From the NCBI RefSeq assembly GCF_003633755.1, contig NZ_RBIL01000001.1:977426-1041425 (forward strand): a DNA stretch of 64,000 nt. Direction: 5' to 3'. This document shows positions 1-64,000 of the stretch, piece after piece. This stretch comes from Solirubrobacter pauli. Its GTDB lineage: Bacteria > Actinomycetota > Thermoleophilia > Solirubrobacterales > Solirubrobacteraceae. Under the pieces are notes generated by a model. It made no database searches, was not told the origin of the DNA, and was given only the letters and a program-made list of their open reading frames with translations. The translations under genes and the position numbers were made by a program. Numbering within the stretch: position 1 is the first letter of the stretch; every line of letters starts with the position of its first letter.

Positions 1-196
1 GGCCGACCTCCGAGTTGCCCATCTGCCCCTCGGGCAGGCCGACGCTCGGGCCCATGGCCGTGAGCGTCGTGTGCGGGCGGGTCTTCCACAGCTCGTCGAA
101 GACCGGGGTCTTCGCGAGCGACACGGCGTTGCCCGGGCCGTCGGGGGCGAGCCCCCAGCCGTCCAGGACGATGAGCGCGACGTGCGGGACGGTCAT
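1..196 (-). CDS. gpmI: 2,3-bisphosphoglycerate-independent phosphoglycerate mutase, N-terminal part
   Basis: Interconverts 3- and 2-phosphoglycerate in glycolysis using two metal ions and a phosphoserine intermediate. Only the first 65 codons lie in the window; the gene runs off the left edge. The visible N-terminus has the metal-site motif VLDGWG, then [10 protein letters not shown] and [12 protein letters not shown], whose serine is the phosphorylated nucleophile in this family. The ATG at 196 overlaps the tpiA stop as ATGA, so it is the fourth gene of gap-pgk-tpiA-gpmI and probably translationally coupled. Confidence 0.93.
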
Positions 197-950
197 GCCT
201 GCTGCGCCGCCTTCACGATTGCGCCGAAGGACTCGGCGTCCAGCGAAGCGCCACCGACGAGCGCGCCGTCGATGTCCGGCTGGCCGAGGATCTCGGCCGC
301 GTTGTCGGGCTTCAGAGAGCCGCCGTAGAGCACGCGCACGGCGTTCCCGGCCTCCTTGTCGAAGCCCTGCACGAGCGCGCGGACGAAGCCGCACGTCTCC
401 TGCGCCTGCTCCGGCGTGGCCGTCAGGCCGGTGCCGATCGCCCAGATGGGCTCGTAGGCGACGACGACGGTGGAGAGCTGGTCGACCGGCACCTTCTCCA
501 GACCCTCCTGGACCTGGTGACGCAGCCGGCGCTCGGTGTCGCCCTGCTCGCGCTCCTCCTCGGTCTCACCGACGCAGAGGATCGGGATGAGCCCGGCCTC
601 CAGCGCCCGCGGGACCTTCAGCTGCAGCGCGCGGTCGGTCTCGCCGAAGTACTGCCGGCGCTCGGAGTGCCCAAGGATCACGCCCTGGACGTCGATCTCG
701 GCCAGCATCGGGGCCGAAACCTCGCCGGTGAACGCGCCCGAGTCCTTCTCGTGCATGTTCTGCGCGTAGACCTGGACCGCGCTGCCGCGGGCGCTGTCGA
801 CGACCGCGCTCAGCGACAGGAACGAGGGCGCGACGACGACGTCGACGTCCTCGACCGCGCCGACCCGCGGGAGGAGCCCCTGGATGAGCTCCTCCGCCTC
901 GGCGATCGTGTTGTTCAGCTTCCAGTTGCCGGCGATGAACGGTTTGCGGC

Positions 951-954
<4 letters not shown>
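193..954 (-). CDS. tpiA: triosephosphate isomerase
   Basis: Interconverts dihydroxyacetone phosphate and glyceraldehyde 3-phosphate in the cytoplasm. 253 aa, the usual length. The start [14 protein letters not shown] contains the substrate lysine. [11 protein letters not shown] holds the catalytic histidine, [10 protein letters not shown] the catalytic glutamate, and [10 protein letters not shown] plus GALVGGASL the phosphate-binding loops. The ATG at 954 overlaps the pgk stop by 4 bp (ATGA). The open frame extends further upstream, but that part is the antisense of pgk. Confidence 0.97.
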
Positions 955-3114
<2,160 letters not shown>

Positions 3115-3147
3115 CTACCGAAGGCGGCGACATAACCCCGGCTTTGG

Positions 3148-3885
3148 TTACGCGGCGATCACCGCCACCCCCGTCCGGCCGCCGTCCACGTCGAGCACGA
3201 TGCCGTGGACGAACGCCGACTCGTCGCTCGCGAGGTAGACCGCCGCGGGCGCGATCGCCTCCGGCGTGCCGAGGTCTGCCGCCGGGGTGCCGCGCATCAT
3301 CACCGCGCTCGGGTTGCCCGGCTCCTGGATCACGCCCGGCGAGATGCCGTTCACGCGGACGCCGCTCGGCCCGTAGAGCGCGGAGTAGGCCCGGGTCATC
3401 GCCTCGACGGCGCCCTTCGTGCCGGTGTAGACGGGGCTCGGGACGCCGAGCCGGGCGACCCACGATCCGAGGTTGATGATCGCGCCACCGCCGTGCTCGG
3501 CCATGCGCGGGGCGACGGCCTCGATCAGGAAGTGCGGGGCCTTCACGTTGACCGCGAACATGCGGTCGAACCACGCCTCGTCGATCACGACGTCCGCGGA
3601 CGAGGGGTACGTGGCCGCGCTGTTGACGAGGATGTCGATGCGGCCGCCCAGCGCGTCGGTGGCCGCCGTCGCGAGGGCTTCGGACGCCTGCGGCGAACCG
3701 TCGAGGTCGGCGGCGATGAAGGTGCCGCCGGACGCGGCCGCGACCTCCGCCCCGCGAGTGGCGTCGCGGCCGCTGACGACGACGCGGGCGCCCTCGGCAC
3801 CGTAGGCCAGCGCGATCGCGCGGCCGATGTTGCTGGTGGCGCCGGTGATCAGCGCGGTCTTGCCTTCGAGTCGATTGGACTGCAC
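3148..3885 (-). CDS. SDR family oxidoreductase
   Basis: Classical short-chain dehydrogenase/reductase, NAD(P)-dependent; the substrate cannot be told. 245 aa. The cofactor motif is ITGATSNIGRA, then NSAA. The catalytic serine lies in INLGSWVA and the YxxxK pair in VYTGTKGA. The frame stays open to 4239, but upstream of 3885 it is the antisense of the divergent TetR gene. The GTG at 3885 gives a normal SDR N-terminus (VQSNRLEGKTALITG). A TACAGT -10-like box on this strand (3894-3899) puts the probable transcript start at or next to the GTG, so it may be leaderless. It is probably repressed by the neighbouring TetR protein. Confidence 0.85.
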   Translation of the reverse strand: MQSNRLEGKTALITGATSNIGRAIALAYGAEGARVVVSGRDATRGAEVAAASGGTFIAADLDGSPQASEALATAATDALGGRIDILVNSAATYPSSADVVIDEAWFDRMFAVNVKAPHFLIEAVAPRMAEHGGGAIINLGSWVARLGVPSPVYTGTKGAVEAMTRAYSALYGPSGVRVNGISPGVIQEPGNPSAVMMRGTPAADLGTPEAIAPAAVYLASDESAFVHGIVLDVDGGRTGVAVIAA

Positions 3886-3921
3886 AGTCCAGAACTGTAC
3901 TGGGTTGGACCGCGTGGTCCA
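3876..3921. promoter_or_regulatory. Twin palindromic operator between SDR and TetR genes
   Basis: Two 16-bp inverted repeats share TGGAC-N6-GTCCA: TGGACTGCACAGTCCA (3876-3891) and TGGACCGCGTGGTCCA (3906-3921), with centres 30 bp apart. They fill the divergent intergenic region and flank or overlap the likely -10 boxes, TACAGT on minus (3894-3899) and TATCCT on plus (3923-3928). This is the usual arrangement for an autoregulating TetR repressor controlling its divergent neighbour. Binding by the 3939 product is inferred. Confidence 0.75.
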
Positions 3922-3938
3922 GTATCCTCGGTTGGGAC

Positions 3939-4541
3939 ATGCCGGCCACCACCACCAAGGGCGCAGCGACACGGGCACGGATCGTCGAGACCGCGGCCGA
4001 CCTCGTGCTCCAGCGGGGCGTCGGCCGCACATCACTGGACGACATCCGCGCCGGCACCGGCACGAGCAAGAGCCAGCTCTTCCACTACTTCCCCGCCGGC
4101 AAGGCCGAGCTGGTCGAGGCGATCGCCGCCTTCCAGGCCGAGCGGGTCCTCGACGCGCAGCGCCCGCACCTCGACGAGCTCGACAACTTCGAGTCGTGGG
4201 AGCGCTGGCGGGACGCGGTGCTGGCGCACTACGGCGCACAGCGCCACCTCGCCTGTCCGATCAGCGCGCTCACGCTCGAGGCCGGCGTCGACGCCTCCGC
4301 GCACATGGAGCGCTGGCAGGGCTACATCGAGGCGGGCGTCGCGCGGATGGGCGTCGACGACGACGGCCGCACGGCGCTCGCGGTCTTCGCCGCGCTGCAG
4401 GGCGGGCTGCTGCTGATGCGTGCGCAGCAGTCGCTGGAGCCGCTGCGCGCGGCGCTGGACGGCGCGCTGATCATCCTGCGGAGTGCGTCGACGCCGGCGT
4501 GCGTCGACGTGCTCACGGAACGAGCACGACCTTCCCGGTGA
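3939..4541 (+). CDS. TetR/AcrR family transcriptional regulator
   Basis: One-component repressor of 200 aa. The N-terminal helix-turn-helix (about residues 10-55) contains TRARIVETAADLVLQRGVG and GTSKSQLFHYFPAGKAELV, the TetR signature. The C-terminal ligand domain looks like the TetR_C family with CPISALTLEAG. ATG at 3939 lies 10 nt after a TATCCT box. Divergent from the SDR gene across two matched palindromes, so probably autoregulated. Its 3' end overlaps the convergent oxidoreductase by 29 bp. Confidence 0.88.
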   Translation: MPATTTKGAATRARIVETAADLVLQRGVGRTSLDDIRAGTGTSKSQLFHYFPAGKAELVEAIAAFQAERVLDAQRPHLDELDNFESWERWRDAVLAHYGAQRHLACPISALTLEAGVDASAHMERWQGYIEAGVARMGVDDDGRTALAVFAALQGGLLLMRAQQSLEPLRAALDGALIILRSASTPACVDVLTERARPSR

Positions 4542-5595
4542 AGCCGCCCGCCTCGGCGAAGCGCAACGCCTCGGCCGCCTCGGTGAGCGGGTAGCGGGCC
4601 GCGACCTGCGGCTCGATCACGCCGTCGCGGAGGAGGGCGAACACCCGGGTGAGGTCCTCGCGGAGCTGCGCGCGGAAGTGGGCGCGGCGGAAGCGGTGCC
4701 CCGCCCAGAGGTTGAAGAACGTGGCCTTGCGCCCGTTTGGCAGGACGTTCCAAACTTGCAGCTTGGCGATCAGCTTGAGCACCGGCAGCGCCGGATTGCC
4801 GGGGACGTCGCGCGTGGACGCGGTGCCGTAGGAGACGAGCGTGCCGCCGCGCGCGAGCATCCGCCACGACGCGTCGATGCCCGGGCCGCCGACGTGGTCG
4901 AAGACGGCCGCGACGCCTTCGGGCGCGAGCGCGTGCACGCGCGCGGGCACGTCCTCGCTGCGATGGTCGATCACGGTCGCGCCGAGCGCACGCACTCGCT
5001 CGAGCTGCCGCGGGCCGGATGTCCCGATCACTTCGACGCCGGCGTGACGCGCGAGCTGCACGAGCACCGAGCCCACACCCCCGGACGCGCCGAGCACGAC
5101 GATCGTGTCGCCGCGCTTGACCTTCGCGGCGCGATGCAGCATCCGCCACGCGGTGAGCCCGTTGACGACGACGGTCTCCGCCGCCTCGGCGCTCACGCCG
5201 TCCGGCACGGGCACGAGGTCGTCGCGGTCGAGCACCACGTGGTCGGCCCAGCCGCCGACCTTCGTCAACGCCGCGACGCGCTGCCCGGGCGCGAGGGCCG
5301 CCCCGGCCGCGCCGCCCGCCCCGGCCACGCCGCCCGCCCCGGCCACGCCGCCCGCCCCGGCCGCGCCGCCCGCCCCGGGTTCCCCCACGATCGTGCCGAC
5401 GAGGTCGTAGCCCGGCACGAACGGGAACTTCGGCTGGTCGTAGTACTTGCCGCGGCGCATCTGCTGCTCCGCGAACGAGACGCCGGTCGCCTCGACGCGG
5501 ACGAGCGCCTGCCCTGGCCCGGGCGCCGGCAGCTCGCGCGTCCGCACTCGCGGGAACTCGCCCTGCGCCGCCATCTCCAGCTCTGTCGCCTGCAT
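4513..5595 (-). CDS. MDR-family (quinone reductase-like) NADPH oxidoreductase
   Basis: Medium-chain dehydrogenase/reductase of the zinc-free quinone-oxidoreductase type. 360 aa. The GroES-like N-terminus has VRVEATGVSFAEQQMRRG and PFVPGYDLVG. The Rossmann motif is VLGASGGVGSVLVQLA, followed by IGTSGPRQLERVRALGA. An unusual Gly/Ala-rich insert (about residues 73-100) is encoded by four 18-bp tandem repeats, where relatives normally have a short turn before APGQRVAAL. Divergent from a TetR gene with a perfect palindrome between them. Substrate unknown; the insert should sit in a surface loop. Confidence 0.85.
   Translation of the reverse strand: MQATELEMAAQGEFPRVRTRELPAPGPGQALVRVEATGVSFAEQQMRRGKYYDQPKFPFVPGYDLVGTIVGEPGAGGAAGAGGVAGAGGVAGAGGAAGAALAPGQRVAALTKVGGWADHVVLDRDDLVPVPDGVSAEAAETVVVNGLTAWRMLHRAAKVKRGDTIVVLGASGGVGSVLVQLARHAGVEVIGTSGPRQLERVRALGATVIDHRSEDVPARVHALAPEGVAAVFDHVGGPGIDASWRMLARGGTLVSYGTASTRDVPGNPALPVLKLIAKLQVWNVLPNGRKATFFNLWAGHRFRRAHFRAQLREDLTRVFALLRDGVIEPQVAARYPLTEAAEALRFAEAGGFTGKVVLVP
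5311..5382. repeat. 18-bp in-frame tandem repeat (about 4 units)
   Basis: Units start at 5311, 5329, 5347 and 5365. The first two are identical (gccgcccgccccggccac), the third differs near its end, and the fourth decays in its last bases. A degenerate copy precedes 5311. On the minus strand each unit adds six residues of the AGAGGV/AGAGGA type to the MDR oxidoreductase, so gain or loss of units keeps the frame. This looks like slippage expansion. Confidence 0.9.
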
Positions 5596-5618
5596 GTCGT
5601 CGTCTCCGTGTTATAGGC

Positions 5619-5634
5619 TCTAACTGATGTTAGA
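5619..5634. promoter_or_regulatory. Perfect palindromic operator at the start of the TetR gene
   Basis: TCTAACTGATGTTAGA is a perfect inverted repeat with 6-bp arms. It covers the ATG of the plus-strand TetR gene (5627) and lies just upstream of the minus-strand oxidoreductase. A TATAAC box on the minus strand (5610-5615) is a good -10 for the oxidoreductase. It is the likely binding site of the 5627 product. Confidence 0.7.
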
Positions 5635-6145
5635 CACTCTAACCAGCGAACGCGGCGAGCAGGTACGGGCAGCCGTAAAGCGCATCGCGCTCACGCAGCT
5701 CGAGGCCGGCGGCCCCGCGGCGGTCGCGCTGAACGCGATCGCGCGCGAGCTCGGCGTGTCCGGCCCCGCGCTCTACCGCTACTTCAAGAACCGCGACGCG
5801 CTGCTCACCGCGCTCGTGATCGACGCGTACGACGACCTGGCGGCCGTGCTCGAGCCGTCAGCGGACGTGTGGGCCGCGCTGCAGGCGTACCGCGCGTGGG
5901 CGCTCGAGCAGCCGCACCGCTACCGGCTCCTGTTCAGCGCGCCGTGGCCGGGCTACGACCCGCACCAGCCGGCGCTCGTCGCTGCGGCACAGCGCTCGAT
6001 GGCCGTGCTGCTGCGGTTCGTCGCCGAAGAGCGCGCGGTGACGCTGTGGTCACGCGTTCACGGGCACGTGAGCCTGGAGATCGAGGGCAACTTCGCCTCG
6101 ATGGGGCTCGACGCCACCCGGCTGTTCGCGCACGTCACGGCTTGA
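5627..6145 (+). CDS. TetR/AcrR family transcriptional regulator
   Basis: 172 aa, a short TetR protein. The N-terminal helix-turn-helix includes ALNAIARELGVSGPALYRYFKNRDALL (about residues 35-60). The C-terminal part with HRYRLLFSAPWPGY and a late HVSLEIEGNFASM resembles the WHG/TetR_C ligand-domain type. The ATG lies inside its own palindromic operator, so tight autorepression is likely. It overlaps the convergent rapZ end by 11 bp. Confidence 0.86.
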   Translation: MLDTLTSERGEQVRAAVKRIALTQLEAGGPAAVALNAIARELGVSGPALYRYFKNRDALLTALVIDAYDDLAAVLEPSADVWAALQAYRAWALEQPHRYRLLFSAPWPGYDPHQPALVAAAQRSMAVLLRFVAEERAVTLWSRVHGHVSLEIEGNFASMGLDATRLFAHVTA

Positions 6146-7061
6146 TCGGAAGCCGGTCCACGTCCCGGTGGGCCGACTCCACGAAGTACTCCGGGCGGTC
6201 CCGGAAGTGCGCCGCGAGGTTCTCGGTGATGGCCACGGAGCGGTGGCGACCGCCGGTGCACCCGATGGCGACCATCAGGTGCGCCTTGCCCTCCGCGATG
6301 TACTGCGGCAGCAGGAACTCGAGCAGCGGCTTGACGTGGCCGTAGAACTCCTCGAGCCGGCCGTCGCGCCCGACGTAGTCGACGATCCTTTGGTCGAACC
6401 CGGTCAGCGGGCGCAGGTCGACGTCGTAGTGCGGGTTGGGCAGGAAGCGCACGTCGAACGCGAGGTCCGCGTCGCGCGGCGGGCCGTGCTTGTGCCCGAA
6501 CGACGTGAACGTGACCGCGAGCTTGCCCGACGACGAGCCCGGGCCGAGCAGCTCGTCGGCGACCTTGCGCCGCAGCGCCGCCGCGCTCAAGCCGCTCGTG
6601 TCGATCACGATGTCGGCGCGCCGGCTCACCGGGTCCAGCAGCTCGATCTCGGCGCGGATGCCGTCGACGACGCTCCCGTGCGGGGACAGCGGGTGGCGCC
6701 GGCGCGTCTCCTTGTACCGGGTGACCAGCGTCTGCTCGTCCGCGGCCAGGAACACCACGCGGTGCGCGACGCCGGCCTCGGCCATCTGGTCCAGCACCCC
6801 CGCGAGCCCGACCACGTAGTCGCCGCCGCGTGAGTCGCACACCACCGCGGCGCGCTCGACCTTCGAGCCCGCGTGCATGAACAGCGCCGAGAGCGAGCGG
6901 ATCATCTCGCTCGGCAGGTTGTCGACGCAGAAGTAGCCCGCGTCCTCGAAGACGTTCATCGCGCTCGACTTCCCCGCGCCCGAGAGCCCGGAGATGACCA
7001 CGAAGTCCTCCAGGTTGGAGTTGGAGGCCCGCCCGTCCGCGTCTCGCACCGCGTTGGCCAC
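6135..7061 (-). CDS. rapZ: RNase adapter / nucleotide-binding protein RapZ
   Basis: RapZ/YvcJ P-loop protein. In enterobacteria it guides RNase E to a small RNA; in Gram-positives it binds nucleotides with an unclear role. 308 aa. Walker A is ISGLSGAGKSSAMN (about residue 24), then EDAGYFCVDNLP. The conserved C-terminal domain has RFLPNPHYDVDLRPLTG and AIGCTGGRHRSVA. The GTG at 7061 shares one base with the uvrC stop (TAGTG). The yvcK-whiA genes that normally follow are missing here. Confidence 0.94.
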   Translation of the reverse strand: MANAVRDADGRASNSNLEDFVVISGLSGAGKSSAMNVFEDAGYFCVDNLPSEMIRSLSALFMHAGSKVERAAVVCDSRGGDYVVGLAGVLDQMAEAGVAHRVVFLAADEQTLVTRYKETRRRHPLSPHGSVVDGIRAEIELLDPVSRRADIVIDTSGLSAAALRRKVADELLGPGSSSGKLAVTFTSFGHKHGPPRDADLAFDVRFLPNPHYDVDLRPLTGFDQRIVDYVGRDGRLEEFYGHVKPLLEFLLPQYIAEGKAHLMVAIGCTGGRHRSVAITENLAAHFRDRPEYFVESAHRDVDRLPIKP

Positions 7062-8941
7062 TAGCGCCCCGTCTTGTTGAGGTGGGCGTACAGGTCGCGC
7101 GCGACCTTCTGCGGGAAGCCGGGAACCTGCTCCAGCGCCTCGCGCGAGGCGCCCAACACCGCCTCGGGTGAGCCGAAGTGCTTGAGCAGCGCCCGCTTGC
7201 GCGCCGGGCCGACGCCCGGCAGCTCGTCCATGATCGACTCCGTCATGGCCTTGTCACGGCGGATGCGGTGGTGGGTGATCGCGAAGCGGTGGGCTTCGTC
7301 GCGGACGCGCTGGAGCAGCTGCAGCTCCGGCGTGTCGTGCGCCATCAGGACGGGGTTCGGCGAGCCCGGCAGGAAGACCTCCTCGATCCGCTTGGCCAGC
7401 GACACGACCGCCACGCCGCTGTCCCGGAAGCCTTGCAGGTGCGGGAGCCCGGCGCTCAGCTGGCCCTTGCCGCCGTCGATCACGATCAGGTTCGGCAGCG
7501 CCGCGAAGGACGCGTCGCGCTCGGCGTCGTAGGGCGACTTCCCGTTCTGCTTCTCCCACTGCCCGTACCGGCGCGACAGGACCTCGGCCATCGACGCGAA
7601 ATCATCGTTGCCATCGTGCGAGCGGATGGTGAAGCGCCGGTAATCGCTCTTCTTCGGCGCGCCGCCCTCGAACACGACCATCGACGCGACCGTGTGGGTG
7701 CCACCGACGTGCGAGATGTCGAAGCACTCGATCCGCACGGGCAGCGCGTCCAGCTCCAGCGCCGACTGCAGGCCGTTGAGCGAGTCCACGCGCTGCTGGC
7801 GCTTGCGCTCGGTCTTGAGCTTCTCCTGGTCGAGCGCGAGCTTGGCGTTGCGCTCGGCCAGGTCGAGGATGCGCCGCTTGCCGCCGCGCTCGGAGGCGCG
7901 GATCTCGACGTTCGAGCCGCGCCGCTCGCCCAGCAGCTGGCCGAGCACCTCGAGCTCCGACCCCTCCGACATGACGCCCTGCACGACGATCAGCGCCGGG
8001 ATGCTCAACGCGCTCGCGTAGAACTGGAGCATGAACTCCTCGATCACGATCGCCGGGTCCTGCTCGGCCTGGTTGTCGAGGTAGAACGACTGGCGGTCGC
8101 TGAGCACGCCGTCGCGCACCTGGAAGACCTGCGCGTTGGCCTCGGTGCCCTCGACGGCCACGGCGACGGCGTCGTAGGTGCCGGCGCCACCCTCCGCCAC
8201 GCGCTGGCGCTCGAGCAGCGCCTTGACGGCCTGGAGGCGGTTGCGCTCGATCGTCGCCTGCTCGTAGTCGCGCTCGCCGGCCGCGAAGTACATCTTCTTC
8301 TCGAGGTCGCGCTCGATCTGCTTGAAGCGGCCCGACAGGAACGAGACGACGCCGTCGATGCCCTCGCGGTACTCCTCCTTGGAGACGTACCCGACGCAGG
8401 GCGCCCCGCAGCGCTTGATGTAGTAGTCCAGGCACGGGGAGCCGCTGTGGCGGCCCGGCTCCGGCCCCTCGCAGGAGCGGAAGAGGAAGATCTTCCCGAG
8501 CAGGTCCAGCGTCCCGCGTACGCGCTTGGCGCTGCTGTACGGCCCGAAGTAGGCCCGCTCCTTCTTGTGGCGCTCGCGTGTGAAGTACACCCGCGGGAAG
8601 TCCTCGTCGAGGCTGATCGCGATGTACGGGTACGACTTGTCGTCGCGCAGCCGGATGTTGAACTTCGGCTTGTACTGCTTGATGAAGTTCTGCTCGGTGA
8701 GCAGCGCCTCCGCCTCGGTCGCGACGACGAGCGGCTGGATGTCGTCGATCTCGGACGTGAGCGCGGTCGTGCCGTACATCGTCGGGTTCGAGAAGTGACT
8801 CGCGACGCGCTTGCGGATCGACTTCGCCTTGCCGACGTAGATGACCTTGCCGCGGCGGTCCCGGAAGACGTACACGCCGGGCTGATCCGGCAGGGAGAGG
8901 CGTTGCTCGCGAAGGCGTTCGGATTCCGTTTGAACAGCCAT
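7061..8941 (-). CDS. uvrC: excinuclease ABC subunit C
   Basis: Dual-incision nuclease of nucleotide excision repair. 626 aa from the ATG at 8941. The N-terminal GIY-YIG domain has QPGVYVFRDRRGKVIYVGKA. A cysteine cluster follows (SCEGPEPGRHSGSPCLDYY, RCGAPC), then a UVR region near residue 210. The RNase H-like 5' nuclease has CFDISHVGGTHTVASMV and IDGGKGQL, and the C-terminal helix-hairpin-helix has ELPGVGPARKRALLKHFGS. A TTG at 8953 is an alternative start, but the ATG has AGGA just upstream. Confidence 0.97.
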   Translation of the reverse strand: MAVQTESERLREQRLSLPDQPGVYVFRDRRGKVIYVGKAKSIRKRVASHFSNPTMYGTTALTSEIDDIQPLVVATEAEALLTEQNFIKQYKPKFNIRLRDDKSYPYIAISLDEDFPRVYFTRERHKKERAYFGPYSSAKRVRGTLDLLGKIFLFRSCEGPEPGRHSGSPCLDYYIKRCGAPCVGYVSKEEYREGIDGVVSFLSGRFKQIERDLEKKMYFAAGERDYEQATIERNRLQAVKALLERQRVAEGGAGTYDAVAVAVEGTEANAQVFQVRDGVLSDRQSFYLDNQAEQDPAIVIEEFMLQFYASALSIPALIVVQGVMSEGSELEVLGQLLGERRGSNVEIRASERGGKRRILDLAERNAKLALDQEKLKTERKRQQRVDSLNGLQSALELDALPVRIECFDISHVGGTHTVASMVVFEGGAPKKSDYRRFTIRSHDGNDDFASMAEVLSRRYGQWEKQNGKSPYDAERDASFAALPNLIVIDGGKGQLSAGLPHLQGFRDSGVAVVSLAKRIEEVFLPGSPNPVLMAHDTPELQLLQRVRDEAHRFAITHHRIRRDKAMTESIMDELPGVGPARKRALLKHFGSPEAVLGASREALEQVPGFPQKVARDLYAHLNKTGR

Positions 8942-9012
8942 CAAGTCCTGCAACGAAGGGTACGACCAACGCCGGTCCGCAACTCAGGGGGCTGCTATCG
9001 GTTCCTCCCCGT

Positions 9013-9951
9013 ATGCACCGAACGAGAACGACGATCGTCGTGGCCGTCATCGCGGCCCTCGCCATGTGCGCTCCGGCTTCCGCCAACTACCGGGTCGGTC
9101 TGAGTGAGCAGAATGCAGCGGTCTTCAGCCAGCCTGCGTGGCAGGCGCTGAAGCTCAAGCGCGTCCGCTACATCGTCCCGTGGGACTACGTCAAGGCGGG
9201 ACACCAGGTCGAAGTCGACCAGTACCTGGCCGCGGCGCGCGCCGCGAACCAGGACGTGCTCCTCATGTTCACGGCCCATCGTGGTTGCTGGAACGGCAGG
9301 AGCTACTCCAAGCGCAAGGACTGCAAGGCGCCCTCGACGAGCGCCTACAAGAAGGCCGTGTCGGCCTTCCGCAAGCAGTACCCGTGGATCAAGACGTACG
9401 CGCCGTGGAATGAGGCGAACCACAAGTCGCAGCCGACGGCCAGCAGCCCGAAGCGCGCCGCCCAGTACTACTCGACGCTGCGCAGCGTGTGCGGCCGCAA
9501 GTGCAAGGTGATGGCCGCCGACGTGCTCGACCAGAGCACCGTCCGGACGTGGCTGAAGAGCTTCATCAAGTACTCCAAGAACAAGGGCCGCCTGTGGGGC
9601 CTGCACAACTACAAGGACGTCAACCGCAAGCAGTCCAAGGGCCTGACGACGGTCCTGAAGACCGTTCCGGGTGAGGTCTGGCTGACCGAGACCGGCGGCA
9701 TCACCACGTTCGCCCCGGACTTCCCGACGTCGGCCACGCGCGCCGCGTCCTCGACCAAGTACATGTTCACGCTCGCCGATCGGTTCGACTCCAAGCGCAA
9801 GGGCTACAAGTCGAAGCTGACGCGCCTGTACGTCTACCGCTGGTTCGGCGAGGAGGGCACGAACTGGGACTCGGGCCTCGTGAACCCGGACGGCACGTCC
9901 CGTCCCGCGCTCGAGCAGTTCCAGAAGTACGCCGCGAAGCGCCTGAAGTAG
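9013..9951 (+). CDS. secreted glycoside hydrolase-like TIM-barrel protein
   Basis: 312 aa with a clear signal peptide (RTTIVVAVIAALAMCAPASA, cleavage near residue 24). The mature part reads like a retaining glycosidase barrel: TYAPWNEANH has the acid/base glutamate after an asparagine, as in clan GH-A, and VWLTETGG has a candidate nucleophile glutamate late in the protein. Cysteine pairs (GCWNGR/KDCK, VCGRKCK) suggest disulfides. It may act on a wall or environmental polysaccharide; the substrate is unknown. It stands alone between uvrC and the threonine aldolase gene. Confidence 0.7.
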   Translation: MHRTRTTIVVAVIAALAMCAPASANYRVGLSEQNAAVFSQPAWQALKLKRVRYIVPWDYVKAGHQVEVDQYLAAARAANQDVLLMFTAHRGCWNGRSYSKRKDCKAPSTSAYKKAVSAFRKQYPWIKTYAPWNEANHKSQPTASSPKRAAQYYSTLRSVCGRKCKVMAADVLDQSTVRTWLKSFIKYSKNKGRLWGLHNYKDVNRKQSKGLTTVLKTVPGEVWLTETGGITTFAPDFPTSATRAASSTKYMFTLADRFDSKRKGYKSKLTRLYVYRWFGEEGTNWDSGLVNPDGTSRPALEQFQKYAAKRLK

Positions 9952-9971
9952 CGAGTAGGGTCCGCCCCTCC

Positions 9972-10997
9972 ATGGGGTTGGTCAATCTCTACTCAGATAC
10001 GCAGACCCGTCCGACCTCCGCCATGCGCAAGGCCATGGCGGAGGCGGAAGTGGGTGACGAGCAGCGCTTCGAGGACCCGCAGGTCACGGAGCTGTGCTCG
10101 CGGGTGGCTTCCCTGCTCGGGTTCGAGGCCGCCGTCTTCCTCCCGTCCGGGACGATGTGCAACGAGATCGCCTTCCGGCTGCACATCCGGCCGGGCGGCG
10201 ACGAGGCGATCCTGCACCGGACGTCGCACCCGATCATCGCCGAGGCCGGCGGCCCGGCGGCGTTCGCCGGAGCGATGATGTACCCGCTGGACACGCCCAA
10301 GGGGATGTTCACCGGCGACGACGTGCGCGGCGCGCTGCGCTACCCGGATCGCTACAACCCGCGCTCCCGGCTCGTCTCGGTCGAGCAGACCACGAACATG
10401 GCGGGCGGGCGGGTGTGGCCCTTGGATCAGCTGCGCGGCGTCGTCGACGTGGCGTCCGAGGCCGGGCTGCGCCTGCACATGGACGGCGCGCGGCTGATGA
10501 ACGCGGTGGTCGCCTCCGGCGTCGCGGCGTCCGAGATGACGCGCGGGTTCGACACCGCATGGCTGGACTTCACCAAGGGCCTGAGCGCACCGCTGGGCGC
10601 GTGCCTGGCGGGGTCCGCGGAGCTAATCGACGAGGCCTGGCGCTACAAGCAGATGCTCGGCGGTGCGCTGCGGCAGGCGGGGATCGTCGCGGCGGGCGCG
10701 CTCTACGCGCTCGACCACCATGTGGACCGGCTGGCCGAGGACCACGCGAACGCGCAGACGCTGGCCCGCGGTCTGGCCGAGCTGCCGGGCGTGAGCATCG
10801 ACCCGGACACCGTCGAGACGAACATCGTCATCTTCGAGCACGACGAACCCGAGGGTCTGTGCGCCGCGTTGCGCGAGCACGACGTGGTCATGGGTGCGGT
10901 CGGGCCGCGGCGGGTACGGGCGGTCACGCACCTCGATGTGGACGGCGACGGGATACGAACGGCGCTGCGCGCGCTAGAACGGGTGTGCGTGCGATGA
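9972..10997 (+). CDS. low-specificity L-threonine aldolase / beta-eliminating lyase
   Basis: PLP enzyme cleaving threonine or allo-threonine to glycine and acetaldehyde. 341 aa. The start NLYSDTQTRPTSAMRKAMAEAEVGDE is typical of the family. FLPSGTMCNEIA, LHMDGARLMNA and LDFTKGLSAPLGA (PLP lysine) follow. It ends in an ATGA overlap with the VOC gene at 10994, so the two are probably co-translated, although no shared pathway is obvious. Confidence 0.92.
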   Translation: MGLVNLYSDTQTRPTSAMRKAMAEAEVGDEQRFEDPQVTELCSRVASLLGFEAAVFLPSGTMCNEIAFRLHIRPGGDEAILHRTSHPIIAEAGGPAAFAGAMMYPLDTPKGMFTGDDVRGALRYPDRYNPRSRLVSVEQTTNMAGGRVWPLDQLRGVVDVASEAGLRLHMDGARLMNAVVASGVAASEMTRGFDTAWLDFTKGLSAPLGACLAGSAELIDEAWRYKQMLGGALRQAGIVAAGALYALDHHVDRLAEDHANAQTLARGLAELPGVSIDPDTVETNIVIFEHDEPEGLCAALREHDVVMGAVGPRRVRAVTHLDVDGDGIRTALRALERVCVR

Positions 10998-11929
10998 GGC
11001 TCGAAGGCATTCATCACATCACCGCGATCACCGGCGACGCGCCGCGCAACGTCGACTTCTACGTGCGGCTGCTGGGGCTTCGCCTCGTCAAGAAGTCCGT
11101 CAACCAGGACGATCCGACCGTCTACCACCTCTTCTACGCCGACGAGCACGGGTCGGCGGGGTCGGACCTGACGTTCTTCGAGTACCCCAATGCGCGGCCC
11201 GGCCGCGCCGGCGCGGGGATGGCGCACCGGATCGTCCATCGCGTGGGCTCGGCCGACACGCTCGACTTCTGGGCCGACCGGCTCGGCTCCGAAGGCGTCG
11301 ACACGGCACGGGTGGAGTCCGGGCTGCGGTTCGCCGACTTCGAGGGCCTGCAGCACGAGCTGCGGGCCGTCGACGTGCCCGACGCGCCGCTCGCGGCCCG
11401 GTCGACCGAGGTTCCGGCCGAGCACGCGCTGCTCGGCTTCCACGAGGTGCACGCCGCGGTCGCGGACCCGCGCAAGTCCGAGAAGCACCTGCGCGAGACG
11501 CTCGCCTTCGAGGAGGTCGGCACGCACGCGTTCGAGGCGCGCGGCGCCGCGCGCGGCGGGTCGATCGTCTTCGAGCCGTCGCCCGGCCGCGGGTTCGGTG
11601 GGGCGGGCACGATCCACCACATCGCCTGGGCCTCCCCCATGGACGACCACGAGGCCTGGCGCGAGCGCCTGGCGGCGTCCGGGCTCCAGGTGACGCCGGT
11701 GATCGACCGCTTCTACTTCCGGTCGGTGTACTCGCGCGAGCCGGGCGGGATCCTGTACGAGATCGCCACGATCGGCCCCGGCTTCGCGACCGACGAGCCG
11801 GCCGAGTCGCTGGGTGAGTCGCTGGCCCTGCCGCCCGACGTGGAGCGCCTGCGCACGCAGGTCGAGCCGCTGCTCACGCCGCTGCCGGACGTGCGGCAGT
11901 GGCGACCCTCAGGGGCACAAGCCTCGTAA
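10994..11929 (+). CDS. ring-cleaving dioxygenase-like VOC protein
   Basis: Two vicinal-oxygen-chelate modules in 311 aa, like the MhqO/LinE-type ring-cleaving dioxygenases. Module 1 begins GIHHITAITGDAPRNVDFYVRLLGLRLVKKSV and module 2 has LGFHEVHAAVADPRKSEKHL. Metal ligands are probably in GIHHIT, TIHHIAW and GGILYEIATIGPGF. The substrate is probably a hydroquinone or catechol-like ring (family knowledge). The ATG at 10994 overlaps the aldolase stop. The last 56 bp overlap the convergent MFS gene. Confidence 0.87.
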   Translation: MRLEGIHHITAITGDAPRNVDFYVRLLGLRLVKKSVNQDDPTVYHLFYADEHGSAGSDLTFFEYPNARPGRAGAGMAHRIVHRVGSADTLDFWADRLGSEGVDTARVESGLRFADFEGLQHELRAVDVPDAPLAARSTEVPAEHALLGFHEVHAAVADPRKSEKHLRETLAFEEVGTHAFEARGAARGGSIVFEPSPGRGFGGAGTIHHIAWASPMDDHEAWRERLAASGLQVTPVIDRFYFRSVYSREPGGILYEIATIGPGFATDEPAESLGESLALPPDVERLRTQVEPLLTPLPDVRQWRPSGAQAS

Positions 11930-13031
11930 GCAGCGCGGCGAGCGGCAGCGCGGCGCCGGCGACGACGAGCGCGCCGCGCGGGCTGGTCAGCGCGATCACG
12001 AGCGGCGCCAGCATCGCGCCGGCGCCGGTCGTGAGCCAGTACGTCGACTCCAGCAGCGCGAACGCGCGGGCCCGCACCCCGTCGTGGGTGAGTCGCTGGA
12101 TCAGCGTGATGCCCGACGTCTCGACGAGCGAGTAGCCGACCCCCAGCGTGGTCAGCGCGACGAGCGCCGCCACCGGCGCGGGCAGCGCCGCGAGCGCGAG
12201 CAGCGGCGCGCCGACGAGCACCGTCCCGAGCGGCAGCGCCTTCGTGGAGACGCGCAGCGCGAGGACGCCGCCGAGCACGCCGCCGATCCCCCAGGCGCCG
12301 TTGAGCCAGCCGACGCCGGCCTCCCCCACGCCCACCACCTCGAGCGCGGTGACGACGACGAGCACGTCCACCATCCCCTCCACGAGCGTGCTGACGCTGA
12401 GCACGGCGACGAGCACGCGGGCCCGCCGGTCGAGCGCGAACGGCGCGACATCGGTTGCTGAAGAGGGACGGTCCCGCTTTATGTTCGCGAGGAGGGCCGC
12501 GGCGAGCGCGAACGTGCACGCGGCGGCGGCGAAGGCGACCGGCGCGCCCGTGGTGGCGACGAGCAGGCCGCCCGCGAGCGCGCCGAGGATGAACGCGGCG
12601 TTGTCGATCGTGCTCCAGAACGCGTTGGCCGCCTCGGGGCGCGTGGTCAAGGACGGGATCAGCGCGGCCTGCGCCGGCTTGTGCGCGGCCTGGGCCACGG
12701 TGAACAGCGCGCCCAGGACGAGCACCGCGGGAAAGGCGTGCACGGCGGCCGCCGCCGCGAGCGCGAGGAGCAGCACCGCGCGGACGAGTGCGCTGGCCAG
12801 CAGCACGTCCCGGCGCGAGCCGCGGTCCGTGACCCGGCCGAGCAGCGGCGCGGCGAGCCCCGCGGGCACCATCCGCACGAGCGCGGCGAGCCCGACCGCG
12901 GCGGCGCCGCCCTCGCCGTACGCGTGCACGGCCAGCGCGACCATGAACGCCCAGCCGCCCACGGCGGCCGCCGCCCACGCGGCCTGCAGCCTGCGCAGGT
13001 CCGGCGTGGCGAGGGCGTCGCGGAGCCTCAT
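11874..13031 (-). CDS. MFS transporter
   Basis: 385-aa major facilitator, about 12 hydrophobic segments. It has the loop motif LLGRVTDRGSRRDVLLASALVRA between TM2 and TM3. Ala/Val/Leu-rich throughout, with a hydrophilic central loop (NIKRDRPSSATDVAPFALDRR). Probably a drug or metabolite exporter of the DHA-like type; the substrate cannot be inferred. The ATG at 13031 abuts a perfect hairpin (13031-13049) that covers the ribosome-binding region. Confidence 0.85.
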   Translation of the reverse strand: MRLRDALATPDLRRLQAAWAAAAVGGWAFMVALAVHAYGEGGAAAVGLAALVRMVPAGLAAPLLGRVTDRGSRRDVLLASALVRAVLLLALAAAAAVHAFPAVLVLGALFTVAQAAHKPAQAALIPSLTTRPEAANAFWSTIDNAAFILGALAGGLLVATTGAPVAFAAAACTFALAAALLANIKRDRPSSATDVAPFALDRRARVLVAVLSVSTLVEGMVDVLVVVTALEVVGVGEAGVGWLNGAWGIGGVLGGVLALRVSTKALPLGTVLVGAPLLALAALPAPVAALVALTTLGVGYSLVETSGITLIQRLTHDGVRARAFALLESTYWLTTGAGAMLAPLVIALTSPRGALVVAGAALPLAALLTRLVPLRVATAARPAAA

Positions 13032-13049
13032 GGGGCGACGCTCGCCCCA
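13031..13049 (-). promoter_or_regulatory. Perfect 8-bp hairpin at the MFS start codon
   Basis: tggggcga-cgc-tcgcccca: an 8-bp stem with a 3-nt loop. On the minus strand its last base is the A of the MFS ATG, so the hairpin occupies the Shine-Dalgarno position. It could terminate the upstream lipoprotein transcript or limit MFS translation. No T-run follows. Confidence 0.5.
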
Positions 13050-13076
13050 CGACCTTGGCGCCGCCTTGGACGCTTC

Positions 13077-14270
13077 TTAGGAGAACGTCACGAGCGGGCC
13101 CTCCATGCTCTTCACGCCCGCGACGCACGCCTTGCGCGCCGCGGCCGTCTGGAGCTTGGGGCACCCGGTGGTGCGGAACTCACCGTCGCTGACGACGCCG
13201 AGGGTCTTGCCGAGCCAGCGGTCGCAGGCGATCGCCAGCGAGCCGCGGAAGGTGGTGTTGCACGCCTTGATCAGGTCCACCGACATCTCCGGCGGGTAGT
13301 TCATGAGGTTCTGGACCTTGGTGCCGCGGATGCAGGCGACGACGTCCGAGTCGGCCTCGAGGCCCGCGCAGACCGCGAGCTGGTTGACCGGGTCCGGCGG
13401 GCCGATCACGCTCGCGCCGGTGACGCACGCCTGACGCTGCAGGCTGTCGAGGCCGGAGCAGGCCTCGTCGATCTGCGCGCCCGACTCCATGCGGGTGCCC
13501 TTGGCGGTCTCCACGAACGACCGGTACCAGCAGACGCGCACGAACTCCTCCGGCTGGGCGCCGCACAGCGCGCGCGGGTCGGTCACCACGTCCTTCGGCT
13601 TCGCGGTCGAGTCGATCCCGTTCACCGCGAACCAGTAGTCGTGGTAGATGCCCTGCGAGCAGTCGGCCGCGGCGGCGCTTCCGAGCTGTTGGCACATCTG
13701 CAACGCCGGCGCGATGTTCTCGTTGCTCAGGCGCATGAACGCGTGGCCGAAGCCGTGCGTGCAGCTGTAGCGCTGGTAGCGCGTCTCCGAGTTCTTGCAT
13801 AGCCGGTTCGCGACCGTCGGGCCTTGCTTCTCGATCTCCGGCGCGACCGCCGTGACGAGCCCGTGCGCGTAGCCCGCCGAGCAGCCGGGGTCGTTCGTGC
13901 GCGGCAGGCTGTCCATCAGGTTCTCGAGCTTGAGGCCCGTGCGCAGCGCGTACTCGCGCGCGACGGTGTGCATGATCCCGTGGCAGTTCGCGAGCAGGAA
14001 GCCGGACTGGTCCGCGTACGCCGCCTGCGTGATGCCCTCGACGGCGGCCAGCGGATCGCCCGCGCCGTTGACGATCGCCGCCAGCTCGCGGGAGTAGCAC
14101 GAGCGGCCCTCGTCCTGGACGAGGCCCGCGCACGTGTTCAGGTCGCCGGTCGCGGTCGGCTCGGCGGTCGGTGCGGTCGAGGTGCCGGCGTCCGCGGCGG
14201 GCTTGGGCTCACTGCCGCCGCACGCTGCGAGCGTGAGCAGCGCCAGCACGACGAGCAGCAGGCGCCTCAC
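13077..14270 (-). CDS. lipoprotein with repeated C-x(1,2)-G-x2-H motifs
   Basis: 397 aa, unrecognised family. The N-terminus (VRRLLLVVLALLTLAACGGSEP) is a lipoprotein signal with lipobox LAAC. The mature part carries four related sites in order: CHGIMH, CSAGYAH, CTHGFGH and CSQGIYH, plus many further cysteines spaced as if paired. That pattern could mean metal binding, disulfides or both. The GTG at 14270 overlaps the stop of the upstream small gene (GTGA). A module CAGLVQDEGRSCYSREL near its start is mirrored in that neighbour. Function unknown. Confidence 0.75.
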   Translation of the reverse strand: MRRLLLVVLALLTLAACGGSEPKPAADAGTSTAPTAEPTATGDLNTCAGLVQDEGRSCYSRELAAIVNGAGDPLAAVEGITQAAYADQSGFLLANCHGIMHTVAREYALRTGLKLENLMDSLPRTNDPGCSAGYAHGLVTAVAPEIEKQGPTVANRLCKNSETRYQRYSCTHGFGHAFMRLSNENIAPALQMCQQLGSAAAADCSQGIYHDYWFAVNGIDSTAKPKDVVTDPRALCGAQPEEFVRVCWYRSFVETAKGTRMESGAQIDEACSGLDSLQRQACVTGASVIGPPDPVNQLAVCAGLEADSDVVACIRGTKVQNLMNYPPEMSVDLIKACNTTFRGSLAIACDRWLGKTLGVVSDGEFRTTGCPKLQTAAARKACVAGVKSMEGPLVTFS

Positions 14271-14650
14271 TGCGCGACCCAGCTCGTCCACGCGGGCTTG
14301 CGCTCGTCGGTCGCGCCGACGCGGATGTGCAGGTCGCACAGCAGCGCCGCCGACTGGTCCTCAGCGGCGAAGGTCACGATGTTGGCGCTCTCCGGCGCCG
14401 CCGCGGAGACGGCCTGTGGCGTGCCGGTCGATCCGCCGACGGAGGCGAGCTCACGCCCGACCTCACGGGCGTAGCACGCGCGGGCCGCCTCACCCTGCAG
14501 GTCCGTGCACAACGCGACGTTCCCGCCGGGCGCGGCCGCGACGGACGTGTCGTCGGAGCGCGCGAGCAGCACGGTCAGGACGGCGCCGGACGCGAGCAGC
14601 GCGACGAGCGCGGCCCAGCGGCGAGACGGTGACAGGAGCGGGTGCGACAA
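14267..14650 (-). CDS. small membrane-anchored protein paired with the cysteine-motif lipoprotein
   Basis: 127 aa from a TTG at 14650 with GGAA at a suitable distance; the frame is open further upstream. One N-terminal transmembrane segment (RRWAALVALLASGAVLTVLLA) is followed by an exported part containing CTDLQGEAARACYAREVGREL. That closely matches CAGLVQDEGRSCYSREL in the downstream lipoprotein, so the two may be divergent duplicates of one module. Function unknown; start uncertain. Confidence 0.6.
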   Translation of the reverse strand: MSHPLLSPSRRWAALVALLASGAVLTVLLARSDDTSVAAAPGGNVALCTDLQGEAARACYAREVGRELASVGGSTGTPQAVSAAAPESANIVTFAAEDQSAALLCDLHIRVGATDERKPAWTSWVAQ

Positions 14651-14710
14651 GACGGATTCCAGCGTAGTCGGGGTGGCAGGTGGCGCCCCGCCAAAAGGTT
14701 GGGTGCCTGA

Positions 14711-14746
14711 CCGGCCACCCGCCGGCCGGAGCCGACGGGTGGCCGG
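14711..14746 (-). terminator. Possible terminator after the M14 peptidase gene
   Basis: ccggccacccg (14711-14721) pairs perfectly with cgggtggccgg (14736-14746), an 11-bp stem with a 14-nt loop, beginning 16 nt beyond the peptidase stop. There is no immediate T-run on the minus strand (a TTTT comes about 13 nt later), so it may be a weak or Rho-assisted terminator. Confidence 0.45.
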
Positions 14747-14761
14747 AGCGGACCTCACTCC

Positions 14762-16858
14762 CTACGGGTTCGTGGTGGAGAGCGTGAACGTCAGCGTCTT
14801 GCTGTACGTCCCGGTCCGCAGGGGGTCGCCGGCGCCGATGGCCTGCTTGAAGGCCACCGTCGCCGGGTCGTTGCTGACCGGCGCGGTCCAGGTCAGCAAA
14901 GGCGTGTTGGTCGTGACGGGCGTGAGCGCGGAGCCCGCGCCGGCCGCCGGGCTCGACGCGGCGGCGCGGAGCGGCTGCGCGAGCGCGAACGCGCCGTTCA
15001 CCAGCTTGCCGGTGTTCGCCGTGTCCGGGTCCGAGACCGAGAGCGTCGCGCTGCCGGCCGTGCTGATCACGTCCGCCTTCGTGCTCGCGTCGTACTCGGC
15101 CGCAAGTCCCGGCACGAACGCGCCGAACGTCGCGGGCGCGCCCAGGGTCAGACTGAGCGTGGCCGGCACCGTTCCGCCGACCGTCCCGGTGGTGCAGAGG
15201 CTGCGGTTGGCGACCTCACCGCGCTTGATCTTCAGCGTCGTGCGCTCCAGGACCGTGCCGTCCGGCGCGCTGCAGACCAGGTCGTACGCCTCGTCCAGGT
15301 GCGTCGCGTTGTACTGGCTCGGCCGCCCGGACGGGTTGACGTGCCACTCGAACTTGCCACTCGCCGGCACCGTGATCGACTGGGCGATCGTGTTCGGGAA
15401 CGCGCGGACCTCGGCCGGCTGACCGGTGGTCCAGACGAGGCTGGAGCTGTCCAGCAGCGTGCTCTTGGAGAGCGTGAGCGTGGTGCCCGCGGGCGCCGTG
15501 CCCGTCAGCACCGAGTGCTTGTCGGCCTCGGTGGCGGCGGCGAACGCGTCGTAGTACAGGCCGCGCATCGTCTGGTTCGCGTAGCGCGTGCCCGTGCCCA
15601 GGTAGTTGTCGATCACGTTCTGGTACGGCGGGTGGAACGTCTGCGTGCCGGAGAAGCCCGGGGTCGCCTCCGGCGTGAAGCCGAACGCGCCGTACGCGTA
15701 GTACGCCTGCTGCTCGGCGGTCGAGGACGCCTCGTAGTAGACGTCGGTCCACGGGCCCGCCGCCCAGCCGGGCAGGTTCTTGGACAGGCGCTGCAGCAGC
15801 GCCTCGTAGGCCACCTCGTCCGCCACGACGTCCGGCTCGTTCGAGGAGCTCGGCGCGCGCAGCAGGCGCTGGTCGGGCGTGTGGTTGTTGATCGCGACGG
15901 TGACGTTGCTCTTGTTGAGCAGGTCGATCATGCCCTGGATCTCCGGCTCGCTGGCCGGGGCCTCACCGCGCGTGTTGGAGGCGGTGGCGGAGCTGCTCGA
16001 GCCCGGGCCGCCCCAGAACGGCAGGTAGTTGCGGTTGAGGTCGATGCCGCGGTTGACGTTCGCGGCCAGGGTGCAGTCGGCGAGCGTCGGGATCACGCCG
16101 GCCGTGATCCGGCAGTTCTTGCGCTTCTGCTCGTTCTGGAGGCTGCGGCTGAGGTCGTACCCGTCCGGGTTCACGACCGGCACCGCGATCAGCTTGCCCT
16201 TCTCGAGCAGCGCGCTGGCGTCGTCGCCGGCCTTGTCGTTGAGCAGCAGGTCCCAGATGAACTCGAGCGTGAACTCCACCGTCGGCCATTCGCGCGCGTG
16301 GTGCGCGCCGCTGAGCAGGAAGCTCGGCTTGGCGCCCGCCGTCGCCACGTCGTGGCTCACCTCGACGCCGTAGATCGTCTTGCCGAGCAGCGTCGGCTTG
16401 GACAGCGTGAACAGCTTCACCCTGTCCGGGTACGTCGTCGCGAGCTGCTGGAGCTCGGCGTTCACGTCGGTGAGCGTGCGATACGCGACCCGGCCGGTCG
16501 GCAGCGTGGACAGCGGCGCGATGCCCCGCTCGGCGCGCGCCTGATGGACCTCTTCCTTATCGAGGTAGGCGTCGTTGGCGCCGTCCATGTCCTCGATCAG
16601 CACCTTGTACGCGTAGCCCGTGCCCGCGAGGATCTGCTCGTCCTCCGGGCCGTGCAGCATCAGCTCCGTGCGTTCATCGCCCTCGTACGTCACGTCGAGG
16701 CCGAGCGCCTCGAGCTTGTGCAGCACGGCGTGGCTGGTCTCTTCGACCTCCACCAGCGTCGTCTTCGCCTGCGCGGCGCTCGGCAGCAGCAACGCGGTAG
16801 CCACCGCGAGCCCGGCAACGAGCTTGGAACCCTGCAACCCAATCCCCCCTCTGGTCAA
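14762..16858 (-). CDS. secreted M14 zinc carboxypeptidase
   Basis: Extracellular metallocarboxypeptidase of 698 aa. The signal peptide is GSKLVAGLAVATALLLPSAAQA. A pro-like region precedes the M14 domain: GAHHAREWPTVE carries the HxxE zinc ligands, PVVNPDGYD and GIDLNRNYLPFWGGPG form the substrate pocket, and AINNHTPDQ gives the third zinc histidine. After about residue 440 come beta-sandwich-like Thr/Ser/Ala-rich regions. Start chosen at the TTG at 16858, which has AGGAGG upstream; a TTG at 16837 or ATG at 16894 are possible. Confidence 0.88.
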   Translation of the reverse strand: MTRGGIGLQGSKLVAGLAVATALLLPSAAQAKTTLVEVEETSHAVLHKLEALGLDVTYEGDERTELMLHGPEDEQILAGTGYAYKVLIEDMDGANDAYLDKEEVHQARAERGIAPLSTLPTGRVAYRTLTDVNAELQQLATTYPDRVKLFTLSKPTLLGKTIYGVEVSHDVATAGAKPSFLLSGAHHAREWPTVEFTLEFIWDLLLNDKAGDDASALLEKGKLIAVPVVNPDGYDLSRSLQNEQKRKNCRITAGVIPTLADCTLAANVNRGIDLNRNYLPFWGGPGSSSSATASNTRGEAPASEPEIQGMIDLLNKSNVTVAINNHTPDQRLLRAPSSSNEPDVVADEVAYEALLQRLSKNLPGWAAGPWTDVYYEASSTAEQQAYYAYGAFGFTPEATPGFSGTQTFHPPYQNVIDNYLGTGTRYANQTMRGLYYDAFAAATEADKHSVLTGTAPAGTTLTLSKSTLLDSSSLVWTTGQPAEVRAFPNTIAQSITVPASGKFEWHVNPSGRPSQYNATHLDEAYDLVCSAPDGTVLERTTLKIKRGEVANRSLCTTGTVGGTVPATLSLTLGAPATFGAFVPGLAAEYDASTKADVISTAGSATLSVSDPDTANTGKLVNGAFALAQPLRAAASSPAAGAGSALTPVTTNTPLLTWTAPVSNDPATVAFKQAIGAGDPLRTGTYSKTLTFTLSTTNP

Positions 16859-16988
16859 GTCCCCTCCTGACCTGCACTTCCGGCGTGACGGCACGCTAGG
16901 GAACCGGGCCGGGCGGGGGAAGCGCTTGGGTGTGGACTTCTCTCAGCGCAGGCCCACGACAAGCCCTTCGAGGTCCAGCCGGGCGACG

Positions 16989-18422
16989 TCACGAGACCAG
17001 GCGGACGGTGAGTCCCGAGCCGGTGCCGAGCGGCTGGCCGGCGCCGTTCATCAGGCCGAGGATGCGCGCGACGTAGCCCTGGGTCTCGGGGTAGGGCGGA
17101 ACGCAGCCGCACGCGCTGACGGGCACCGGGCCGGCGTTGTAGGCGGCGAGCGCGAGCGGGACGGAGCCGAACTGGCGCAGCAGGTCGCGCATCAGGTGCG
17201 CCTGCGCGTGGATCGCCTCGGTGGCGTCGAACGGGTCGTCCAGCCCGTACGTGCGCGCCGTGCCGGGCATGAACTGCGCGATGCCCTGCGCGCCCGCCCG
17301 GCTGGTGGCGAACGGGTTGAAGTTCGACTCCGCGTACAGCTGGGCGGCGAGCAGCGTCGCGGAGACGTTCCAGCGTTGGGCGGCCTGCCTGAGCGCGGAC
17401 GCGAACTGCGGCGGGACGAACCCCGGGACGGCGCCGCGTGCCACGCCCGCCTTGCCGTCGTTGCCGGTGGAGGACGGGCTCGAGCCGGCGTTGAGCGTGA
17501 ACCCGTAGTGCCACGGCTCCCAGCCGTAGCGCTGCACGAAGTGGAAGCGGGTCGCGTTCGCGGCCAGCCAGGCGTAGGCGGCGGGCGGGCCGATGTCGAG
17601 CTCGGTGCCGTTGCGATGCAGCGACTTGCCGGGCGGGGCGACCATCCTCGGGTCCGGGTTGCGCGCGAACAGCACGGCCTGCTCGGCGTCCGAGCGGAAG
17701 CCGCTGTTGATCGTGAGCGTGACCCCGTCGGCTTCGGCGGCGCGTTCCATCCGGTCGAAGGCCTGGGCGACGTCGGGCCGCATCGGCTTGCCCTGCCGGT
17801 AGGCGAGCGGGCCGTCGTAGCCGCCGCCGCTCGCGAAGCCGAGGTCGTCGGCGGCGCCGAGCTGCGCCTCGGCGGTCGCGCGGATCGTCGCCTCGCGCTC
17901 GCCGGCCCCGACGACGTCCCGCACCGCGACCCGGATGCGCACCGGGCCGATCGTCTCCCCGTCCGGGAAGCTCACCGTGGCGGTGGGCACGTCGTTCGCC
18001 TTCGCGACCTCGAGCGCCGCCGCCCGCCCGAGCGCCAGGTACGCGTCCTTCTCCAGGTGCCGCGGGTTCGGAGCCTTGTCGATGAACGCGGGCTCGAACA
18101 GGCGGTCGTAGTGGGCGTGCATGGCCTTCGCGCCGGCGACGGCCGCCAGGTCCGCCGCGCGTTGCGCCGCCGCGTCCCTCCCGACCGCCCGCGCGACCGC
18201 TCCGGCGATGAACACGGCGATCAGCACGCCGACGAGCCCGCCGACCAGCAGCACCGAGGCCTGCCCGTGCTCCGCGCGCAGCAGCGTGCGGCGTGGTCCG
18301 CGGGTGCGAGTCGCCTGACTCGCGGTTTCCGCGAGTGAGACGACATGCATGCCGGGTCGGCCGGCGGTATGCGAGGAGGCGCCGGCTCGACGGGCCGCGG
18401 GCGGGCTGGTCGGGTGTGTCAT
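16989..18422 (-). CDS. TadG-like anchor fused to VanY peptidase and SLT lytic transglycosylase
   Basis: 477 aa, three parts. Residues about 48-100: AEHGQASVLLVGGLVGVLIAVFIAG, a TadE/TadG-like segment with the AA-x-RAADLAAVAGA tail typical of Flp-pilus minor proteins. Residues about 205-310: a VanY/M15 D,D-carboxypeptidase with SGFRSDAEQ, SLHRNGTELDIG (zinc His269, Asp276) and WHYGF (His305). Residues about 340-460: a soluble lytic transglycosylase with AAQLYAESNFNP (Glu365), AGAQGIAQFMPGTA and ALAAYNAGP. One protein could therefore cut both peptide stems and glycan strands beside a pilus-like machine. ATG at 18422 has GAGGAG upstream and overlaps the previous gene by ATGA. Confidence 0.85.
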   Translation of the reverse strand: MTHPTSPPAARRAGASSHTAGRPGMHVVSLAETASQATRTRGPRRTLLRAEHGQASVLLVGGLVGVLIAVFIAGAVARAVGRDAAAQRAADLAAVAGAKAMHAHYDRLFEPAFIDKAPNPRHLEKDAYLALGRAAALEVAKANDVPTATVSFPDGETIGPVRIRVAVRDVVGAGEREATIRATAEAQLGAADDLGFASGGGYDGPLAYRQGKPMRPDVAQAFDRMERAAEADGVTLTINSGFRSDAEQAVLFARNPDPRMVAPPGKSLHRNGTELDIGPPAAYAWLAANATRFHFVQRYGWEPWHYGFTLNAGSSPSSTGNDGKAGVARGAVPGFVPPQFASALRQAAQRWNVSATLLAAQLYAESNFNPFATSRAGAQGIAQFMPGTARTYGLDDPFDATEAIHAQAHLMRDLLRQFGSVPLALAAYNAGPVPVSACGCVPPYPETQGYVARILGLMNGAGQPLGTGSGLTVRLVS

Positions 18423-19375
18423 GGCTCGCTCCTCGTCGTGGCTTCGATGAGCCGGCGGATCGCCGGTGCCGTGCGGACGCCCGCCCGGGAGAGCTCCCGT
18501 GCGAGGCCGCGGGCCAGCGGTGCAGTCGTCGTCACCCGCGGGAGGCCCGCGGTCGCCGCGACCGCGAGGGGGCCGTCCGGGTCGGGGGTGACCAGGACGA
18601 CGAGGTCCTGATCGGCGAGTGCGGCGTCGATCGCCGCGGTGCGCGGCGCCGTGACCGCGAACACGACCGGTGCCGCGACGAGCGCGAGCTGCCACGTGAG
18701 CGCGGGCAGCTCCGGGTCGGCCGGGTCCAGCCGCACCCAGGCGAGCCGGCCGCGTACCCGTGGCTCCAGCCCCTCAGCCTCGAGCTGCACGGCAAGTCGC
18801 CGTCCCGCGCCGCCTCCCCCGCCTCCGTCCGGCAGCGGCGGGCCGATGACCGCGACCGTCGCGGCCTTCGCCCGGGTCTCCCTCCGCAGAGCGAGCGCCA
18901 GCGCGGCCGCGACGGGCTCCGCCTCGCGCGGCCGGCCCACGACCGCCGCGCCGGTGACGACCCGGATGGCCACCGGGACGGCCGCGAGCGGCGCCGGTGC
19001 CGGGCTCGACGCCGATCCCCTCCCCAACCCCGGCTCCGTCCTCGACCCCGAGCCCCGCTGCGACCCCGACCCCAACCCCAAGCCCGAGCCTGGCTGCGCC
19101 CCCGACCCCGGCCTCGGCCCCGCTTCCGGCCCCGCATCCGACCCCGGCCCGACTCCCGACCCCGGCCCCGGTCGCGCCGGCGAGAGACCGGGCACGAAAG
19201 CGACGGGCGCCGGCCCGGACCGGGTCGGCGCGTCGGGCACATCGGCCGACGGCGGTGTGCTGGGCGGCGCCTGGCGGGCGGAGGCGCGGGTGCGTTGCTT
19301 GCGCGGCACCCGGGCCGGCGGGGTCGGCGGGTCGGGCGGCGCCGGGGACAGGAAGAAGTCGAGGGCTCGGCTCAT
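18419..19375 (-). CDS. uncharacterised Pro/Gly-rich protein of the TadE/TadG-like cluster
   Basis: 318 aa, not recognised. The N-terminal third is Pro/Ser/Arg-rich, then comes a low-complexity Gly/Ser/Pro tract (roughly residues 70-125) rich in PGSG, GPGS and GSG. The C-terminal half is a compact alpha/beta-like domain: AIRVVTGAAVVGRPREAEPV, ATVAVIGPPLP, WQLALVAAPVVFAVTAPR and DLVVLVTPDPDGPLAVAATAGL, loosely like a P-loop-less MinD/ParA-type fold. No clear signal peptide, so probably cytoplasmic. ATGA overlaps on both sides place it in the operon. Confidence 0.6.
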   Translation of the reverse strand: MSRALDFFLSPAPPDPPTPPARVPRKQRTRASARQAPPSTPPSADVPDAPTRSGPAPVAFVPGLSPARPGPGSGVGPGSDAGPEAGPRPGSGAQPGSGLGLGSGSQRGSGSRTEPGLGRGSASSPAPAPLAAVPVAIRVVTGAAVVGRPREAEPVAAALALALRRETRAKAATVAVIGPPLPDGGGGGGAGRRLAVQLEAEGLEPRVRGRLAWVRLDPADPELPALTWQLALVAAPVVFAVTAPRTAAIDAALADQDLVVLVTPDPDGPLAVAATAGLPRVTTTAPLARGLARELSRAGVRTAPAIRRLIEATTRSEP

Positions 19376-19788
19376 GGAGTGGGTGGGCCGGCGTCGGCGT
19401 GGGCCTCGCCGGCGAGGCGGTCGGAGAGGGCCGCGATCGGCAAGCGCGGCCGCACGCGGACGTGGACGCGGCGGCCGGTGACGGTGATCGTCGCGCGGGT
19501 GCGGAGGTGCTCGGGCAAGGCGTCGCGGGCGGCCGTGCGGGCGTCGGAACCGCCCTGGAGGAGCGCCAGGGCGCCCGCCTCGGCGGCTTCGCCGGCCTGT
19601 TCGTGCGCGGTGGACGCGGCGACGAAGCTGAAGCCGACGAGCCCGATGAGCACGACCAGCGGCAGCAGGCCCAGGAGCTCGATCGTCGCCTGGCCGCGGG
19701 CGGACGCGAGACGGCGGGGGTATGCCTCGCAACCGTCCGCACAGGACGGTCTCCGGCCATACCCCGCGCTGGCCGGCTGCGCGGTCAT
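19372..19788 (-). CDS. TadE-like pseudopilin protein
   Basis: 138 aa. After a short polar N-terminus comes RGQATIELLGLLPLVVLIGLVGFSFV, the TadE-type prepilin-like segment with a glutamate five residues into the hydrophobic helix. The rest is short, with EQAGEAAEAGALALLQGG and a basic C-terminus. ATG at 19788 overlaps the upstream gene stop (ATGA). No secretion ATPase or inner-membrane Tad gene lies nearby. Confidence 0.8.
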   Translation of the reverse strand: MTAQPASAGYGRRPSCADGCEAYPRRLASARGQATIELLGLLPLVVLIGLVGFSFVAASTAHEQAGEAAEAGALALLQGGSDARTAARDALPEHLRTRATITVTGRRVHVRVRPRLPIAALSDRLAGEAHADAGPPTP

Positions 19789-20372
19789 GACTGCGGCCGG
19801 AAGTGGGACGTGGCGCCGACGCGCCCGACCGAAGCCGACGGGAACACGGCCGGGATGCGCACCGACACCCGGACGTCGCCGGACGCGTCGGCCTTGACCT
19901 GCAAGCCGCGCTCGAGCCGCCCCGGCAGGTGGCCGCGCGCGGCGGCCGCCGGGTCCTCCCCGACCGCATGCGCGCGCGCCGCGGCCCGCGCGGCCACGCG
20001 CGACTGCCAGACCGCCTCGCCCGCGAGCACCGCCTGGTAGGCACCCGCCAGCACCACGACCACGAGCGGCAGCACGGCTACGAGCTCGACGGACGCCTGT
20101 CCGCCGCTGGCGACGAGATGCCGACGACCACGAGCGGCGAGGCCGACCGCTGGGACGCGGCCGGCACGCGCGACGCGGCCGGCACGCACCAGGAGACCTG
20201 CGCCGCGGACGCGGCCGGCACGCGCGGCGCGGCCGCCACCCATGAAGAGAACGGCGCCGCAGACGCGGCCGGTACGCGCGGCGAAGCCGACGCGCCACCC
20301 GCGCCCGTGGCGCGACCACACGCGACGTCGTCGGCGCCGGCGGCGACTCCATGCGGGGTGGGGACCGGGCAT
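19785..20372 (-). CDS. TadE-like protein with an Arg-rich, repeat-encoded N-terminal extension
   Basis: 195 aa if started at the ATG at 20372, which has GGAGG 8 nt upstream. The TadE core is GGQASVELVAVLPLVVVVLAGAYQAVLAGEAVW, followed by RAAARAHAVGEDPAAAARGHLPGRLERGL. The roughly 85 residues before it are Arg/Ala/Gly-rich and encoded by 18-bp/54-bp tandem repeats (20154-20290). Other TadE proteins lack this, so the true start could lie nearer the core. The start at 20372 itself is followed by a run of arginine codons. Confidence 0.6.
   Translation of the reverse strand: MPGPHPAWSRRRRRRRRVWSRHGRGWRVGFAARTGRVCGAVLFMGGGRAARAGRVRGAGLLVRAGRVARAGRVPAVGLAARGRRHLVASGGQASVELVAVLPLVVVVLAGAYQAVLAGEAVWQSRVAARAAARAHAVGEDPAAAARGHLPGRLERGLQVKADASGDVRVSVRIPAVFPSASVGRVGATSHFRPQS
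20154..20290. repeat. 54-bp higher-order tandem repeat built on 18-bp units
   Basis: Copies of gacgcggccggcacgcg start at 20154, 20172, 20208 and 20262 (the last with t for c), with a degenerate copy at 20226. The spacing is 18/36/18/36, so the array has a 54-bp higher-order period of about 2.5 copies. On the minus strand it encodes an 18-residue repeat (ARAGRVRGAGLL-like) in the N-terminal extension of the TadE-like protein. Confidence 0.85.
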
Positions 20373-20457
20373 GGTGGAAGCCTCCACCGGGGGCCTCACA
20401 TGGGTCTACGCGTGGGTGTTACGAAAGTGCGCCGGCTTTGTGCCGGAAGTGCAACTT

Positions 20458-20829
20458 TCAGTAGGTCTTGTAGGAGCGCCAGACGCTGTAGAGGGCCCAG
20501 CCGGCGAGGCCGAGCATCAGCATCCAGATCATGCCGCCGAGGAGGTCGAGGTCGCCCCAGAGGCGGCCGGTGGCGGCGATGGCGAAGACGGCCAGGGCGA
20601 AGGCGCCGTAGGCGATGGCGCGCTGGCGCTCCTCGAGGCCGTGGAGGGTGTCACGGTGCTCCATGTAGAGGCGGTAGCCGAGCCAGCAGAAGCCGCCGAG
20701 GAAGAGCACGGAGAAGACGTTGCTGATCGTCGTGGCCGCGGTGCCGCCGCCTGGGAGCTTCCAGACGGCGACCGCCAGCACGAGGATGATCGCGACGTTG
20801 CGGATGTGCTTGTTGCGGTCCGGGTCCAC
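20458..20829 (-). CDS. small integral membrane protein
   Basis: 123 aa from a GTG at 20829. About four hydrophobic segments: VAIILVLAVAVW, FSVLFLGGFCWLGYRLYM, AIAYGAFALAVFAIAAT and LLGGMIWMLMLGLAGWALY. The start lies 12 nt after the response-regulator stop, so the two may be co-transcribed. No family recognised. Confidence 0.75.
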   Translation of the reverse strand: MDPDRNKHIRNVAIILVLAVAVWKLPGGGTAATTISNVFSVLFLGGFCWLGYRLYMEHRDTLHGLEERQRAIAYGAFALAVFAIAATGRLWGDLDLLGGMIWMLMLGLAGWALYSVWRSYKTY

Positions 20830-20841
20830 CGGACGTCAACT

Positions 20842-21702
20842 TTAGCCCGCGGGGGCGTATTCGGGCGCGGGGAGCGCCGTCAACGCGGAGATGTCGTCGG
20901 GGGCCGACAGCTCGTCGGCCGGTTCCGGGACGGGCAGGGCCGCGCCGACCGGGTCCTCGACGGGCTCGGCCGAGAAGCGGTAGCCGATGCCGAAGTGGGT
21001 GTGGATGTAGCGCCAGTTCGACGAGGCGCGCTCGAGCTTCGAGCGCAGCTTGCGCACGAAGACGTCGACGCTGCGGTCGCCGTGGACCATGGCGTAGCCC
21101 CAGACGCGCTGGTAGATCTCCTCACGCTGCAGGACCTGGCCCTCCGCCTCGGCGAGGAGCTGGATGAGCTCGAACTCGCGGCGGGTGAGCTCGACGGACA
21201 CGCCGCCGACGAACGCCTGGAACTGGTCGGCGCGGATCTCGACCTCGCCGATCATGACGGGGCCCTTCTCGACGCGCACGTCGGCGCGCTTGCGACGGCG
21301 GACGACGGCCTCCACGCGGGCGATGAGCTCCTCGGGGTGGCAGGGCTTGGTGACCCAGTCGTCGGCGCCGAGGCGCAGGCCGCGCACACGCTGCGCCACG
21401 GAGGACTGCCCCGTGCACACGATCACGCCCAGGCCGGGCAGACGAGCGCAGAGCTTGTCGAGGTAGGTCCAGCCCTGCGGGCCGAGCACGGCCAGGTCGA
21501 CCACGACCGCGTTCAGCCGCATCGCCACCATGGCGTCCAGCGGAACGGGTGAGGCCAACACGCGGTACTGCCAACCCATCCCCTCCAGGCGCTTGCCCAG
21601 CACCTGGAGGAAACCGGTGTCGGAGTCGATCACCGCGAGCCGGACGGTGGACTGGCCGCCAGGCGCGGCGCCGGTGCGCCGCTCTTCGCTCATCGTCGTC
21701 AT
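20842..21702 (-). CDS. PhoB/OmpR-type response regulator (probable phosphate regulator)
   Basis: About 286 aa. The receiver domain has the acidic pair in AVIDSDTGF, the phosphoacceptor aspartate in AVVVDLAVLGPQG, the CTGQS threonine and the TKPCHPEEL lysine, so it looks functional. The C-terminal winged helix has VELTRREFELIQLL, RSVDVFVRKLRSKLE and YIHTHFGIGYRF. A Pro/Ala tail follows. Starts at 21723 (GTG), 21702 or 21693 are all possible. It follows phoU on the same strand but is separated by a terminator and its own 11-bp direct repeats; no histidine kinase is nearby. Confidence 0.88.
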   Translation of the reverse strand: MTTMSEERRTGAAPGGQSTVRLAVIDSDTGFLQVLGKRLEGMGWQYRVLASPVPLDAMVAMRLNAVVVDLAVLGPQGWTYLDKLCARLPGLGVIVCTGQSSVAQRVRGLRLGADDWVTKPCHPEELIARVEAVVRRRKRADVRVEKGPVMIGEVEIRADQFQAFVGGVSVELTRREFELIQLLAEAEGQVLQREEIYQRVWGYAMVHGDRSVDVFVRKLRSKLERASSNWRYIHTHFGIGYRFSAEPVEDPVGAALPVPEPADELSAPDDISALTALPAPEYAPAG

Positions 21703-21751
21703 CTCGCTGGGCACAGTATCCACGACCGGGTTTGTCTACGAGGGTTCAAAC

Positions 21752-21784
21752 GTCCAGATAACGACCTGGTTACAACCCGAAAAC
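21752..21784 (-). promoter_or_regulatory. Pho-box-like 11-bp direct repeats upstream of the response regulator
   Basis: Contiguous 11-bp units on the minus strand: GTTTTCGGGTT (21774-21784), GTAACCAGGTC (21763-21773) and GTTATCTGGAC (21752-21762); a weaker GTTTGAACCCT follows (21741-21751). GTAACCAGGTC matches GTAACCGGTTC of the 27046 array at 9 of 11 positions. It suggests autoregulation. Confidence 0.55.
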
Positions 21785-21812
21785 CGGATCCGCCGAGATA
21801 CCGGCGGATCCG
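21785..21812 (-). terminator. Rho-independent terminator after phoU
   Basis: An 11-bp perfect stem (cggatccgccg, 21785-21795, with cggcggatccg, 21802-21812) and a 6-nt loop, 5 nt beyond the phoU stop, followed on the minus strand by GTTTTC. It should end the pstSCAB-phoU transcript before the response-regulator gene. Confidence 0.8.
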
Positions 21813-21817
21813 TTCAC

Positions 21818-22495
21818 TCAGCTCACGTGGGACGCGTCCGAGAACTCTCGGAACTGCCCCGTGACGACGAACGCGACCTGCTCGCCGATGTCCACCGCGT
21901 TGTCGCCGATCCGCTCGATCGCACGCGCGACGAGCATCATCGACATCGCCCACTCGCGCCGGTCCGCGTCCGTCCCGATCTCGACCGCCCGCGAGAACAC
22001 GCAGCGGTTCAAGCGGTTGATCTCGTGGTCCTGGCGGACCAGGTCCTCGGCCACGGCCACGTCGCGCAGCAGGAACGCCTGCTTGCACTGCTCGACCTCG
22101 GAGCGGGCGAGCTTGCCCATCTTGAAGATGTACTCGAGCATCTGCTCGTCCTTGGGCGGCTCGTAGCCGACCACGGGCAGCATCTTCGCGATGTTCACGC
22201 ACTGGTCGCCCATCCGCTCCACGTGCTTGATCACGTGCAGCAGCGCGGCGACGAGCCGCAGGTCCGACGCGACGGGCGCCTGCAGGGCGAGCAGGGACAG
22301 GATGCCCTGCTGGACCTCCAGATACCGCCCGTCGATGCGATCGTCGTCATGGATGACGATCGACGCGAGCTCGATGTCCTGGTGCTCGAGCGCCTCGAGC
22401 GTGCGGTCGAGGGTCTTGACGACGAGGTCGATCCCCCCGAGCGCCTGCGACTCGAGCTCGCGGAGCTCTTCCTGGAATTGCTGACGGCCACCCAC
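21818..22495 (-). CDS. phoU: phosphate transport system regulatory protein PhoU
   Basis: 225 aa with two PhoU three-helix repeats. It links the Pst transporter to the Pho kinase and lowers Pho signalling when phosphate is plentiful (family knowledge). Repeat 1 has ALEHQDIELASIVIHDDDRIDGRYLEVQQ and repeat 2 has EDLVRQDHEINRLNR. HVIKHVERMGDQCVNIAK and VARAIERIGDNAVDIGE are the paired metal/phosphate motifs. Last gene of the pst operon, 25 nt after pstB. Confidence 0.95.
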   Translation of the reverse strand: MGGRQQFQEELRELESQALGGIDLVVKTLDRTLEALEHQDIELASIVIHDDDRIDGRYLEVQQGILSLLALQAPVASDLRLVAALLHVIKHVERMGDQCVNIAKMLPVVGYEPPKDEQMLEYIFKMGKLARSEVEQCKQAFLLRDVAVAEDLVRQDHEINRLNRCVFSRAVEIGTDADRREWAMSMMLVARAIERIGDNAVDIGEQVAFVVTGQFREFSDASHVS

Positions 22496-22520
22496 GATCT
22501 CTCTCCTGACCGCGAAGGGC

Positions 22521-23321
22521 TCAGCCGAATCGTCCGCTGACGTAGTCCTCAGTCTCCTTGTTGGACGGGTTGGAGAAGATCTTCTCCGTCGTGTCCACCT
22601 CGACGAGACGCCCCGGCTTGCCGGTGCCCTCGATGTTGAAGAAGGCAGTGTTATCGGATGAGCGCGACGCCTGCTGCATGTTGTGCGTGACGATCACGAT
22701 CGTGTACTCCTTCTTGAGCTCGGTGATCAGGTCCTCGATCGCGAGCGTGGAGATCGGATCGAGGGCCGAGGCGGGCTCGTCCATCAGGAGGACGTCGGGC
22801 TCGACGGCGGTCGCGCGAGCGATGCAGAGACGCTGCTGCTGGCCGCCGGACAGGCCCATGCCGGGCTTGCCGAGGCGGTCCTTGACCTCGTCCCACAGGT
22901 TCGCGCCGCGCAGGGCGCGCTCGACGATCGCGTCGAGGTCGGCCTTCTTGATCTTGCGCGCGTTGAGCTTGAGGCCGGCCGCCACGTTGTCGTAGATCGA
23001 CATCGTCGGGAACGGGTTCGGCGCCTGGAACACCATGCCGATCTGGCGGCGGACCTGGACCGGGTCGGCGTCGGACGCGTAGATGTCGGTCTCGTCGAGC
23101 AGGACCTCGCCGTCGGCGTACGCGCCCGGGACGAGCTCGTGCATCCGGTTCAGCGAGCGCAGGAACGTCGACTTGCCGCAGCCGGAGGAGCCGATCAGCG
23201 CCGTGACCTTGTTCGGCTCGATCGTGATGTTGACGTCCTTGACCGCCAGGAACTTGCCGTAGTACAGGTTCAGGTTGGTGGCCTTGATGCTCTTGGCCTT
23301 GACGGGCGCGATGGCGGTCAT
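22521..23321 (-). CDS. pstB: phosphate ABC transporter ATP-binding protein
   Basis: ATPase of the high-affinity phosphate importer. 266 aa. Walker [19 protein letters not shown]-loop [13 protein letters not shown] (PNPFP is typical of PstB), signature [14 protein letters not shown] and Walker [23 protein letters not shown] is the H-loop. The ATG at 23321 overlaps the pstA stop (ATGA); the frame continues upstream only as a shadow. Confidence 0.97.
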
Positions 23322-24487
23322 CGGATCTCCGTGCCGAAGCGGCGGTAGATGAAGCGGGCGGCCACGTTCAGGATCATCACGATCATGATCAGCACGAGCG
23401 CGGCGGTCCACGCACGGTCGATCGACGGCTCGGGCGGCACGCCGGGGGACTTGTAGGAGCTGAAGGCGAAGACCGCGAGGTTCTGCATGCGGCCGTCGAA
23501 CGGGTTGGTGTTGACCGATGCCACGACGCCGGTGGTGATCAGCAGCGGAGCGGTCTCGCCGATCACGCGGGCGATCGCAAGCACGATGCCGGTGACGATG
23601 CCGCCGAGCGCGGTCGGCAGGACGACCTTGAGGATCGTCCGCCACTTGGGCACGCCGAGCGCGTAGGACGCCTCGCGCAGCGAGTTCGGGACGATCCGCA
23701 GCATCTCCTCGGTCGACCGCACGACGATCGGGATCATCAGCACCGACAGCGCGACCGCGCCGATGATGCCGAGGCGGATGCCCGGGCCGAGGAAGATCGA
23801 GAACAGCGCGAAGGCGAACAGGCCGGCGACGATCGACGGGATGCCGGTCATGACGTCGACGAAGAACGTCAGCGCGCGCTTCAGGCGCCCGGTGCCGTAC
23901 TCCTGCAGGTAGATCGCGGCGAGGATGCCGATCGGCACCGAGATCACCGCGGCGCAGCCCGTGATGATGAGCGTGCCGTAGATCGCGTGGATGGCGCCGC
24001 CGCCCTCGCCGATCACGCCGCGCATCGACCACGTGAAGAACTGCGAGTCGAAGCGCGCGGCACCGCGCTCGATCACGGTGTAGAGCAGCGAGACGAGCGG
24101 CGTGAGCGCCAGCGCGAACGCGGCGACGACGCCGTAGGTGACGGTGCGGTCGGTCGCACGCCGCGGGCCTTCGACGGTGCGCGAGATCACGTACTGCGCG
24201 ACGCCGCCGACGACGACCGTCGCGACGATCCAGAGCGCGAGGTTGAAGCCCGTCGCGAGCAGCAGCAGGCCGATCACGGCGGCCACGCCGGCGACGATGC
24301 CCCACGGCGCCCAACCCGGCAGGACCCGGCCGGCGACCTGCACCGGCGGGCGCACCCGCGCGGGCGCGGACGTCTCGGCGACGGGCACATCGACGGTGTG
24401 GGCCGTGTTGCCCGCCAGCGACGGCAGGCCCTGCGGCTCGTGCGTGGGCTCGGTCACGTGCTCGCGTTCGGTGGGTTCGGTGCTCAT
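23318..24487 (-). CDS. pstA: phosphate ABC transporter permease PstA
   Basis: 389 aa, longer than the usual 280-300 because of a roughly 65-residue cytoplasmic N-terminus rich in Pro/Glu/Thr and two extra hydrophobic segments. The permease core has [29 protein letters not shown] and the coupling loop [36 protein letters not shown] overlap with pstB. Confidence 0.95.
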
Positions 24488-24490
24488 GGG

Positions 24491-25438
24491 TTAGATCCGG
24501 ACCTGGCGGTTGATCACCGTGCGCGCGGCCATGTTGACCGCGAGCGTCAGGGCGAAGAGGACGAGGCCGGAGGCGATCAACGCGTTGACCGCGAGGCCGG
24601 AGGACTCGGGGAAGGTGAGCGCGATGTTGGCGGCGATCGTCGACGGGTTCGCCGACGAGATCAGGTTGTCGGTCACGCCGCCGGAGACCGAGAGCAGGAT
24701 GGCCACGGCCATGGTCTCGCCGAGCGCGCGGCCGAGGCCGAGCATCGAGGCGGAGATGATCGCCGACTTGCCGAACGGCAGGACGGTCAGGCGGATCATC
24801 TCCCAGCGCGTGGCGCCGAGGGCGAGCGCGCCCTCCTGCAGCCGGCGCGGGGTCTGCTCGAACACCGCGCGCGTGACGGCCGTGATGATCGGCAGGATCA
24901 TCACCGCGAGCACGACGCCCGCGACGAGCATGGTGCGGCCCGTGGACGAGGCGGGGCCTTCGAAGAACGGGATGAAGCCGAGGTTGTCCGACAGCCATTC
25001 GAGCACCGGCACGGACGCCGGGCCGAGGACCGCGATGCCCCAGAGGCCGTAGATGACGCTCGGGATCGCGGCCAGCAGGTCGATGAGGTAGCTCATCGGC
25101 TGGGCGATGCGGCGCGGCGCGATGTGGCTGATGAACAGCGCCACCGCGACGGCCATGGGCACCGCGACGATGATCGCGATCGTCGCGGCGACGACGGTGC
25201 CGTAGAGCAGAGGCCAGACGTACTTGATGAGGCTCTCCTGGTTGGGGAGGTCCTCGGCGCTGGCGGTGATGGCCGGCCAGGCCTTCACCAGCAGGAAGAT
25301 CGCCACACCGGCGAGGATGGCCAGGATCAGGCCACCCGCGCCGGTCGCGGCTCCCTTGAAGACGCGGTCACCGACGCCGCCCCTGGCGGGTCCGCCGCGA
25401 ACTACGGATTGCAGGTCGTCGACGTCGGCTGCGCTCAC
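24491..25438 (-). CDS. pstC: phosphate ABC transporter permease PstC
   Basis: 315 aa from a GTG at 25438 with GAGG upstream. Six membrane segments. [24 protein letters not shown] and [21 protein letters not shown] are typical PstC regions, and the coupling loop is [24 protein letters not shown]. It is the second gene of the pst operon, 27 nt after pstS. Confidence 0.95.
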
Positions 25439-25465
25439 GTCTGCCTCAGCTCCAGTGGTGGTTCG

Positions 25466-26596
25466 TTAGTTGGCCGCGATCGCGTCGACGGCCGGCTGCA
25501 CCTTGGCGCGGACGGCCTCGCTGATCGGGGCGGAGCCCGCGTTGGTCGCGGCGGCCTGCTGGCCCTCCGCGCTGACGATGTAGTTGACGTAGCCCTTGAC
25601 GAGGGCGCCCTGAGCGGCGTCGTCGTACTTGGTGCAGGCCAGCAGGTAGGACACGAGCACGATCGGGTACGTGCCGGCCTCGGTGGTGTCGCGCTTGAGG
25701 TCGTACGTGAACACGTGCGCGCCCGGGTCGTCGGTCTCCTCGGAGGCCTCGACGATCTTGGCGGCCGCCTCGGGCGTCGGGGCGACGAACTCCTCGCCGA
25801 CCTTGACCGAAGCCTTGCCGAGCTCGCCCGCCTGGGAAGCGTCGGCGTAGCCGATCGCGCCCTTGCCGGCCTTGACGGCGTCGACCACGCCGGACGTGCC
25901 CTGAGCGGCCTCGCCGCCCTTGACGGGCCAGTCGCCGCTGACCTCGAAGTCCCACACGTCGGGGGCGACGGCGGCCAGGTACTCCTGGAAGTTCTCCGTG
26001 GTGCCCGACTCGTCAGAGCGGTTGACGACCGTGATGCGCTCGCTCGGGAGCGTCGCGTCCGGGTTGTCGGCCTTGATGGCCGCGTCGTCCCACGTCTTGA
26101 TCTCCTGCTTGAAGATCTTCGCGAGCGTCTCCGGCGAGAGCTGGAGGTTCTCGACGCCGTCGAGGTTGTAGATGACCGCGATCGGCGAGATGTACGCCGG
26201 GATCTCGATCAGGTTGTCGGGACCGCCGCAGCGCTCCTGAGCACCGGTGAGCTCCTCGTCCTTGACGTGGGAGTCGGTGCCGGCGAAGGCGACGCCACCG
26301 GCGATGAACTGCTCACGACCGCCGCCGGAGCCGACCGCGTCGTAGGAGATCGTCGTGTCGGGGTTGGCCTCCTGGAAGCCGGCGATCCAGGCCTGCTGCG
26401 CCGCCTCCTGCGAGGACGCGCCGGCACCGGCCAGGTTGCCCGACAGCTCAGCGGCCGCGGGCGTCGCCGCAGCGGCGTTGGCGTTGTTGCTGCCGCTCTG
26501 GGCAGGCTCTTCGTTGGCTGCGCCGCACGCGGTCGCGCCGAACGCCAGCGCGACGGCAGCCGCCATCGCCACCGGCTTGAACCGGGTGGTTCCCAT
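25466..26596 (-). CDS. pstS: phosphate-binding lipoprotein PstS
   Basis: Surface phosphate receptor, 376 aa. Lipoprotein signal MAAAVALAFGATACGAAN (lipobox ATAC). AGASSQEAAQQAWIAGFQ, YDAVGSGGGREQFIAGGVAFAGTDS and VNRSDESGTTENFQEYL are the phosphate-contact loops. ATG at 26596 with GGAAGG 4 nt upstream. Its promoter carries four 11-bp Pho-like repeats, so it is presumably induced by phosphate starvation. Confidence 0.96.
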   Translation of the reverse strand: MGTTRFKPVAMAAAVALAFGATACGAANEEPAQSGSNNANAAAATPAAAELSGNLAGAGASSQEAAQQAWIAGFQEANPDTTISYDAVGSGGGREQFIAGGVAFAGTDSHVKDEELTGAQERCGGPDNLIEIPAYISPIAVIYNLDGVENLQLSPETLAKIFKQEIKTWDDAAIKADNPDATLPSERITVVNRSDESGTTENFQEYLAAVAPDVWDFEVSGDWPVKGGEAAQGTSGVVDAVKAGKGAIGYADASQAGELGKASVKVGEEFVAPTPEAAAKIVEASEETDDPGAHVFTYDLKRDTTEAGTYPIVLVSYLLACTKYDDAAQGALVKGYVNYIVSAEGQQAAATNAGSAPISEAVRAKVQPAVDAIAAN

Positions 26597-26649
26597 TGAC
26601 CCTTCCTTCTCTGATCCGTACGCCGATGACCCTCGCAGGGCGAGGGCGG

Positions 26650-26693
26650 CGTCCTGTTACCGACTTGTTCCTGACTTGTGAAAAAGCTGTGAA
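26650..26693 (-). promoter_or_regulatory. Pho box (four 11-bp direct repeats) upstream of pstS
   Basis: Four contiguous minus-strand units: TTCACAGCTTT, TTCACAAGTCA, GGAACAAGTCG and GTAACAGGACG. All have AC at positions 4-5, and the 11-bp period is that of actinobacterial PhoP sites. The array covers the last codons and stop of the upstream winged-helix gene and ends 53 nt before the pstS ATG. A TACGGA element nearer the start could be the -10. Confidence 0.75.
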
Positions 26694-27016
26694 GGCTCGC
26701 GCTCGAAGCGGTAGCCGAAGCCGAAGTGCGTGTGGATGAACTCCGCGTGCGGAAGCGCTCTCGCGAGCTTCGTCCGCAGCTTGTGCACATAGACGTCGAC
26801 CGAGCGGTCGGCACCGCGCATGGGCGCGCCCCAGACCGTCGTGTAGAGCTCTTCGCGCGACACGATGCGTCCCTCCAGGCGCGCCAGTGCCGCCAGCAAC
26901 TCCAATTCGCGCACCGAGAGCGAGAGCGTCCGTCCACCCGCCCGAGCAACATGCTCGGACGGCCGGATCTCCAACTCCCCGGCGATCAGGACTTCCGTCT
27001 GCTCACTCGTGTGCAT
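26657..27016 (-). CDS. receiver-less PhoB/OmpR-type winged-helix DNA-binding protein
   Basis: 119 aa, almost entirely the trans_reg_C winged helix: LSLSVRELELLAALARLEGRIVSREELYTTVW, RSVDVYVHKLRTKLARAL and FIHTHFGFGYRF. It closely resembles the DNA-binding half of the 20842 regulator (HTHFGIGYRF), but only about 25 residues precede the domain, so there is no receiver. Dimerisation or control must be unusual. It sits just upstream of pstS and has its own four-unit Pho-like array. No Shine-Dalgarno is visible; a perfect 22-nt palindrome occupies the leader. Confidence 0.85.
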   Translation of the reverse strand: MHTSEQTEVLIAGELEIRPSEHVARAGGRTLSLSVRELELLAALARLEGRIVSREELYTTVWGAPMRGADRSVDVYVHKLRTKLARALPHAEFIHTHFGFGYRFEREPSQLFHKSGTSR

Positions 27017-27019
27017 CGA

Positions 27020-27041
27020 CGCGTACCTTGGGCGGTACGCG
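27020..27041. promoter_or_regulatory. Perfect 8-bp inverted repeat in the winged-helix gene leader
   Basis: cgcgtacc-ttgggc-ggtacgcg is a perfect 8-bp inverted repeat with a 6-nt centre. It lies between the Pho-like array and the ATG (27016), ending 3 nt from the start codon. It could be an extra operator or an RNA hairpin controlling translation. Confidence 0.6.
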
Positions 27042-27045
27042 CCTG

Positions 27046-27089
27046 GAACCGGTTACCGGTCCGTGAACCCGTCGTTATCAAGTTGTGAA
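27046..27089 (-). promoter_or_regulatory. Pho box (four 11-bp direct repeats) upstream of the winged-helix gene
   Basis: Contiguous minus-strand units TTCACAACTTG, ATAACGACGGG, TTCACGGACCG and GTAACCGGTTC. All have AC at positions 4-5, and TTCAC alternates with a T-x-AC form at 22-bp spacing. The array overlaps the stop codon of the HD-domain gene (27053) and ends 29 nt before the 27016 ATG. Confidence 0.75.
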
Positions 27090-27649
27090 GGCGGTAACAC
27101 GTCGAGCGCCCAGAGCTCGAACTCGAGCTGGTCGACGAGGGCGAGGCCCGTCGTCTCGGCGCGCAGCATCGTGAGGCTGGCGCGATAGTGCTCGAGCTTG
27201 GGCCCCTGCAGCGCCGACGGGTCGCGCGCGACCTTGGCCCGCAGCTCGCGCACCTTGGCCACCTTGTCGGCGGCGTAGACCGCGCAGGCGCCCGTGCCGG
27301 CCGCGGCCACCTGCGCACGCAGCGCCGCCTTGCGGGCCACGTAGTCCTCGATCGCCGGGTTCTCGGACACGGCGGCCACGAGCGCGGCCACGCGCACGCC
27401 GAAGCGGCGCTCCACGTCGTCGACGGTCACGCTCGTGTTCTCCACCACGTCGTGCAGGACGCCGGCGGTCACGACCTCGTCGCTGAAGTCGCGGCCGTTC
27501 AGCAGCGAGGCGACCTCGAGAGGATGCAGGACGAACGGGGCCTGGTCGACCTCACGGCGCTGGTCCGCGTGCATGACGAGGGCCCATTCCACAGCTCGGC
27601 GGACGCTCGGACGTGCCTCGGCGAAAGGCGGCAGTCTGGTCGTAAGCAC
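27053..27649 (-). CDS. MESH1-like RelA/SpoT-type HD hydrolase
   Basis: About 198 aa from a GTG at 27649 (27658 also possible; the frame is open to 27823). HPLEVASLL, AGVLHDVVENTSVT and YAADKVAKVRELRAK match the HD domain of RelA/SpoT, and the size fits stand-alone small alarmone hydrolases (MESH1 type), with no synthetase or regulatory domain. MESH1 proteins remove the 3' pyrophosphate of ppGpp or dephosphorylate NADPH (family knowledge). The usual EDT motif is ENT here. Its position beside the pst genes suggests a starvation link, by inference. Confidence 0.75.
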   Translation of the reverse strand: MLTTRLPPFAEARPSVRRAVEWALVMHADQRREVDQAPFVLHPLEVASLLNGRDFSDEVVTAGVLHDVVENTSVTVDDVERRFGVRVAALVAAVSENPAIEDYVARKAALRAQVAAAGTGACAVYAADKVAKVRELRAKVARDPSALQGPKLEHYRASLTMLRAETTGLALVDQLEFELWALDVLPPSQLDNDGFTDR

Positions 27650-27787
27650 TGCGACCACCGTACCGGCGGTGGGGACTCCCGGGACCGGGCGCGGGAGGAG
27701 AGAGTTGCCGCGCCAGGCCCCGGGAGGGACTGCTCGGCGCGCCGCTCCGGCGGGAGCGCCTCGATCAGTGAATCCCAGGGGCGCTCG

Positions 27788-27809
27788 GCGCCCGTGAAGA
27801 GGTTGTGAA
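27788..27809 (-). promoter_or_regulatory. Two Pho-like 11-bp units between the HD and DUF47 genes
   Basis: On the minus strand TTCACAACCTC (27799-27809) and TTCACGGGCGC (27788-27798) are contiguous 11-bp units with the same TTCAC start as in the pstS and 27046 arrays. They lie in the divergent region between the HD gene and the DUF47 gene. Only two units, so weaker evidence. Confidence 0.4.
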
Positions 27810-27849
27810 CGCGTTCGGCGCAAGCGATTTGGCCCTGTACGGTCGATCC

Positions 27850-28485
27850 GTGCTGTTGCGCCGGACCCGGCCCGACCCGGAGCTGTTGACGCTGTTCGAT
27901 GAGTCGGGCCGCAACGTCCAGCGGTCCGCTCTGCTGCTGCGCGACCTGCTGTCCGACTATCCCGAGCGCGCGGGCCTCTCCCGCGACATCGTCCTGTGCG
28001 AGCAGGAGGGCGACCGGATCGTCCACGACATCCACCACCGGCTGGCCAAGCGCGGCTCGCGGCGCGCGCACCTGGACTCCGCCGACGTCCATGCGCTCGC
28101 GGGCGCGCTGGACGACATCGTCGACTACGCCGAGGAGTGCGCCGACCAGCTGGCGCTCTACGGCGTCGAGGCCCCGATGGAGCAGGCCGAGGCGATGGCC
28201 GCCGTCCTCGTCTCCTGCTCCGAGCAGGTCGCCCAGTCCCTGCGCGGCCTGCGCAACGGCCTGGACGTCGGCGCCCAGCTCGTCGAGATCCACCGCCTCG
28301 AGAACGAGGGCGACAAGATCCAGCGCGCCGCCCTCGCCGACCTGTTCGTGGCCGGCATCGACCCGATGATCGTGATCCGCTGGAAGGACATCTTCGACAC
28401 GCTCGAGTGCGCGATCGACGCCTGCGAGACGGTCGCGAACGTCCTCGAGGGCATGACCCTCAAGCGCACGAACGGCCATTCTTGA
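27850..28485 (+). CDS. DUF47 (PhoU-like, Pit accessory) family protein
   Basis: 211 aa, all-helical. FDESGRNVQRSALLLRDLL, CEQEGDRIVHDIHHRL, LDDIVDYAEECADQLALYGV and RLENEGDKIQRAAL match DUF47, the PhoU-related partner usually encoded beside a Pit phosphate permease. No pit gene follows here. The start GTG at 27850 aligns with the usual DUF47 N-terminus (LLRRTRPDPEL); the frame also has a GTG at 27805, inside the Pho-like units. Confidence 0.85.
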   Translation: MLLRRTRPDPELLTLFDESGRNVQRSALLLRDLLSDYPERAGLSRDIVLCEQEGDRIVHDIHHRLAKRGSRRAHLDSADVHALAGALDDIVDYAEECADQLALYGVEAPMEQAEAMAAVLVSCSEQVAQSLRGLRNGLDVGAQLVEIHRLENEGDKIQRAALADLFVAGIDPMIVIRWKDIFDTLECAIDACETVANVLEGMTLKRTNGHS

Positions 28486-28528
28486 GCCCGGCGCGCGCCC
28501 GCTCCTGGCCCCGGGTAGGAAGGCGCGC

Positions 28529-28732
28529 ATGAACTCGAGGACGCGCAAGGCCGCCGAGCACGCCGCCGAACGGGCGATCGGCAACGTGCTGACGGCCGTG
28601 CTGCTCGTCGCCGTGGTCGTGCAGCTGATCCGGGGTGAGAGCGCTTCGCCGTACGCGCAGCTGCTGCTCGTGGCGGGCGTCGTGTGGGCCGTCGTGCTCG
28701 GCGTGGGGCTGCTGCGCGCGCGGCGACGCTGA
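28529..28732 (+). CDS. small two-helix membrane protein
   Basis: 67 aa with AGGAAGG upstream of the ATG. Two hydrophobic helices (IGNVLTAVLLVAVVVQLI and LLLVAGVVWAVVLGVGLL) and an RARRR C-terminus. No family recognised; it follows the DUF47 gene by 43 nt. Confidence 0.65.
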   Translation: MNSRTRKAAEHAAERAIGNVLTAVLLVAVVVQLIRGESASPYAQLLLVAGVVWAVVLGVGLLRARRR

Positions 28733-28739
28733 GCCGGCT

Positions 28740-29987
28740 TCAGGACGCCTGCGCGAGACGCCCCGCGAGCGCCTCGGGCGCGCGGGCGAGCTGGACCGCC
28801 GCGGCGCCGAGCACCTCCGCGTGCTCGCCCAGCGTGCCGCGGATCACGCGCACCGCGCGCGCCGCCGGGGGGACCGCGCGCTGCTCGACGGCCTCGCGGA
28901 TCGGGTCCAGCAGGACGTCGCCCGCCGCGGCGAGCTCGCCGCCGATGATGACCAGCTCTGGGTTGAGCAGGTTCACGACCGACGCGACCGCACGGCCGAC
29001 CGCCACCCCCGTGTCCGCGATCGCGCGCCGGGCGGCACGGTCGCCTTCGCGAAGCTGCTCGAGCAGCTGTGTGAAGGTGATCGTCTCGCCGCGGCTGCGG
29101 CTCAGGAGGTCCGCGACGGCGGCGGGCGTGGCCAGCGTCTCCAGGCAGCCGCGGTTGCCGCAGCGGCAGATGAGCCCGTCCTCGACAACGGGCGTGTGCC
29201 CCACCTCGCCGGCGATCCCGCTGACCCCGCCGTACGCGTCGCCGTTGAGGATCATCCCGAGGCCGGTGCCCGCGGACAGCCGCAGGTAGACCATGTCGGC
29301 GACGCCGCGGCCGGCGCCGAAGAGGTGCTCGCCCATCGCGCCCGCGTTGGCGTCGTTCTCGACCTGGACCGGGAGGCCGAGCCGCTGCTCGAGCTCCGCC
29401 GCCGGCCGCACGCCGTCCCACCCGGGCAGGATGCCTTCCGCGTGGATGAGGCCCGTCGCGCCGTCGACCGGCACGGCCAGCCCCGCCCCGACGCCGACCA
29501 CGAACGACGTCGGCACGCCCGCCTGCTCGAGCGCCGCCATCGTGAGCCGCTGCGCAAGGTCGAACGCGCTCGCCGGGTCGGTGTCGGTGCCGACGACCGA
29601 CCACTGGTCGCCGACGATCCGCCCGCCGAGGTCGCAGACCGCGCTGCGGATGTGGCGGTGGCCGAAGTCGAGCCCGACCGCGAACGCGGCGGTCGCCGTC
29701 AGCGACACCTGCAGCGGCGGCCGGCCGATCGCCGCGGGCCGGTCCTCCTCACCGTCGGGCCGGTGCTGCTCGACCATGCCCGCGAGCTCGAGCTCGCCGA
29801 GCAGTGCGGTGACCGTGGCGCGCGAGAGCCCGAGCGAGCGCCCGAGATCGGCACGGCTGCGCGCCGGGTGGCGCAGCAGCGCCTGCAACAGGCGCACGCG
29901 GTTGGCGTGCCGGACACTCGGTCCTGGTGACTCGTTTAAGCTCAAGCGGAAGCAAAAAGTAGCGATCCCGAGGGCGCGGATGCTCAT
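28740..29987 (-). CDS. ROK family transcriptional regulator / sugar kinase-like
   Basis: 415 aa. N-terminal MarR-like winged helix (SRADLGRSLGLSRATVTALLGELELAGMVE). The ROK kinase-fold domain has VGLDFGHRHIRSAVCDL (phosphate loop), VENDANAGAMGEHLFG, AGEVGHTPV and the zinc motif CRCGNRGCLE. Likely a sugar-responsive repressor (NagC/XylR type); ligand unknown. ATG at 29987 with GAGAG upstream; a TTG at 29945 is possible. A strong palindrome lies immediately upstream. Confidence 0.9.
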   Translation of the reverse strand: MSIRALGIATFCFRLSLNESPGPSVRHANRVRLLQALLRHPARSRADLGRSLGLSRATVTALLGELELAGMVEQHRPDGEEDRPAAIGRPPLQVSLTATAAFAVGLDFGHRHIRSAVCDLGGRIVGDQWSVVGTDTDPASAFDLAQRLTMAALEQAGVPTSFVVGVGAGLAVPVDGATGLIHAEGILPGWDGVRPAAELEQRLGLPVQVENDANAGAMGEHLFGAGRGVADMVYLRLSAGTGLGMILNGDAYGGVSGIAGEVGHTPVVEDGLICRCGNRGCLETLATPAAVADLLSRSRGETITFTQLLEQLREGDRAARRAIADTGVAVGRAVASVVNLLNPELVIIGGELAAAGDVLLDPIREAVEQRAVPPAARAVRVIRGTLGEHAEVLGAAAVQLARAPEALAGRLAQAS

Positions 29988-30013
29988 CTCTCGACGTAAT
30001 CGTTACGTGAGAG
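29988..30013. promoter_or_regulatory. 26-bp palindrome upstream of the ROK gene
   Basis: ctctcgacgtaa-tcg-ttacgtgagag: arms ACGTAA/TTACGT extended by CTCTC/GAGAG with a single bulged G. It begins one base before the ROK ATG and covers the stop codon of the 30003 gene. Likely autoregulatory operator; as RNA it would hide the ROK Shine-Dalgarno (GAGAG). Confidence 0.65.
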
Positions 30014-31928
30014 GCACCTTAAGACGGACCGAGCGTCCCTTCATCCCGCTGCTCAGCGGCGCCAGCGAGACCCACACGTAGCGCGCCGCACGGGCGTCGC
30101 GCAGCCGGACGGTGAAGGCGCGACCCGCCAGGCGCTTGGGCGTGCCGATGGCCACGACGCCCTCCCCGCGGGCGCGTCCCTTCGTGGCGTAGACGAGGAA
30201 GTAGGCGTCGAGCACCGGGCCGTCCGTGCGCCAGCGCACGACGATGTCGTCACCCACGCGGCGCGCGCGGACGCCGAGGAGCCGCGGCACGCGCGGCGGC
30301 GGCAGCCGGCGCAGCGCGAGGGAGACCGTCTGGCGCTGGACCGTGCGCGCGTTGGGCGCGGACGAGCGCAGCACCAGCCGCAGCCGCCCACGCGCCGGCG
30401 CGAGCCCGTCGCTGGCCGGCCGGATCACGAGCTCCATCGTCCCCGCGCGGGCCAGCGAGCCGGTGACGTCCGTCGGGCTCGGGTACCCCGGCACGGCCAC
30501 GCGCACGTCGCAAGCGGCGCTGCAGCGGACGGGCAGCTTCAGCGACTGCGCGGGCCGCAGCGCGCGGACCTTCGGCGTGCCGACCGTGACCTTCGGCGCG
30601 GCGGCCTCGACCGGGCCGGGCACGCCTTCGACCGCCAGGTGCAGCCGACCGTCGCGCCGGCGCGTGGAGTCGTGCAGGCCGCGGTCGTCGGTCCACGCGA
30701 CCGCCAGCCGGCCGTCCGGCAGCGTCAGGGGCGACAGCCCGTACGGCGCGCGCAGCGTGCCGCCCACCAGCGAGTGCTCGCTCGGCGCCCCGGTCGCGAC
30801 CGGGAACGTCGCGACGCTGAGGCCGCGCTCTTCCGTGGCGCGCAGCACCAACGCGCGCCCGTCGGCGGTGAACGTCACGCCGACGTCCGGGAAGGACTCG
30901 GGCGGCGGGTTGGTGCCGACCACGCCGTAGAGCACGCCGAAGTCCGCGCGCCGGTGGACCGGGAGCGCCGGCGCCACCTCGACGCGGGTGCCGAACGGTC
31001 CGGGCGCGGCGCGCGTCACGGCCTCGATCGCCGACTCCCCCTGCCCCGACACCACGACCGCGGCGCCGTCCGCCCGCAGCGCCACGACCGGCGCGTCGAA
31101 GTCGGAGCGCAGGTCGACCTTCACCGCCGGACCGAAGCTCCCGCCCGGCGGCCGCTCGTAGAGCACGGGGGCGTCCATCGGACCGCCGACGCCGATCAGC
31201 GCCCGGCCGTCCGGTGCCACCGCGAGCGACGGCCCGGAGCCCACGCGCCGGGACACGAGCCGCTGCTCCGGCCCCAGGGGCGCGTTCGCCGCGCCGACCC
31301 GGACGGACACCCGCTCGAACTGCCCGGCCGGCCGGCCCTGGGCGACGATCGCCTCGCCCGCGGCGCTGATGCCGACCTGCACCTCGGCCTCCAGCGTCTC
31401 CTCGGCGGGCCGGATGAGCGTCTCGGGGGCGCCGAACGTCCCGCCCGCTGGCCGGCGTGCCACCCGCACGGTGGTGCGCGCCTCGATCGCCTCGCCCGTC
31501 TCCGTCCACGCGAGCACCACGTCGCCGCGCGGCGAGATCGCGACGTCGGCCACCGACGAGTACTCCTGCCCCTTCAGCGTCACCGGCGGGCTCCAGCTTC
31601 CGGCGCCCGGCTCGCGCAGCGCGACCCGGATCCCGCCCGTGACCGCCGCGGCCAGCACCGCCGCGCCGTTCGGATGCCCGGTGACGTCGGGGCACCTCGT
31701 CGACGTGCCGAGCGGCACGCCGCCCGTCGGGTGCAGGCCGTCGGCGCGTGCCGTCATCGTCTGCACGCCGCCGCGCACCCAGCGCACGACCTCGCCGGGC
31801 GCGCCGGTCGGGCGCAGGCACGCGGCCGCGCCGCCCGCGGACTGGAACGGCAGCTCGCCGAAGGGAGCCGCGGACGCACCGGCGGGGAAGGCCAGCACGG
31901 CAAGGGTGATGAGGATCGCGCGCAACAT
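30003..31928 (-). CDS. secreted protein with repeated beta-strand pattern and C-terminal fibronectin-like region
   Basis: 641 aa from the ATG at 31928. The signal peptide is LRAILITLAVLAFPAGASA. The body has repeats of the form ADVAISPRGDVVLAWTE, GISAAGEAIVAQGR and SLAVAPDGRALIGVGG, as in beta-propeller or Kelch-like repeat proteins common in this lineage. A C-terminal part with RRVGDDIVVRWRTDGPVLDAYFLVY looks like a fibronectin III or Ig-like domain. Function unknown; presumably exported. It ends 15 nt upstream of the ROK gene. Confidence 0.7.
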   Translation of the reverse strand: MLRAILITLAVLAFPAGASAAPFGELPFQSAGGAAACLRPTGAPGEVVRWVRGGVQTMTARADGLHPTGGVPLGTSTRCPDVTGHPNGAAVLAAAVTGGIRVALREPGAGSWSPPVTLKGQEYSSVADVAISPRGDVVLAWTETGEAIEARTTVRVARRPAGGTFGAPETLIRPAEETLEAEVQVGISAAGEAIVAQGRPAGQFERVSVRVGAANAPLGPEQRLVSRRVGSGPSLAVAPDGRALIGVGGPMDAPVLYERPPGGSFGPAVKVDLRSDFDAPVVALRADGAAVVVSGQGESAIEAVTRAAPGPFGTRVEVAPALPVHRRADFGVLYGVVGTNPPPESFPDVGVTFTADGRALVLRATEERGLSVATFPVATGAPSEHSLVGGTLRAPYGLSPLTLPDGRLAVAWTDDRGLHDSTRRRDGRLHLAVEGVPGPVEAAAPKVTVGTPKVRALRPAQSLKLPVRCSAACDVRVAVPGYPSPTDVTGSLARAGTMELVIRPASDGLAPARGRLRLVLRSSAPNARTVQRQTVSLALRRLPPPRVPRLLGVRARRVGDDIVVRWRTDGPVLDAYFLVYATKGRARGEGVVAIGTPKRLAGRAFTVRLRDARAARYVWVSLAPLSSGMKGRSVRLKVPLT

Positions 31929-31965
31929 GAGGTGACACCAGGCATGCGGGCCGCAGTGGAGGGGA

Positions 31966-31994
31966 ATCCTCCTACAAAAGGCTTCTAGGAGGAT
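31966..31994 (+). promoter_or_regulatory. Hairpin sequestering the Shine-Dalgarno of the 31999 gene
   Basis: atcctccta (31966-31974) pairs perfectly with taggaggat (31986-31994) around an 11-nt loop. The 3' arm contains AGGAGG (31987-31992), the ribosome-binding site of the ATG at 31999. Translation should depend on opening of this stem, as in RNA thermometers, riboregulators or protein-controlled leaders. Confidence 0.7.
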
Positions 31995-31998
31995 CCGC

Positions 31999-32586
31999 AT
32001 GGCACGTACCGAGACCTACGACGACACCGTCAAACCGCGCAAGGGGCTCTCGCTGGCCAAGGGCCCGGTGGCCATCATCGGCATCGCCTCGCTGGTGTTC
32101 GGCGTCCTGGGCTTCATCTTCGCGAACCAGAGCTTCACGTTCGACGTGCCCGACGGCACCGTGAACGGCAGCACGTTCCTGGGCGTTGAAGGCAACGGCT
32201 GGACGTGGCTGGCCTTCGCCGCCGCGGGCCTGCTGCTGCTGCTCGGCTCGCCCATCCACTGGGGCGCCAAGTCGATGGCGTTCATCGTCGGCGTCGTGAT
32301 GATCGTCGGCGCGCTGATCGCGCTCTCCGACGGGACCGACATCCTCGGCATCATCGCGACGAACAACTGGACGAAGCTGATCATGGGCGCGATGGGCGCC
32401 GCGCTCGTCGTGCTGGCGATGATGCCGCGCGTCGGCCGGCGCCGCGGTGGGGCGCCGATGGCCACCCGCCACGACCGCGACGAGCTCGAGCACGACCGTG
32501 ACCGCGGGCGCTTCGACCGCGACCGCGAGACCACGCCGAACGGCCGCGCGACGGCCGGCCACGGCACCCTCGAGGACCGCCGGTAG
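31999..32586 (+). CDS. membrane protein with four predicted helices and a charged tail
   Basis: 195 aa. Hydrophobic segments: GPVAIIGIASLVFGVLGFIF, WTWLAFAAAGLLLLLGSPI, SMAFIVGVVMIVGALIAL and LIMGAMGAALVVLAMM. The C-terminal 45 residues are an Arg/Asp-rich tail (HDRDELEHDRDRGRFDRDRE). A strong AGGAGG site is locked in a hairpin. Family not recognised. Confidence 0.75.
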   Translation: MARTETYDDTVKPRKGLSLAKGPVAIIGIASLVFGVLGFIFANQSFTFDVPDGTVNGSTFLGVEGNGWTWLAFAAAGLLLLLGSPIHWGAKSMAFIVGVVMIVGALIALSDGTDILGIIATNNWTKLIMGAMGAALVVLAMMPRVGRRRGGAPMATRHDRDELEHDRDRGRFDRDRETTPNGRATAGHGTLEDRR

Positions 32587-32593
32587 GTGGTCG

Positions 32594-32635
32594 GCCGCGG
32601 CCGGACCGGGGAGGAGTACCCGGGCCGGCCGCGGC
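32594..32635 (+). terminator. Long GC hairpin after the membrane protein gene
   Basis: gccgcggccgg (32594-32604) pairs with ccggccgcggc (32625-32635). An inner stem ccggg/cccgg (32606-32610, 32619-32623) extends it. It begins 7 nt after the stop. No T-run follows, so either a Rho-assisted stop or an RNA-stabilising hairpin. Confidence 0.55.
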
Positions 32636-32802
32636 GACCGGATGCGTCTACGGCGCCGTCGTAGACCACATTCGGCGTGATCATCAACGAATTCATCTCG
32701 CGCGTCAAGGATTCCCCGTGCGGACCGGCCGTCGGAATAGTTGCCGGCCCCCACTTCCGGCCACGCGATGAGTTTCCGCGACGCGCGTCGTCTTAGTCGT
32801 TG

Positions 32803-33093
32803 ATGCAGCGAGACACGGTGCAAGTCGTCAACGCCGAGACCGAGGAGGTGGTCGGCTACGTGGACGCGACGAGTCCCGATCTCGCCCTGGTCGAGGCGCT
32901 CGCCCGCATGCAGTTGCGCGCCCGCCGCCGCGGCGAGCGCGTGCGCCTGCGCAACGTGCCCGACGAGCTACGCGGGCTGCTGGAGCTCGTCGGCCTGGCC
33001 GACGTGCTCGCCGTCGAGCCGGAGCGGGAGCCCGAACTCCGCGAACAGCTCCGGGTAGATGAAGTGATGCAGCCCGGAGACCCGCCCCTCTGA
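32803..33093 (+). CDS. STAS-like small protein
   Basis: 96 aa. DTVQVVNAETEEVVGYVDA followed by ALARMQLRARRRGERVRLRNVPDELRGLLELVGLADVL resembles the second half of STAS (anti-anti-sigma-like) domains, where a helix and GLxxVL end the fold. The serine phosphosite region is not obvious. The last 126 bp (32968-33093) overlap the end of the convergent ECF sigma gene. ATG at 32803 chosen over a TTG at 32800. Confidence 0.6.
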   Translation: MQRDTVQVVNAETEEVVGYVDATSPDLALVEALARMQLRARRRGERVRLRNVPDELRGLLELVGLADVLAVEPEREPELREQLRVDEVMQPGDPPL

Positions 33094-33978
33094 CGTCTCC
33101 ATGACGACGACCGCCCAGCCGGCGTAGTCGCCCTCGGGCGTCGGGTTGTAGATGCCGAACGCCGGCCCGCCGTTGGCCTGCGTGACCAGCACCTTCGAGC
33201 CCTCGCACTTCGCGCCCGTGGTGGTCATGAACTGCCGGATGCTGTCCGGCCCGACCACCCACAGCGGCCACGGCGGCATGCTGAAGGCGGCATCGTCCTT
33301 GAGCAGCGCGGTGAGCGCCGTCATGTCATAGGCCTCGAACGCGGCGACGTACTTGCGCAGCAGCTCCTTCTGCTCGGCATCGTCGACCGTCGCCGAGCCG
33401 CTGGCGTCCAGGTGCTTCTCCTCGATCGTCGCACGGGCGCGCTGCAGCGCGCTGTTGACCGACGCGACGCTCGTGTCCAGCAGCTCCGCCACCTCACTCG
33501 CCTGCCAGCGCAGCACCTCGCGCAGGATCAGCACCGCGCGCTGCTTGGCCGGCAGGTGCTGCAGCGCCGCGACGAACGCGAGCCGCAGCGTCTCCTTCTC
33601 GGCGGCCAGCTCGGCGGGGTCGGCGGTCGGCTCGAGCACCTTCGCGTCGGCGATCGGCCGGACGAACGCGCTCTCCACGAGCATGTCGCCGAGCGGCGCG
33701 TCCGCGCCCGAGCTCGGCCCCATGTCCATCGGCGTCGCCCGCCGCTGCGCGCTGCCGAGCATGTCCAGGCAGACGTTGTTGGCGATCCGGAACAGCCACG
33801 CCTTCAACGCGGCCCGCTCCTGCAGCTTGTCAGCCGACTTCCAGGCACGGACCATCGTCTCCTGGACGGCGTCCTCAGCCTCGGAGCCCGACCCGATCAT
33901 CCGGTAGCAGTAGCCGGTCAGCGCCCGGCGGTACGACTCGAGCTCGGCTTCGATGGGAGTCTCGGCGGTCCGCAGCAT
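32968..33978 (-). CDS. ECF sigma factor with C-terminal SnoaL-like domain
   Basis: 336 aa. Sigma-70 region 2: YRRALTGYCYRMIGSGSEAEDAVQETMVRAW and KAWLFRIANNVCLDML. Region 4: LPAKQRAVLILREVLRWQASEVAELLDTSVASVNSALQRAR. After residue about 205 comes a SnoaL/NTF2-like domain (LLRKYVAAFEAYDMTALTALLKDDAAFSMPPW), which in this ECF group replaces a separate anti-sigma control (family knowledge). No anti-sigma gene nearby. FGLPLRL near the C-terminus is where relatives usually end. Confidence 0.9.
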   Translation of the reverse strand: MLRTAETPIEAELESYRRALTGYCYRMIGSGSEAEDAVQETMVRAWKSADKLQERAALKAWLFRIANNVCLDMLGSAQRRATPMDMGPSSGADAPLGDMLVESAFVRPIADAKVLEPTADPAELAAEKETLRLAFVAALQHLPAKQRAVLILREVLRWQASEVAELLDTSVASVNSALQRARATIEEKHLDASGSATVDDAEQKELLRKYVAAFEAYDMTALTALLKDDAAFSMPPWPLWVVGPDSIRQFMTTTGAKCEGSKVLVTQANGGPAFGIYNPTPEGDYAGWAVVVMETSEGRVSGLHHFIYPELFAEFGLPLRLDGEHVGQADELQQPA

Positions 33979-34036
33979 CGTCTCGGAATCCTAACCCCGC
34001 GGCGCGGTAGTTCCGTTTTGACTAAGATGCGCCGCG

Positions 34037-34786
34037 ATGAGCGTGCTTAGGCAGTTCCTATGCATGGCTGCGACCGGCGCCGCCCTGGTCGCGGTCGGCT
34101 GCGGCGGCGAGGAGCGCACGCCGCCGACGGTCTACGCCGCGGCTTCGCTGCGCGACGTGTTCCCGGAGCTGGACAAGGCCCCGCGGTACAACTTCGCCGG
34201 CTCGAACCAGCTGCAGACGCAGATCGAGCGCGGGGCGCCGGCCGACGTCTTCGCCTCGGCAAGCGCCAAGGAGCCGGACGCGCTGTTCAAGGCGGGCCGC
34301 TGCTCGCAGCCGGTGCCGTTCGCGAGCAACGCGGTGGTGCTGCTCGTCCCGGCGGGGAACCCGGGCAAGGTGACGTCGCTGGAGTCGCTGACGAGCGGTC
34401 CGCGTCGACGGCTCGCGGTCGGCACCGAGGACGTCCCGGTCGGCAAGTACACGCGCCAGCTGCTCGAGAACGCGGGGATGCGCACGATCCTGGAGCGCAA
34501 CACGGTCTCCAACGAGGCCAACGTGGCGAGCCTGACCTCGAAGGTCGCGCTCGGATCCGCGGACGCCGGCTTCGCCTACAACACCGACGCGCGCGCCGCC
34601 GGCGACCGCGTCGAGGTGATCCGCCTGCCGGCCGAGACGCAGCCGAAGATCCAGTACCTGCTGTGCGCGGTCAAGCGCAAGGGCGCGAACGCGAAGGCCG
34701 CGGAGGCGTTCATCGCCACGGTGACGTCGCCCGACGGCCGCGACGCGCTCGAGCGCCAGGGCTTCGGACCACCTCCGGGCACCTGA
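34037..34786 (+). CDS. modA: molybdate-binding lipoprotein ModA
   Basis: 249 aa. Lipoprotein signal with ALVAVGCGGEE. TVYAAASLRDVFPELDKA and YNFAGSNQLQTQIERGAPADVFASA are the molybdate-site motifs, and VSNEANVASLTSKVALGSADAGFAYNTDA continues the fold. Delivers molybdate (or tungstate) to ModBC. A TAAGAT -10-like box 9 nt before the ATG suggests a leaderless transcript. Confidence 0.93.
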   Translation: MSVLRQFLCMAATGAALVAVGCGGEERTPPTVYAAASLRDVFPELDKAPRYNFAGSNQLQTQIERGAPADVFASASAKEPDALFKAGRCSQPVPFASNAVVLLVPAGNPGKVTSLESLTSGPRRRLAVGTEDVPVGKYTRQLLENAGMRTILERNTVSNEANVASLTSKVALGSADAGFAYNTDARAAGDRVEVIRLPAETQPKIQYLLCAVKRKGANAKAAEAFIATVTSPDGRDALERQGFGPPPGT

Positions 34787-35614
34787 GTGCGCCCGGCGTT
34801 CACCGGCTTCCTGGCGCTCTGCCTGGGCATCGCGGTCGCGTTCCTGGCGATCCCGATCGTCGCGCTGTTCACCGAGGTGCCGCTGGGCGACGTCCCGGGC
34901 CTGCTCCGCGACCCCGCGGTGCAGGACACGCTGAAGGTGACCGCGCGCACCAACGCGATCGCCAACGTGCTGATCCTCGCGGTGGGGACGCCGGCCGCCT
35001 ACTTCCTCGCGACGCGGCGGTTCCGCGGGCGCGCGCTCGTCATCACGCTGATCGAGCTGCCGCTGGTGCTGCCGCCCGCGGTGGCCGGGATCGGCCTGCT
35101 GGCCGCGTTCGGCGCCGGCGGGCTGTTCGGCGGCGCGTTGCAGGACCGGGGCATCGTGCTGCCGTTCACCGAGTGGGCGGTCGTGCTCGCGGTCGTGTTC
35201 GTCGCGTCGCCGTTCTACCTGCGGCAGGCCATCAGCGCGTTCGAGAGCGTCGACCCGACCCTGCACGACGCGGCCCGCACGCTGGGCGCATCCCCCGCGC
35301 GCACGTTCGTGCGGATCGCGCTGCCGCTGGCGGCGAGTGGCCTCGTCGCCGGCTGGGTGCTGGCCTTCGCGCGCGGGATCGGCGAGTTCGGCGCGACGAT
35401 CGTCTTCGCCGGCAACGTGCGCGGTGAGACCAGCACGCTGACGCTGACGATCTACGAGCAGCTGGAGGCGAGCTTCGACGTCGCGCTGTCGATCGGGATC
35501 CTGCTCGTCGTCATCAGCGCGGCCGTCCTGCTTTCGTACAAGCTCCTCTCGTGGCGCCGCTCGAGCTCGACCTCACCGACCCCCTTCGGACGTTCGAGCT
35601 CCGCGCCCGCCTGA
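34787..35614 (+). CDS. modB: molybdate ABC transporter permease ModB
   Basis: 275 aa from a GTG directly after the modA stop. Hydrophobic segments and the EAA-like coupling loop LHDAARTLGASPARTFVRIALP. GEFGATIVFAGNVRGETSTLTLTIYEQLE is the conserved permease motif. The last 64 bp overlap the modC start. Confidence 0.93.
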   Translation: MRPAFTGFLALCLGIAVAFLAIPIVALFTEVPLGDVPGLLRDPAVQDTLKVTARTNAIANVLILAVGTPAAYFLATRRFRGRALVITLIELPLVLPPAVAGIGLLAAFGAGGLFGGALQDRGIVLPFTEWAVVLAVVFVASPFYLRQAISAFESVDPTLHDAARTLGASPARTFVRIALPLAASGLVAGWVLAFARGIGEFGATIVFAGNVRGETSTLTLTIYEQLEASFDVALSIGILLVVISAAVLLSYKLLSWRRSSSTSPTPFGRSSSAPA

Positions 35615-36549
35615 CGGTCGGCGCCGAGACGTTCGCGCTCGTCGGCCCCAGCGGGGCCGGCAAGTCGACGATCCTGCGCCACGTCGCGGGCTTGAAGCGC
35701 CCGGCCGACGGGCGGATCGCGCTCGGCGAGCGCGTGTGGTTCGACGCCGCCCTCAGGGTCGACCTCCCGCCCGACCGCCGCAGCGTCGGCCTCGTCTTCC
35801 AGGAGTACGCGCTGTTCCCGCACCTCACCGTGGCGGCGAACGTGGCCTTCGGCGGCGCGTCCGGCACGCGGGTGCGCGAGCTGCTCGACCGGCTGCACAT
35901 CGGCCACCTCGCGCGCGAGAAGCCGACGCGCCTGAGCGGCGGCGAGCGCCAGCGCGTGGCCGTCGCCCGCGCGCTCGGCCGTGACCCGCAGGTGCTGCTG
36001 CTCGACGAGCCGCTGTCCGCGCTGGACGCGCACACCCGCACCGCCGTGCGCGAGGAGCTCGCGGACATCCTCGCCACCCTCGCGATCCCGACGCTGATCG
36101 TCACCCACGACTTCCTCGACGCCAGCACGCTCGCCGACCGCATCGGCGTGATCCGCGACGGCCGGCTGCATCAGGTCGGCCGGCCGGAGGAGCTGACGGC
36201 GCGCCCCGCGGACGAGTTCGTCGCGAGCCTCACCGGCGGCAACCTGCTGCACGGCACCGCCGACGGCACCCGCGTGACGCTCGACGACGGCACCGTGATC
36301 GAGGTCGCCGAGCCCGCGTCCGGCCGCGTCGGCGTGGCCGTCTACCCGTGGGAGATCACCGTCACGACCGAGGCGCCGGCGGCGGGCAACGTGCTCGCCG
36401 GCACGGTCGGCTCGATCACGCCCGACCGCGGACGCACCCGGGTGCGCGTCGGGCCGCTCGTCGCCGAGGTCTCCCGCGCCGACGGGCTGGAGCGTGGAGC
36501 GCGCGCCTTCGCGTCGTTCGCGCCACGCAGCGCCCGGGTCGTTCAGTAG
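35551..36549 (+). CDS. modC: molybdate ABC transporter ATP-binding protein ModC
   Basis: 332 aa from a GTG inside modB. Walker A VGPSGAGKSTILRHVAG, Q-loop GLVFQEYALFPHLT, signature LSGGERQRVAVARAL, Walker B VLLLDEPLSALDA and VTHDFLDAS. The C-terminal region (NLLHGTADGTRVTLDDGTVIEV onward) is a TOBE-like molybdate-binding regulatory domain. It overlaps the convergent 36543 gene by 7 bp. Confidence 0.93.
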   Translation: MAPLELDLTDPLRTFELRARLTVGAETFALVGPSGAGKSTILRHVAGLKRPADGRIALGERVWFDAALRVDLPPDRRSVGLVFQEYALFPHLTVAANVAFGGASGTRVRELLDRLHIGHLAREKPTRLSGGERQRVAVARALGRDPQVLLLDEPLSALDAHTRTAVREELADILATLAIPTLIVTHDFLDASTLADRIGVIRDGRLHQVGRPEELTARPADEFVASLTGGNLLHGTADGTRVTLDDGTVIEVAEPASGRVGVAVYPWEITVTTEAPAAGNVLAGTVGSITPDRGRTRVRVGPLVAEVSRADGLERGARAFASFAPRSARVVQ

Positions 36550-36893
36550 ATCCCGTCGATCCTTGTGATCACGCCCCGGCGGACGAACACGCTGATGCGG
36601 GCGGTCTGCTCGTCGTCGGTGCCGCCGTGGGTGAAGTCGCGGACCGTGCACCCGCGCTCCCGCGCGTAGTCGTAGCCGTCGTCGAAGTCCTTGCCGAGGA
36701 TCTCGCGCGCATCGAAGCGCTGCGTGCCCTTCGGACACCACACGGGCTCGTCGGGACGGCTCACCCGCGGCGGGATGAAGAACCACCAGATCAGCCCGAC
36801 GACCAGCACGCCGGCGAGCGCGAACAGCCACGCGTCGCCCCGGCGACGCGGCCCGGAGTCGTCCAGGAGCACCAGCCGCGCCCATCGGCTCAT
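36543..36893 (-). CDS. membrane-anchored protein with an I78-inhibitor-like C-terminal domain
   Basis: 116 aa from the ATG at 36893. One transmembrane helix (WLFALAGVLVVGLIWWFFI). The exported part, ILGKDFDDGYDYARERGCTVRDF then ARISVFVRRGVITRIDGIY, is reminiscent of the peptidase-inhibitor I78 fold. The identification is tentative. ATGA overlap with the PadR gene. Confidence 0.55.
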   Translation of the reverse strand: MSRWARLVLLDDSGPRRRGDAWLFALAGVLVVGLIWWFFIPPRVSRPDEPVWCPKGTQRFDAREILGKDFDDGYDYARERGCTVRDFTHGGTDDEQTARISVFVRRGVITRIDGIY

Positions 36894-37414
36894 CGGCCCG
36901 GCTCGACCGCCTCCACGAAGCGGATCGCGGCACGGGTGCTCTCGAGCCGCCACTGCGCGAGCGTCCGCGCGAATCCCTCGTCCTCCCCGGCCTCGAGCTC
37001 GCGCGCGATCGCCTCGAACCGCTCACGCTGGGCGTGGAGCAACGGCGTGGCGTCGCGTCCCGCCCGGTCGAGGTAGAGCAGCTTGAGCATCAGGTCGGCG
37101 CGGGCGTCACGCACGTGCGGCACCGGCTCGAGCAGCCACGCGTCCACGCGCTCGCGGCCCGCGCCGGTCACCTCCAGCACGGTACGCGGCGGGCCGCTCT
37201 CGCTCGGCTCGGTGCCGGCGGCGCGCACGAGCGCGCGGTCGGCCAGCACGTCCAGCGTGCGATAGACGAGCGGGCGGCGCAGCGCCCACACCCGCCCGAC
37301 CTCGCCACCGGGCGCGAGCGCGCGGGCGACCGCGAACCCATGGGTCGGCGCCTCGGCGACGAGCGCGAGGACGGCCCACTCGCCGGTCGCGAGCTGCTCT
37401 GGACGGCGCCGCAT
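36890..37414 (-). CDS. PadR family transcriptional regulator
   Basis: 174 aa. Winged helix with AVLALVAEAPTHGFAVARAL, VWALRRPLVYRTLDVLADRALV and RTVLEVTGAGRERVDAWL, followed by a helical dimerisation tail. Small-molecule-responsive repressor family. It is 12 nt downstream of the MFS gene and overlaps the next gene, so it may regulate that transporter. Confidence 0.85.
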   Translation of the reverse strand: MRRRPEQLATGEWAVLALVAEAPTHGFAVARALAPGGEVGRVWALRRPLVYRTLDVLADRALVRAAGTEPSESGPPRTVLEVTGAGRERVDAWLLEPVPHVRDARADLMLKLLYLDRAGRDATPLLHAQRERFEAIARELEAGEDEGFARTLAQWRLESTRAAIRFVEAVEPGR

Positions 37415-37426
37415 CGCGCCAAGCTA

Positions 37427-38593
37427 CTACCTCGGCGGGCGCAGGCCGGCGGACAGCGCCATCGCCAGCAGCGGCATGAACGCGAGCGTGACGAACGCGC
37501 CGCGGGGGCCGTGGTGGTCGGCGATCACGCCGAGCACCGGCTGGAACAGGCCGCCCGCGCTGACCGCGAGGCCGAGGGTCACGCCCGCGGCGGTGCCGGG
37601 GCGGCTCGGCAGATAGTCCTGGCCGAGCTTGACGAGCACCGCGAGCGGGATGTTCGCGGTCAGGCCGAGCAGGGTGACGCAGATCAGCGCGACGTACGGG
37701 TCGCGCACGAGCAGCAGCAGGCCGAACGCGGGGATGAGCGCCGCGTTGCCGAGCTGGATGGTGCGGGTGAGGCCGAAGCGGTCGCCGATCCGCCCGCCCA
37801 GCAGCGTGCCGGCGATGCCGCCGAGCAGGCCGAGCGTGAGCGCGGTGCCGCCGAGCGTGCTGGACGCGCCCAGCTCCTTGATCCAGTACAGGGCGACGAA
37901 GGTGTTGATGCCGAACGAGATGCACGAGCGCGCGACCTCGACGGCGATCAGCAGCGCGAACATGCGCGGGCGGTCGGTGCCGACGGGCACGCCGCTGGCC
38001 GTGACCTGCGCGACCTGGCGCGACTGGTGACGCGAGAGCACGAACGCCATCAGCACCGCCGGCGGGATGAACAGCACGAGCGCGCTCAGGCCCAGGCCGT
38101 CGAGCAACGGGGTGGCGAGCGCGGGCGCCAGGAAGAAGCCGACGCTGCCGCCGGCGGCGAACACGCTCATGGCCGACGCGCTGTGCGCCGCGGCCACGCG
38201 CGCGTCGCGGCCCGCCGGCGGGTGGAACATCGCCACGCCGAGGCCGGATAGCAGCAGCATCGCGAACACCAGCGGGTAGGGCGCGAAGACGCCCGCCAGC
38301 CCCACGCCGACCGCGGCGAGGACCAGGCCGACCGGCCCGAGCCACGGCACGCGCCGGCGGTCGGCGAGCATCCCGATCGGGAGCTGGGGCAGCGCGCTGC
38401 CGAACGTCGCGGCGAGCGCGAGGCCCGACGCGGCGGAGTAGCTCAGGTTGCGCTCGAGCACGAAGTAGGGGACGGCGGCGGGGACGAGGCCCTGGTAGAG
38501 GTCGGCGGTCGCGTGGGCGGTCGCCCACACGCGCATCCGCTGCCAGATCGGCAGGTCGCTGGGCGGGGCAAGGGGCGTCGCGAGGGCACTCAC
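37427..38593 (-). CDS. MFS transporter, fosmidomycin-resistance-like
   Basis: 388 aa from a GTG at 38593. About 12 membrane segments. LPQLPIGMLADRRRVPWLGPVGLVLA is the motif A loop, MFHPPAGRDAR resembles the Fsr-type signature and GTLLGGRIGDRFGLTRTIQLG is the second-half motif A. Substrate unknown. Divergent from the AraC gene, co-directional with PadR. Confidence 0.85.
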   Translation of the reverse strand: MSALATPLAPPSDLPIWQRMRVWATAHATADLYQGLVPAAVPYFVLERNLSYSAASGLALAATFGSALPQLPIGMLADRRRVPWLGPVGLVLAAVGVGLAGVFAPYPLVFAMLLLSGLGVAMFHPPAGRDARVAAAHSASAMSVFAAGGSVGFFLAPALATPLLDGLGLSALVLFIPPAVLMAFVLSRHQSRQVAQVTASGVPVGTDRPRMFALLIAVEVARSCISFGINTFVALYWIKELGASSTLGGTALTLGLLGGIAGTLLGGRIGDRFGLTRTIQLGNAALIPAFGLLLLVRDPYVALICVTLLGLTANIPLAVLVKLGQDYLPSRPGTAAGVTLGLAVSAGGLFQPVLGVIADHHGPRGAFVTLAFMPLLAMALSAGLRPPR

Positions 38594-38647
38594 GCCTTCG
38601 ACGGTAGAACCGGAGCGACGGTACGGCTACCGATATTCTGCGCGATT

Positions 38648-39394
38648 ATGTCGGATTCCCGCCAGCGGCTGTGGACGCTGACCGCGGCCTCCCGGCACGC
38701 CGGTGGGAGCACGATCGAACGTCACCACCACGAGGACCACCAGCTCGTCTACGTCAGCGCCGGCGTGCTGGCGGTCGAGACGTCGGCGGGCAGCTGGGTC
38801 GCGTCGAAGGACCGCGCCGTGTGGCTGCCCGCCGGCGTCTGGCACGCGCACCGCTTCTACGGGTCGAGCATGTTCCACGCGATCGGCTTCGCGCGCGAAC
38901 GTCCGCCGCTGCCGGCGACCGCGCCGATGATCGTCGCCGTCACGCCGTTCCTGCGCGAGCTGCTGATCGCCGCCGCCGACCCGGAGCTGAGCGCGGCCGA
39001 GACCGGCCGCGTCCGCGCCGTCCTGCGGGACCAGCTCCGCCGCTCCTCGCAGCAGCCGCTCTCGCTCCCGACCCCGCGCGACCCGCGGCTCGCCGACGCC
39101 TGCGCGCTCGCGTCCGCCGACCCCGCGCGATCGATCCCGCTGGCCGAGCTCGCCCGTCAGGTCGGCGCGAGCGAGCGCAGCCTCTCGCGGCTGTTCCGCG
39201 ACGAGCTCGGCATGAGCTACCCGCAGTGGCGCACGCACCTGCGGCTGCTGGAAGCGATGATCCTGCTCTCCGGCGGCGCCTCGGTCACCCGCACCGCGTC
39301 GCAGTGCGGCTGGAAGACGACGAGCAGCTTCATCGACACCTTCCGGCACGCGCTCGGCCAGACACCCGGCGAGTACCGCGCGCGAACCCGGTAA
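38648..39394 (+). CDS. AraC family transcriptional regulator with cupin sensor
   Basis: 248 aa. N-terminal cupin: HHHEDHQLVYVSAGVLAVET, DRAVWLPAGVWHAHRFYG. Two helix-turn-helix motifs at the C-terminus: SIPLAELARQVGASERSLSRLFRDELGMSYPQW and VTRTASQCGWKTTSSFIDTFRHALGQTPGEYR. Starts at 38648 (ATG), 54 bp from the divergent MFS start, a plausible target. Confidence 0.9.
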   Translation: MSDSRQRLWTLTAASRHAGGSTIERHHHEDHQLVYVSAGVLAVETSAGSWVASKDRAVWLPAGVWHAHRFYGSSMFHAIGFARERPPLPATAPMIVAVTPFLRELLIAAADPELSAAETGRVRAVLRDQLRRSSQQPLSLPTPRDPRLADACALASADPARSIPLAELARQVGASERSLSRLFRDELGMSYPQWRTHLRLLEAMILLSGGASVTRTASQCGWKTTSSFIDTFRHALGQTPGEYRARTR

Positions 39395-39405
39395 AGATGG
39401 AGGGG

Positions 39406-40327
39406 ATGTGGGCCTACGCCCTCACCGCCCCCGGGCGGCTCGAGCGAGTCGAGGCGCCCGCCCCCGTGCCGGGTGACGGCCAGCGGCTGGTGCGGCTGCT
39501 CGCGGGCGGCATCTGCGGCTCGGACCTGCCCTCGTTCCGCGGCCGCCGCAGCGAGAGCTTCATCGACCACTTCGGCGACCCCGGCTTCCCGTTGCACGAG
39601 GTGGTGGGGCGTCGCCGAGGACGGCACGCGGGTGGTCGGCTGGGCGTCCGGGCATCGCGGGCTGGCGGAGTGGTTCGTCGTCGACGCCGATCAGGTGATC
39701 GCGGTCGACGCCGACCTGTCCGACGTGGAGGCGACCGTCATCCAGCCGCTGGCGACCGTCCTCTACGCGCTCGGCCGGGTCGGTGACGTGCGGGACGCGC
39801 GGGTGGCCGTCATCGGGCTCGGCTCGATCGGGCTGCTGTTCGCGCACGTGCTCGCCGCGCGCGGCGCGCACGTGACGGGCGTGGACCGCGTCGACCGCCG
39901 CGACGTGGCCGACGCCTTCGGCGTGCGCGAGGTGCTCTGGGACGACGCGGTCGCGCTCCCGCCCGACCGCTTCGACCTCGTCGTGGAGGCGGTCGGCCAC
40001 CAGACGCGCACGCTCACCGCGGCCGTGGAAGCGGTCGCCGTCGAGGGCACCGTGCTCGCGTTCGGCGTCCCCGACGACGCGCACTACCCGTTCCCGTTCA
40101 CGCGCTTCTTCCGCAAGAACGCGACGCTGATCGGCGGCGTGGCGATGGAGCGCCACCCGTCGCTGGAGGCCGCACGCACGTACCTCCTCGGCGCCCGCGC
40201 GCTGCTGCCGGCCTACATCACGGACGTCGTGCCCGTGACGCGCGCGCAGGACGCGTTCGAGTACGCGATCGCGCCCACGGCGCATCGTCGCAAGATCGTG
40301 TTGTCAGTCGCGGACGTCGATCCCTAA
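39406..40327 (+). pseudogene. Zinc-type alcohol dehydrogenase gene broken by a frameshift
   Basis: MDR family. The first frame (ATG 39406, AGGGG upstream) encodes the GroES-like start ALTAPGRLERVEAPAPVPGD and GGICGSDLPSFRGRR, then PLHEVVG. At about 39613 the frame breaks (gtggtggggCgtcgccgag): one extra base or two missing. The next frame resumes in register with the family as VAEDGTRVVGWASGHRG, Rossmann motif VAVIGLGSIGLLFAHVLAARG and a C-terminus ending at 40327. Either an authentic disruption or a sequencing error. Confidence 0.8.
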
Positions 40328-40942
40328 GCCGCGCGCGAGCAGCGGGCCGAGCGCGACGAGCTGGATCGGGTCGATCGTCGCGCCGCGCAGGGCGGTGACG
40401 TCGCCGTCGGGCTCGACGTCGGAGCCGCGCAGGTCGACCGCGCGCAGGCGTGCGTCGTCGATCAGCACGCGCCGCAGGCTGCTCGCCTCGACGCGCGTCT
40501 CGCGCAGCTGGGCCGAGGTGAGGTCGGCGTCGTCGAGCACGCAGTCCTCGAAGGTCACGTGGCGCAGCTGGGCGCCGCGGAAGCTGGCGAGGTCGAGCTT
40601 GCAGCGGACGAACGCGACATCCTCGAGCTTCGCCTCGGCGGCCTTGAACCCGGTCATCCGGCAGCGCTCGAAGCGCACGCGGGAGAGCTGGGCGCCGCCG
40701 AGGTCGGCGTTCGACCAGTCGGCGTCGGCGACGATCACGTCCGCCGCGCGCAGCGACCGCAGCCGCGCGCCCGCGAGGCGCGTCTTGTCGAACCGGCTGC
40801 GCAGCACGCGTGCCCCCGCGGCCTTGAGCTCGCCCAGGTCGATCTCGCCCACGAGCGCGTCCTCGACGTCGAAGCGCCCGTCGGGCGTCCACGCGCCGAG
40901 ATCCTCGTCGGCCAGCACGTCGGGCTTCTCACTGGCTCCCAT
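40304..40942 (-). CDS. pentapeptide repeat protein
   Basis: 212 aa. Many A(D/N)LxX repeats: ADWSNADLGGAQLSRVRFERC, LDLASFRGAQLRHVTFEDC, DDADLTSAQLRET and DARLRAVDLRGSDV, which should form a right-handed quadrilateral beta helix. Role unknown; such proteins can mimic DNA or form scaffolds. ATG at 40942 or GTG at 40948. It overlaps the pseudogene end by 24 bp. Confidence 0.85.
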   Translation of the reverse strand: MGASEKPDVLADEDLGAWTPDGRFDVEDALVGEIDLGELKAAGARVLRSRFDKTRLAGARLRSLRAADVIVADADWSNADLGGAQLSRVRFERCRMTGFKAAEAKLEDVAFVRCKLDLASFRGAQLRHVTFEDCVLDDADLTSAQLRETRVEASSLRRVLIDDARLRAVDLRGSDVEPDGDVTALRGATIDPIQLVALGPLLARGLGIDVRD

Positions 40943-40969
40943 CGGCACGGTCTGTGAGGCTACGAGGTC

Positions 40970-41371
40970 ATGGAGCTGCTTCCGATCGGACTGGTCGAGT
41001 CAGAGCTGAAGGGGCGCGACGAGGCGCCCAAGCAGGGTGACGAGGGCGCGCCGGACGCGTGGCTGCACTTCAGCGACGCCGTGGTCGAAGGGCTCGAGGG
41101 CATCGCGGCCGGCGACGAGCTCCTCATCCTCACGTGGCTGGACCGCGCGGCGCGCGACGTCCTGCGGGTGGTCCCGCGCGGTGACGCCACGCGCGGCGAG
41201 CAGGGCGTGTTCAACACGCGGTCGCCGGACCGCCCGAACCCGATCGGGCTGCACCGCGTGACCGTGCTCGAGGTGGCGGACGCGCGCCTGCGGGTCCGTA
41301 ACCTGGAAGCGCTCGACGGCACGCCGATCGTCGACGTCAAGCCGTTGCTGCGCAGCATCGAGGAACGATGA
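40970..41371 (+). CDS. TsaA/TrmO-type tRNA m6t6A methyltransferase
   Basis: 133 aa, UPF0066/TrmO. In E. coli TrmO N6-methylates t6A37 in tRNA-Thr using SAM. LTWLDRAARDVLRVVPRGD and GVFNTRSPDRPNPIGLHRVTVLE are the SAM-binding signature motifs. It lacks the C-terminal extension of the E. coli protein. ATGA overlap with the HD gene downstream. Confidence 0.85.
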   Translation: MELLPIGLVESELKGRDEAPKQGDEGAPDAWLHFSDAVVEGLEGIAAGDELLILTWLDRAARDVLRVVPRGDATRGEQGVFNTRSPDRPNPIGLHRVTVLEVADARLRVRNLEALDGTPIVDVKPLLRSIEER

Positions 41372-41937
41372 CCCCACCCTCTCCCCCCGCCCCCGGCCCG
41401 TACCTGCAGACCGTGTCGGGGCGGTTCGTGAACCCGTTCGAGCCGGACCCCGAGCAGCTGGACCCGCACGACATCGCGCGGGCGCTGGCGAACGTCTGCC
41501 GCTTCGGCGGCCACTGCCGGCCGTTCTACTCCGTCGCCCAGCACTCGATCATCGTCTCCGAGCTGGTCGAGGAGCGCGGCGGCGACGTCGAGGACGTGTT
41601 CGCCGCGCTCATGCACGACGCGACCGAGGCCTACCTCGGCGACATGCCGCACCCGATCAAGCACCGCAGCCCCCTCGGCGCCGCTTTCAAGCAGGCCGAG
41701 GACCACCTCGAGTCGGTCCTGCGCGAGCGCTTCGGGATCAAAGCCGACGTCCCCGAGATCAAGCGCGTGGACCGCGCCCTGCTCGCCACCGAGCGCCGTG
41801 CCCTCAGCGGCGTGGCCTGGGAGTGGCCGGAGCTCGACGGCGTCGAAGCGCTCGACCTCGAGCTCGTCGCGTGGCCGCCCGACGAAGCCGAGCGCGCCTT
41901 CCTCGCCCGCTTCGCCGAGCTCCAGGCCAGGCGTTAG
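41368..41937 (+). CDS. HD domain phosphohydrolase (YfbR-like nucleotidase)
   Basis: 189 aa. FVNPFEPDPEQLDPHDIARAL leads into RPFYSVAQHSIIVSELV and ALMHDATEAYLGDMPHPIKH, the YfbR/HD-type metal site; KRVDRALLATER follows. Likely 5'-deoxynucleotidase or related nucleotide hydrolase. The ATG overlaps the trmO-like stop; it ends in a 4-bp overlap with the convergent gene. Confidence 0.85.
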   Translation: MTPPSPPAPGPYLQTVSGRFVNPFEPDPEQLDPHDIARALANVCRFGGHCRPFYSVAQHSIIVSELVEERGGDVEDVFAALMHDATEAYLGDMPHPIKHRSPLGAAFKQAEDHLESVLRERFGIKADVPEIKRVDRALLATERRALSGVAWEWPELDGVEALDLELVAWPPDEAERAFLARFAELQARR

Positions 41938-43217
41938 CGCACGCGGATCTTCGCGGACGTGCTCGTGGCCTTGCCGGACTTCGGGGTGAAGGTCCCGGTG
42001 AGCTTGAGCGTCCCCGTGAGCTTGGCGCCGCGCTTGCCTTTGAGCTTGACCTTGAGCGTGCCCGCGGCCTTCGCCGTCGCGCTCCCGGACGCGACGGTGC
42101 GCTTGCCACGACGCAGCGTCAGCTTCACCGTGCCGGCGGCCGGGGCATCGGCGTTGACGTTCACGCCCTTGCGCAGCGCCGAGGCCTTCAGCTTGGCCGG
42201 CGCGGAGAGCTTGAACGCGGGCGTCTTGGTCGGCACGGGCGGCGCGGGCGGGGACGGCGGCGGCGCCGGCGGGCCGGGCGGGGGCGGCGGCAGCTCGGTC
42301 GACGCGGCCGAGAACGACGGCATGCTGGCCGTCGCGGAGACGGTGCGCGTCCCGCTCAAGCCGCAGACGAGGTTGCCGTCGAAGCGATCGGGCTCGGCCT
42401 GGGCGACGTGCACGCCCGCCCCGTCGTCCCACGCGACGCTCTTGCCGTCGCGGCTGAGCGCGCCGCGCGCGAACCCCGGACCGACCGGGATCGAGCAGCC
42501 GCTCGTCACCTCGCCGAAGCCGATCTGGCCGGCGTACGAGAACAGGTCGAGGCTCTGGGCGCCGTCGGCGGCGCGCCGGCGGACGAGCATCCGCGTGCCG
42601 TCCGCGGAGATCTCCAGGAACGTGAGGGTCGTGCCCGGTTCGGCCGACGTGAACAGGGGCTGCGTGAGCCCGGTCCAGTAGACGGCGCCGTCGGCGCGGG
42701 CGACCACGGGCCGCTCGCGATGCCAGGTGATGTCGGTGTAGTCGATCGAGGCGGTCGCGTCGCCCAGCCACACCGAGCTCGGGTTCGTCCGGCCGTAGCG
42801 GGGCTGGGCGGGATCGCCGAACGCGAGGAACGTGTAGCCGAGCGTCACGGACGCGCCGTCGGGCTGCATGCGCGCGCTGGTCGGCGGCGACGTCGTCTGG
42901 TCCCCGGGCGTGCGCGGCATCCGCGAGCGCGTCGGCTCGCCCTTGCCGTAGGCCCAGTAGACGATCTCCTGCTGGCCGGTGGTCGCGTTGGCCTGGAAGG
43001 CGGCCAGGCTGCCCTGCTCGTCGGCGGTCGGGAGCACGTACGGGCGGTCCGCCGTGCCGTCGGCGCTCAGCGCGTGGCGCGCGCTGCCGTCGAGGTTCTC
43101 GACGTAGACGTTGTGGTGGTCGACGTAGGTGAGCTCGGCGGCGGACGCGGGCGCGGCGACGATCGCCGTCATGGCGAGTGCGGCGGCCAGCGTCCGGCTG
43201 GTCTTGAACGTGGTCAC
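41934..43217 (-). CDS. secreted protein, TolB-like propeller with a Pro-rich linker and Lys-rich C-terminus
   Basis: 427 aa from a GTG at 43217. The signal peptide is TSRTLAAALAMTAIVAAPASA. The middle has repeats of the type SLAAFQANATTGQQEIVYW, GYTFLAFGDPAQPRYGR and TFLEISADGTRMLVRRR, like WD40/TolB beta-propellers. A Pro-rich linker (PPPPPGPPAPPPSPPAPP) precedes a repetitive C-terminal domain with KLTLRRGKRTVASG and KVKLKGKRGAKLTGTLKLTG. Function unknown. An ATG at 43304 is also possible. Confidence 0.7.
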   Translation of the reverse strand: MTTFKTSRTLAAALAMTAIVAAPASAAELTYVDHHNVYVENLDGSARHALSADGTADRPYVLPTADEQGSLAAFQANATTGQQEIVYWAYGKGEPTRSRMPRTPGDQTTSPPTSARMQPDGASVTLGYTFLAFGDPAQPRYGRTNPSSVWLGDATASIDYTDITWHRERPVVARADGAVYWTGLTQPLFTSAEPGTTLTFLEISADGTRMLVRRRAADGAQSLDLFSYAGQIGFGEVTSGCSIPVGPGFARGALSRDGKSVAWDDGAGVHVAQAEPDRFDGNLVCGLSGTRTVSATASMPSFSAASTELPPPPPGPPAPPPSPPAPPVPTKTPAFKLSAPAKLKASALRKGVNVNADAPAAGTVKLTLRRGKRTVASGSATAKAAGTLKVKLKGKRGAKLTGTLKLTGTFTPKSGKATSTSAKIRVR

Positions 43218-43337
43218 GCACGTCAGGCTCGCCCGGCGGCCGCTGCGCGTCATCCTCCGAAGGTCGCGCGCCCGTCCACCCAGCGGTGTGCGGTGGAGGT
43301 TTCGCATCGCCGCCCCTCCGGGTGTGTTAGGGGGTGG

Positions 43338-44000
43338 ATGCGAGGGCGGACGATCTTGCTGGTCGAGGACGAGCACGGCATCGCGAGCGCGGTCGAGGCC
43401 TACCTCGAGCGGGCCGGCTTCGGGGTCGTGTGGGTGCGCAGCGGCGAGGAGGCGCTGGCCGAGCGGCACCGGCACCCGATCGCGCTGGTGGTGCTCGACC
43501 TCGGGCTGGCGGGGTCGCTGGACGGCCTCGACGTGCTGCGCGAGCTCGGTGGCCGCACGCCGGTGATCGTCATCAGCGCGCGCGACGATGAGGCCGACCG
43601 GGTCGCCGGGCTGGAGCTCGGCGCCGACGACTACGTGGGCAAGCCGTTCTCACCCCGTGAGCTCGTCGCGCGTGTGAGCGCGGTCCTGCGCCGCGCGGAC
43701 CGGTCGGACGCGTCCGCCCTGACGCTCGGCCCGATCGAGATCGACGAGGCCGCGCGCGAGGTCCGCCTGGACGGACACGAGGTGGAGCTGACGCGACGCG
43801 AGTTCGACCTCCTCACGTGCCTGGTCCGCGAGCGCGGTCGGGTCGTCGAGCGCGCCACGCTGCTCGAGTCCGTCTGGCCCGAGGAGTTCCACACGCCGAC
43901 GCGCACCGTCGAGGTCCACGTGGCCCAGCTGCGCCGCAAGCTCGGCCGTCCGGACCTGATCCGCACGGTCCGAGGCGTGGGCTACAAGGCCGTCGCGTGA
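43338..44000 (+). CDS. OmpR-type response regulator
   Basis: 220 aa. Receiver ILLVEDEHGIASAVEAYL, phosphoacceptor in VLDLGLAGSLDGLDVL, VISARDD and VGKPFSPREL; winged helix VELTRREFDLLTCLV and TRTVEVHVAQLRRKLG. ATG at 43338. It ends in a 4-bp GTGA overlap with the kinase gene and is divergent from the 43217 gene. Confidence 0.93.
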   Translation: MRGRTILLVEDEHGIASAVEAYLERAGFGVVWVRSGEEALAERHRHPIALVVLDLGLAGSLDGLDVLRELGGRTPVIVISARDDEADRVAGLELGADDYVGKPFSPRELVARVSAVLRRADRSDASALTLGPIEIDEAAREVRLDGHEVELTRREFDLLTCLVRERGRVVERATLLESVWPEEFHTPTRTVEVHVAQLRRKLGRPDLIRTVRGVGYKAVA

Positions 44001-45286
44001 GGCTGCGCGGGCGGCTCGCGCTCGCGCTCGTCGGCGTCGCGCTGATCGCGGCCGTGCTGACGGCCAGCGGCGCGGCGCTGCTGAGCGTGCGGTCCGCGCG
44101 TGAGCGCGCGCTCGACAACCTCGCACGCCAGGCCGAGCTCGTGGCGTCCACGCTCGGCCGCGGAGGCGGTCCCACGGGCCCCGAGCGCCGCTTCATCCTG
44201 CGCGACGGGCGGGCAACCCGCGTGGGGCCGCGGAGCGCCGTCGCCGAGGCGCTCGCCGCGGCGCCGGGCGACCGAGCGCGCGGCCGGGTGCCCAGCCGTG
44301 GCCGTGAGCTGCTCTTCGTCCGCCGGAGGTCCGCCGACGCCGCGCCGGTGTTGATCGCCCGCGGCGCCGGCGCCTCGGACCCTGACCTCGCTCCGGTGGG
44401 CAGCGCGTTCGTCCTCGCCGCGCTCGCGGCGGCGCTCCTCGCGGGCGCGACCGCGCTGCTGATCGCGGGCCGGCTGGCACGCCCGTTGCGCCGCCTGGGC
44501 GCGGCCGCCCGTGCGCTCGGCGCGGACCCGGCGGGACCGCCCGCCGGCGCGGCGCTCGAGGCGGACCTGCGGCGCACCGACGAGATCGGCGACCTTGCGC
44601 GAGCGTTCGCGGCCATGCAGGACGACCTCGCCACGGCCCGGACGGCGCAGCGGCAGTTCCTGCGGTCGGTCAGCCACGAGCTCAAGACGCCGCTCGCCGC
44701 GCTGCGAGCGCAGGGCGAGGCCCTCGAGGACGGCGCACTCGACGGGGCGTCCGCCGGGCCGGTCGTCGTCCGCGAAGCCGCCCGGCTCGAGCGGCTCGTG
44801 GTCGACCTGCTCGCGCTCGGCTCGCTCGACCGGCCCGGGTTCCGGGTCGAGGACGAAGCGCTCGACCTCGCCGCGATCGCCGAAGCCGTGCGCGAGCGAC
44901 ACGCCGCGCGAGCCGCGGCGCTGGACGTGCGGCTCACGCGCAGCGGCGCAGGGGCGGCCCGCGGTGATCGGGACCGGCTCGAGCAGGCGCTGTCGAACCT
45001 GGTCGAGAACGCGTTGCGGGTCACGCCGGCCGGCGGAGCGGTCACGCTGGCCGTCACCCCCGGAGCGGTCTCCGTCACGGACACCGGGCCAGGATTGCTC
45101 GACGAGGATCTGCCACGCGCGTTCGAGCGCTTCTACCTGCACGACCGGTACGCGCCGCCCGGGTCAGGCACCGGACTCGGACTGGCGCTCGTGGCGGAGC
45201 TCACGCGGGCGATGGGCGGCACCGTCAGCGCCGAGCACGCACCGGGTGGCGGCGCGCGCTTCACCCTCCGCCTTACACAGCGCTGA
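43997..45286 (+). CDS. sensor histidine kinase
   Basis: 429 aa from a GTG overlapping the regulator stop. Two transmembrane segments ([22 protein letters not shown] and [18 protein letters not shown]) flank a roughly 110-aa extracytoplasmic sensor. HAMP-like region, HisKA with [21 protein letters not shown]-box [12 protein letters not shown]1 DTGPGL and G2 [10 protein letters not shown]. Pairs with the 43338 regulator; signal unknown. Confidence 0.92.
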
Positions 45287-45332
45287 CCTTCTCCGAACCT
45301 TCGCCTGCCGGAGCCGCGCGACCGTGGGCCGC

Positions 45333-46054
45333 ATGTTCAAGCTCCTCAGCCGGGTCGCCGTGCCCGCGATCGTCGCCGCCGCCGCCGCGACCGGCACCTA
45401 CCTCCTCGTCGCCGACCACGAGGCCCCGCGGCCCGCCGCCTTCACGACGAGCCACGGCGGGCACACGGCGATGCGACCGGACTCCAACGCCCCCGCCGGA
45501 GCCAAGGCCCACTGGCTGCCGAAGGACGCGTGGGTGATGCAGCACTTCCTGCCGTTCGACGAGGCGCGGCTGTACGACCTGCTGGGGGTCACGCGCAAGG
45601 ACGTGCGCAAGCACCTCAAGACGCACGGCAACACGATCGCGCAGCTCGCGGCCCAGCACGGCTACCCCGACCAGGCCAAGCTTGCGGCGGGGTTGCTCGG
45701 CGAGCGCGCGAACCCGACGCTCCTGGCGCGCACCAACGACGTCCTCGACCAGAGCCATCTTGCCCAGCACGTGCTGTTCCACGTCTTCCACGATCCCAAG
45801 ATCGCCCAGCACGCCGAAGACCTGTTCGGCGTCAGCAAGCCGGAGTTCCGCGAGGCACGCAAGGCCGGCAAGAGCCCGCTCGAGATCGCGAAGGAGCCGA
45901 CCAAGCTCAAGACGCGCGTCGAGCGGCTCCTCGAAGACGCCTACGACGACGCCGTCCAGCGCGGCGACACGACCGAGACGCAGGCGAAGGCGATGCTCGC
46001 GGTCCAGATGAAGACCTACGACAAGTGGAAGGACAAGGTCGCCAAGCGGGCGCG

Positions 46055-46058
<4 letters not shown>
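45333..46058 (+). CDS. exported repeat protein downstream of a two-component system
   Basis: 241 aa. N-terminal hydrophobic segment ([19 protein letters not shown]), so exported or anchored. Two copies of a helical motif: [31 protein letters not shown] and [28 protein letters not shown], each followed by a helix; [27 protein letters not shown] follows the second. That motif occurs in many secreted actinobacterial and Bacillus proteins of unknown function. Probably controlled by the neighbouring system. Confidence 0.7.
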
Positions 46059-48341
<2,283 letters not shown>

Positions 48342-48369
48342 CGCGAGTGAGTCTAGGTACCATGCCCGC

Positions 48370-48639
48370 ATGGTCCGTACGGCGTTCCTCACTCTCTGGC
48401 TGCTTGCCCTCAGCGCGCCCGCCGCGCTCGCGTATCCCGGCAAGGACGGCGGCGAGGGCACGTGGGGCCTGACGAACGACCGCGTCGTGACCATGGCCGG
48501 CTTCTTCATCATCGCCGGCTTCCCGGTGCTGATCCTGGTCCTCTCGATCGCGTACCACTCGCTCGAGAACCGCCGTCTGCGCCGCGTGAAGGCCGAGAAG
48601 GCCCGCCGCGCCCGCGCCGACGTGCGCGGCGGTTGGTAA
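48370..48639 (+). CDS. small secreted or membrane protein
   Basis: 89 aa. Signal peptide (RTAFLTLWLLALSAPAALA), a short exported part (YPGKDGGEGTWGLTNDR), then one transmembrane helix (AGFFIIAGFPVLILVLSIAYHSL) and a basic cytoplasmic tail (RRLRRVKAEKARRARADVR). Divergent from the ABC-F gene. Family unknown. Confidence 0.7.
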   Translation: MVRTAFLTLWLLALSAPAALAYPGKDGGEGTWGLTNDRVVTMAGFFIIAGFPVLILVLSIAYHSLENRRLRRVKAEKARRARADVRGGW

Positions 48640-49409
48640 GCGAAGAGGCACAACCCCTCCGCCCCGCCCCGATCATCCGACCTCGCGCGTCGTATCAACG
48701 CAGCGGGTCGGCGGCGCTCGTCACCATCGAGCGCCCGGAGCGACACAACGCCGTCGACGGGGAGACCGCGGCCGCGCTGCTGGCCGCCTTCGAGCGGTTC
48801 AAGGCGGACGACGACGCCGCGGTCATGGTCCTCACCGGCGCGGGCGACCAGGCCTTCTGCGCCGGCGCCGACCTGAAGGCGATCGACACGCTCGACCCCG
48901 ACGCGCCCGGCGGCCCGCTGGGCTTCACGCGGCTGCCCTCCCCCAAGCCGACGATCGCCGCGATCTCCGGCCACTGCGTCGCGGGCGGCCTGGAGCTCGC
49001 GCTCTGGTGCGACCTGCGCGTCGCGACCACCACGTCGTCCTTCGGCTGCCTCGAGCGCCGGTGGGGCGTGCCGCTGATCGACGGCGGCACCCAGCGCCTG
49101 CCGCGCGTGATCGGCACCGGCCGCGCGCTCGACCTGATCCTCACCGGTCGCGCCGTCGACGCGCAGGAGGCGCTGCAGATGGGCCTGATCTCGCGCCTCG
49201 TCGGGCCGGGCGAGCACGTCGCGGCGGCCGTGCGGCTCGCCCACGAGATCGCCGCCCACCCGCGCGACACGACCAACAGCGACCGCCGCGCGCTGCTGGA
49301 GGGCGAGACGCTCCCGCTCGCCGAAGGGCTCGCCCTGGAAGCCGCCCTCGGCCGCGACCGGCTGCAGACCGCGCACGACGGTGCGCAGCGATTCGCCCGA
49401 AGAAAGTAG
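48633..49409 (+). CDS. enoyl-CoA hydratase/isomerase family protein
   Basis: 258 aa. Crotonase fold: VTIERPERHNAVDGETAAAL, oxyanion loop FCAGADLKAI and GHCVAGGLELALWCDLRVA, then ERRWGVPLIDGGTQRLPRVIG. The N-terminus lacks ATG and GTG near the family start; the TTG at 48633 (VSEEAQ) is the best candidate, overlapping the previous gene by 7 bp. Substrate unknown. Confidence 0.88.
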   Translation: MVSEEAQPLRPAPIIRPRASYQRSGSAALVTIERPERHNAVDGETAAALLAAFERFKADDDAAVMVLTGAGDQAFCAGADLKAIDTLDPDAPGGPLGFTRLPSPKPTIAAISGHCVAGGLELALWCDLRVATTTSSFGCLERRWGVPLIDGGTQRLPRVIGTGRALDLILTGRAVDAQEALQMGLISRLVGPGEHVAAAVRLAHEIAAHPRDTTNSDRRALLEGETLPLAEGLALEAALGRDRLQTAHDGAQRFARRK

Positions 49410-49445
49410 GCTCCCGCCCGTGAGCGGTCACGGAGGGAGAGAGCG

Positions 49446-51419
49446 TTGACGAACTACTTCGTCACTGGCGCCACCGGCTTCATCGGACGCCACCTGGTCG
49501 AGCGCCTGCTCGAGCGCGAAGGCGACATCCACGTGCTCGTGCGCGAGGGCTCGCGCGAGAAGCTCGCGACGCTCGTCGAGGGCTGGGGCCAGGCCGACCG
49601 GATCAAGCCCGTGATCGGCGACCTGGCGCTCCCCGGGCTCGGCATCGAAGCCGAGCTGCCGAAGATCGACCACTTCTTCCACCTCGCGGCGATCTACGAC
49701 ATGGCCGCCGACGAGGCGACCAACACGCAGGTCAACGTCGGCGGCACGCAGCACGCGGTCGACCTCGCGAACCGCCTCGAGGTGGGCCGCTTCCACCACA
49801 TCTCCTCGATCGCCGTCGCCGGCCTCTACGACGAGGGCACGTTCACCGAGGACATGTTCGACGAGGGGCAGAAGCTGGCCCATCCGTACCACCGCACGAA
49901 GTTCGAGTCCGAGCGGCTCGTCCGCGAGCGGGTCAAGAGCCCGCTGCGCATCTACCGCCCGTCCATCGTCGTCGGCAACTCCAAGACCGGCGAGATGGAC
50001 AAGATCGACGGGCCGTACTACTTCTTCAAGCTGCTCCAGAAGGTCCGGCACGCGCTGCCGGAGTGGTTCCCGCTGATCAGCCTCGAGTGGGGCTGGACGA
50101 ACATCGTCCCGGTCGACTACGTGGCCGCGGCGATCGACCACATCGCCCACGCCGGCGACCTCGAGCACAACACGTTCCACATCGTCGACCCCAAGGGCCA
50201 GCGGGTCGGCGAGGTGCTGAACACGTTCGCCGAGGCCGGGCACGCGCCGCGCGCGGTCATGCGGATCGACCGCCGCGCGCTGCAGAACCTGCCCAAGGGC
50301 GTGCTGTCGTTCGCGCTCAAGCTGCCGGCGCTCAAGCAGATCCGCGGCAACGTGCTCGCGGACCTCGGCATCCCGGACGAGGTCGTCGAGTACATCGCGC
50401 TGACCTGCCGCTTCGACTCGCGCGACACCCAGCGCGCGCTGCGCGACTCGGCGATCACCGTCCCCTCGCTGCCCACCTACGCGCACAAGCTGTGGGACTA
50501 CTGGGAGCGGGTGCTGGACCCGGACCTCTACAAGGACCACTCGTTCGAGGGCGCGGTCAACGGCAAGACGGTCGTCATCACCGGCGCCTCCAGCGGCATC
50601 GGCCGCGCCGCCGCGCTGAAGATCGCGGCCGCGGGCGGCATCCCGATCCTGGTCGCCCGCACGCTGGAGAAGCTCGAGGAGGCCAAGGCCGAGATCGAGG
50701 CCGCGGGCGGCACGGCCTACGTGGCCCCCTGCGACCTCAGCGACTTCGAGGCGATCGAGGACCTCGTCGAGAAGCTGCTCGCCGACCACCCGCGGATCGA
50801 CATGCTGGTCAACAACGCGGGACGGTCGATCCGGCGCAGCGTCGCGCTCTCCTACGACCGCTTCCACGACTACGAGCGCACGGTCCACCTCAACTACCTG
50901 AGCCCCGTCAAGCTCATGCTCGGCCTGCTGCCGCACATGCGCGACCAGGGCGGCGGGCACATCGTCAACGTCTCGAGCATCGGCGTGCAGACGAACCCGC
51001 CGCGGTTCTCCGCCTACGTCGCCTCCAAGTCCGCGCTGGACGCGTTCACGCGCGTGGTGTCCAGCGAGACGATCGGCGACAACGTCACCTTCACCACGAT
51101 CCACATGCCGCTCGTGCGCACGCCGATGATCGCGCCGACGAAGATGTACGACTCGTTCCCGACGATCTCCCCGGAGGAGGCCGCGGACCTCGTGTGCGAG
51201 GCGATCCGGGCCAAGCCGAAGCAGATCAACACCAAGCTCGGCACGTTCGGCGAGGTCGCGTACGCGCTCGCGCCGAAGGCCGTCGACCAGATCCTGCACC
51301 TCGCGTACCGCGTCTTCCCCGAGTCGACCGCGGCCAAGGGCGAGAAGACCGGTGCCGGGGACAAGGCGTCCGGCGAGGCGACCGCGCTGGCCTATCTGAT
51401 GCGAGGCGTGCACTGGTAA
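49446..51419 (+). CDS. bifunctional fatty acyl-CoA reductase (two SDR domains)
   Basis: 657 aa, matching the two-domain fatty acyl reductases (Marinobacter Maqu_2507, mycobacterial AcrA1 type) in size and order. Domain 1: GATGFIGRHLVERLL, VNVGGTQHAV and active-site YHRTKFESE, reducing acyl-CoA to aldehyde. Domain 2 (from about residue 375): VVITGASSGIGRAAAL, NNAG and YVASKSALDAF, reducing aldehyde to alcohol. Product would be a fatty alcohol, as for wax esters. TTG start with GGAGGGA upstream; a chaperone or wax synthase is not nearby. Confidence 0.88.
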   Translation: MTNYFVTGATGFIGRHLVERLLEREGDIHVLVREGSREKLATLVEGWGQADRIKPVIGDLALPGLGIEAELPKIDHFFHLAAIYDMAADEATNTQVNVGGTQHAVDLANRLEVGRFHHISSIAVAGLYDEGTFTEDMFDEGQKLAHPYHRTKFESERLVRERVKSPLRIYRPSIVVGNSKTGEMDKIDGPYYFFKLLQKVRHALPEWFPLISLEWGWTNIVPVDYVAAAIDHIAHAGDLEHNTFHIVDPKGQRVGEVLNTFAEAGHAPRAVMRIDRRALQNLPKGVLSFALKLPALKQIRGNVLADLGIPDEVVEYIALTCRFDSRDTQRALRDSAITVPSLPTYAHKLWDYWERVLDPDLYKDHSFEGAVNGKTVVITGASSGIGRAAALKIAAAGGIPILVARTLEKLEEAKAEIEAAGGTAYVAPCDLSDFEAIEDLVEKLLADHPRIDMLVNNAGRSIRRSVALSYDRFHDYERTVHLNYLSPVKLMLGLLPHMRDQGGGHIVNVSSIGVQTNPPRFSAYVASKSALDAFTRVVSSETIGDNVTFTTIHMPLVRTPMIAPTKMYDSFPTISPEEAADLVCEAIRAKPKQINTKLGTFGEVAYALAPKAVDQILHLAYRVFPESTAAKGEKTGAGDKASGEATALAYLMRGVHW

Positions 51420-52273
51420 CGCTCACCTCCGGCGGGCTCGAGGCCACGTTCGCGCCCGCCGACGCCCTGCATTGCCTATCGCTGCGGCACGACGGCGAGG
51501 AGCTGCTCGGCGACGTGACGGCGTACGTGCCCGACCGGCCCTGGGCGCGCGGCGTCCCACTGCTGCACCCGTGGGCGAACCGGCTCGGCGCGTTCCGCTA
51601 CGCGTTCGACGGCACGACCGTCGAGCTCGAGCGCGAGGACCTGTACATCGAGGAGCACGGTCTGCCGCTGCACGGGCTGCGTGACGCGGTGACCGGCTGG
51701 ACGCTGGTCGAGGCGGGCGAGACGCGGGTCGTCGCCGCCCGCGACGTCTCGCACCGCGCGTTCCCGTTCGCCCACCGGATCGAGCTCAGCGCGGAGCTCA
51801 GTCCGTCGACGCTCACCATTGGGACGACGGTCACGGCGGGCGACCGGCCGGTGCCGATCGCGTTCGGCTTCCATCCGTTCTTCCAGCTCCCCGGGATTCC
51901 CCGTGCGGACTGGCGCATCACGCTCCCGGTGGCGGAGCGGATCGTCGCCGACGACAACCTCATCCCCACCGGTGAGCGCGTCGCGGCGGGTGAGCTGGAC
52001 GGGCCGCTCGGGCAACGCACCTTCGACGACGGCTACACGGTCGACGGCGCCGGTGCGTTCGCCGTGGAAGGTGGCGGACGGCGGATCGCCGTGGCCTTCG
52101 AGGAGGGCTTCGGCTACGCCCAGGTGTTCGCGCCGGCGATCGCGGACATCGTCTGCTTCGAGCCGATGACGGCCCCGGCCGACGGGCTGCGCCATGAACC
52201 GGTTTCCGTTCCATCGGGCGGGACCTTCACCGCTCGCTTCAGCATCACTATCGACACCGTGTCAGAGCGCTGA
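51413..52273 (+). CDS. aldose 1-epimerase-like protein (galactose mutarotase fold)
   Basis: About 286 aa. SLRHDGEELLGDV, ARGVPLLHPWANRLG, HGLPLHGL, PIAFGFHPFFQLPG and VCFEPMTAP match the aldose epimerase family, with histidines in HGLPLHG and FHPFF and the glutamate in FEPM as active-site candidates. The family N-terminus begins at about VTLTSGGLEA, but no ATG, GTG or TTG exists there; a CTG at 51413 overlaps the reductase stop. The next GTG (51515) would delete conserved residues. Confidence 0.75.
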   Translation: MVTLTSGGLEATFAPADALHCLSLRHDGEELLGDVTAYVPDRPWARGVPLLHPWANRLGAFRYAFDGTTVELEREDLYIEEHGLPLHGLRDAVTGWTLVEAGETRVVAARDVSHRAFPFAHRIELSAELSPSTLTIGTTVTAGDRPVPIAFGFHPFFQLPGIPRADWRITLPVAERIVADDNLIPTGERVAAGELDGPLGQRTFDDGYTVDGAGAFAVEGGGRRIAVAFEEGFGYAQVFAPAIADIVCFEPMTAPADGLRHEPVSVPSGGTFTARFSITIDTVSER

Positions 52274-52480
52274 CGAAAGCCGTGAACGCCGCGTGAGAAG
52301 GCGCTGCGCACCTAGGGTTTCCGGCACTTACCGGGAAGGAAGCCCGCACGCGGGGTACTGGCCCTCGACGACACCTTCACTCGCTACCGTGCTGGGCAGA
52401 TCGACGGTCGGCTTACGGGTTGGCGGGGGCCACACCCGGAGCGGCCGCATTTCTTGAGGTTCTAGGAAAGGACGCTCTAC

Positions 52481-54259
52481 ATGCGTAGGTCCGCATGGAC
52501 CACCGGGGTCGCCGTGCTCGCGGCCCTCTCGCTCGGCGTTGCTGCGTGCGGCGGCGGCGATGACGGCGGCGACAGCGGCGGGGACACCCCCCAGCAGGGC
52601 AACGCGACGCCGTCCGGCGAGGCGAAGACCGGCGGCAAGCTCACCGTCCTGTGGGCGGGCGACGTCGACTTCATCGACTGCGGTCGTACGTACTCGCAGA
52701 TGGGCTCCTTCATCTGCTTCTCGACGCAGAAGCCGCTGTACTCGTACAAGCCGGATGATCCGGTGTCGCTGCAGCCCGACCTCGCCGAGGGCCCGCCGCA
52801 GGTGTCCGAGGACGGCAAGACCGTCACGATCAAGATCAAGCAGGGCGTCAAGTACTCGCCGCCGTACGACGAGGAAGTCAAGGCCGCGGACGTCAAGTAC
52901 GCGATCGAGCGTGGCTTCTTCAGCTCCGTCGCCAACGGCTTCACCACGTCCTACTACGGCGACCTCGAAGGCGCCGAGGTCGGCGCGGACCCGGGCTCGA
53001 CGATCAAGGGCATCACCACGCCCGACGACTACACCGTGGTCCTGAACTTCAAGCGTCCCGTCGGCGGCGTGATGGCCGCGGGCGCGCTCGCCTACCCGGC
53101 GACGGCGCCCGTGCCCGAGAAGTACGCCAAGAAGTTCGACGCGGAGCCGCAGTCGACGTACGGCGAGAACCAGCTCTCGACCGGCCCGTACATGATCGAG
53201 AACGACGCCTCGGGCAAGTCGATCGGCTACGACCCGGGCAAGCGCATCCACCTCGTCCGCAACCCGAACTGGGACAAGACGAAGGACTACAAGCCGGCCT
53301 ACCTCGACGAGGTCGACAATCTCGAGGGCAACGACGACGTCGGCATCGCGTCGCGCAAGATCCTCGAGGGTCAGAGCATGATCGCCGGCGACTTCACGCC
53401 GCTGCCGGAGAACCTCAAGTCCGCGCTGGACAACACGCCGGACCAGATCAAGCTCGCGCAGCCGGTCGGTGGCCGCTGGGTCGCGCTCAACACGACGATC
53501 AAGCCGTTCGACGACGTCAACGTCCGCAAGGCCGTCAGCGCCGGCATGGACCGCAACGCGCTGCTGCTCACCCGCGGTGGCAAGACCGTCGGCGACATGG
53601 CGACGCACTTCCTGCCGCCGGGCACGGCCGGCTTCGACGAGGCCGGTGGCACCAAGGGCGTCGAGGGCGTGGACTTCCTCTCGCCGGACGGCGCGCCGCT
53701 CCCGGACGTGTCCGCCAAGTACTTCAAGGCCGCGGGCTTCGCCTCCGGCAAGTACGAGGGCACCGAGAAGCTCCTGATGGTCGGCTCCAACGCGGGCGTG
53801 GCCGCCAAGACGGCTGAGGTCGTCAAGGAGAACCTGACGAAGATGGGCTTCAACATCCAGCTCCGCCTCGTCGAGCCGCAGATCATGTACACGCGCTACT
53901 GCAACGTCCCGAAGGCCGACGTCGCGGTCTGCCCGAACGTGGGCTGGATCCGTGACTTCGCGGACGGCCAGACGATGCTCTCGCCGACGTTCGCCGGCAA
54001 GAACATCCTCCCGGAGGGCAACTCCAACTGGCCGCAGCTGGACGACCCGGAGATCAACAAGCTGATCGACGAGGCCGAGGTCGCTCCGGTCGACCAGCGC
54101 GCCGCGCTGTGGGCCGAGGTCGACAAGAAGGTCACGATGACCGCGGCGGCGATTCCGTGGATCTGGGACAAGCAGGCGCTCATCCAGTCCAAGAACGTCC
54201 AGGGCGTCATCGCGCAGAACAACTCGCAGTGGGACCTCTCCTGGACGTCCCTGAAGTAG
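52481..54259 (+). CDS. peptide/oligopeptide-type ABC substrate-binding lipoprotein (SBP family 5)
   Basis: 592 aa. Lipoprotein signal with SLGVAACGGGDDGG. ADVKYAIERGFFSS, LNTTIKPFDDVNVRKAVSAGMDR and ENLTKMGFNIQLRLVEP are typical of DppA/OppA-like binding proteins. An orphan: no permease or ATPase genes are adjacent. The gene ends at a strong terminator and may be highly expressed; the ligand is unknown. Confidence 0.9.
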   Translation: MRRSAWTTGVAVLAALSLGVAACGGGDDGGDSGGDTPQQGNATPSGEAKTGGKLTVLWAGDVDFIDCGRTYSQMGSFICFSTQKPLYSYKPDDPVSLQPDLAEGPPQVSEDGKTVTIKIKQGVKYSPPYDEEVKAADVKYAIERGFFSSVANGFTTSYYGDLEGAEVGADPGSTIKGITTPDDYTVVLNFKRPVGGVMAAGALAYPATAPVPEKYAKKFDAEPQSTYGENQLSTGPYMIENDASGKSIGYDPGKRIHLVRNPNWDKTKDYKPAYLDEVDNLEGNDDVGIASRKILEGQSMIAGDFTPLPENLKSALDNTPDQIKLAQPVGGRWVALNTTIKPFDDVNVRKAVSAGMDRNALLLTRGGKTVGDMATHFLPPGTAGFDEAGGTKGVEGVDFLSPDGAPLPDVSAKYFKAAGFASGKYEGTEKLLMVGSNAGVAAKTAEVVKENLTKMGFNIQLRLVEPQIMYTRYCNVPKADVAVCPNVGWIRDFADGQTMLSPTFAGKNILPEGNSNWPQLDDPEINKLIDEAEVAPVDQRAALWAEVDKKVTMTAAAIPWIWDKQALIQSKNVQGVIAQNNSQWDLSWTSLK

Positions 54260-54287
54260 CTCTGTATTCGGGTTAACCCCCATCTTT

Positions 54288-54320
54288 GCGGCCCCGCACC
54301 CTGCGGGGCCGCTTTGTTTA
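54288..54320 (+). terminator. Strong Rho-independent terminator after the SBP gene
   Basis: gcggccccgca (54288-54298) and tgcggggccgc (54302-54312) form a perfect 11-bp stem with a 3-nt loop, followed by tttgttta. This is the clearest intrinsic terminator in the window. Confidence 0.95.
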
Positions 54321-54365
54321 ACCCCCGCATAGGGTCGGCTTCAGGATCGCTTAGGGATCTGGTCG

Positions 54366-55238
54366 ATGCTGCCGGACATGCCCACCGCTTCGCCGCCGAC
54401 CCCGGACGCGACGCTCGGCGACGGCCTCGGAATCTTCCTCCAGCGCATCGCCCGCACGCGCCTCCTGACCCCCGCTGAAGAGCTCGAGCTCGCCCGCCGC
54501 ATCGAGCGCGGCGATCTCGACGCCAAAGACCGCATGATCGAAGCCAACCTGCGGCTCGTCGTCCACCTGGCCAAGCGCTTCCAGCGCGAGGACTCGGGGA
54601 TGACGCTGCTCGACCTGATCCAGGAAGGCACGATCGGGCTCGTGCGCGCCGTGGAGAAGTTCGACCACCGGCGCGGCTTCCGCTTCTCGACCTACGCGAC
54701 GCTCTGGATCCGCCAGGCCATCGGCCGCGCGATGTCCGAGAAGGGCCGCACGGTCCGCCTGCCCGTCCACGTCGGCGACCGCGTGCGCAAGCTGCAGGCC
54801 GTCGAACGCCGCCTCGCCATGTCCCTCGGCGCGACCCCGACCGCGGTCGAGCTCGCCGACGCCCTCGAGTGGACCGAGCAGGAGGTCGCCGACGTCCGCC
54901 GCGTGGCGATGGCCCCCGTGTCGCTGGAAGCGCCGGTCGGCGACGACGGCGACGCCGAGCTCGGCCACCTCCTGGCCGACGAGGGCCCCACCCCCGAGGA
55001 GTCCGCGGCGGTCTCCCGCATGCACGCCGACCTCGGCACCGTGCTGGCCGGCCTCGGCGGCCTCGAGCGCCGCGTGCTCGAGCTGCGCTTCGGCCTCGGC
55101 GCCGAGGCGCCCCACACCCCGGGCCAGGCGGCCCGCGTGCTCGGCATCACCCCCCGCCGCGTGCGCTGCGCCGAAGACCGCGCGCTGCGCCACCTGCGCG
55201 CGTCGCCGGCCACCGGCGCGCTGCGCGACGCGGCCTAG
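54366..55238 (+). CDS. RpoD/SigA-related sigma-70 factor (group 2-like)
   Basis: 290 aa. Region 1.2: [29 protein letters not shown]. Region 2: [34 protein letters not shown] and [13 protein letters not shown]. Regions 3 and 4: [26 protein letters not shown] and [19 protein letters not shown]. It is short and lacks the long N-terminal region of housekeeping SigA, so probably an alternative sigma with -10/-35 recognition like SigA. ATG at 54366 or 54378. Confidence 0.9.
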
Positions 55239-55550
55239 CGCCAAGACCCGAACGCGTCACCTGGGCCGGCGCGCCGCTCTGAGAGCGGCGCGTCGGCTCG
55301 ACCCGTTGTGACAACGGCTGACCCACGATCGACCGCGAGGAACCAGCCGTTGGCGGGGGTGTGCTCGGCCGTTCACGCGTGGACGGCTCGCCGCCACACT
55401 CCCCGGGAGCTATCCCCGGGCACGTCGACCGGCCGGCCCGGATGATCCGCGGCATGCCCAGCACCAGCTGGTGGGCCCGCGGCGCTGGGTGTGGCTGGTG
55501 GCCGGCGCCGCCGCGCTGGTGGGCGGCGCCTGGTCACTCCTGAAGCGCCG
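55239..55550. other. Intergenic region with two hairpins and one tiny open frame
   Basis: About 310 bp between the sigma gene and ppk. A 9-bp perfect hairpin gcgccgctc-tga-gagcggcgc (55271-55291) could end the sigma transcript, though no T-run follows. A second, ccgttg-tga-caacgg (55303-55317), lies next to it. A small frame ends at 55554; apart from these I see nothing. Confidence 0.5.
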
Positions 55551-55554
55551 TTAG
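55471..55554 (+). CDS. possible tiny membrane peptide
   Basis: 27 residues from a GTG (VGPRRWVWLVAGAAALVGGAWSLLKRR), a clean single transmembrane segment with basic ends. The frame is open back to 55312 but has no standard start there, so this may be a remnant of a longer gene. It ends in the interlocked TTAG overlap with ppk that other convergent pairs here show. Low confidence. Confidence 0.3.
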   Translation: MGPRRWVWLVAGAAALVGGAWSLLKRR

Positions 55555-57677
55555 TCCTGCGCGGCCTGGGCCCGTGCTTCGGCGGCCGCCGAGGCGTGCG
55601 CGGCCATCAGCTCACGCTGGACGTTGCGGGGCTCGCCGTCGGGCCGGCGGCGGGTCCACTCGCCGTCCGTGCCGAGCTCCCACGCGTTCGTGTTGTCGGC
55701 GAAGCAGCGGTCCAGCGTGTCCACGAGGTCGCCGCGCAGCGCGTCGTCGCGGATCGGGGTCAGCAGCTCCACACGCGTGTCGAGGTTGCGCGGCATCAGG
55801 TCCGCGGACCCGATGTAGATCGTGCAGTCGTCCCCGCGCTCGAACGCGAAGATGCGCGAGTGCTCGAGGAAGCGGCCGACCACCGAGACGACGCGGATGT
55901 TCTCGGACACGCCGGGCACGCCGGGCTTCAGGCAGCAGATCCCGCGGGTGTTGATCTCAACCTCAACTCCAGCCTGAGAGGCGCGGTACAGCGCACGGAT
56001 GCACTCCTTGTCCACGAGGGAGTTCATCTTCATCCGGATCCGGGCGGGCTTGCCGTCGGCGTGCGCCGCGATCGTGCGCTCGATCTCCTCGATCACGCCC
56101 TGCCGCAGGTGGGCGGGGGCGACGAGCACCTTGCGGTAGCCACGCGGCCGGGCGAACCCGGTGAGGAAGTTGAACATGTCGGCGACGTCGTTGCCGAGCT
56201 GCTCGTCGCACGTCAGCAGGCCGAAGTCCGTGTACAGGCGCGCGGTCTTGGCGTTGTAGTTGCCGGTGCCGACGTGGAGGTAGTGGCGGACGCCGTCGCC
56301 CTCGCGGCGCACGACGAGGATGCACTTGGCGTGCGTCTTCAACGCGGGGAGCCCGTAGACGACGTGCACGCCGGCCTCTTCGAGCGCGCGCCCCCACTGG
56401 ATGTTCGCGCGCTCGTCGAAGCGCGCCTTGACCTCCACGAGGCACACCGCCTGCTTGCCGCGCTCGGCGGCGCGGATCAGGGCCGGGACGAGCGGCGAGT
56501 CGTCGCTCGTGCGGTACACGGTCTGCTTGATCGCGAGCACGTCGGGGTCGCTGACGGCCTGCTCGACGAAGCGCTCGACCGAGCTCACGAACGAGTCGTA
56601 CGGGTGGTGGAGCAGGATGTCGCGCTTGCGCATCGCGCCCAGCACGTCCGGCTGCTTGTCCTCGTCGGGCTGCAGCAGCGGCTGCGTGACCGGCGACCAG
56701 GGCTCGTCGCGCAGCTCCGCGTAGCCCGACAGGCCGACGATCGACCACAGGTCCTTGAGGTCCAGCAGGCCCTCGACGTTGAAGACGTCCTCGGGCTCGA
56801 CCTCGAGCGCCGCCGTGATCTGCTCGCGGATCCCCGCGCTCATGCCCGTGCTGACCTCGACGCGCACGGTCTCGCCGAAGCGCCGCGCCCGCAGCTCCTC
56901 CTCGACGGCCTGCAGCAGGTCGTCGGCCTCGTCGGAGACCGTGAAGTCGGCGTCGCGGGTGACGCGGAAGACGGCGTGGTCGAGGATCTCCATGCCCGGG
57001 AAGAGCACGTCGAGGTTCTCGGCGATCAGCTCCTCGAGCGTCACGAACGTACGGCCGTCGCCGACCGGCACGAAGCGCGGCAGCATCTCCTTCGGCACCT
57101 TCACCCGGGCGAACGTCTCGACCTCGGTGATCGGGTCGCGCACCATCACGCCGAGCGACAGCGACAGGTTGGAGATGTACGGGAACGGCCGCCCGAGGCC
57201 GACCGCGAGCGGCGTCAGGACCGGGAAGATCTGGCGTCGGAAGCGCTCGTCCAGGTCGCGCTGCTGGCGCGCCTCGACCTCGTCGTAGCCCACGATGCGG
57301 ATGCCGTGCTCGGCCAGCGCCGGCCGCAGGTCGCGGTTCAGGCACTTGGACTGGCGCACGCTGTGCTCGCGCACGACCTTGCGCAGCGCGTCGAGCGTCT
57401 CGCTCGGCGTTCGGCCGTCCTGCAACGGCTTCTCGATGCCCGCCTCGATCTGGTCGTGCAGACCGGCGACGCGCACCATGAAGAACTCGTCGAGGTTCGA
57501 CGAGACGATCGCCAAGAACTTCAGGCGCTCCAGCAGGGGCGTCTCCGGGTCCTCGGCGAGCTGCAGGACACGGTCGTTGAACTCCATCCACGAGGTCTCG
57601 CGGTTGAAGTACAGGCTCGGATCGGTGAGATCCGGGGCGGCGGGCGAAGGCTTGGGCGGGCTGGTGACGTCGGTCAC
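55551..57677 (-). CDS. ppk: polyphosphate kinase 1
   Basis: Synthesises polyphosphate from ATP. 708 aa from a GTG at 57677. Start YFNRETSWMEFNDRVLQLAED is typical of the N-domain. IKQTVYRTSDDSPLVPALIRAAERGKQ, the phospho-histidine motif LKTHAKCILVVRR and EHSRIFAFERG are conserved. Preceded by Pho-like 11-bp repeats, so probably induced by phosphate starvation. Same strand as ppx upstream, 45 nt apart. Confidence 0.96.
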   Translation of the reverse strand: MTDVTSPPKPSPAAPDLTDPSLYFNRETSWMEFNDRVLQLAEDPETPLLERLKFLAIVSSNLDEFFMVRVAGLHDQIEAGIEKPLQDGRTPSETLDALRKVVREHSVRQSKCLNRDLRPALAEHGIRIVGYDEVEARQQRDLDERFRRQIFPVLTPLAVGLGRPFPYISNLSLSLGVMVRDPITEVETFARVKVPKEMLPRFVPVGDGRTFVTLEELIAENLDVLFPGMEILDHAVFRVTRDADFTVSDEADDLLQAVEEELRARRFGETVRVEVSTGMSAGIREQITAALEVEPEDVFNVEGLLDLKDLWSIVGLSGYAELRDEPWSPVTQPLLQPDEDKQPDVLGAMRKRDILLHHPYDSFVSSVERFVEQAVSDPDVLAIKQTVYRTSDDSPLVPALIRAAERGKQAVCLVEVKARFDERANIQWGRALEEAGVHVVYGLPALKTHAKCILVVRREGDGVRHYLHVGTGNYNAKTARLYTDFGLLTCDEQLGNDVADMFNFLTGFARPRGYRKVLVAPAHLRQGVIEEIERTIAAHADGKPARIRMKMNSLVDKECIRALYRASQAGVEVEINTRGICCLKPGVPGVSENIRVVSVVGRFLEHSRIFAFERGDDCTIYIGSADLMPRNLDTRVELLTPIRDDALRGDLVDTLDRCFADNTNAWELGTDGEWTRRRPDGEPRNVQRELMAAHASAAAEARAQAAQD

Positions 57678-57693
57678 GAGAGGGATGATCGCA

Positions 57694-57726
57694 CCGACGG
57701 TGCAGCATTCGTGAACGACTTGTTAC
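57694..57726 (-). promoter_or_regulatory. Pho-box-like 11-bp repeats upstream of ppk
   Basis: Minus-strand units GTAACAAGTCG (57716-57726), TTCACGAATGC (57705-57715) and a weaker TGCACCGTCGG (57694-57704). They share AC at positions 4-5 and AACAAGTCG is identical to a unit upstream of pstS. The array overlaps the ppx stop codon and ends 17 nt before the ppk start. Confidence 0.65.
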
Positions 57727-58595
57727 ATCCCAGCGAGATCGAGCAGCACACCTTCTCTTAGACCGCCGCGCGCGATGTGCAAGGGCTGCCCCAGCAGGCG
57801 GCCCGTGGCCTCCAGCGCGAGCAGCCCCGCGGGCATCAGCCGCACCCGCTGCTGGTCGAGCGCGAAGCGCGCCGCGACGTCGACCGCCGGCCCGCGCGTG
57901 AGCTCTCCCAACGCCCGCTCGAGGCTCTCGTGGCCGAGCACGTCGCCGACGAGCCGCCGCAGCGAGGCCGCGCTCCCGCCGACCGCCACGGCCACGTCGA
58001 CCGGCGGCGGGTCGATGCCGGCGAGCATCTGCCCGGCGTGGAAGCGCACCTCGTCGAGCTGGTCGCGCGACGGTGGGTCGTCGCCGAGGTAGGCGTCCGC
58101 GAGGAAGCCGGAGCCGAACGCGAACGAGCGCCACCAATCGACGCCGCCGTCGACCGTGCCGATCGCGATCTCGGTCGAGCCGCCACCGACGTCGACCACC
58201 GCGACCCGGCCGGCGGGCGGCTGCTCGAGCGTCTTCGTCGCCCCGAGGAACGCGAGCCGCGCCTCCTCCTCGCCGTCGAGCACGCTCACCTCGACCCCGC
58301 CGTGCTCGAGCATGGCGCGGCAGAACTCCTCGCGGTTGGCGGCGACGCGAATGCACGCCGTGGCGACCGTGCGGATCGACTGCGCGCCCGCCTGCTCGGC
58401 CAGCGCCACCTGCTCGGCCACGACCCCCGCGTTCTCGGCGATCCGGGCCGCCGGGATCGCTCCGCCGGGCGTCAGCCCGCGGCCCAGCCGGGTGAATGCG
58501 CGCCGCTGCAAGACCTCGATCAGCCGCCCCTCCCGGGCGTCCGCCACGAGCACACGAGTGGTGTTCGTCCCGATGTCGATGCAGCCGCAGAGCAT
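57723..58595 (-). CDS. Ppx/GppA exopolyphosphatase family protein
   Basis: 290 aa, the short Ppx/GppA core. CIDIGTNTTRVLVADA (phosphate loop), TRLGRGL, TACIRVAANREEF, VVDVGGGSTEIAIG and AVGGSAASLRRL are the ASKHA-fold motifs. It hydrolyses polyphosphate or pppGpp (family knowledge). It lies upstream of ppk on the same strand, so polyphosphate degradation and synthesis are encoded together. Confidence 0.92.
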   Translation of the reverse strand: MLCGCIDIGTNTTRVLVADAREGRLIEVLQRRAFTRLGRGLTPGGAIPAARIAENAGVVAEQVALAEQAGAQSIRTVATACIRVAANREEFCRAMLEHGGVEVSVLDGEEEARLAFLGATKTLEQPPAGRVAVVDVGGGSTEIAIGTVDGGVDWWRSFAFGSGFLADAYLGDDPPSRDQLDEVRFHAGQMLAGIDPPPVDVAVAVGGSAASLRRLVGDVLGHESLERALGELTRGPAVDVAARFALDQQRVRLMPAGLLALEATGRLLGQPLHIARGGLREGVLLDLAGM

Positions 58596-58616
58596 GTGAA
58601 CGCCCGCGATGTTGCC

Positions 58617-59477
58617 ATGATGGAGGCGATGACGAGGGGTGTCCCCGCGATCGAGGTCACGGGCCTGAGCAAGGCGTACGGCTCACTGGCCGCCCTCCGG
58701 GGGGTCGATTTCACCGTGGCGCGCGGTGAGGTCTTCGGCCTGCTGGGCCCCAACGGCGCAGGCAAGACGACGTGCGTCGAGGTGCTCGAGGGCTACCGCC
58801 AGCGGGACTCGGGGGAGGTCCGTGTGCTCGGGCTGGACCCGGGCGACCGCGAGCTGCGCTCCCGCGTCGGGATCGTCCTGCAGAGCTGTGGCACCTACCC
58901 GCACCTGACCGTCCGTGAGACGGTCGAGCACTGGGCGGCGATGTACGCCCGCCCGCGCGAGGTGGACGAGGTCCTCGCGCTCGCCGGCCTCGTCGACTGC
59001 GCGGACCGCCGCGCGCGCCGGCTCAGCGGCGGCCAGGCACGGCGGCTGGACTTCGCGCTCGCGCTCGTCGGCGATCCCGAGCTGATCTTCCTCGACGAGC
59101 CGACCACGGGCTTCGACCCGGCCGCCCGGCGCGCCGCCTGGGACGTCATCCGCGCGCTGCGCGACCTCGGCAAGACCATCCTGCTCACCACGCACTACCT
59201 GGACGAGGCGCAGGCGCTGGCCGACCGCGTCGCGATCCTCCAGGACGGCGTGATCCTCGCCGAGGGCCCGCCCGACCAGCTCGGCGCCTCCCGCTACCGG
59301 GTCGCCTGGCGCACGCCGGACGGAACGCTCGAGGAGCGCTTCACCGAGGACCCGACCGCGCTGCTGCACACGCTCACGGCCGAGGCCGTCGCGCGCGGCG
59401 AGTCGCTCGAGGACCTGAGCGTCACCCGGCCGAGCCTCGAGGACGTGTACCTGGAGCTCACGGAGGCGGTCGCGTGA
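58617..59477 (+). CDS. ABC-2 type exporter ATP-binding protein
   Basis: 286 aa. Walker A GLLGPNGAGKTTCVEVLEG, Q-loop GIVLQSCGTYPHLT, signature RLSGGQARRLDFALAL and Walker B LIFLDEPTTGFDP; THYLDEAQALADR is the H-loop. Starts at ATG 58617 (ATGs at 58620 and 58629 also in frame). Divergent from ppx by 21 nt. GTGA overlap with its permease; daunorubicin-type exporter family, substrate unknown. Confidence 0.92.
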   Translation: MMEAMTRGVPAIEVTGLSKAYGSLAALRGVDFTVARGEVFGLLGPNGAGKTTCVEVLEGYRQRDSGEVRVLGLDPGDRELRSRVGIVLQSCGTYPHLTVRETVEHWAAMYARPREVDEVLALAGLVDCADRRARRLSGGQARRLDFALALVGDPELIFLDEPTTGFDPAARRAAWDVIRALRDLGKTILLTTHYLDEAQALADRVAILQDGVILAEGPPDQLGASRYRVAWRTPDGTLEERFTEDPTALLHTLTAEAVARGESLEDLSVTRPSLEDVYLELTEAVA

Positions 59478-60235
59478 CCGAGGCCGTGCCCTGGTGGGGT
59501 GCGGCGTGGCGGCAGTTCCGGCTCGAGCGCCGGATGTTCTGGCGCAACCCGAGCGCCGCCTTCTTCGGCGTGCTGCTGCCGCTCGGCCTGCTGGCGATCT
59601 TCGGCGCCGTGTTCGCCGGCCGCGACGAGGACCTGGACGTGATCGTCCCGGGCATCGCCGGGATGAGCGTGATGAGCGCCACGTTCACGTCGCTCGCCTA
59701 CAACCTCACCACGTTGCGCGAGCGGGGCATCCTCAAGCGCCTGCGGGGCACGCCGATGCCCGCGTCCGCCTACCTGGCGGGGCTCGCCGGGAACGCGGTC
59801 GCCAACGCCGCGCTGCAGCTCGTGATCGTGATCCTCGCCGGGCGCTTCATCCTCGGCGTCGAGTGGCCGCAGGACTGGGGCTCGATGGCGGTGTTCGCCG
59901 TCGCCGGCGTGGTCTGCTTCACGTTCCTGGGCGTGGCGCTCGCGCACGCGATCCCGAACCCCGAGTCCGCCCCGGCGTACGTCAACGCCGTGTTCCTCCC
60001 GCAGATCCTGATCGCGGGCGTCTTCTACGACGCCGACGAGGCGCCGCAGATCGTCCGCGACATCGCGCAAGCGCTTCCCCTCACCCATCTGGTCGAAGGT
60101 CTCTCCGGCGCGATGATCGACGGCGAGGGCGTCGCCTCCCACGGCGTCTCCCTGCTGATCCTGGGTTTGTGGGGCATCGCGGGCGCGATCCTCGCCGTGC
60201 GCGGCTTCTCCTGGGAAGCCCGCCGCGATCCGTGA
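59474..60235 (+). CDS. ABC-2 type transporter permease
   Basis: 253 aa from a GTG overlapping the ATPase stop. Six hydrophobic segments, e.g. AAFFGVLLPLGLLAIFGAVF and LVIVILAGRFILGV. TTLRERGILKRLRGTPMPASAYLAG is the conserved ABC-2 loop. Forms an exporter with the 58617 ATPase. Confidence 0.9.
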   Translation: MTEAVPWWGAAWRQFRLERRMFWRNPSAAFFGVLLPLGLLAIFGAVFAGRDEDLDVIVPGIAGMSVMSATFTSLAYNLTTLRERGILKRLRGTPMPASAYLAGLAGNAVANAALQLVIVILAGRFILGVEWPQDWGSMAVFAVAGVVCFTFLGVALAHAIPNPESAPAYVNAVFLPQILIAGVFYDADEAPQIVRDIAQALPLTHLVEGLSGAMIDGEGVASHGVSLLILGLWGIAGAILAVRGFSWEARRDP

Positions 60236-60299
60236 CGTTGCGCGGCGTCCGTTCGACCCGATAGGGTCACCGAACGAACAACCCCGTCCAAGGAGAGGG

Positions 60300-60482
60300 A
60301 TGGCGGCCTTATCGGGCTGGAAGCAGTTCGTCGTCGCGCTCGCCATCGCGGGCGTGCTCGTGGTGATCATCCGCCTCGCCGGCGTGCCCGGCGCGTGGGC
60401 GCCGCTGGTGATCGGCGGAGCGCTCGGGCTCATGACCGCGTTGGTGGCCGGCGCACCAAGACGCGAGGATCACGAGGGCTGA
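60300..60482 (+). CDS. small two-helix membrane protein
   Basis: 60 aa. ATG at 60300 with AGGAGAGG upstream. Two helices (FVVALAIAGVLVVIIRLAGV and APLVIGGALGLMTALVAG) and a charged tail. No family recognised; 64 nt after the permease gene. Confidence 0.65.
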   Translation: MAALSGWKQFVVALAIAGVLVVIIRLAGVPGAWAPLVIGGALGLMTALVAGAPRREDHEG

Positions 60483-60522
60483 CCGGCACCCACGGCGCCA
60501 CTCGTCGCGTAGCTTGCCGGTG

Positions 60523-61440
60523 ATGCTGCGCCCGATCCTGCTCGCCGTGGCGGTCAGCCTGCTGGCCGCCGGTCCCGCCGACGCCTACAGCCTCGGCGGC
60601 AAGAAGTGGCGGTCTCGGACCATCACCTATTCCGTCAAGGCACCGCAGTACAACGAGGCGATCCAGGCCGCGGTGGCGGCGTGGAACGCGAGCGGGGTCC
60701 GCGTGCGGTTCCGGCCCGTCAAGCGCGGCCGGCGGCCGGACGTGCGGATCGTCACCGGGCGCCAGCGCAGCGGCCCGTCCGGGGACGCGCACCTCGGCTA
60801 CTACCGACGGTCCCGCGTGCGGCTCAACCCGTTCGACCCGGCCGGCAAGGACCCGGCGTGGCTGGCGCAGTCGATGCGCGTCGTCGTCGCGCACGAGCTC
60901 GGGCACGTGCTCGGCCTCAAGCACACCTTCAGGCCGTGCTCGGTCATGAACTACGGCCGCGACGAGAAGTGCCCGAAGCCGCCGGCGCCGTGGCAGCTGC
61001 GATGCCGCCTGCTCGAGCCCGACGACGTCCGCGGCGCGCTCAAGCGCTACGGCGGTCGGGCGAAGCCGTTCGCGCCCGAGTTCTGCGACTTCGCGCCGCC
61101 CCCGCTGCCGCCGGAAGGGCTCACGATGACCTACGACCCGGCTGCCCAGGTGTTCAACCTGAGCTGGGTCAACAACCCCGCGCAGCCGTACCTGTTCGCC
61201 GCGCAGTGGGTCGTCTCGCGCGACGCCTGCGCGCCCGCCCCGACCGGCGCGGGGGCGCAGACGGCGGTCGGCCCGGCCACGGGCGTCAACCCGGGCGCCG
61301 GCGCACGCGGCACCTACTGCGTGGCCCTCTGGACGCAGGACCGCTTCGGCCGGCTCGCCGGACCGGCGATCGCCTGGGTCACCGTTCCCGGACCGGAGTA
61401 CCTTGAGGTGAGATCGGTCACCGATCCAGCTTGGGATTGA
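60523..61440 (+). CDS. secreted matrixin-type zinc metalloprotease
   Basis: 305 aa. Signal peptide RPILLAVAVSLLAAGPADA. Catalytic zinc motif VVAHELGHVLGLKH and Met-turn SVMNYG are those of metzincins; the N-terminal part WRSRTITYSV fits the matrixin fold. The C-terminal region with cysteines looks like an Ig or fibronectin III domain (LTMTYDPAAQVFNLSW). Probably extracellular protein turnover. Confidence 0.85.
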   Translation: MLRPILLAVAVSLLAAGPADAYSLGGKKWRSRTITYSVKAPQYNEAIQAAVAAWNASGVRVRFRPVKRGRRPDVRIVTGRQRSGPSGDAHLGYYRRSRVRLNPFDPAGKDPAWLAQSMRVVVAHELGHVLGLKHTFRPCSVMNYGRDEKCPKPPAPWQLRCRLLEPDDVRGALKRYGGRAKPFAPEFCDFAPPPLPPEGLTMTYDPAAQVFNLSWVNNPAQPYLFAAQWVVSRDACAPAPTGAGAQTAVGPATGVNPGAGARGTYCVALWTQDRFGRLAGPAIAWVTVPGPEYLEVRSVTDPAWD

Positions 61441-61491
61441 CGCAATGTCAGTAACCTGAATTGCCTAGGTACGAGGCTTCGAGGAGAACTC

Positions 61492-62708
<1,217 letters not shown>

Positions 62709-62709
<1 letters not shown>

Positions 62710-64000
62710 TGAGCGACACGATCCGCTGGGAGCAGGACGGCGACGGCGTCGTCATCCTCACGCTCGACGACCCGAGCCAGTCCGCGAACACGATGAACGA
62801 GGCCTACAAGGCCTCGATGCGCGCGACGGTGGAGCGCCTCGAGGCCGAGAAGGACTCGATCACCGGCGTCGTCATCACGTCCGCCAAGAAGACGTTCTTC
62901 GCCGGCGGCGACCTCAACGACCTCAAGCAGGCCCGCAAGGAGGACGCCGCCGAGGTCGCGCAGATGGTGCGCGAGCTCAAGGCCGACCTGCGGACGCTCG
63001 AGACGCTCGGCAAGCCGGTCGTGGCCGCCATCAACGGCGCCGCGCTGGGCGGCGGGCTGGAGATCGCGCTCGCCACGCACCACCGCGTGATCGTCGACGA
63101 CCCGAAGGCCGTGCTCGGCTTCCCGGAGGTGCAGCTCGGGCTGCTGCCGGGCGCGGGTGGCGTCACGCGCTCCGTGCGCATGTTCGGCATCGCCGACGCG
63201 CTGATGAAGCTGCTGCTGCTCGGCACCCGCCACCGCCCGGCCGCCGCGAAGGAGATGGGCCTCGTGGACGAGGTCGTCGCCACGCGCGAGGAGCTCGTCC
63301 CGGCCGCGAAGGCCTGGATCGCCGCCAACCCCGAGGCCGTTCAGCCGTGGGACGTCAAGGGCCACAAGATCCCGGGCGGCACGCCGTCGAACCCCAAGTT
63401 CGCGGCCAACCTGCCCGCGTTCCCGGCCAACCTGCGCAAGCAGATCAAGGGCGCGAACTACCCGGCGCCGCACCACATCATGGCCGCGGCGGTCGAGGGC
63501 GCGCAGGTCGGCTTCGACGTGGCGCTGGAGATCGAGGGCCGCTACTTCGTGGACCTCGTCACCTCCCAGGTCGCGAAGAACATGATCCAGGCGTTCTTCT
63601 TCGACCTGCAGGCGGTGCAGGGCTCGCGCGGGCGCCCCGAGTCGCTGGAGCCGACCGCGGTCAAGAAGGTCGTGATCCTCGGCGCCGGCATGATGGGCGC
63701 CGCGATCGCCTACGTGTCCGCCAAGGCGGGCATCGAGGTCGTGCTCAAGGACGTGTCGCTGGAGGCGGCTCAGAAGGGCAAGGGCTACTCCGAGAAGCTC
63801 GTGGCCAAGGGCATCGAGCGCGGCAAGACGACGCAGGAGAAGGGCGACAAGCTGCTGTCGCTGATCACCCCGAGCGCCGACGCCGCGGACGCGGCCGGCG
63901 CGGACCTCGTGATCGAGGCCGTGTTCGAGGACCCGGGCGTCAAGAAGGAGGTCATGGCCGAGATCGAGCCGCACCTCGCCCCCGACGCGCTGCTCGGCTC
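62709..64000 (+). CDS. fadB: 3-hydroxyacyl-CoA dehydrogenase/enoyl-CoA hydratase FadB-like, 5' part
   Basis: About 430 codons visible; the gene runs off the right edge. The crotonase half has FFAGGDLNDLKQ and INGAALGGGLEIALATHHRV (oxyanion residues) and GFPEVQLGLLPGAGG. The dehydrogenase half begins near residue 320 with KKVVILGAGMMGAAIAYVSAKAG and VIEAVFED. Works with the adjacent thiolase in fatty acid beta-oxidation. Confidence 0.93.

What the first reader, a model, noticed from the sequence alone, without database searches (positions are those of the whole stretch)
26657..27016. Receiver-less PhoB-like regulator beside pst
A 119-aa protein is only the PhoB-type winged helix. It strongly resembles the DNA-binding half of the full response regulator at 20842 yet lacks any phosphoacceptor domain. 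It sits directly upstream of pstS under its own Pho-like array. It could be a constitutive activator, a competitor, or a starvation amplifier of the Pho regulon. I know of no described role for such a protein here.
Basis: partly seen in the sequence, partly recalled or inferred. Interest (0 to 1): 0.8.

Follow-up and report, generated by a model that had tools for sequence, protein, structure and literature searches.

The report
Receiverless PhoB twin upstream of pst
In soil bacteria of the Solirubrobacter lineage, a small protein that is only the DNA-binding half of the phosphate-starvation regulator PhoB is encoded in front of the phosphate-uptake genes and probably acts on the same DNA sites that control it, which hints at a rewired phosphate response.

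Summary
The 119-aa ORF (26657-27016, minus) is a complete OmpR/PhoB effector domain and nothing else, 52% identical to the effector half of the regulator at 20842. No receiver remnant lies upstream. It is a conserved family: under purifying selection, one clade in three families of the order, and directly before pst (70) or phoU (6) in 76 of 76 assessable loci among the best 80 of 162 relatives. Its promoter and pstS's carry the same four-unit, 11-bp-period Pho array in the -35 position; in the 7.1-Mb genome the 38-bp pattern matches only these two places. The neighbouring full-length regulator has lost the receiver's direct Mg ligand in 49 of 52 order members (17 of 17 homologues in other orders keep it), and no PhoR-type kinase adjoins it. 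Best explanation: an autoregulated, phosphorylation-independent co-activator that amplifies a small Pho regulon. Binding and the sign of action (activator or competitor) are untested. New variant of a known kind; not described in the open-licence papers searched.

The parts
26657..27016 (-). receiverless PhoB-like effector-domain protein, 119 aa (the finding)
   Evidence: Pfam Trans_reg_C only; AlphaFold2 pLDDT 88.3; dN/dS 0.02-0.15
27052..27089 (-). four-unit Pho array before the small gene (TTCAC-n6-ATAAC-n6-TTCAC-n6-GTAAC)
   Evidence: matrix score 34.3; one of two genome-wide matches
27025..27030 (-). -10-like element CAAGGT; A at +23 and T at +27 behind the array
   Evidence: A in 34/41 and T in 35/41 loci at these distances
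26656..26693 (-). Pho array of pstS, overlapping the 3' end of the small gene
   Evidence: matrix score 27.6; second of two genome-wide matches
26629..26634 (-). -10-like element GAGGGT of pstS
   Evidence: A at +23 in 24/33 and T at +27 in 27/33 loci
25466..26596 (-). pstS
   Evidence: Pfam PBP_like_2 and operon context
24491..25438 (-). pstC
   Evidence: Pfam BPD_transp_1 and operon context
23318..24487 (-). pstA
   Evidence: Pfam BPD_transp_1 and operon context
22521..23339 (-). pstB
   Evidence: Pfam ABC_tran and operon context
21818..22495 (-). phoU
   Evidence: Pfam PhoU
20842..21723 (-). full-length PhoB-like regulator with degenerate receiver (D-S-D in place of the acidic pair)
   Evidence: Pfam Response_reg and Trans_reg_C; residue check
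27794..27809 (-). weak pair of Pho units between the HD-domain and DUF47 genes; doubtful
   Evidence: (control 2)
27805..28485 (+). DUF47 (PhoU_div) protein, divergent neighbour; true start uncertain
   Evidence: Pfam PF01865; divergent DUF47 in 36 of 75 assessable loci

Best explanation
The gene encodes a paralogue of the lineage's PhoB that lost its receiver, most simply once, in the stem of the order. Shown by sequence: a complete effector domain; the same Pho array in the -35 position before its own gene and before pstS; conserved linkage to pst or phoU. Inferred: on phosphate shortage the full-length regulator binds the array before the small gene and raises its synthesis; with no receiver to hold the domain back, the small protein binds the arrays without phosphorylation, alone or beside the full-length regulator, and pushes transcription of pstSCAB-phoU-regulator and of its own gene further. 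It is thus a positive-feedback amplifier of a small Pho regulon, with PhoU, made by the same operon, as the likely brake. That it activates rather than competes rests on E. coli PhoB, whose isolated effector domain activates, and on the promoter layout.
For: Array and -10 layout conserved in 41 of 47 small-gene promoters and 33 of 47 pstS promoters; only two 38-bp matches in the genome, control 0; 11-bp-spaced TTCAY pairs 52 in 12.4 kb and 30 in 14.0 kb against 10 in 481 kb. The array stays before the small gene where phoU, not pst, follows (L069, L095, L175, L177). PhoB positions W184, R193, R203, T217 invariant in 46 of 46, D192 in 43. Linkage in 76 of 76 assessable loci. Isolated PhoB effector domain activates with 7-fold higher affinity than unphosphorylated PhoB (PMC3264566, passages) and binds constitutively (PMC4415409, passages).
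Against: No binding or expression data. OmpR and KdpE effector domains alone do not activate. Of four PhoB residues needed for activation, G185 is kept in only 34 of 46 and V190 is not conserved; position 189 is Arg in 41 of 46 and the acidic E191 is missing, though E191 is also missing in the regulators and in the homologues of other orders. R200 varies (His, Arg, Ser, Gly, Ala) and R219 is replaced, so affinity may differ from the regulator's. Some order members have pst and the regulator but no small gene (L166-L168, L185-L187).
Confidence: 0.5

Rival explanations
1. Competitor or limiter: the small protein occupies the arrays but contacts RNA polymerase poorly and, induced together with pst, damps the response (negative feedback).
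For: Clade-specific changes in the loop that contacts sigma in PhoB (Arg at 189 in 41 of 46, G185 lost in 12 of 46) and in the recognition helix (R200 variable); OmpR and KdpE effector domains alone bind but do not activate.
Against: W184 kept in 46 of 46 and D192 in 43 of 46; the promoters look activator-dependent, with no sigma-70 consensus found; the nearest well-studied case, PhoB, is active without receiver.
Confidence: 0.2
2. Obligate partner: the small protein works only together with the full-length regulator, filling part of the four-unit array, as a DNA-bound subunit rather than an independent regulator.
For: Four units per array; small gene and regulator kept together: the regulator lies beside the small gene in 28 of 75 assessable loci and at the end of the pst operon in many others; fixed differences between the two at position 198 (Tyr 46 of 46, Phe 53 of 53).
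Against: No interaction evidence; in some fetched stretches, such as L171, L183 and L072, no regulator is seen beside the small gene, though these stretches are limited.
Confidence: 0.2
3. Ordinary phosphorelay in disguise: a kinase elsewhere in the genome still phosphorylates the regulator, and the small protein is a minor accessory.
For: Phosphoacceptor Asp kept in 50 of 52, Lys in 53 of 53, and an acid at the position after the lost ligand in 52 of 52; 39 HisKA matches in the genome; nine homologue loci of family f5 with intact receivers also show no adjacent kinase; in some relatives a kinase with another regulator lies just beyond phoU, and its kin exist in the own genome.
Against: Direct Mg ligand lost in 49 of 52; none of 29 own-genome kinases tested (of 39) falls in the PhoR clade of the sister orders.
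Confidence: 0.3
4. Artefact: a truncated pseudogene or a mis-called start of a longer regulator.
For: It lacks the domain that usually precedes this fold.
Against: dN/dS 0.02-0.15 in 15 pairs; one clade in three families; start codon 31-44 nt behind the array in 32 of 41; no receiver remnant upstream.
Confidence: 0.02

Closest known systems
E. coli PhoB effector domain (PDB 1gxp, 3t72)
   Same: Complete OmpR/PhoB fold (Foldseek E 4.1e-08 to 1gxp); tandem 11-bp sites in the -35 place; constitutive binding when the receiver is removed (PMC4415409, passages)
   Different: There it is a laboratory truncation; here a separate conserved gene. R219 and H198 are replaced and the wing reads HTH[FVI]GFGYRF in most
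PhoR-PhoB of other orders of the class (L151, L153, L157, L161, L163, L164)
   Same: Related effector domain, THxGxGY wing, pst-phoU linkage, similar array before pst in L153, L163, L164 and, unlabelled, L151 and L157
   Different: They have a kinase beside an intact receiver; a tblastn search with the small protein showed no such gene in these stretches
Atypical response regulators with pseudo-receivers (ChxR, HP1043)
   Same: OmpR/PhoB fold working without phosphorylation (PMC3960148, passages)
   Different: They keep the receiver fold and dimerise through it; the small protein has none. The comparison fits the neighbouring regulator better
One-component wHTH activators such as CadC (ToxR-like)
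   Same: OmpR-type wHTH without a receiver (PMC5430869, abstract in listing)
   Different: CadC joins the domain to a transmembrane sensor; this protein carries nothing else
Co-binding of TctD and PhoB in Pseudomonas aeruginosa
   Same: Two OmpR/PhoB-family regulators meeting in phosphate control (PMC4513871, start of abstract in listing)
   Different: TctD is a response regulator; details not read here

Membership tests
OmpR/PhoB-type effector domain (Pfam Trans_reg_C) | profile match over the whole domain | tested here: met
   profile 1-77 of 77, 76.8 bits against cut-off 26.2
OmpR/PhoB-type effector domain (Pfam Trans_reg_C) | fold: N-terminal strands, three helices, C-terminal wing | tested here: met
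   AlphaFold2 model with E10-12, E15-18, E23-26, three helices, wing strands 91-97 and 101-108; PDB matches to PrrA, YycF, PhoB
OmpR/PhoB response regulator | N-terminal receiver domain | tested here: not met
   no Response_reg in the protein and no remnant upstream
PhoB orthologue | equivalog score over the whole protein | tested here: not met
   TIGR02154 53.3 bits against cut-off 296.2; the full-length neighbour scores 106.8 and also misses it
Pho regulon member | Pho array in the promoter, 11-bp direct repeats | tested here: met
   regulation itself not tested
Pho regulon activator | binds Pho arrays and activates transcription | not testable with these tools
   only residue conservation
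PhoR-PhoB two-component system (the locus) | cognate PhoR kinase | tested here: inconclusive
   none beside the regulator; no PhoR-clade member among 29 of 39 own-genome HisKA matches; ten untested
Pseudo-receiver (the full-length neighbour) | lacks at least one of DD, D, T, K (definition of PMC12632262) | tested here: met
   window regulator reads D-S-D at the acidic pair; DD2 non-acidic in 49 of 52

The most novel reading that the evidence does not exclude
The order has replaced the PhoR-PhoB phosphorelay by a phosphorylation-independent Pho switch: PhoU, coupled to Pst, acts directly on the degenerate receiver of the full-length regulator, and the receiverless twin turns the released signal into a self-sustaining burst of pst expression.
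Probability: 0.22. Interest if true: 0.82.

Novelty: new variant of a known kind. Interest (0 to 1): 0.64.

Why it matters
PhoR-PhoB is a textbook two-component system. A locus, spread over an order, in which no kinase adjoins, the receiver has lost its metal ligand and a receiverless twin sits first in the regulon would be a natural case of a phosphorelay being taken apart while its DNA sites survive. It turns the old result that E. coli PhoB's output domain is active on its own into a question about evolution, and it would make the unsolved step between PhoU and the regulator testable in a system without PhoR.

Tried and rejected
Hidden or frame-shifted receiver upstream: rejected. Chance array: rejected. 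Functional C-terminal tail: the SHxFHxxxTxR tail is of low confidence in the model (residues 113-119), is missing in the five Patulibacter-type loci where the array is intergenic (L079, L172, L174, L178, L179), and has a lower share of synonymous changes than the core in all 15 pairs, so I read it as Pho-box DNA that happens to be translated. PhoR orthologue in the own genome: none among 29 of 39. Wider spread: in 246 genomes of the phylum the profile passes 180 bits only in four, all of family f1; the next match has 133.6 bits (capped list, at most 18 candidates scored per genome); most of these others lie in long open frames, but two in G281 have frames of 112 and 106 aa and were not followed. 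Structure of the full-length regulator: model too poor to use (pLDDT 70.7, pTM 0.47). First survey of wing motifs in the own genome ignored the strand of minus-strand loci and was redone. Literature: no description found (open-licence PMC only; I saw listings, and passages of six papers).

Full report
WHAT IS THERE. The ORF at 26657-27016 (-) encodes 119 aa. Pfam finds one domain, Trans_reg_C, over its full length. AlphaFold2 on an alignment of 19 sequences gives a complete OmpR/PhoB effector domain (mean pLDDT 88.3); the best Foldseek matches in the PDB include PrrA, YycF, PhoB on its pho box (1gxp) and GlnR. It is 52% identical over 104 residues to the effector half of the regulator at 20842-21723. 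Among 38 Trans_reg_C matches of the 7.1-Mb genome it has by far the shortest open frame (131 aa). Order on the minus strand: small gene, pstS, pstC, pstA, pstB, phoU, full-length regulator, a 123-aa protein without NCBIfam match.

NO HIDDEN RECEIVER. Eight receiver queries against the 600 bp upstream of the small gene (window, 45 pst-linked relatives and one set-B locus, L090) give no match at E<=1 in the window. In the relatives the strong matches are the neighbouring intact regulator itself, antisense in L081-L085 or at the far edge of the stretch in L069, L173, L175, L177, L180 and L181; the others are short (14-39 residues) at E 0.1-0.9 in L061, L078 and L083.

A CONSERVED FAMILY. All 61 genomes have a match at E<=1e-10, but that includes full-length regulators. 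I took 79 long stretches around matches (L061-L100 and L150-L188). With the window, 46 genomes among these carry the pst-linked small gene: 37 of the window's family f1, five of f2, four of f3, none of the five f4 genomes (labels follow sequence, position and, for the rows in them, the trees). A scan of named genome contigs found 162 relatives and kept the best 80: Solirubrobacter, Conexibacter, Paraconexibacter, Patulibacter, Svornostia and many Solirubrobacterales or Thermoleophilaceae MAGs. Contigs of S. soli and S. phytolaccae match G005 and G003, which are of the window's genus, so the window is from Solirubrobacter by that grouping. Of those 80 loci 76 can be judged downstream: pst follows in 70, phoU directly in 6, neither in none. 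Of 75 that can be judged upstream, the full-length regulator lies on the same strand in 16 and divergent in 12, a divergent DUF47 gene in 36. These counts concern the best 80, not all 162. Core dN/dS among six Solirubrobacter sequences is 0.02-0.15 (15 pairs). Not every member of the order has the gene: L166-L168 and L185-L187 show the regulator with pst genes but no small gene in the stretch fetched. In 246 genomes of the phylum the profile passes 180 bits only in four genomes, all of f1.

ORIGIN. In a tree of 101 effector domains the small proteins and the pst-linked regulators form one group (100/99) apart from the other wHTH of the genome; 31 pst-linked small proteins form a clade (99/91), with L098 outside it. 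With 17 regulators from other orders added (79 rows, 106 columns, many forks unresolved, bootstrap not settled) all receiverless proteins form one clade (98/98), made of the pst-linked clade A (94/95) and a second set B that is not resolved as one clade; the order's regulators are 95/79, the three together 90/81. The simplest reading is one duplication with loss of the receiver in the stem of the order. The wing HTHFG is seen in two of the 30 own-genome wHTH loci looked at, the small protein and the regulator at 20842 (28, the other two; 8 of 38 were not fetched).

THE DNA SITES. Before the small gene and before pstS stands TTCAC-n6-TTCAC-n6-TTCAC-n6-RTAAC, with single units degenerate; in the window the array of the small gene has ATAAC as second unit and that of pstS GGAAC as third. 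Pairs of TTCAY at a distance of exactly 11 number 52 in 12.4 kb upstream and 30 in 14.0 kb downstream of the small gene against 10 in 481 kb of the rest of the same 46 loci. A matrix from 18 arrays gives 100 hits in the fetched stretches and none in reversed sequence: 45 before the small gene, 29 before pstS, 3 before pstC in sister-order loci with PhoR (L153, L163, L164), 23 without a labelled gene behind them, several of these in pstS position (the matrix was trained on arrays of the first kind). In the whole own genome the 38-bp pattern with up to 3 mismatches occurs twice, before the small gene (2 mismatches) and before pstS (3); control 0. A looser three-unit pattern adds 27783-27809 of the window and C1:4034203, with 2 control hits, so these are doubtful. 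Behind the array both promoters have an A at +23 and a T at +27 (34 and 35 of 41 for the small gene; 24 and 27 of 33 for pstS; 47 loci looked at, one of them set B), which I read as a -10 element at fixed distance with the last RTAAC in the place of the -35. A sigma-70 consensus scan of the region finds no promoter and no terminator. The start codon of the small gene follows 31-44 nt behind the array in 32 of 41, so its mRNA may be leaderless or nearly so; this is inference. The pstS array overlaps the last 37 bases of the small gene in the window; in Patulibacter-type loci it is intergenic.

CONTACTS AND ACTIVATION SURFACE. Mapped on E. coli PhoB (letters confirmed), W184, R193, R203 and T217 are invariant in 46 small proteins and D192 is kept in 43. 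G185 is kept in 34, V190 is not conserved, position 189 is Arg in 41, R200 varies, R219 is replaced by Val, Phe and others, H198 is Tyr in all 46 while it is Phe in all 53 regulators. In PhoB, W184R, G185R, V190M and D192G abolish activation and E177/E191 face sigma (PMC3973317, passages). E191 is also missing in the order's regulators and in the homologues of other orders, so its loss does not tell activator from competitor. DNA binding thus looks largely intact; the activation surface is kept in part.

THE PARTNER. Among 53 regulators of the order (33 of them first) the second residue of the acidic pair, the direct Mg ligand, is non-acidic in 49 of 52 readable rows. Of the three exceptions L166 keeps all five residues and L167 and L188 have Asn for the phosphoacceptor. 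The phosphoacceptor Asp is kept in 50 of 52 readable rows (L100, unreadable there, has Asn), Lys in 53 of 53, Tyr is Trp in 52 of 52. In 17 of 17 homologues from other orders all five residues are present. By the definition of PMC12632262 (passages) the order's receivers are mostly pseudo-receivers; that Asp, Thr/Ser and Lys are nearly always kept is unusual for that class (about 65% each there) and leaves room for phosphorylation. In 6 of 16 loci from other orders (L151, L153, L157, L161, L163, L164) a kinase adjoins pst-phoU and the regulator; the nine f5 loci show an intact regulator with neither kinase nor pst operon nearby, so lack of linkage does not prove loss. Within the order a kinase appears in 2 of 63 fetched stretches (L069, L177) and in 8 of the 80 contig loci, in six of these beside another response regulator. 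Kinase search: 30 own-genome kinases as queries, E<=1e-8. Of 39 HisKA matches in the own genome, 29 were put on a tree with six PhoR from sister orders; these form a clade (100/99) that holds none of the 29.

HOW IT MOST LIKELY WORKS. Phosphate shortage frees or activates the full-length regulator (step unknown). It binds the arrays before the small gene and pstS. The small protein, free of a receiver, binds the same arrays without phosphorylation and sustains transcription, including its own. PhoU, made by the operon, closes the loop. Shown: architecture, family, sites, promoter layout, partner degeneration. Inferred: binding, sign, order of events, PhoU as brake. Precedent: the PhoB effector domain activates on its own, those of OmpR and KdpE do not (PMC3264566, passages).

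VERDICT. A real, lineage-wide feature, not an artefact. Its parts are of known kinds; the arrangement is a new variant. No paper describing it was found in the open-licence searches made here; subscription literature was not searched.

Noticed in passing
L066:3129-3440, L071:2810-3112, L076:1457-1771, L089:3863-4204, L090:4832-5140, L092:5295-5591, L093:5566-5883, L094:252-548, L097:10902-11207, L099:2601-2915, L100:7932-8300: A second set (B) of 11 receiverless PhoB-like proteins, several convergent with the DUF47 gene of the same locus; L093 has an array-like site at 5460-5497 before it.
   Followed up: partly
L069, L175, L177, L216, L240, L245, L250, L253, L254: Compact module regulator - small gene - phoU without pst directly behind; the Pho array before the small gene is kept in L069, L175 and L177.
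   Followed up: partly
L216, L250 and own genome C1:2719705-2721297: A kinase with its own response regulator lies just beyond phoU in some relatives; its kin in the own genome are HK118/HK123 and the regulator L014. A candidate sensor acting in trans.
   Followed up: no
window 27053-27823 (-): HD_4 (RelA/SpoT-like hydrolase) gene whose 3' end overlaps the Pho array of the small gene; same arrangement in L062-L064, not in most other relatives.
   Followed up: no
window 20458-20829 (-): A 123-aa protein without NCBIfam match, directly behind the regulator and kept there in many f1 loci.
   Followed up: no
L078:8138-8912 (same place in L237): The full-length regulator is split into a receiver match and an effector match in different open frames; a sequencing error or a real split.
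   Followed up: no
L206, L258: Two records titled 'Bifidobacterium breve' MAG carry this Solirubrobacterales locus; the titles look wrong.
   Followed up: no
L223 and L230 (one contig, G008:C48): Two copies of the small-gene/pst locus 26 kb apart on one contig, with identical match scores.
   Followed up: no
G281:C2:37353-37655 and G281:C5:19-321: Two effector-domain matches in short open frames (112 and 106 aa) in a genome of another class of the phylum sample.
   Followed up: no
window 57711-57726 (-): One more pair of array-like units at 11-bp spacing, alone; perhaps chance.
   Followed up: no
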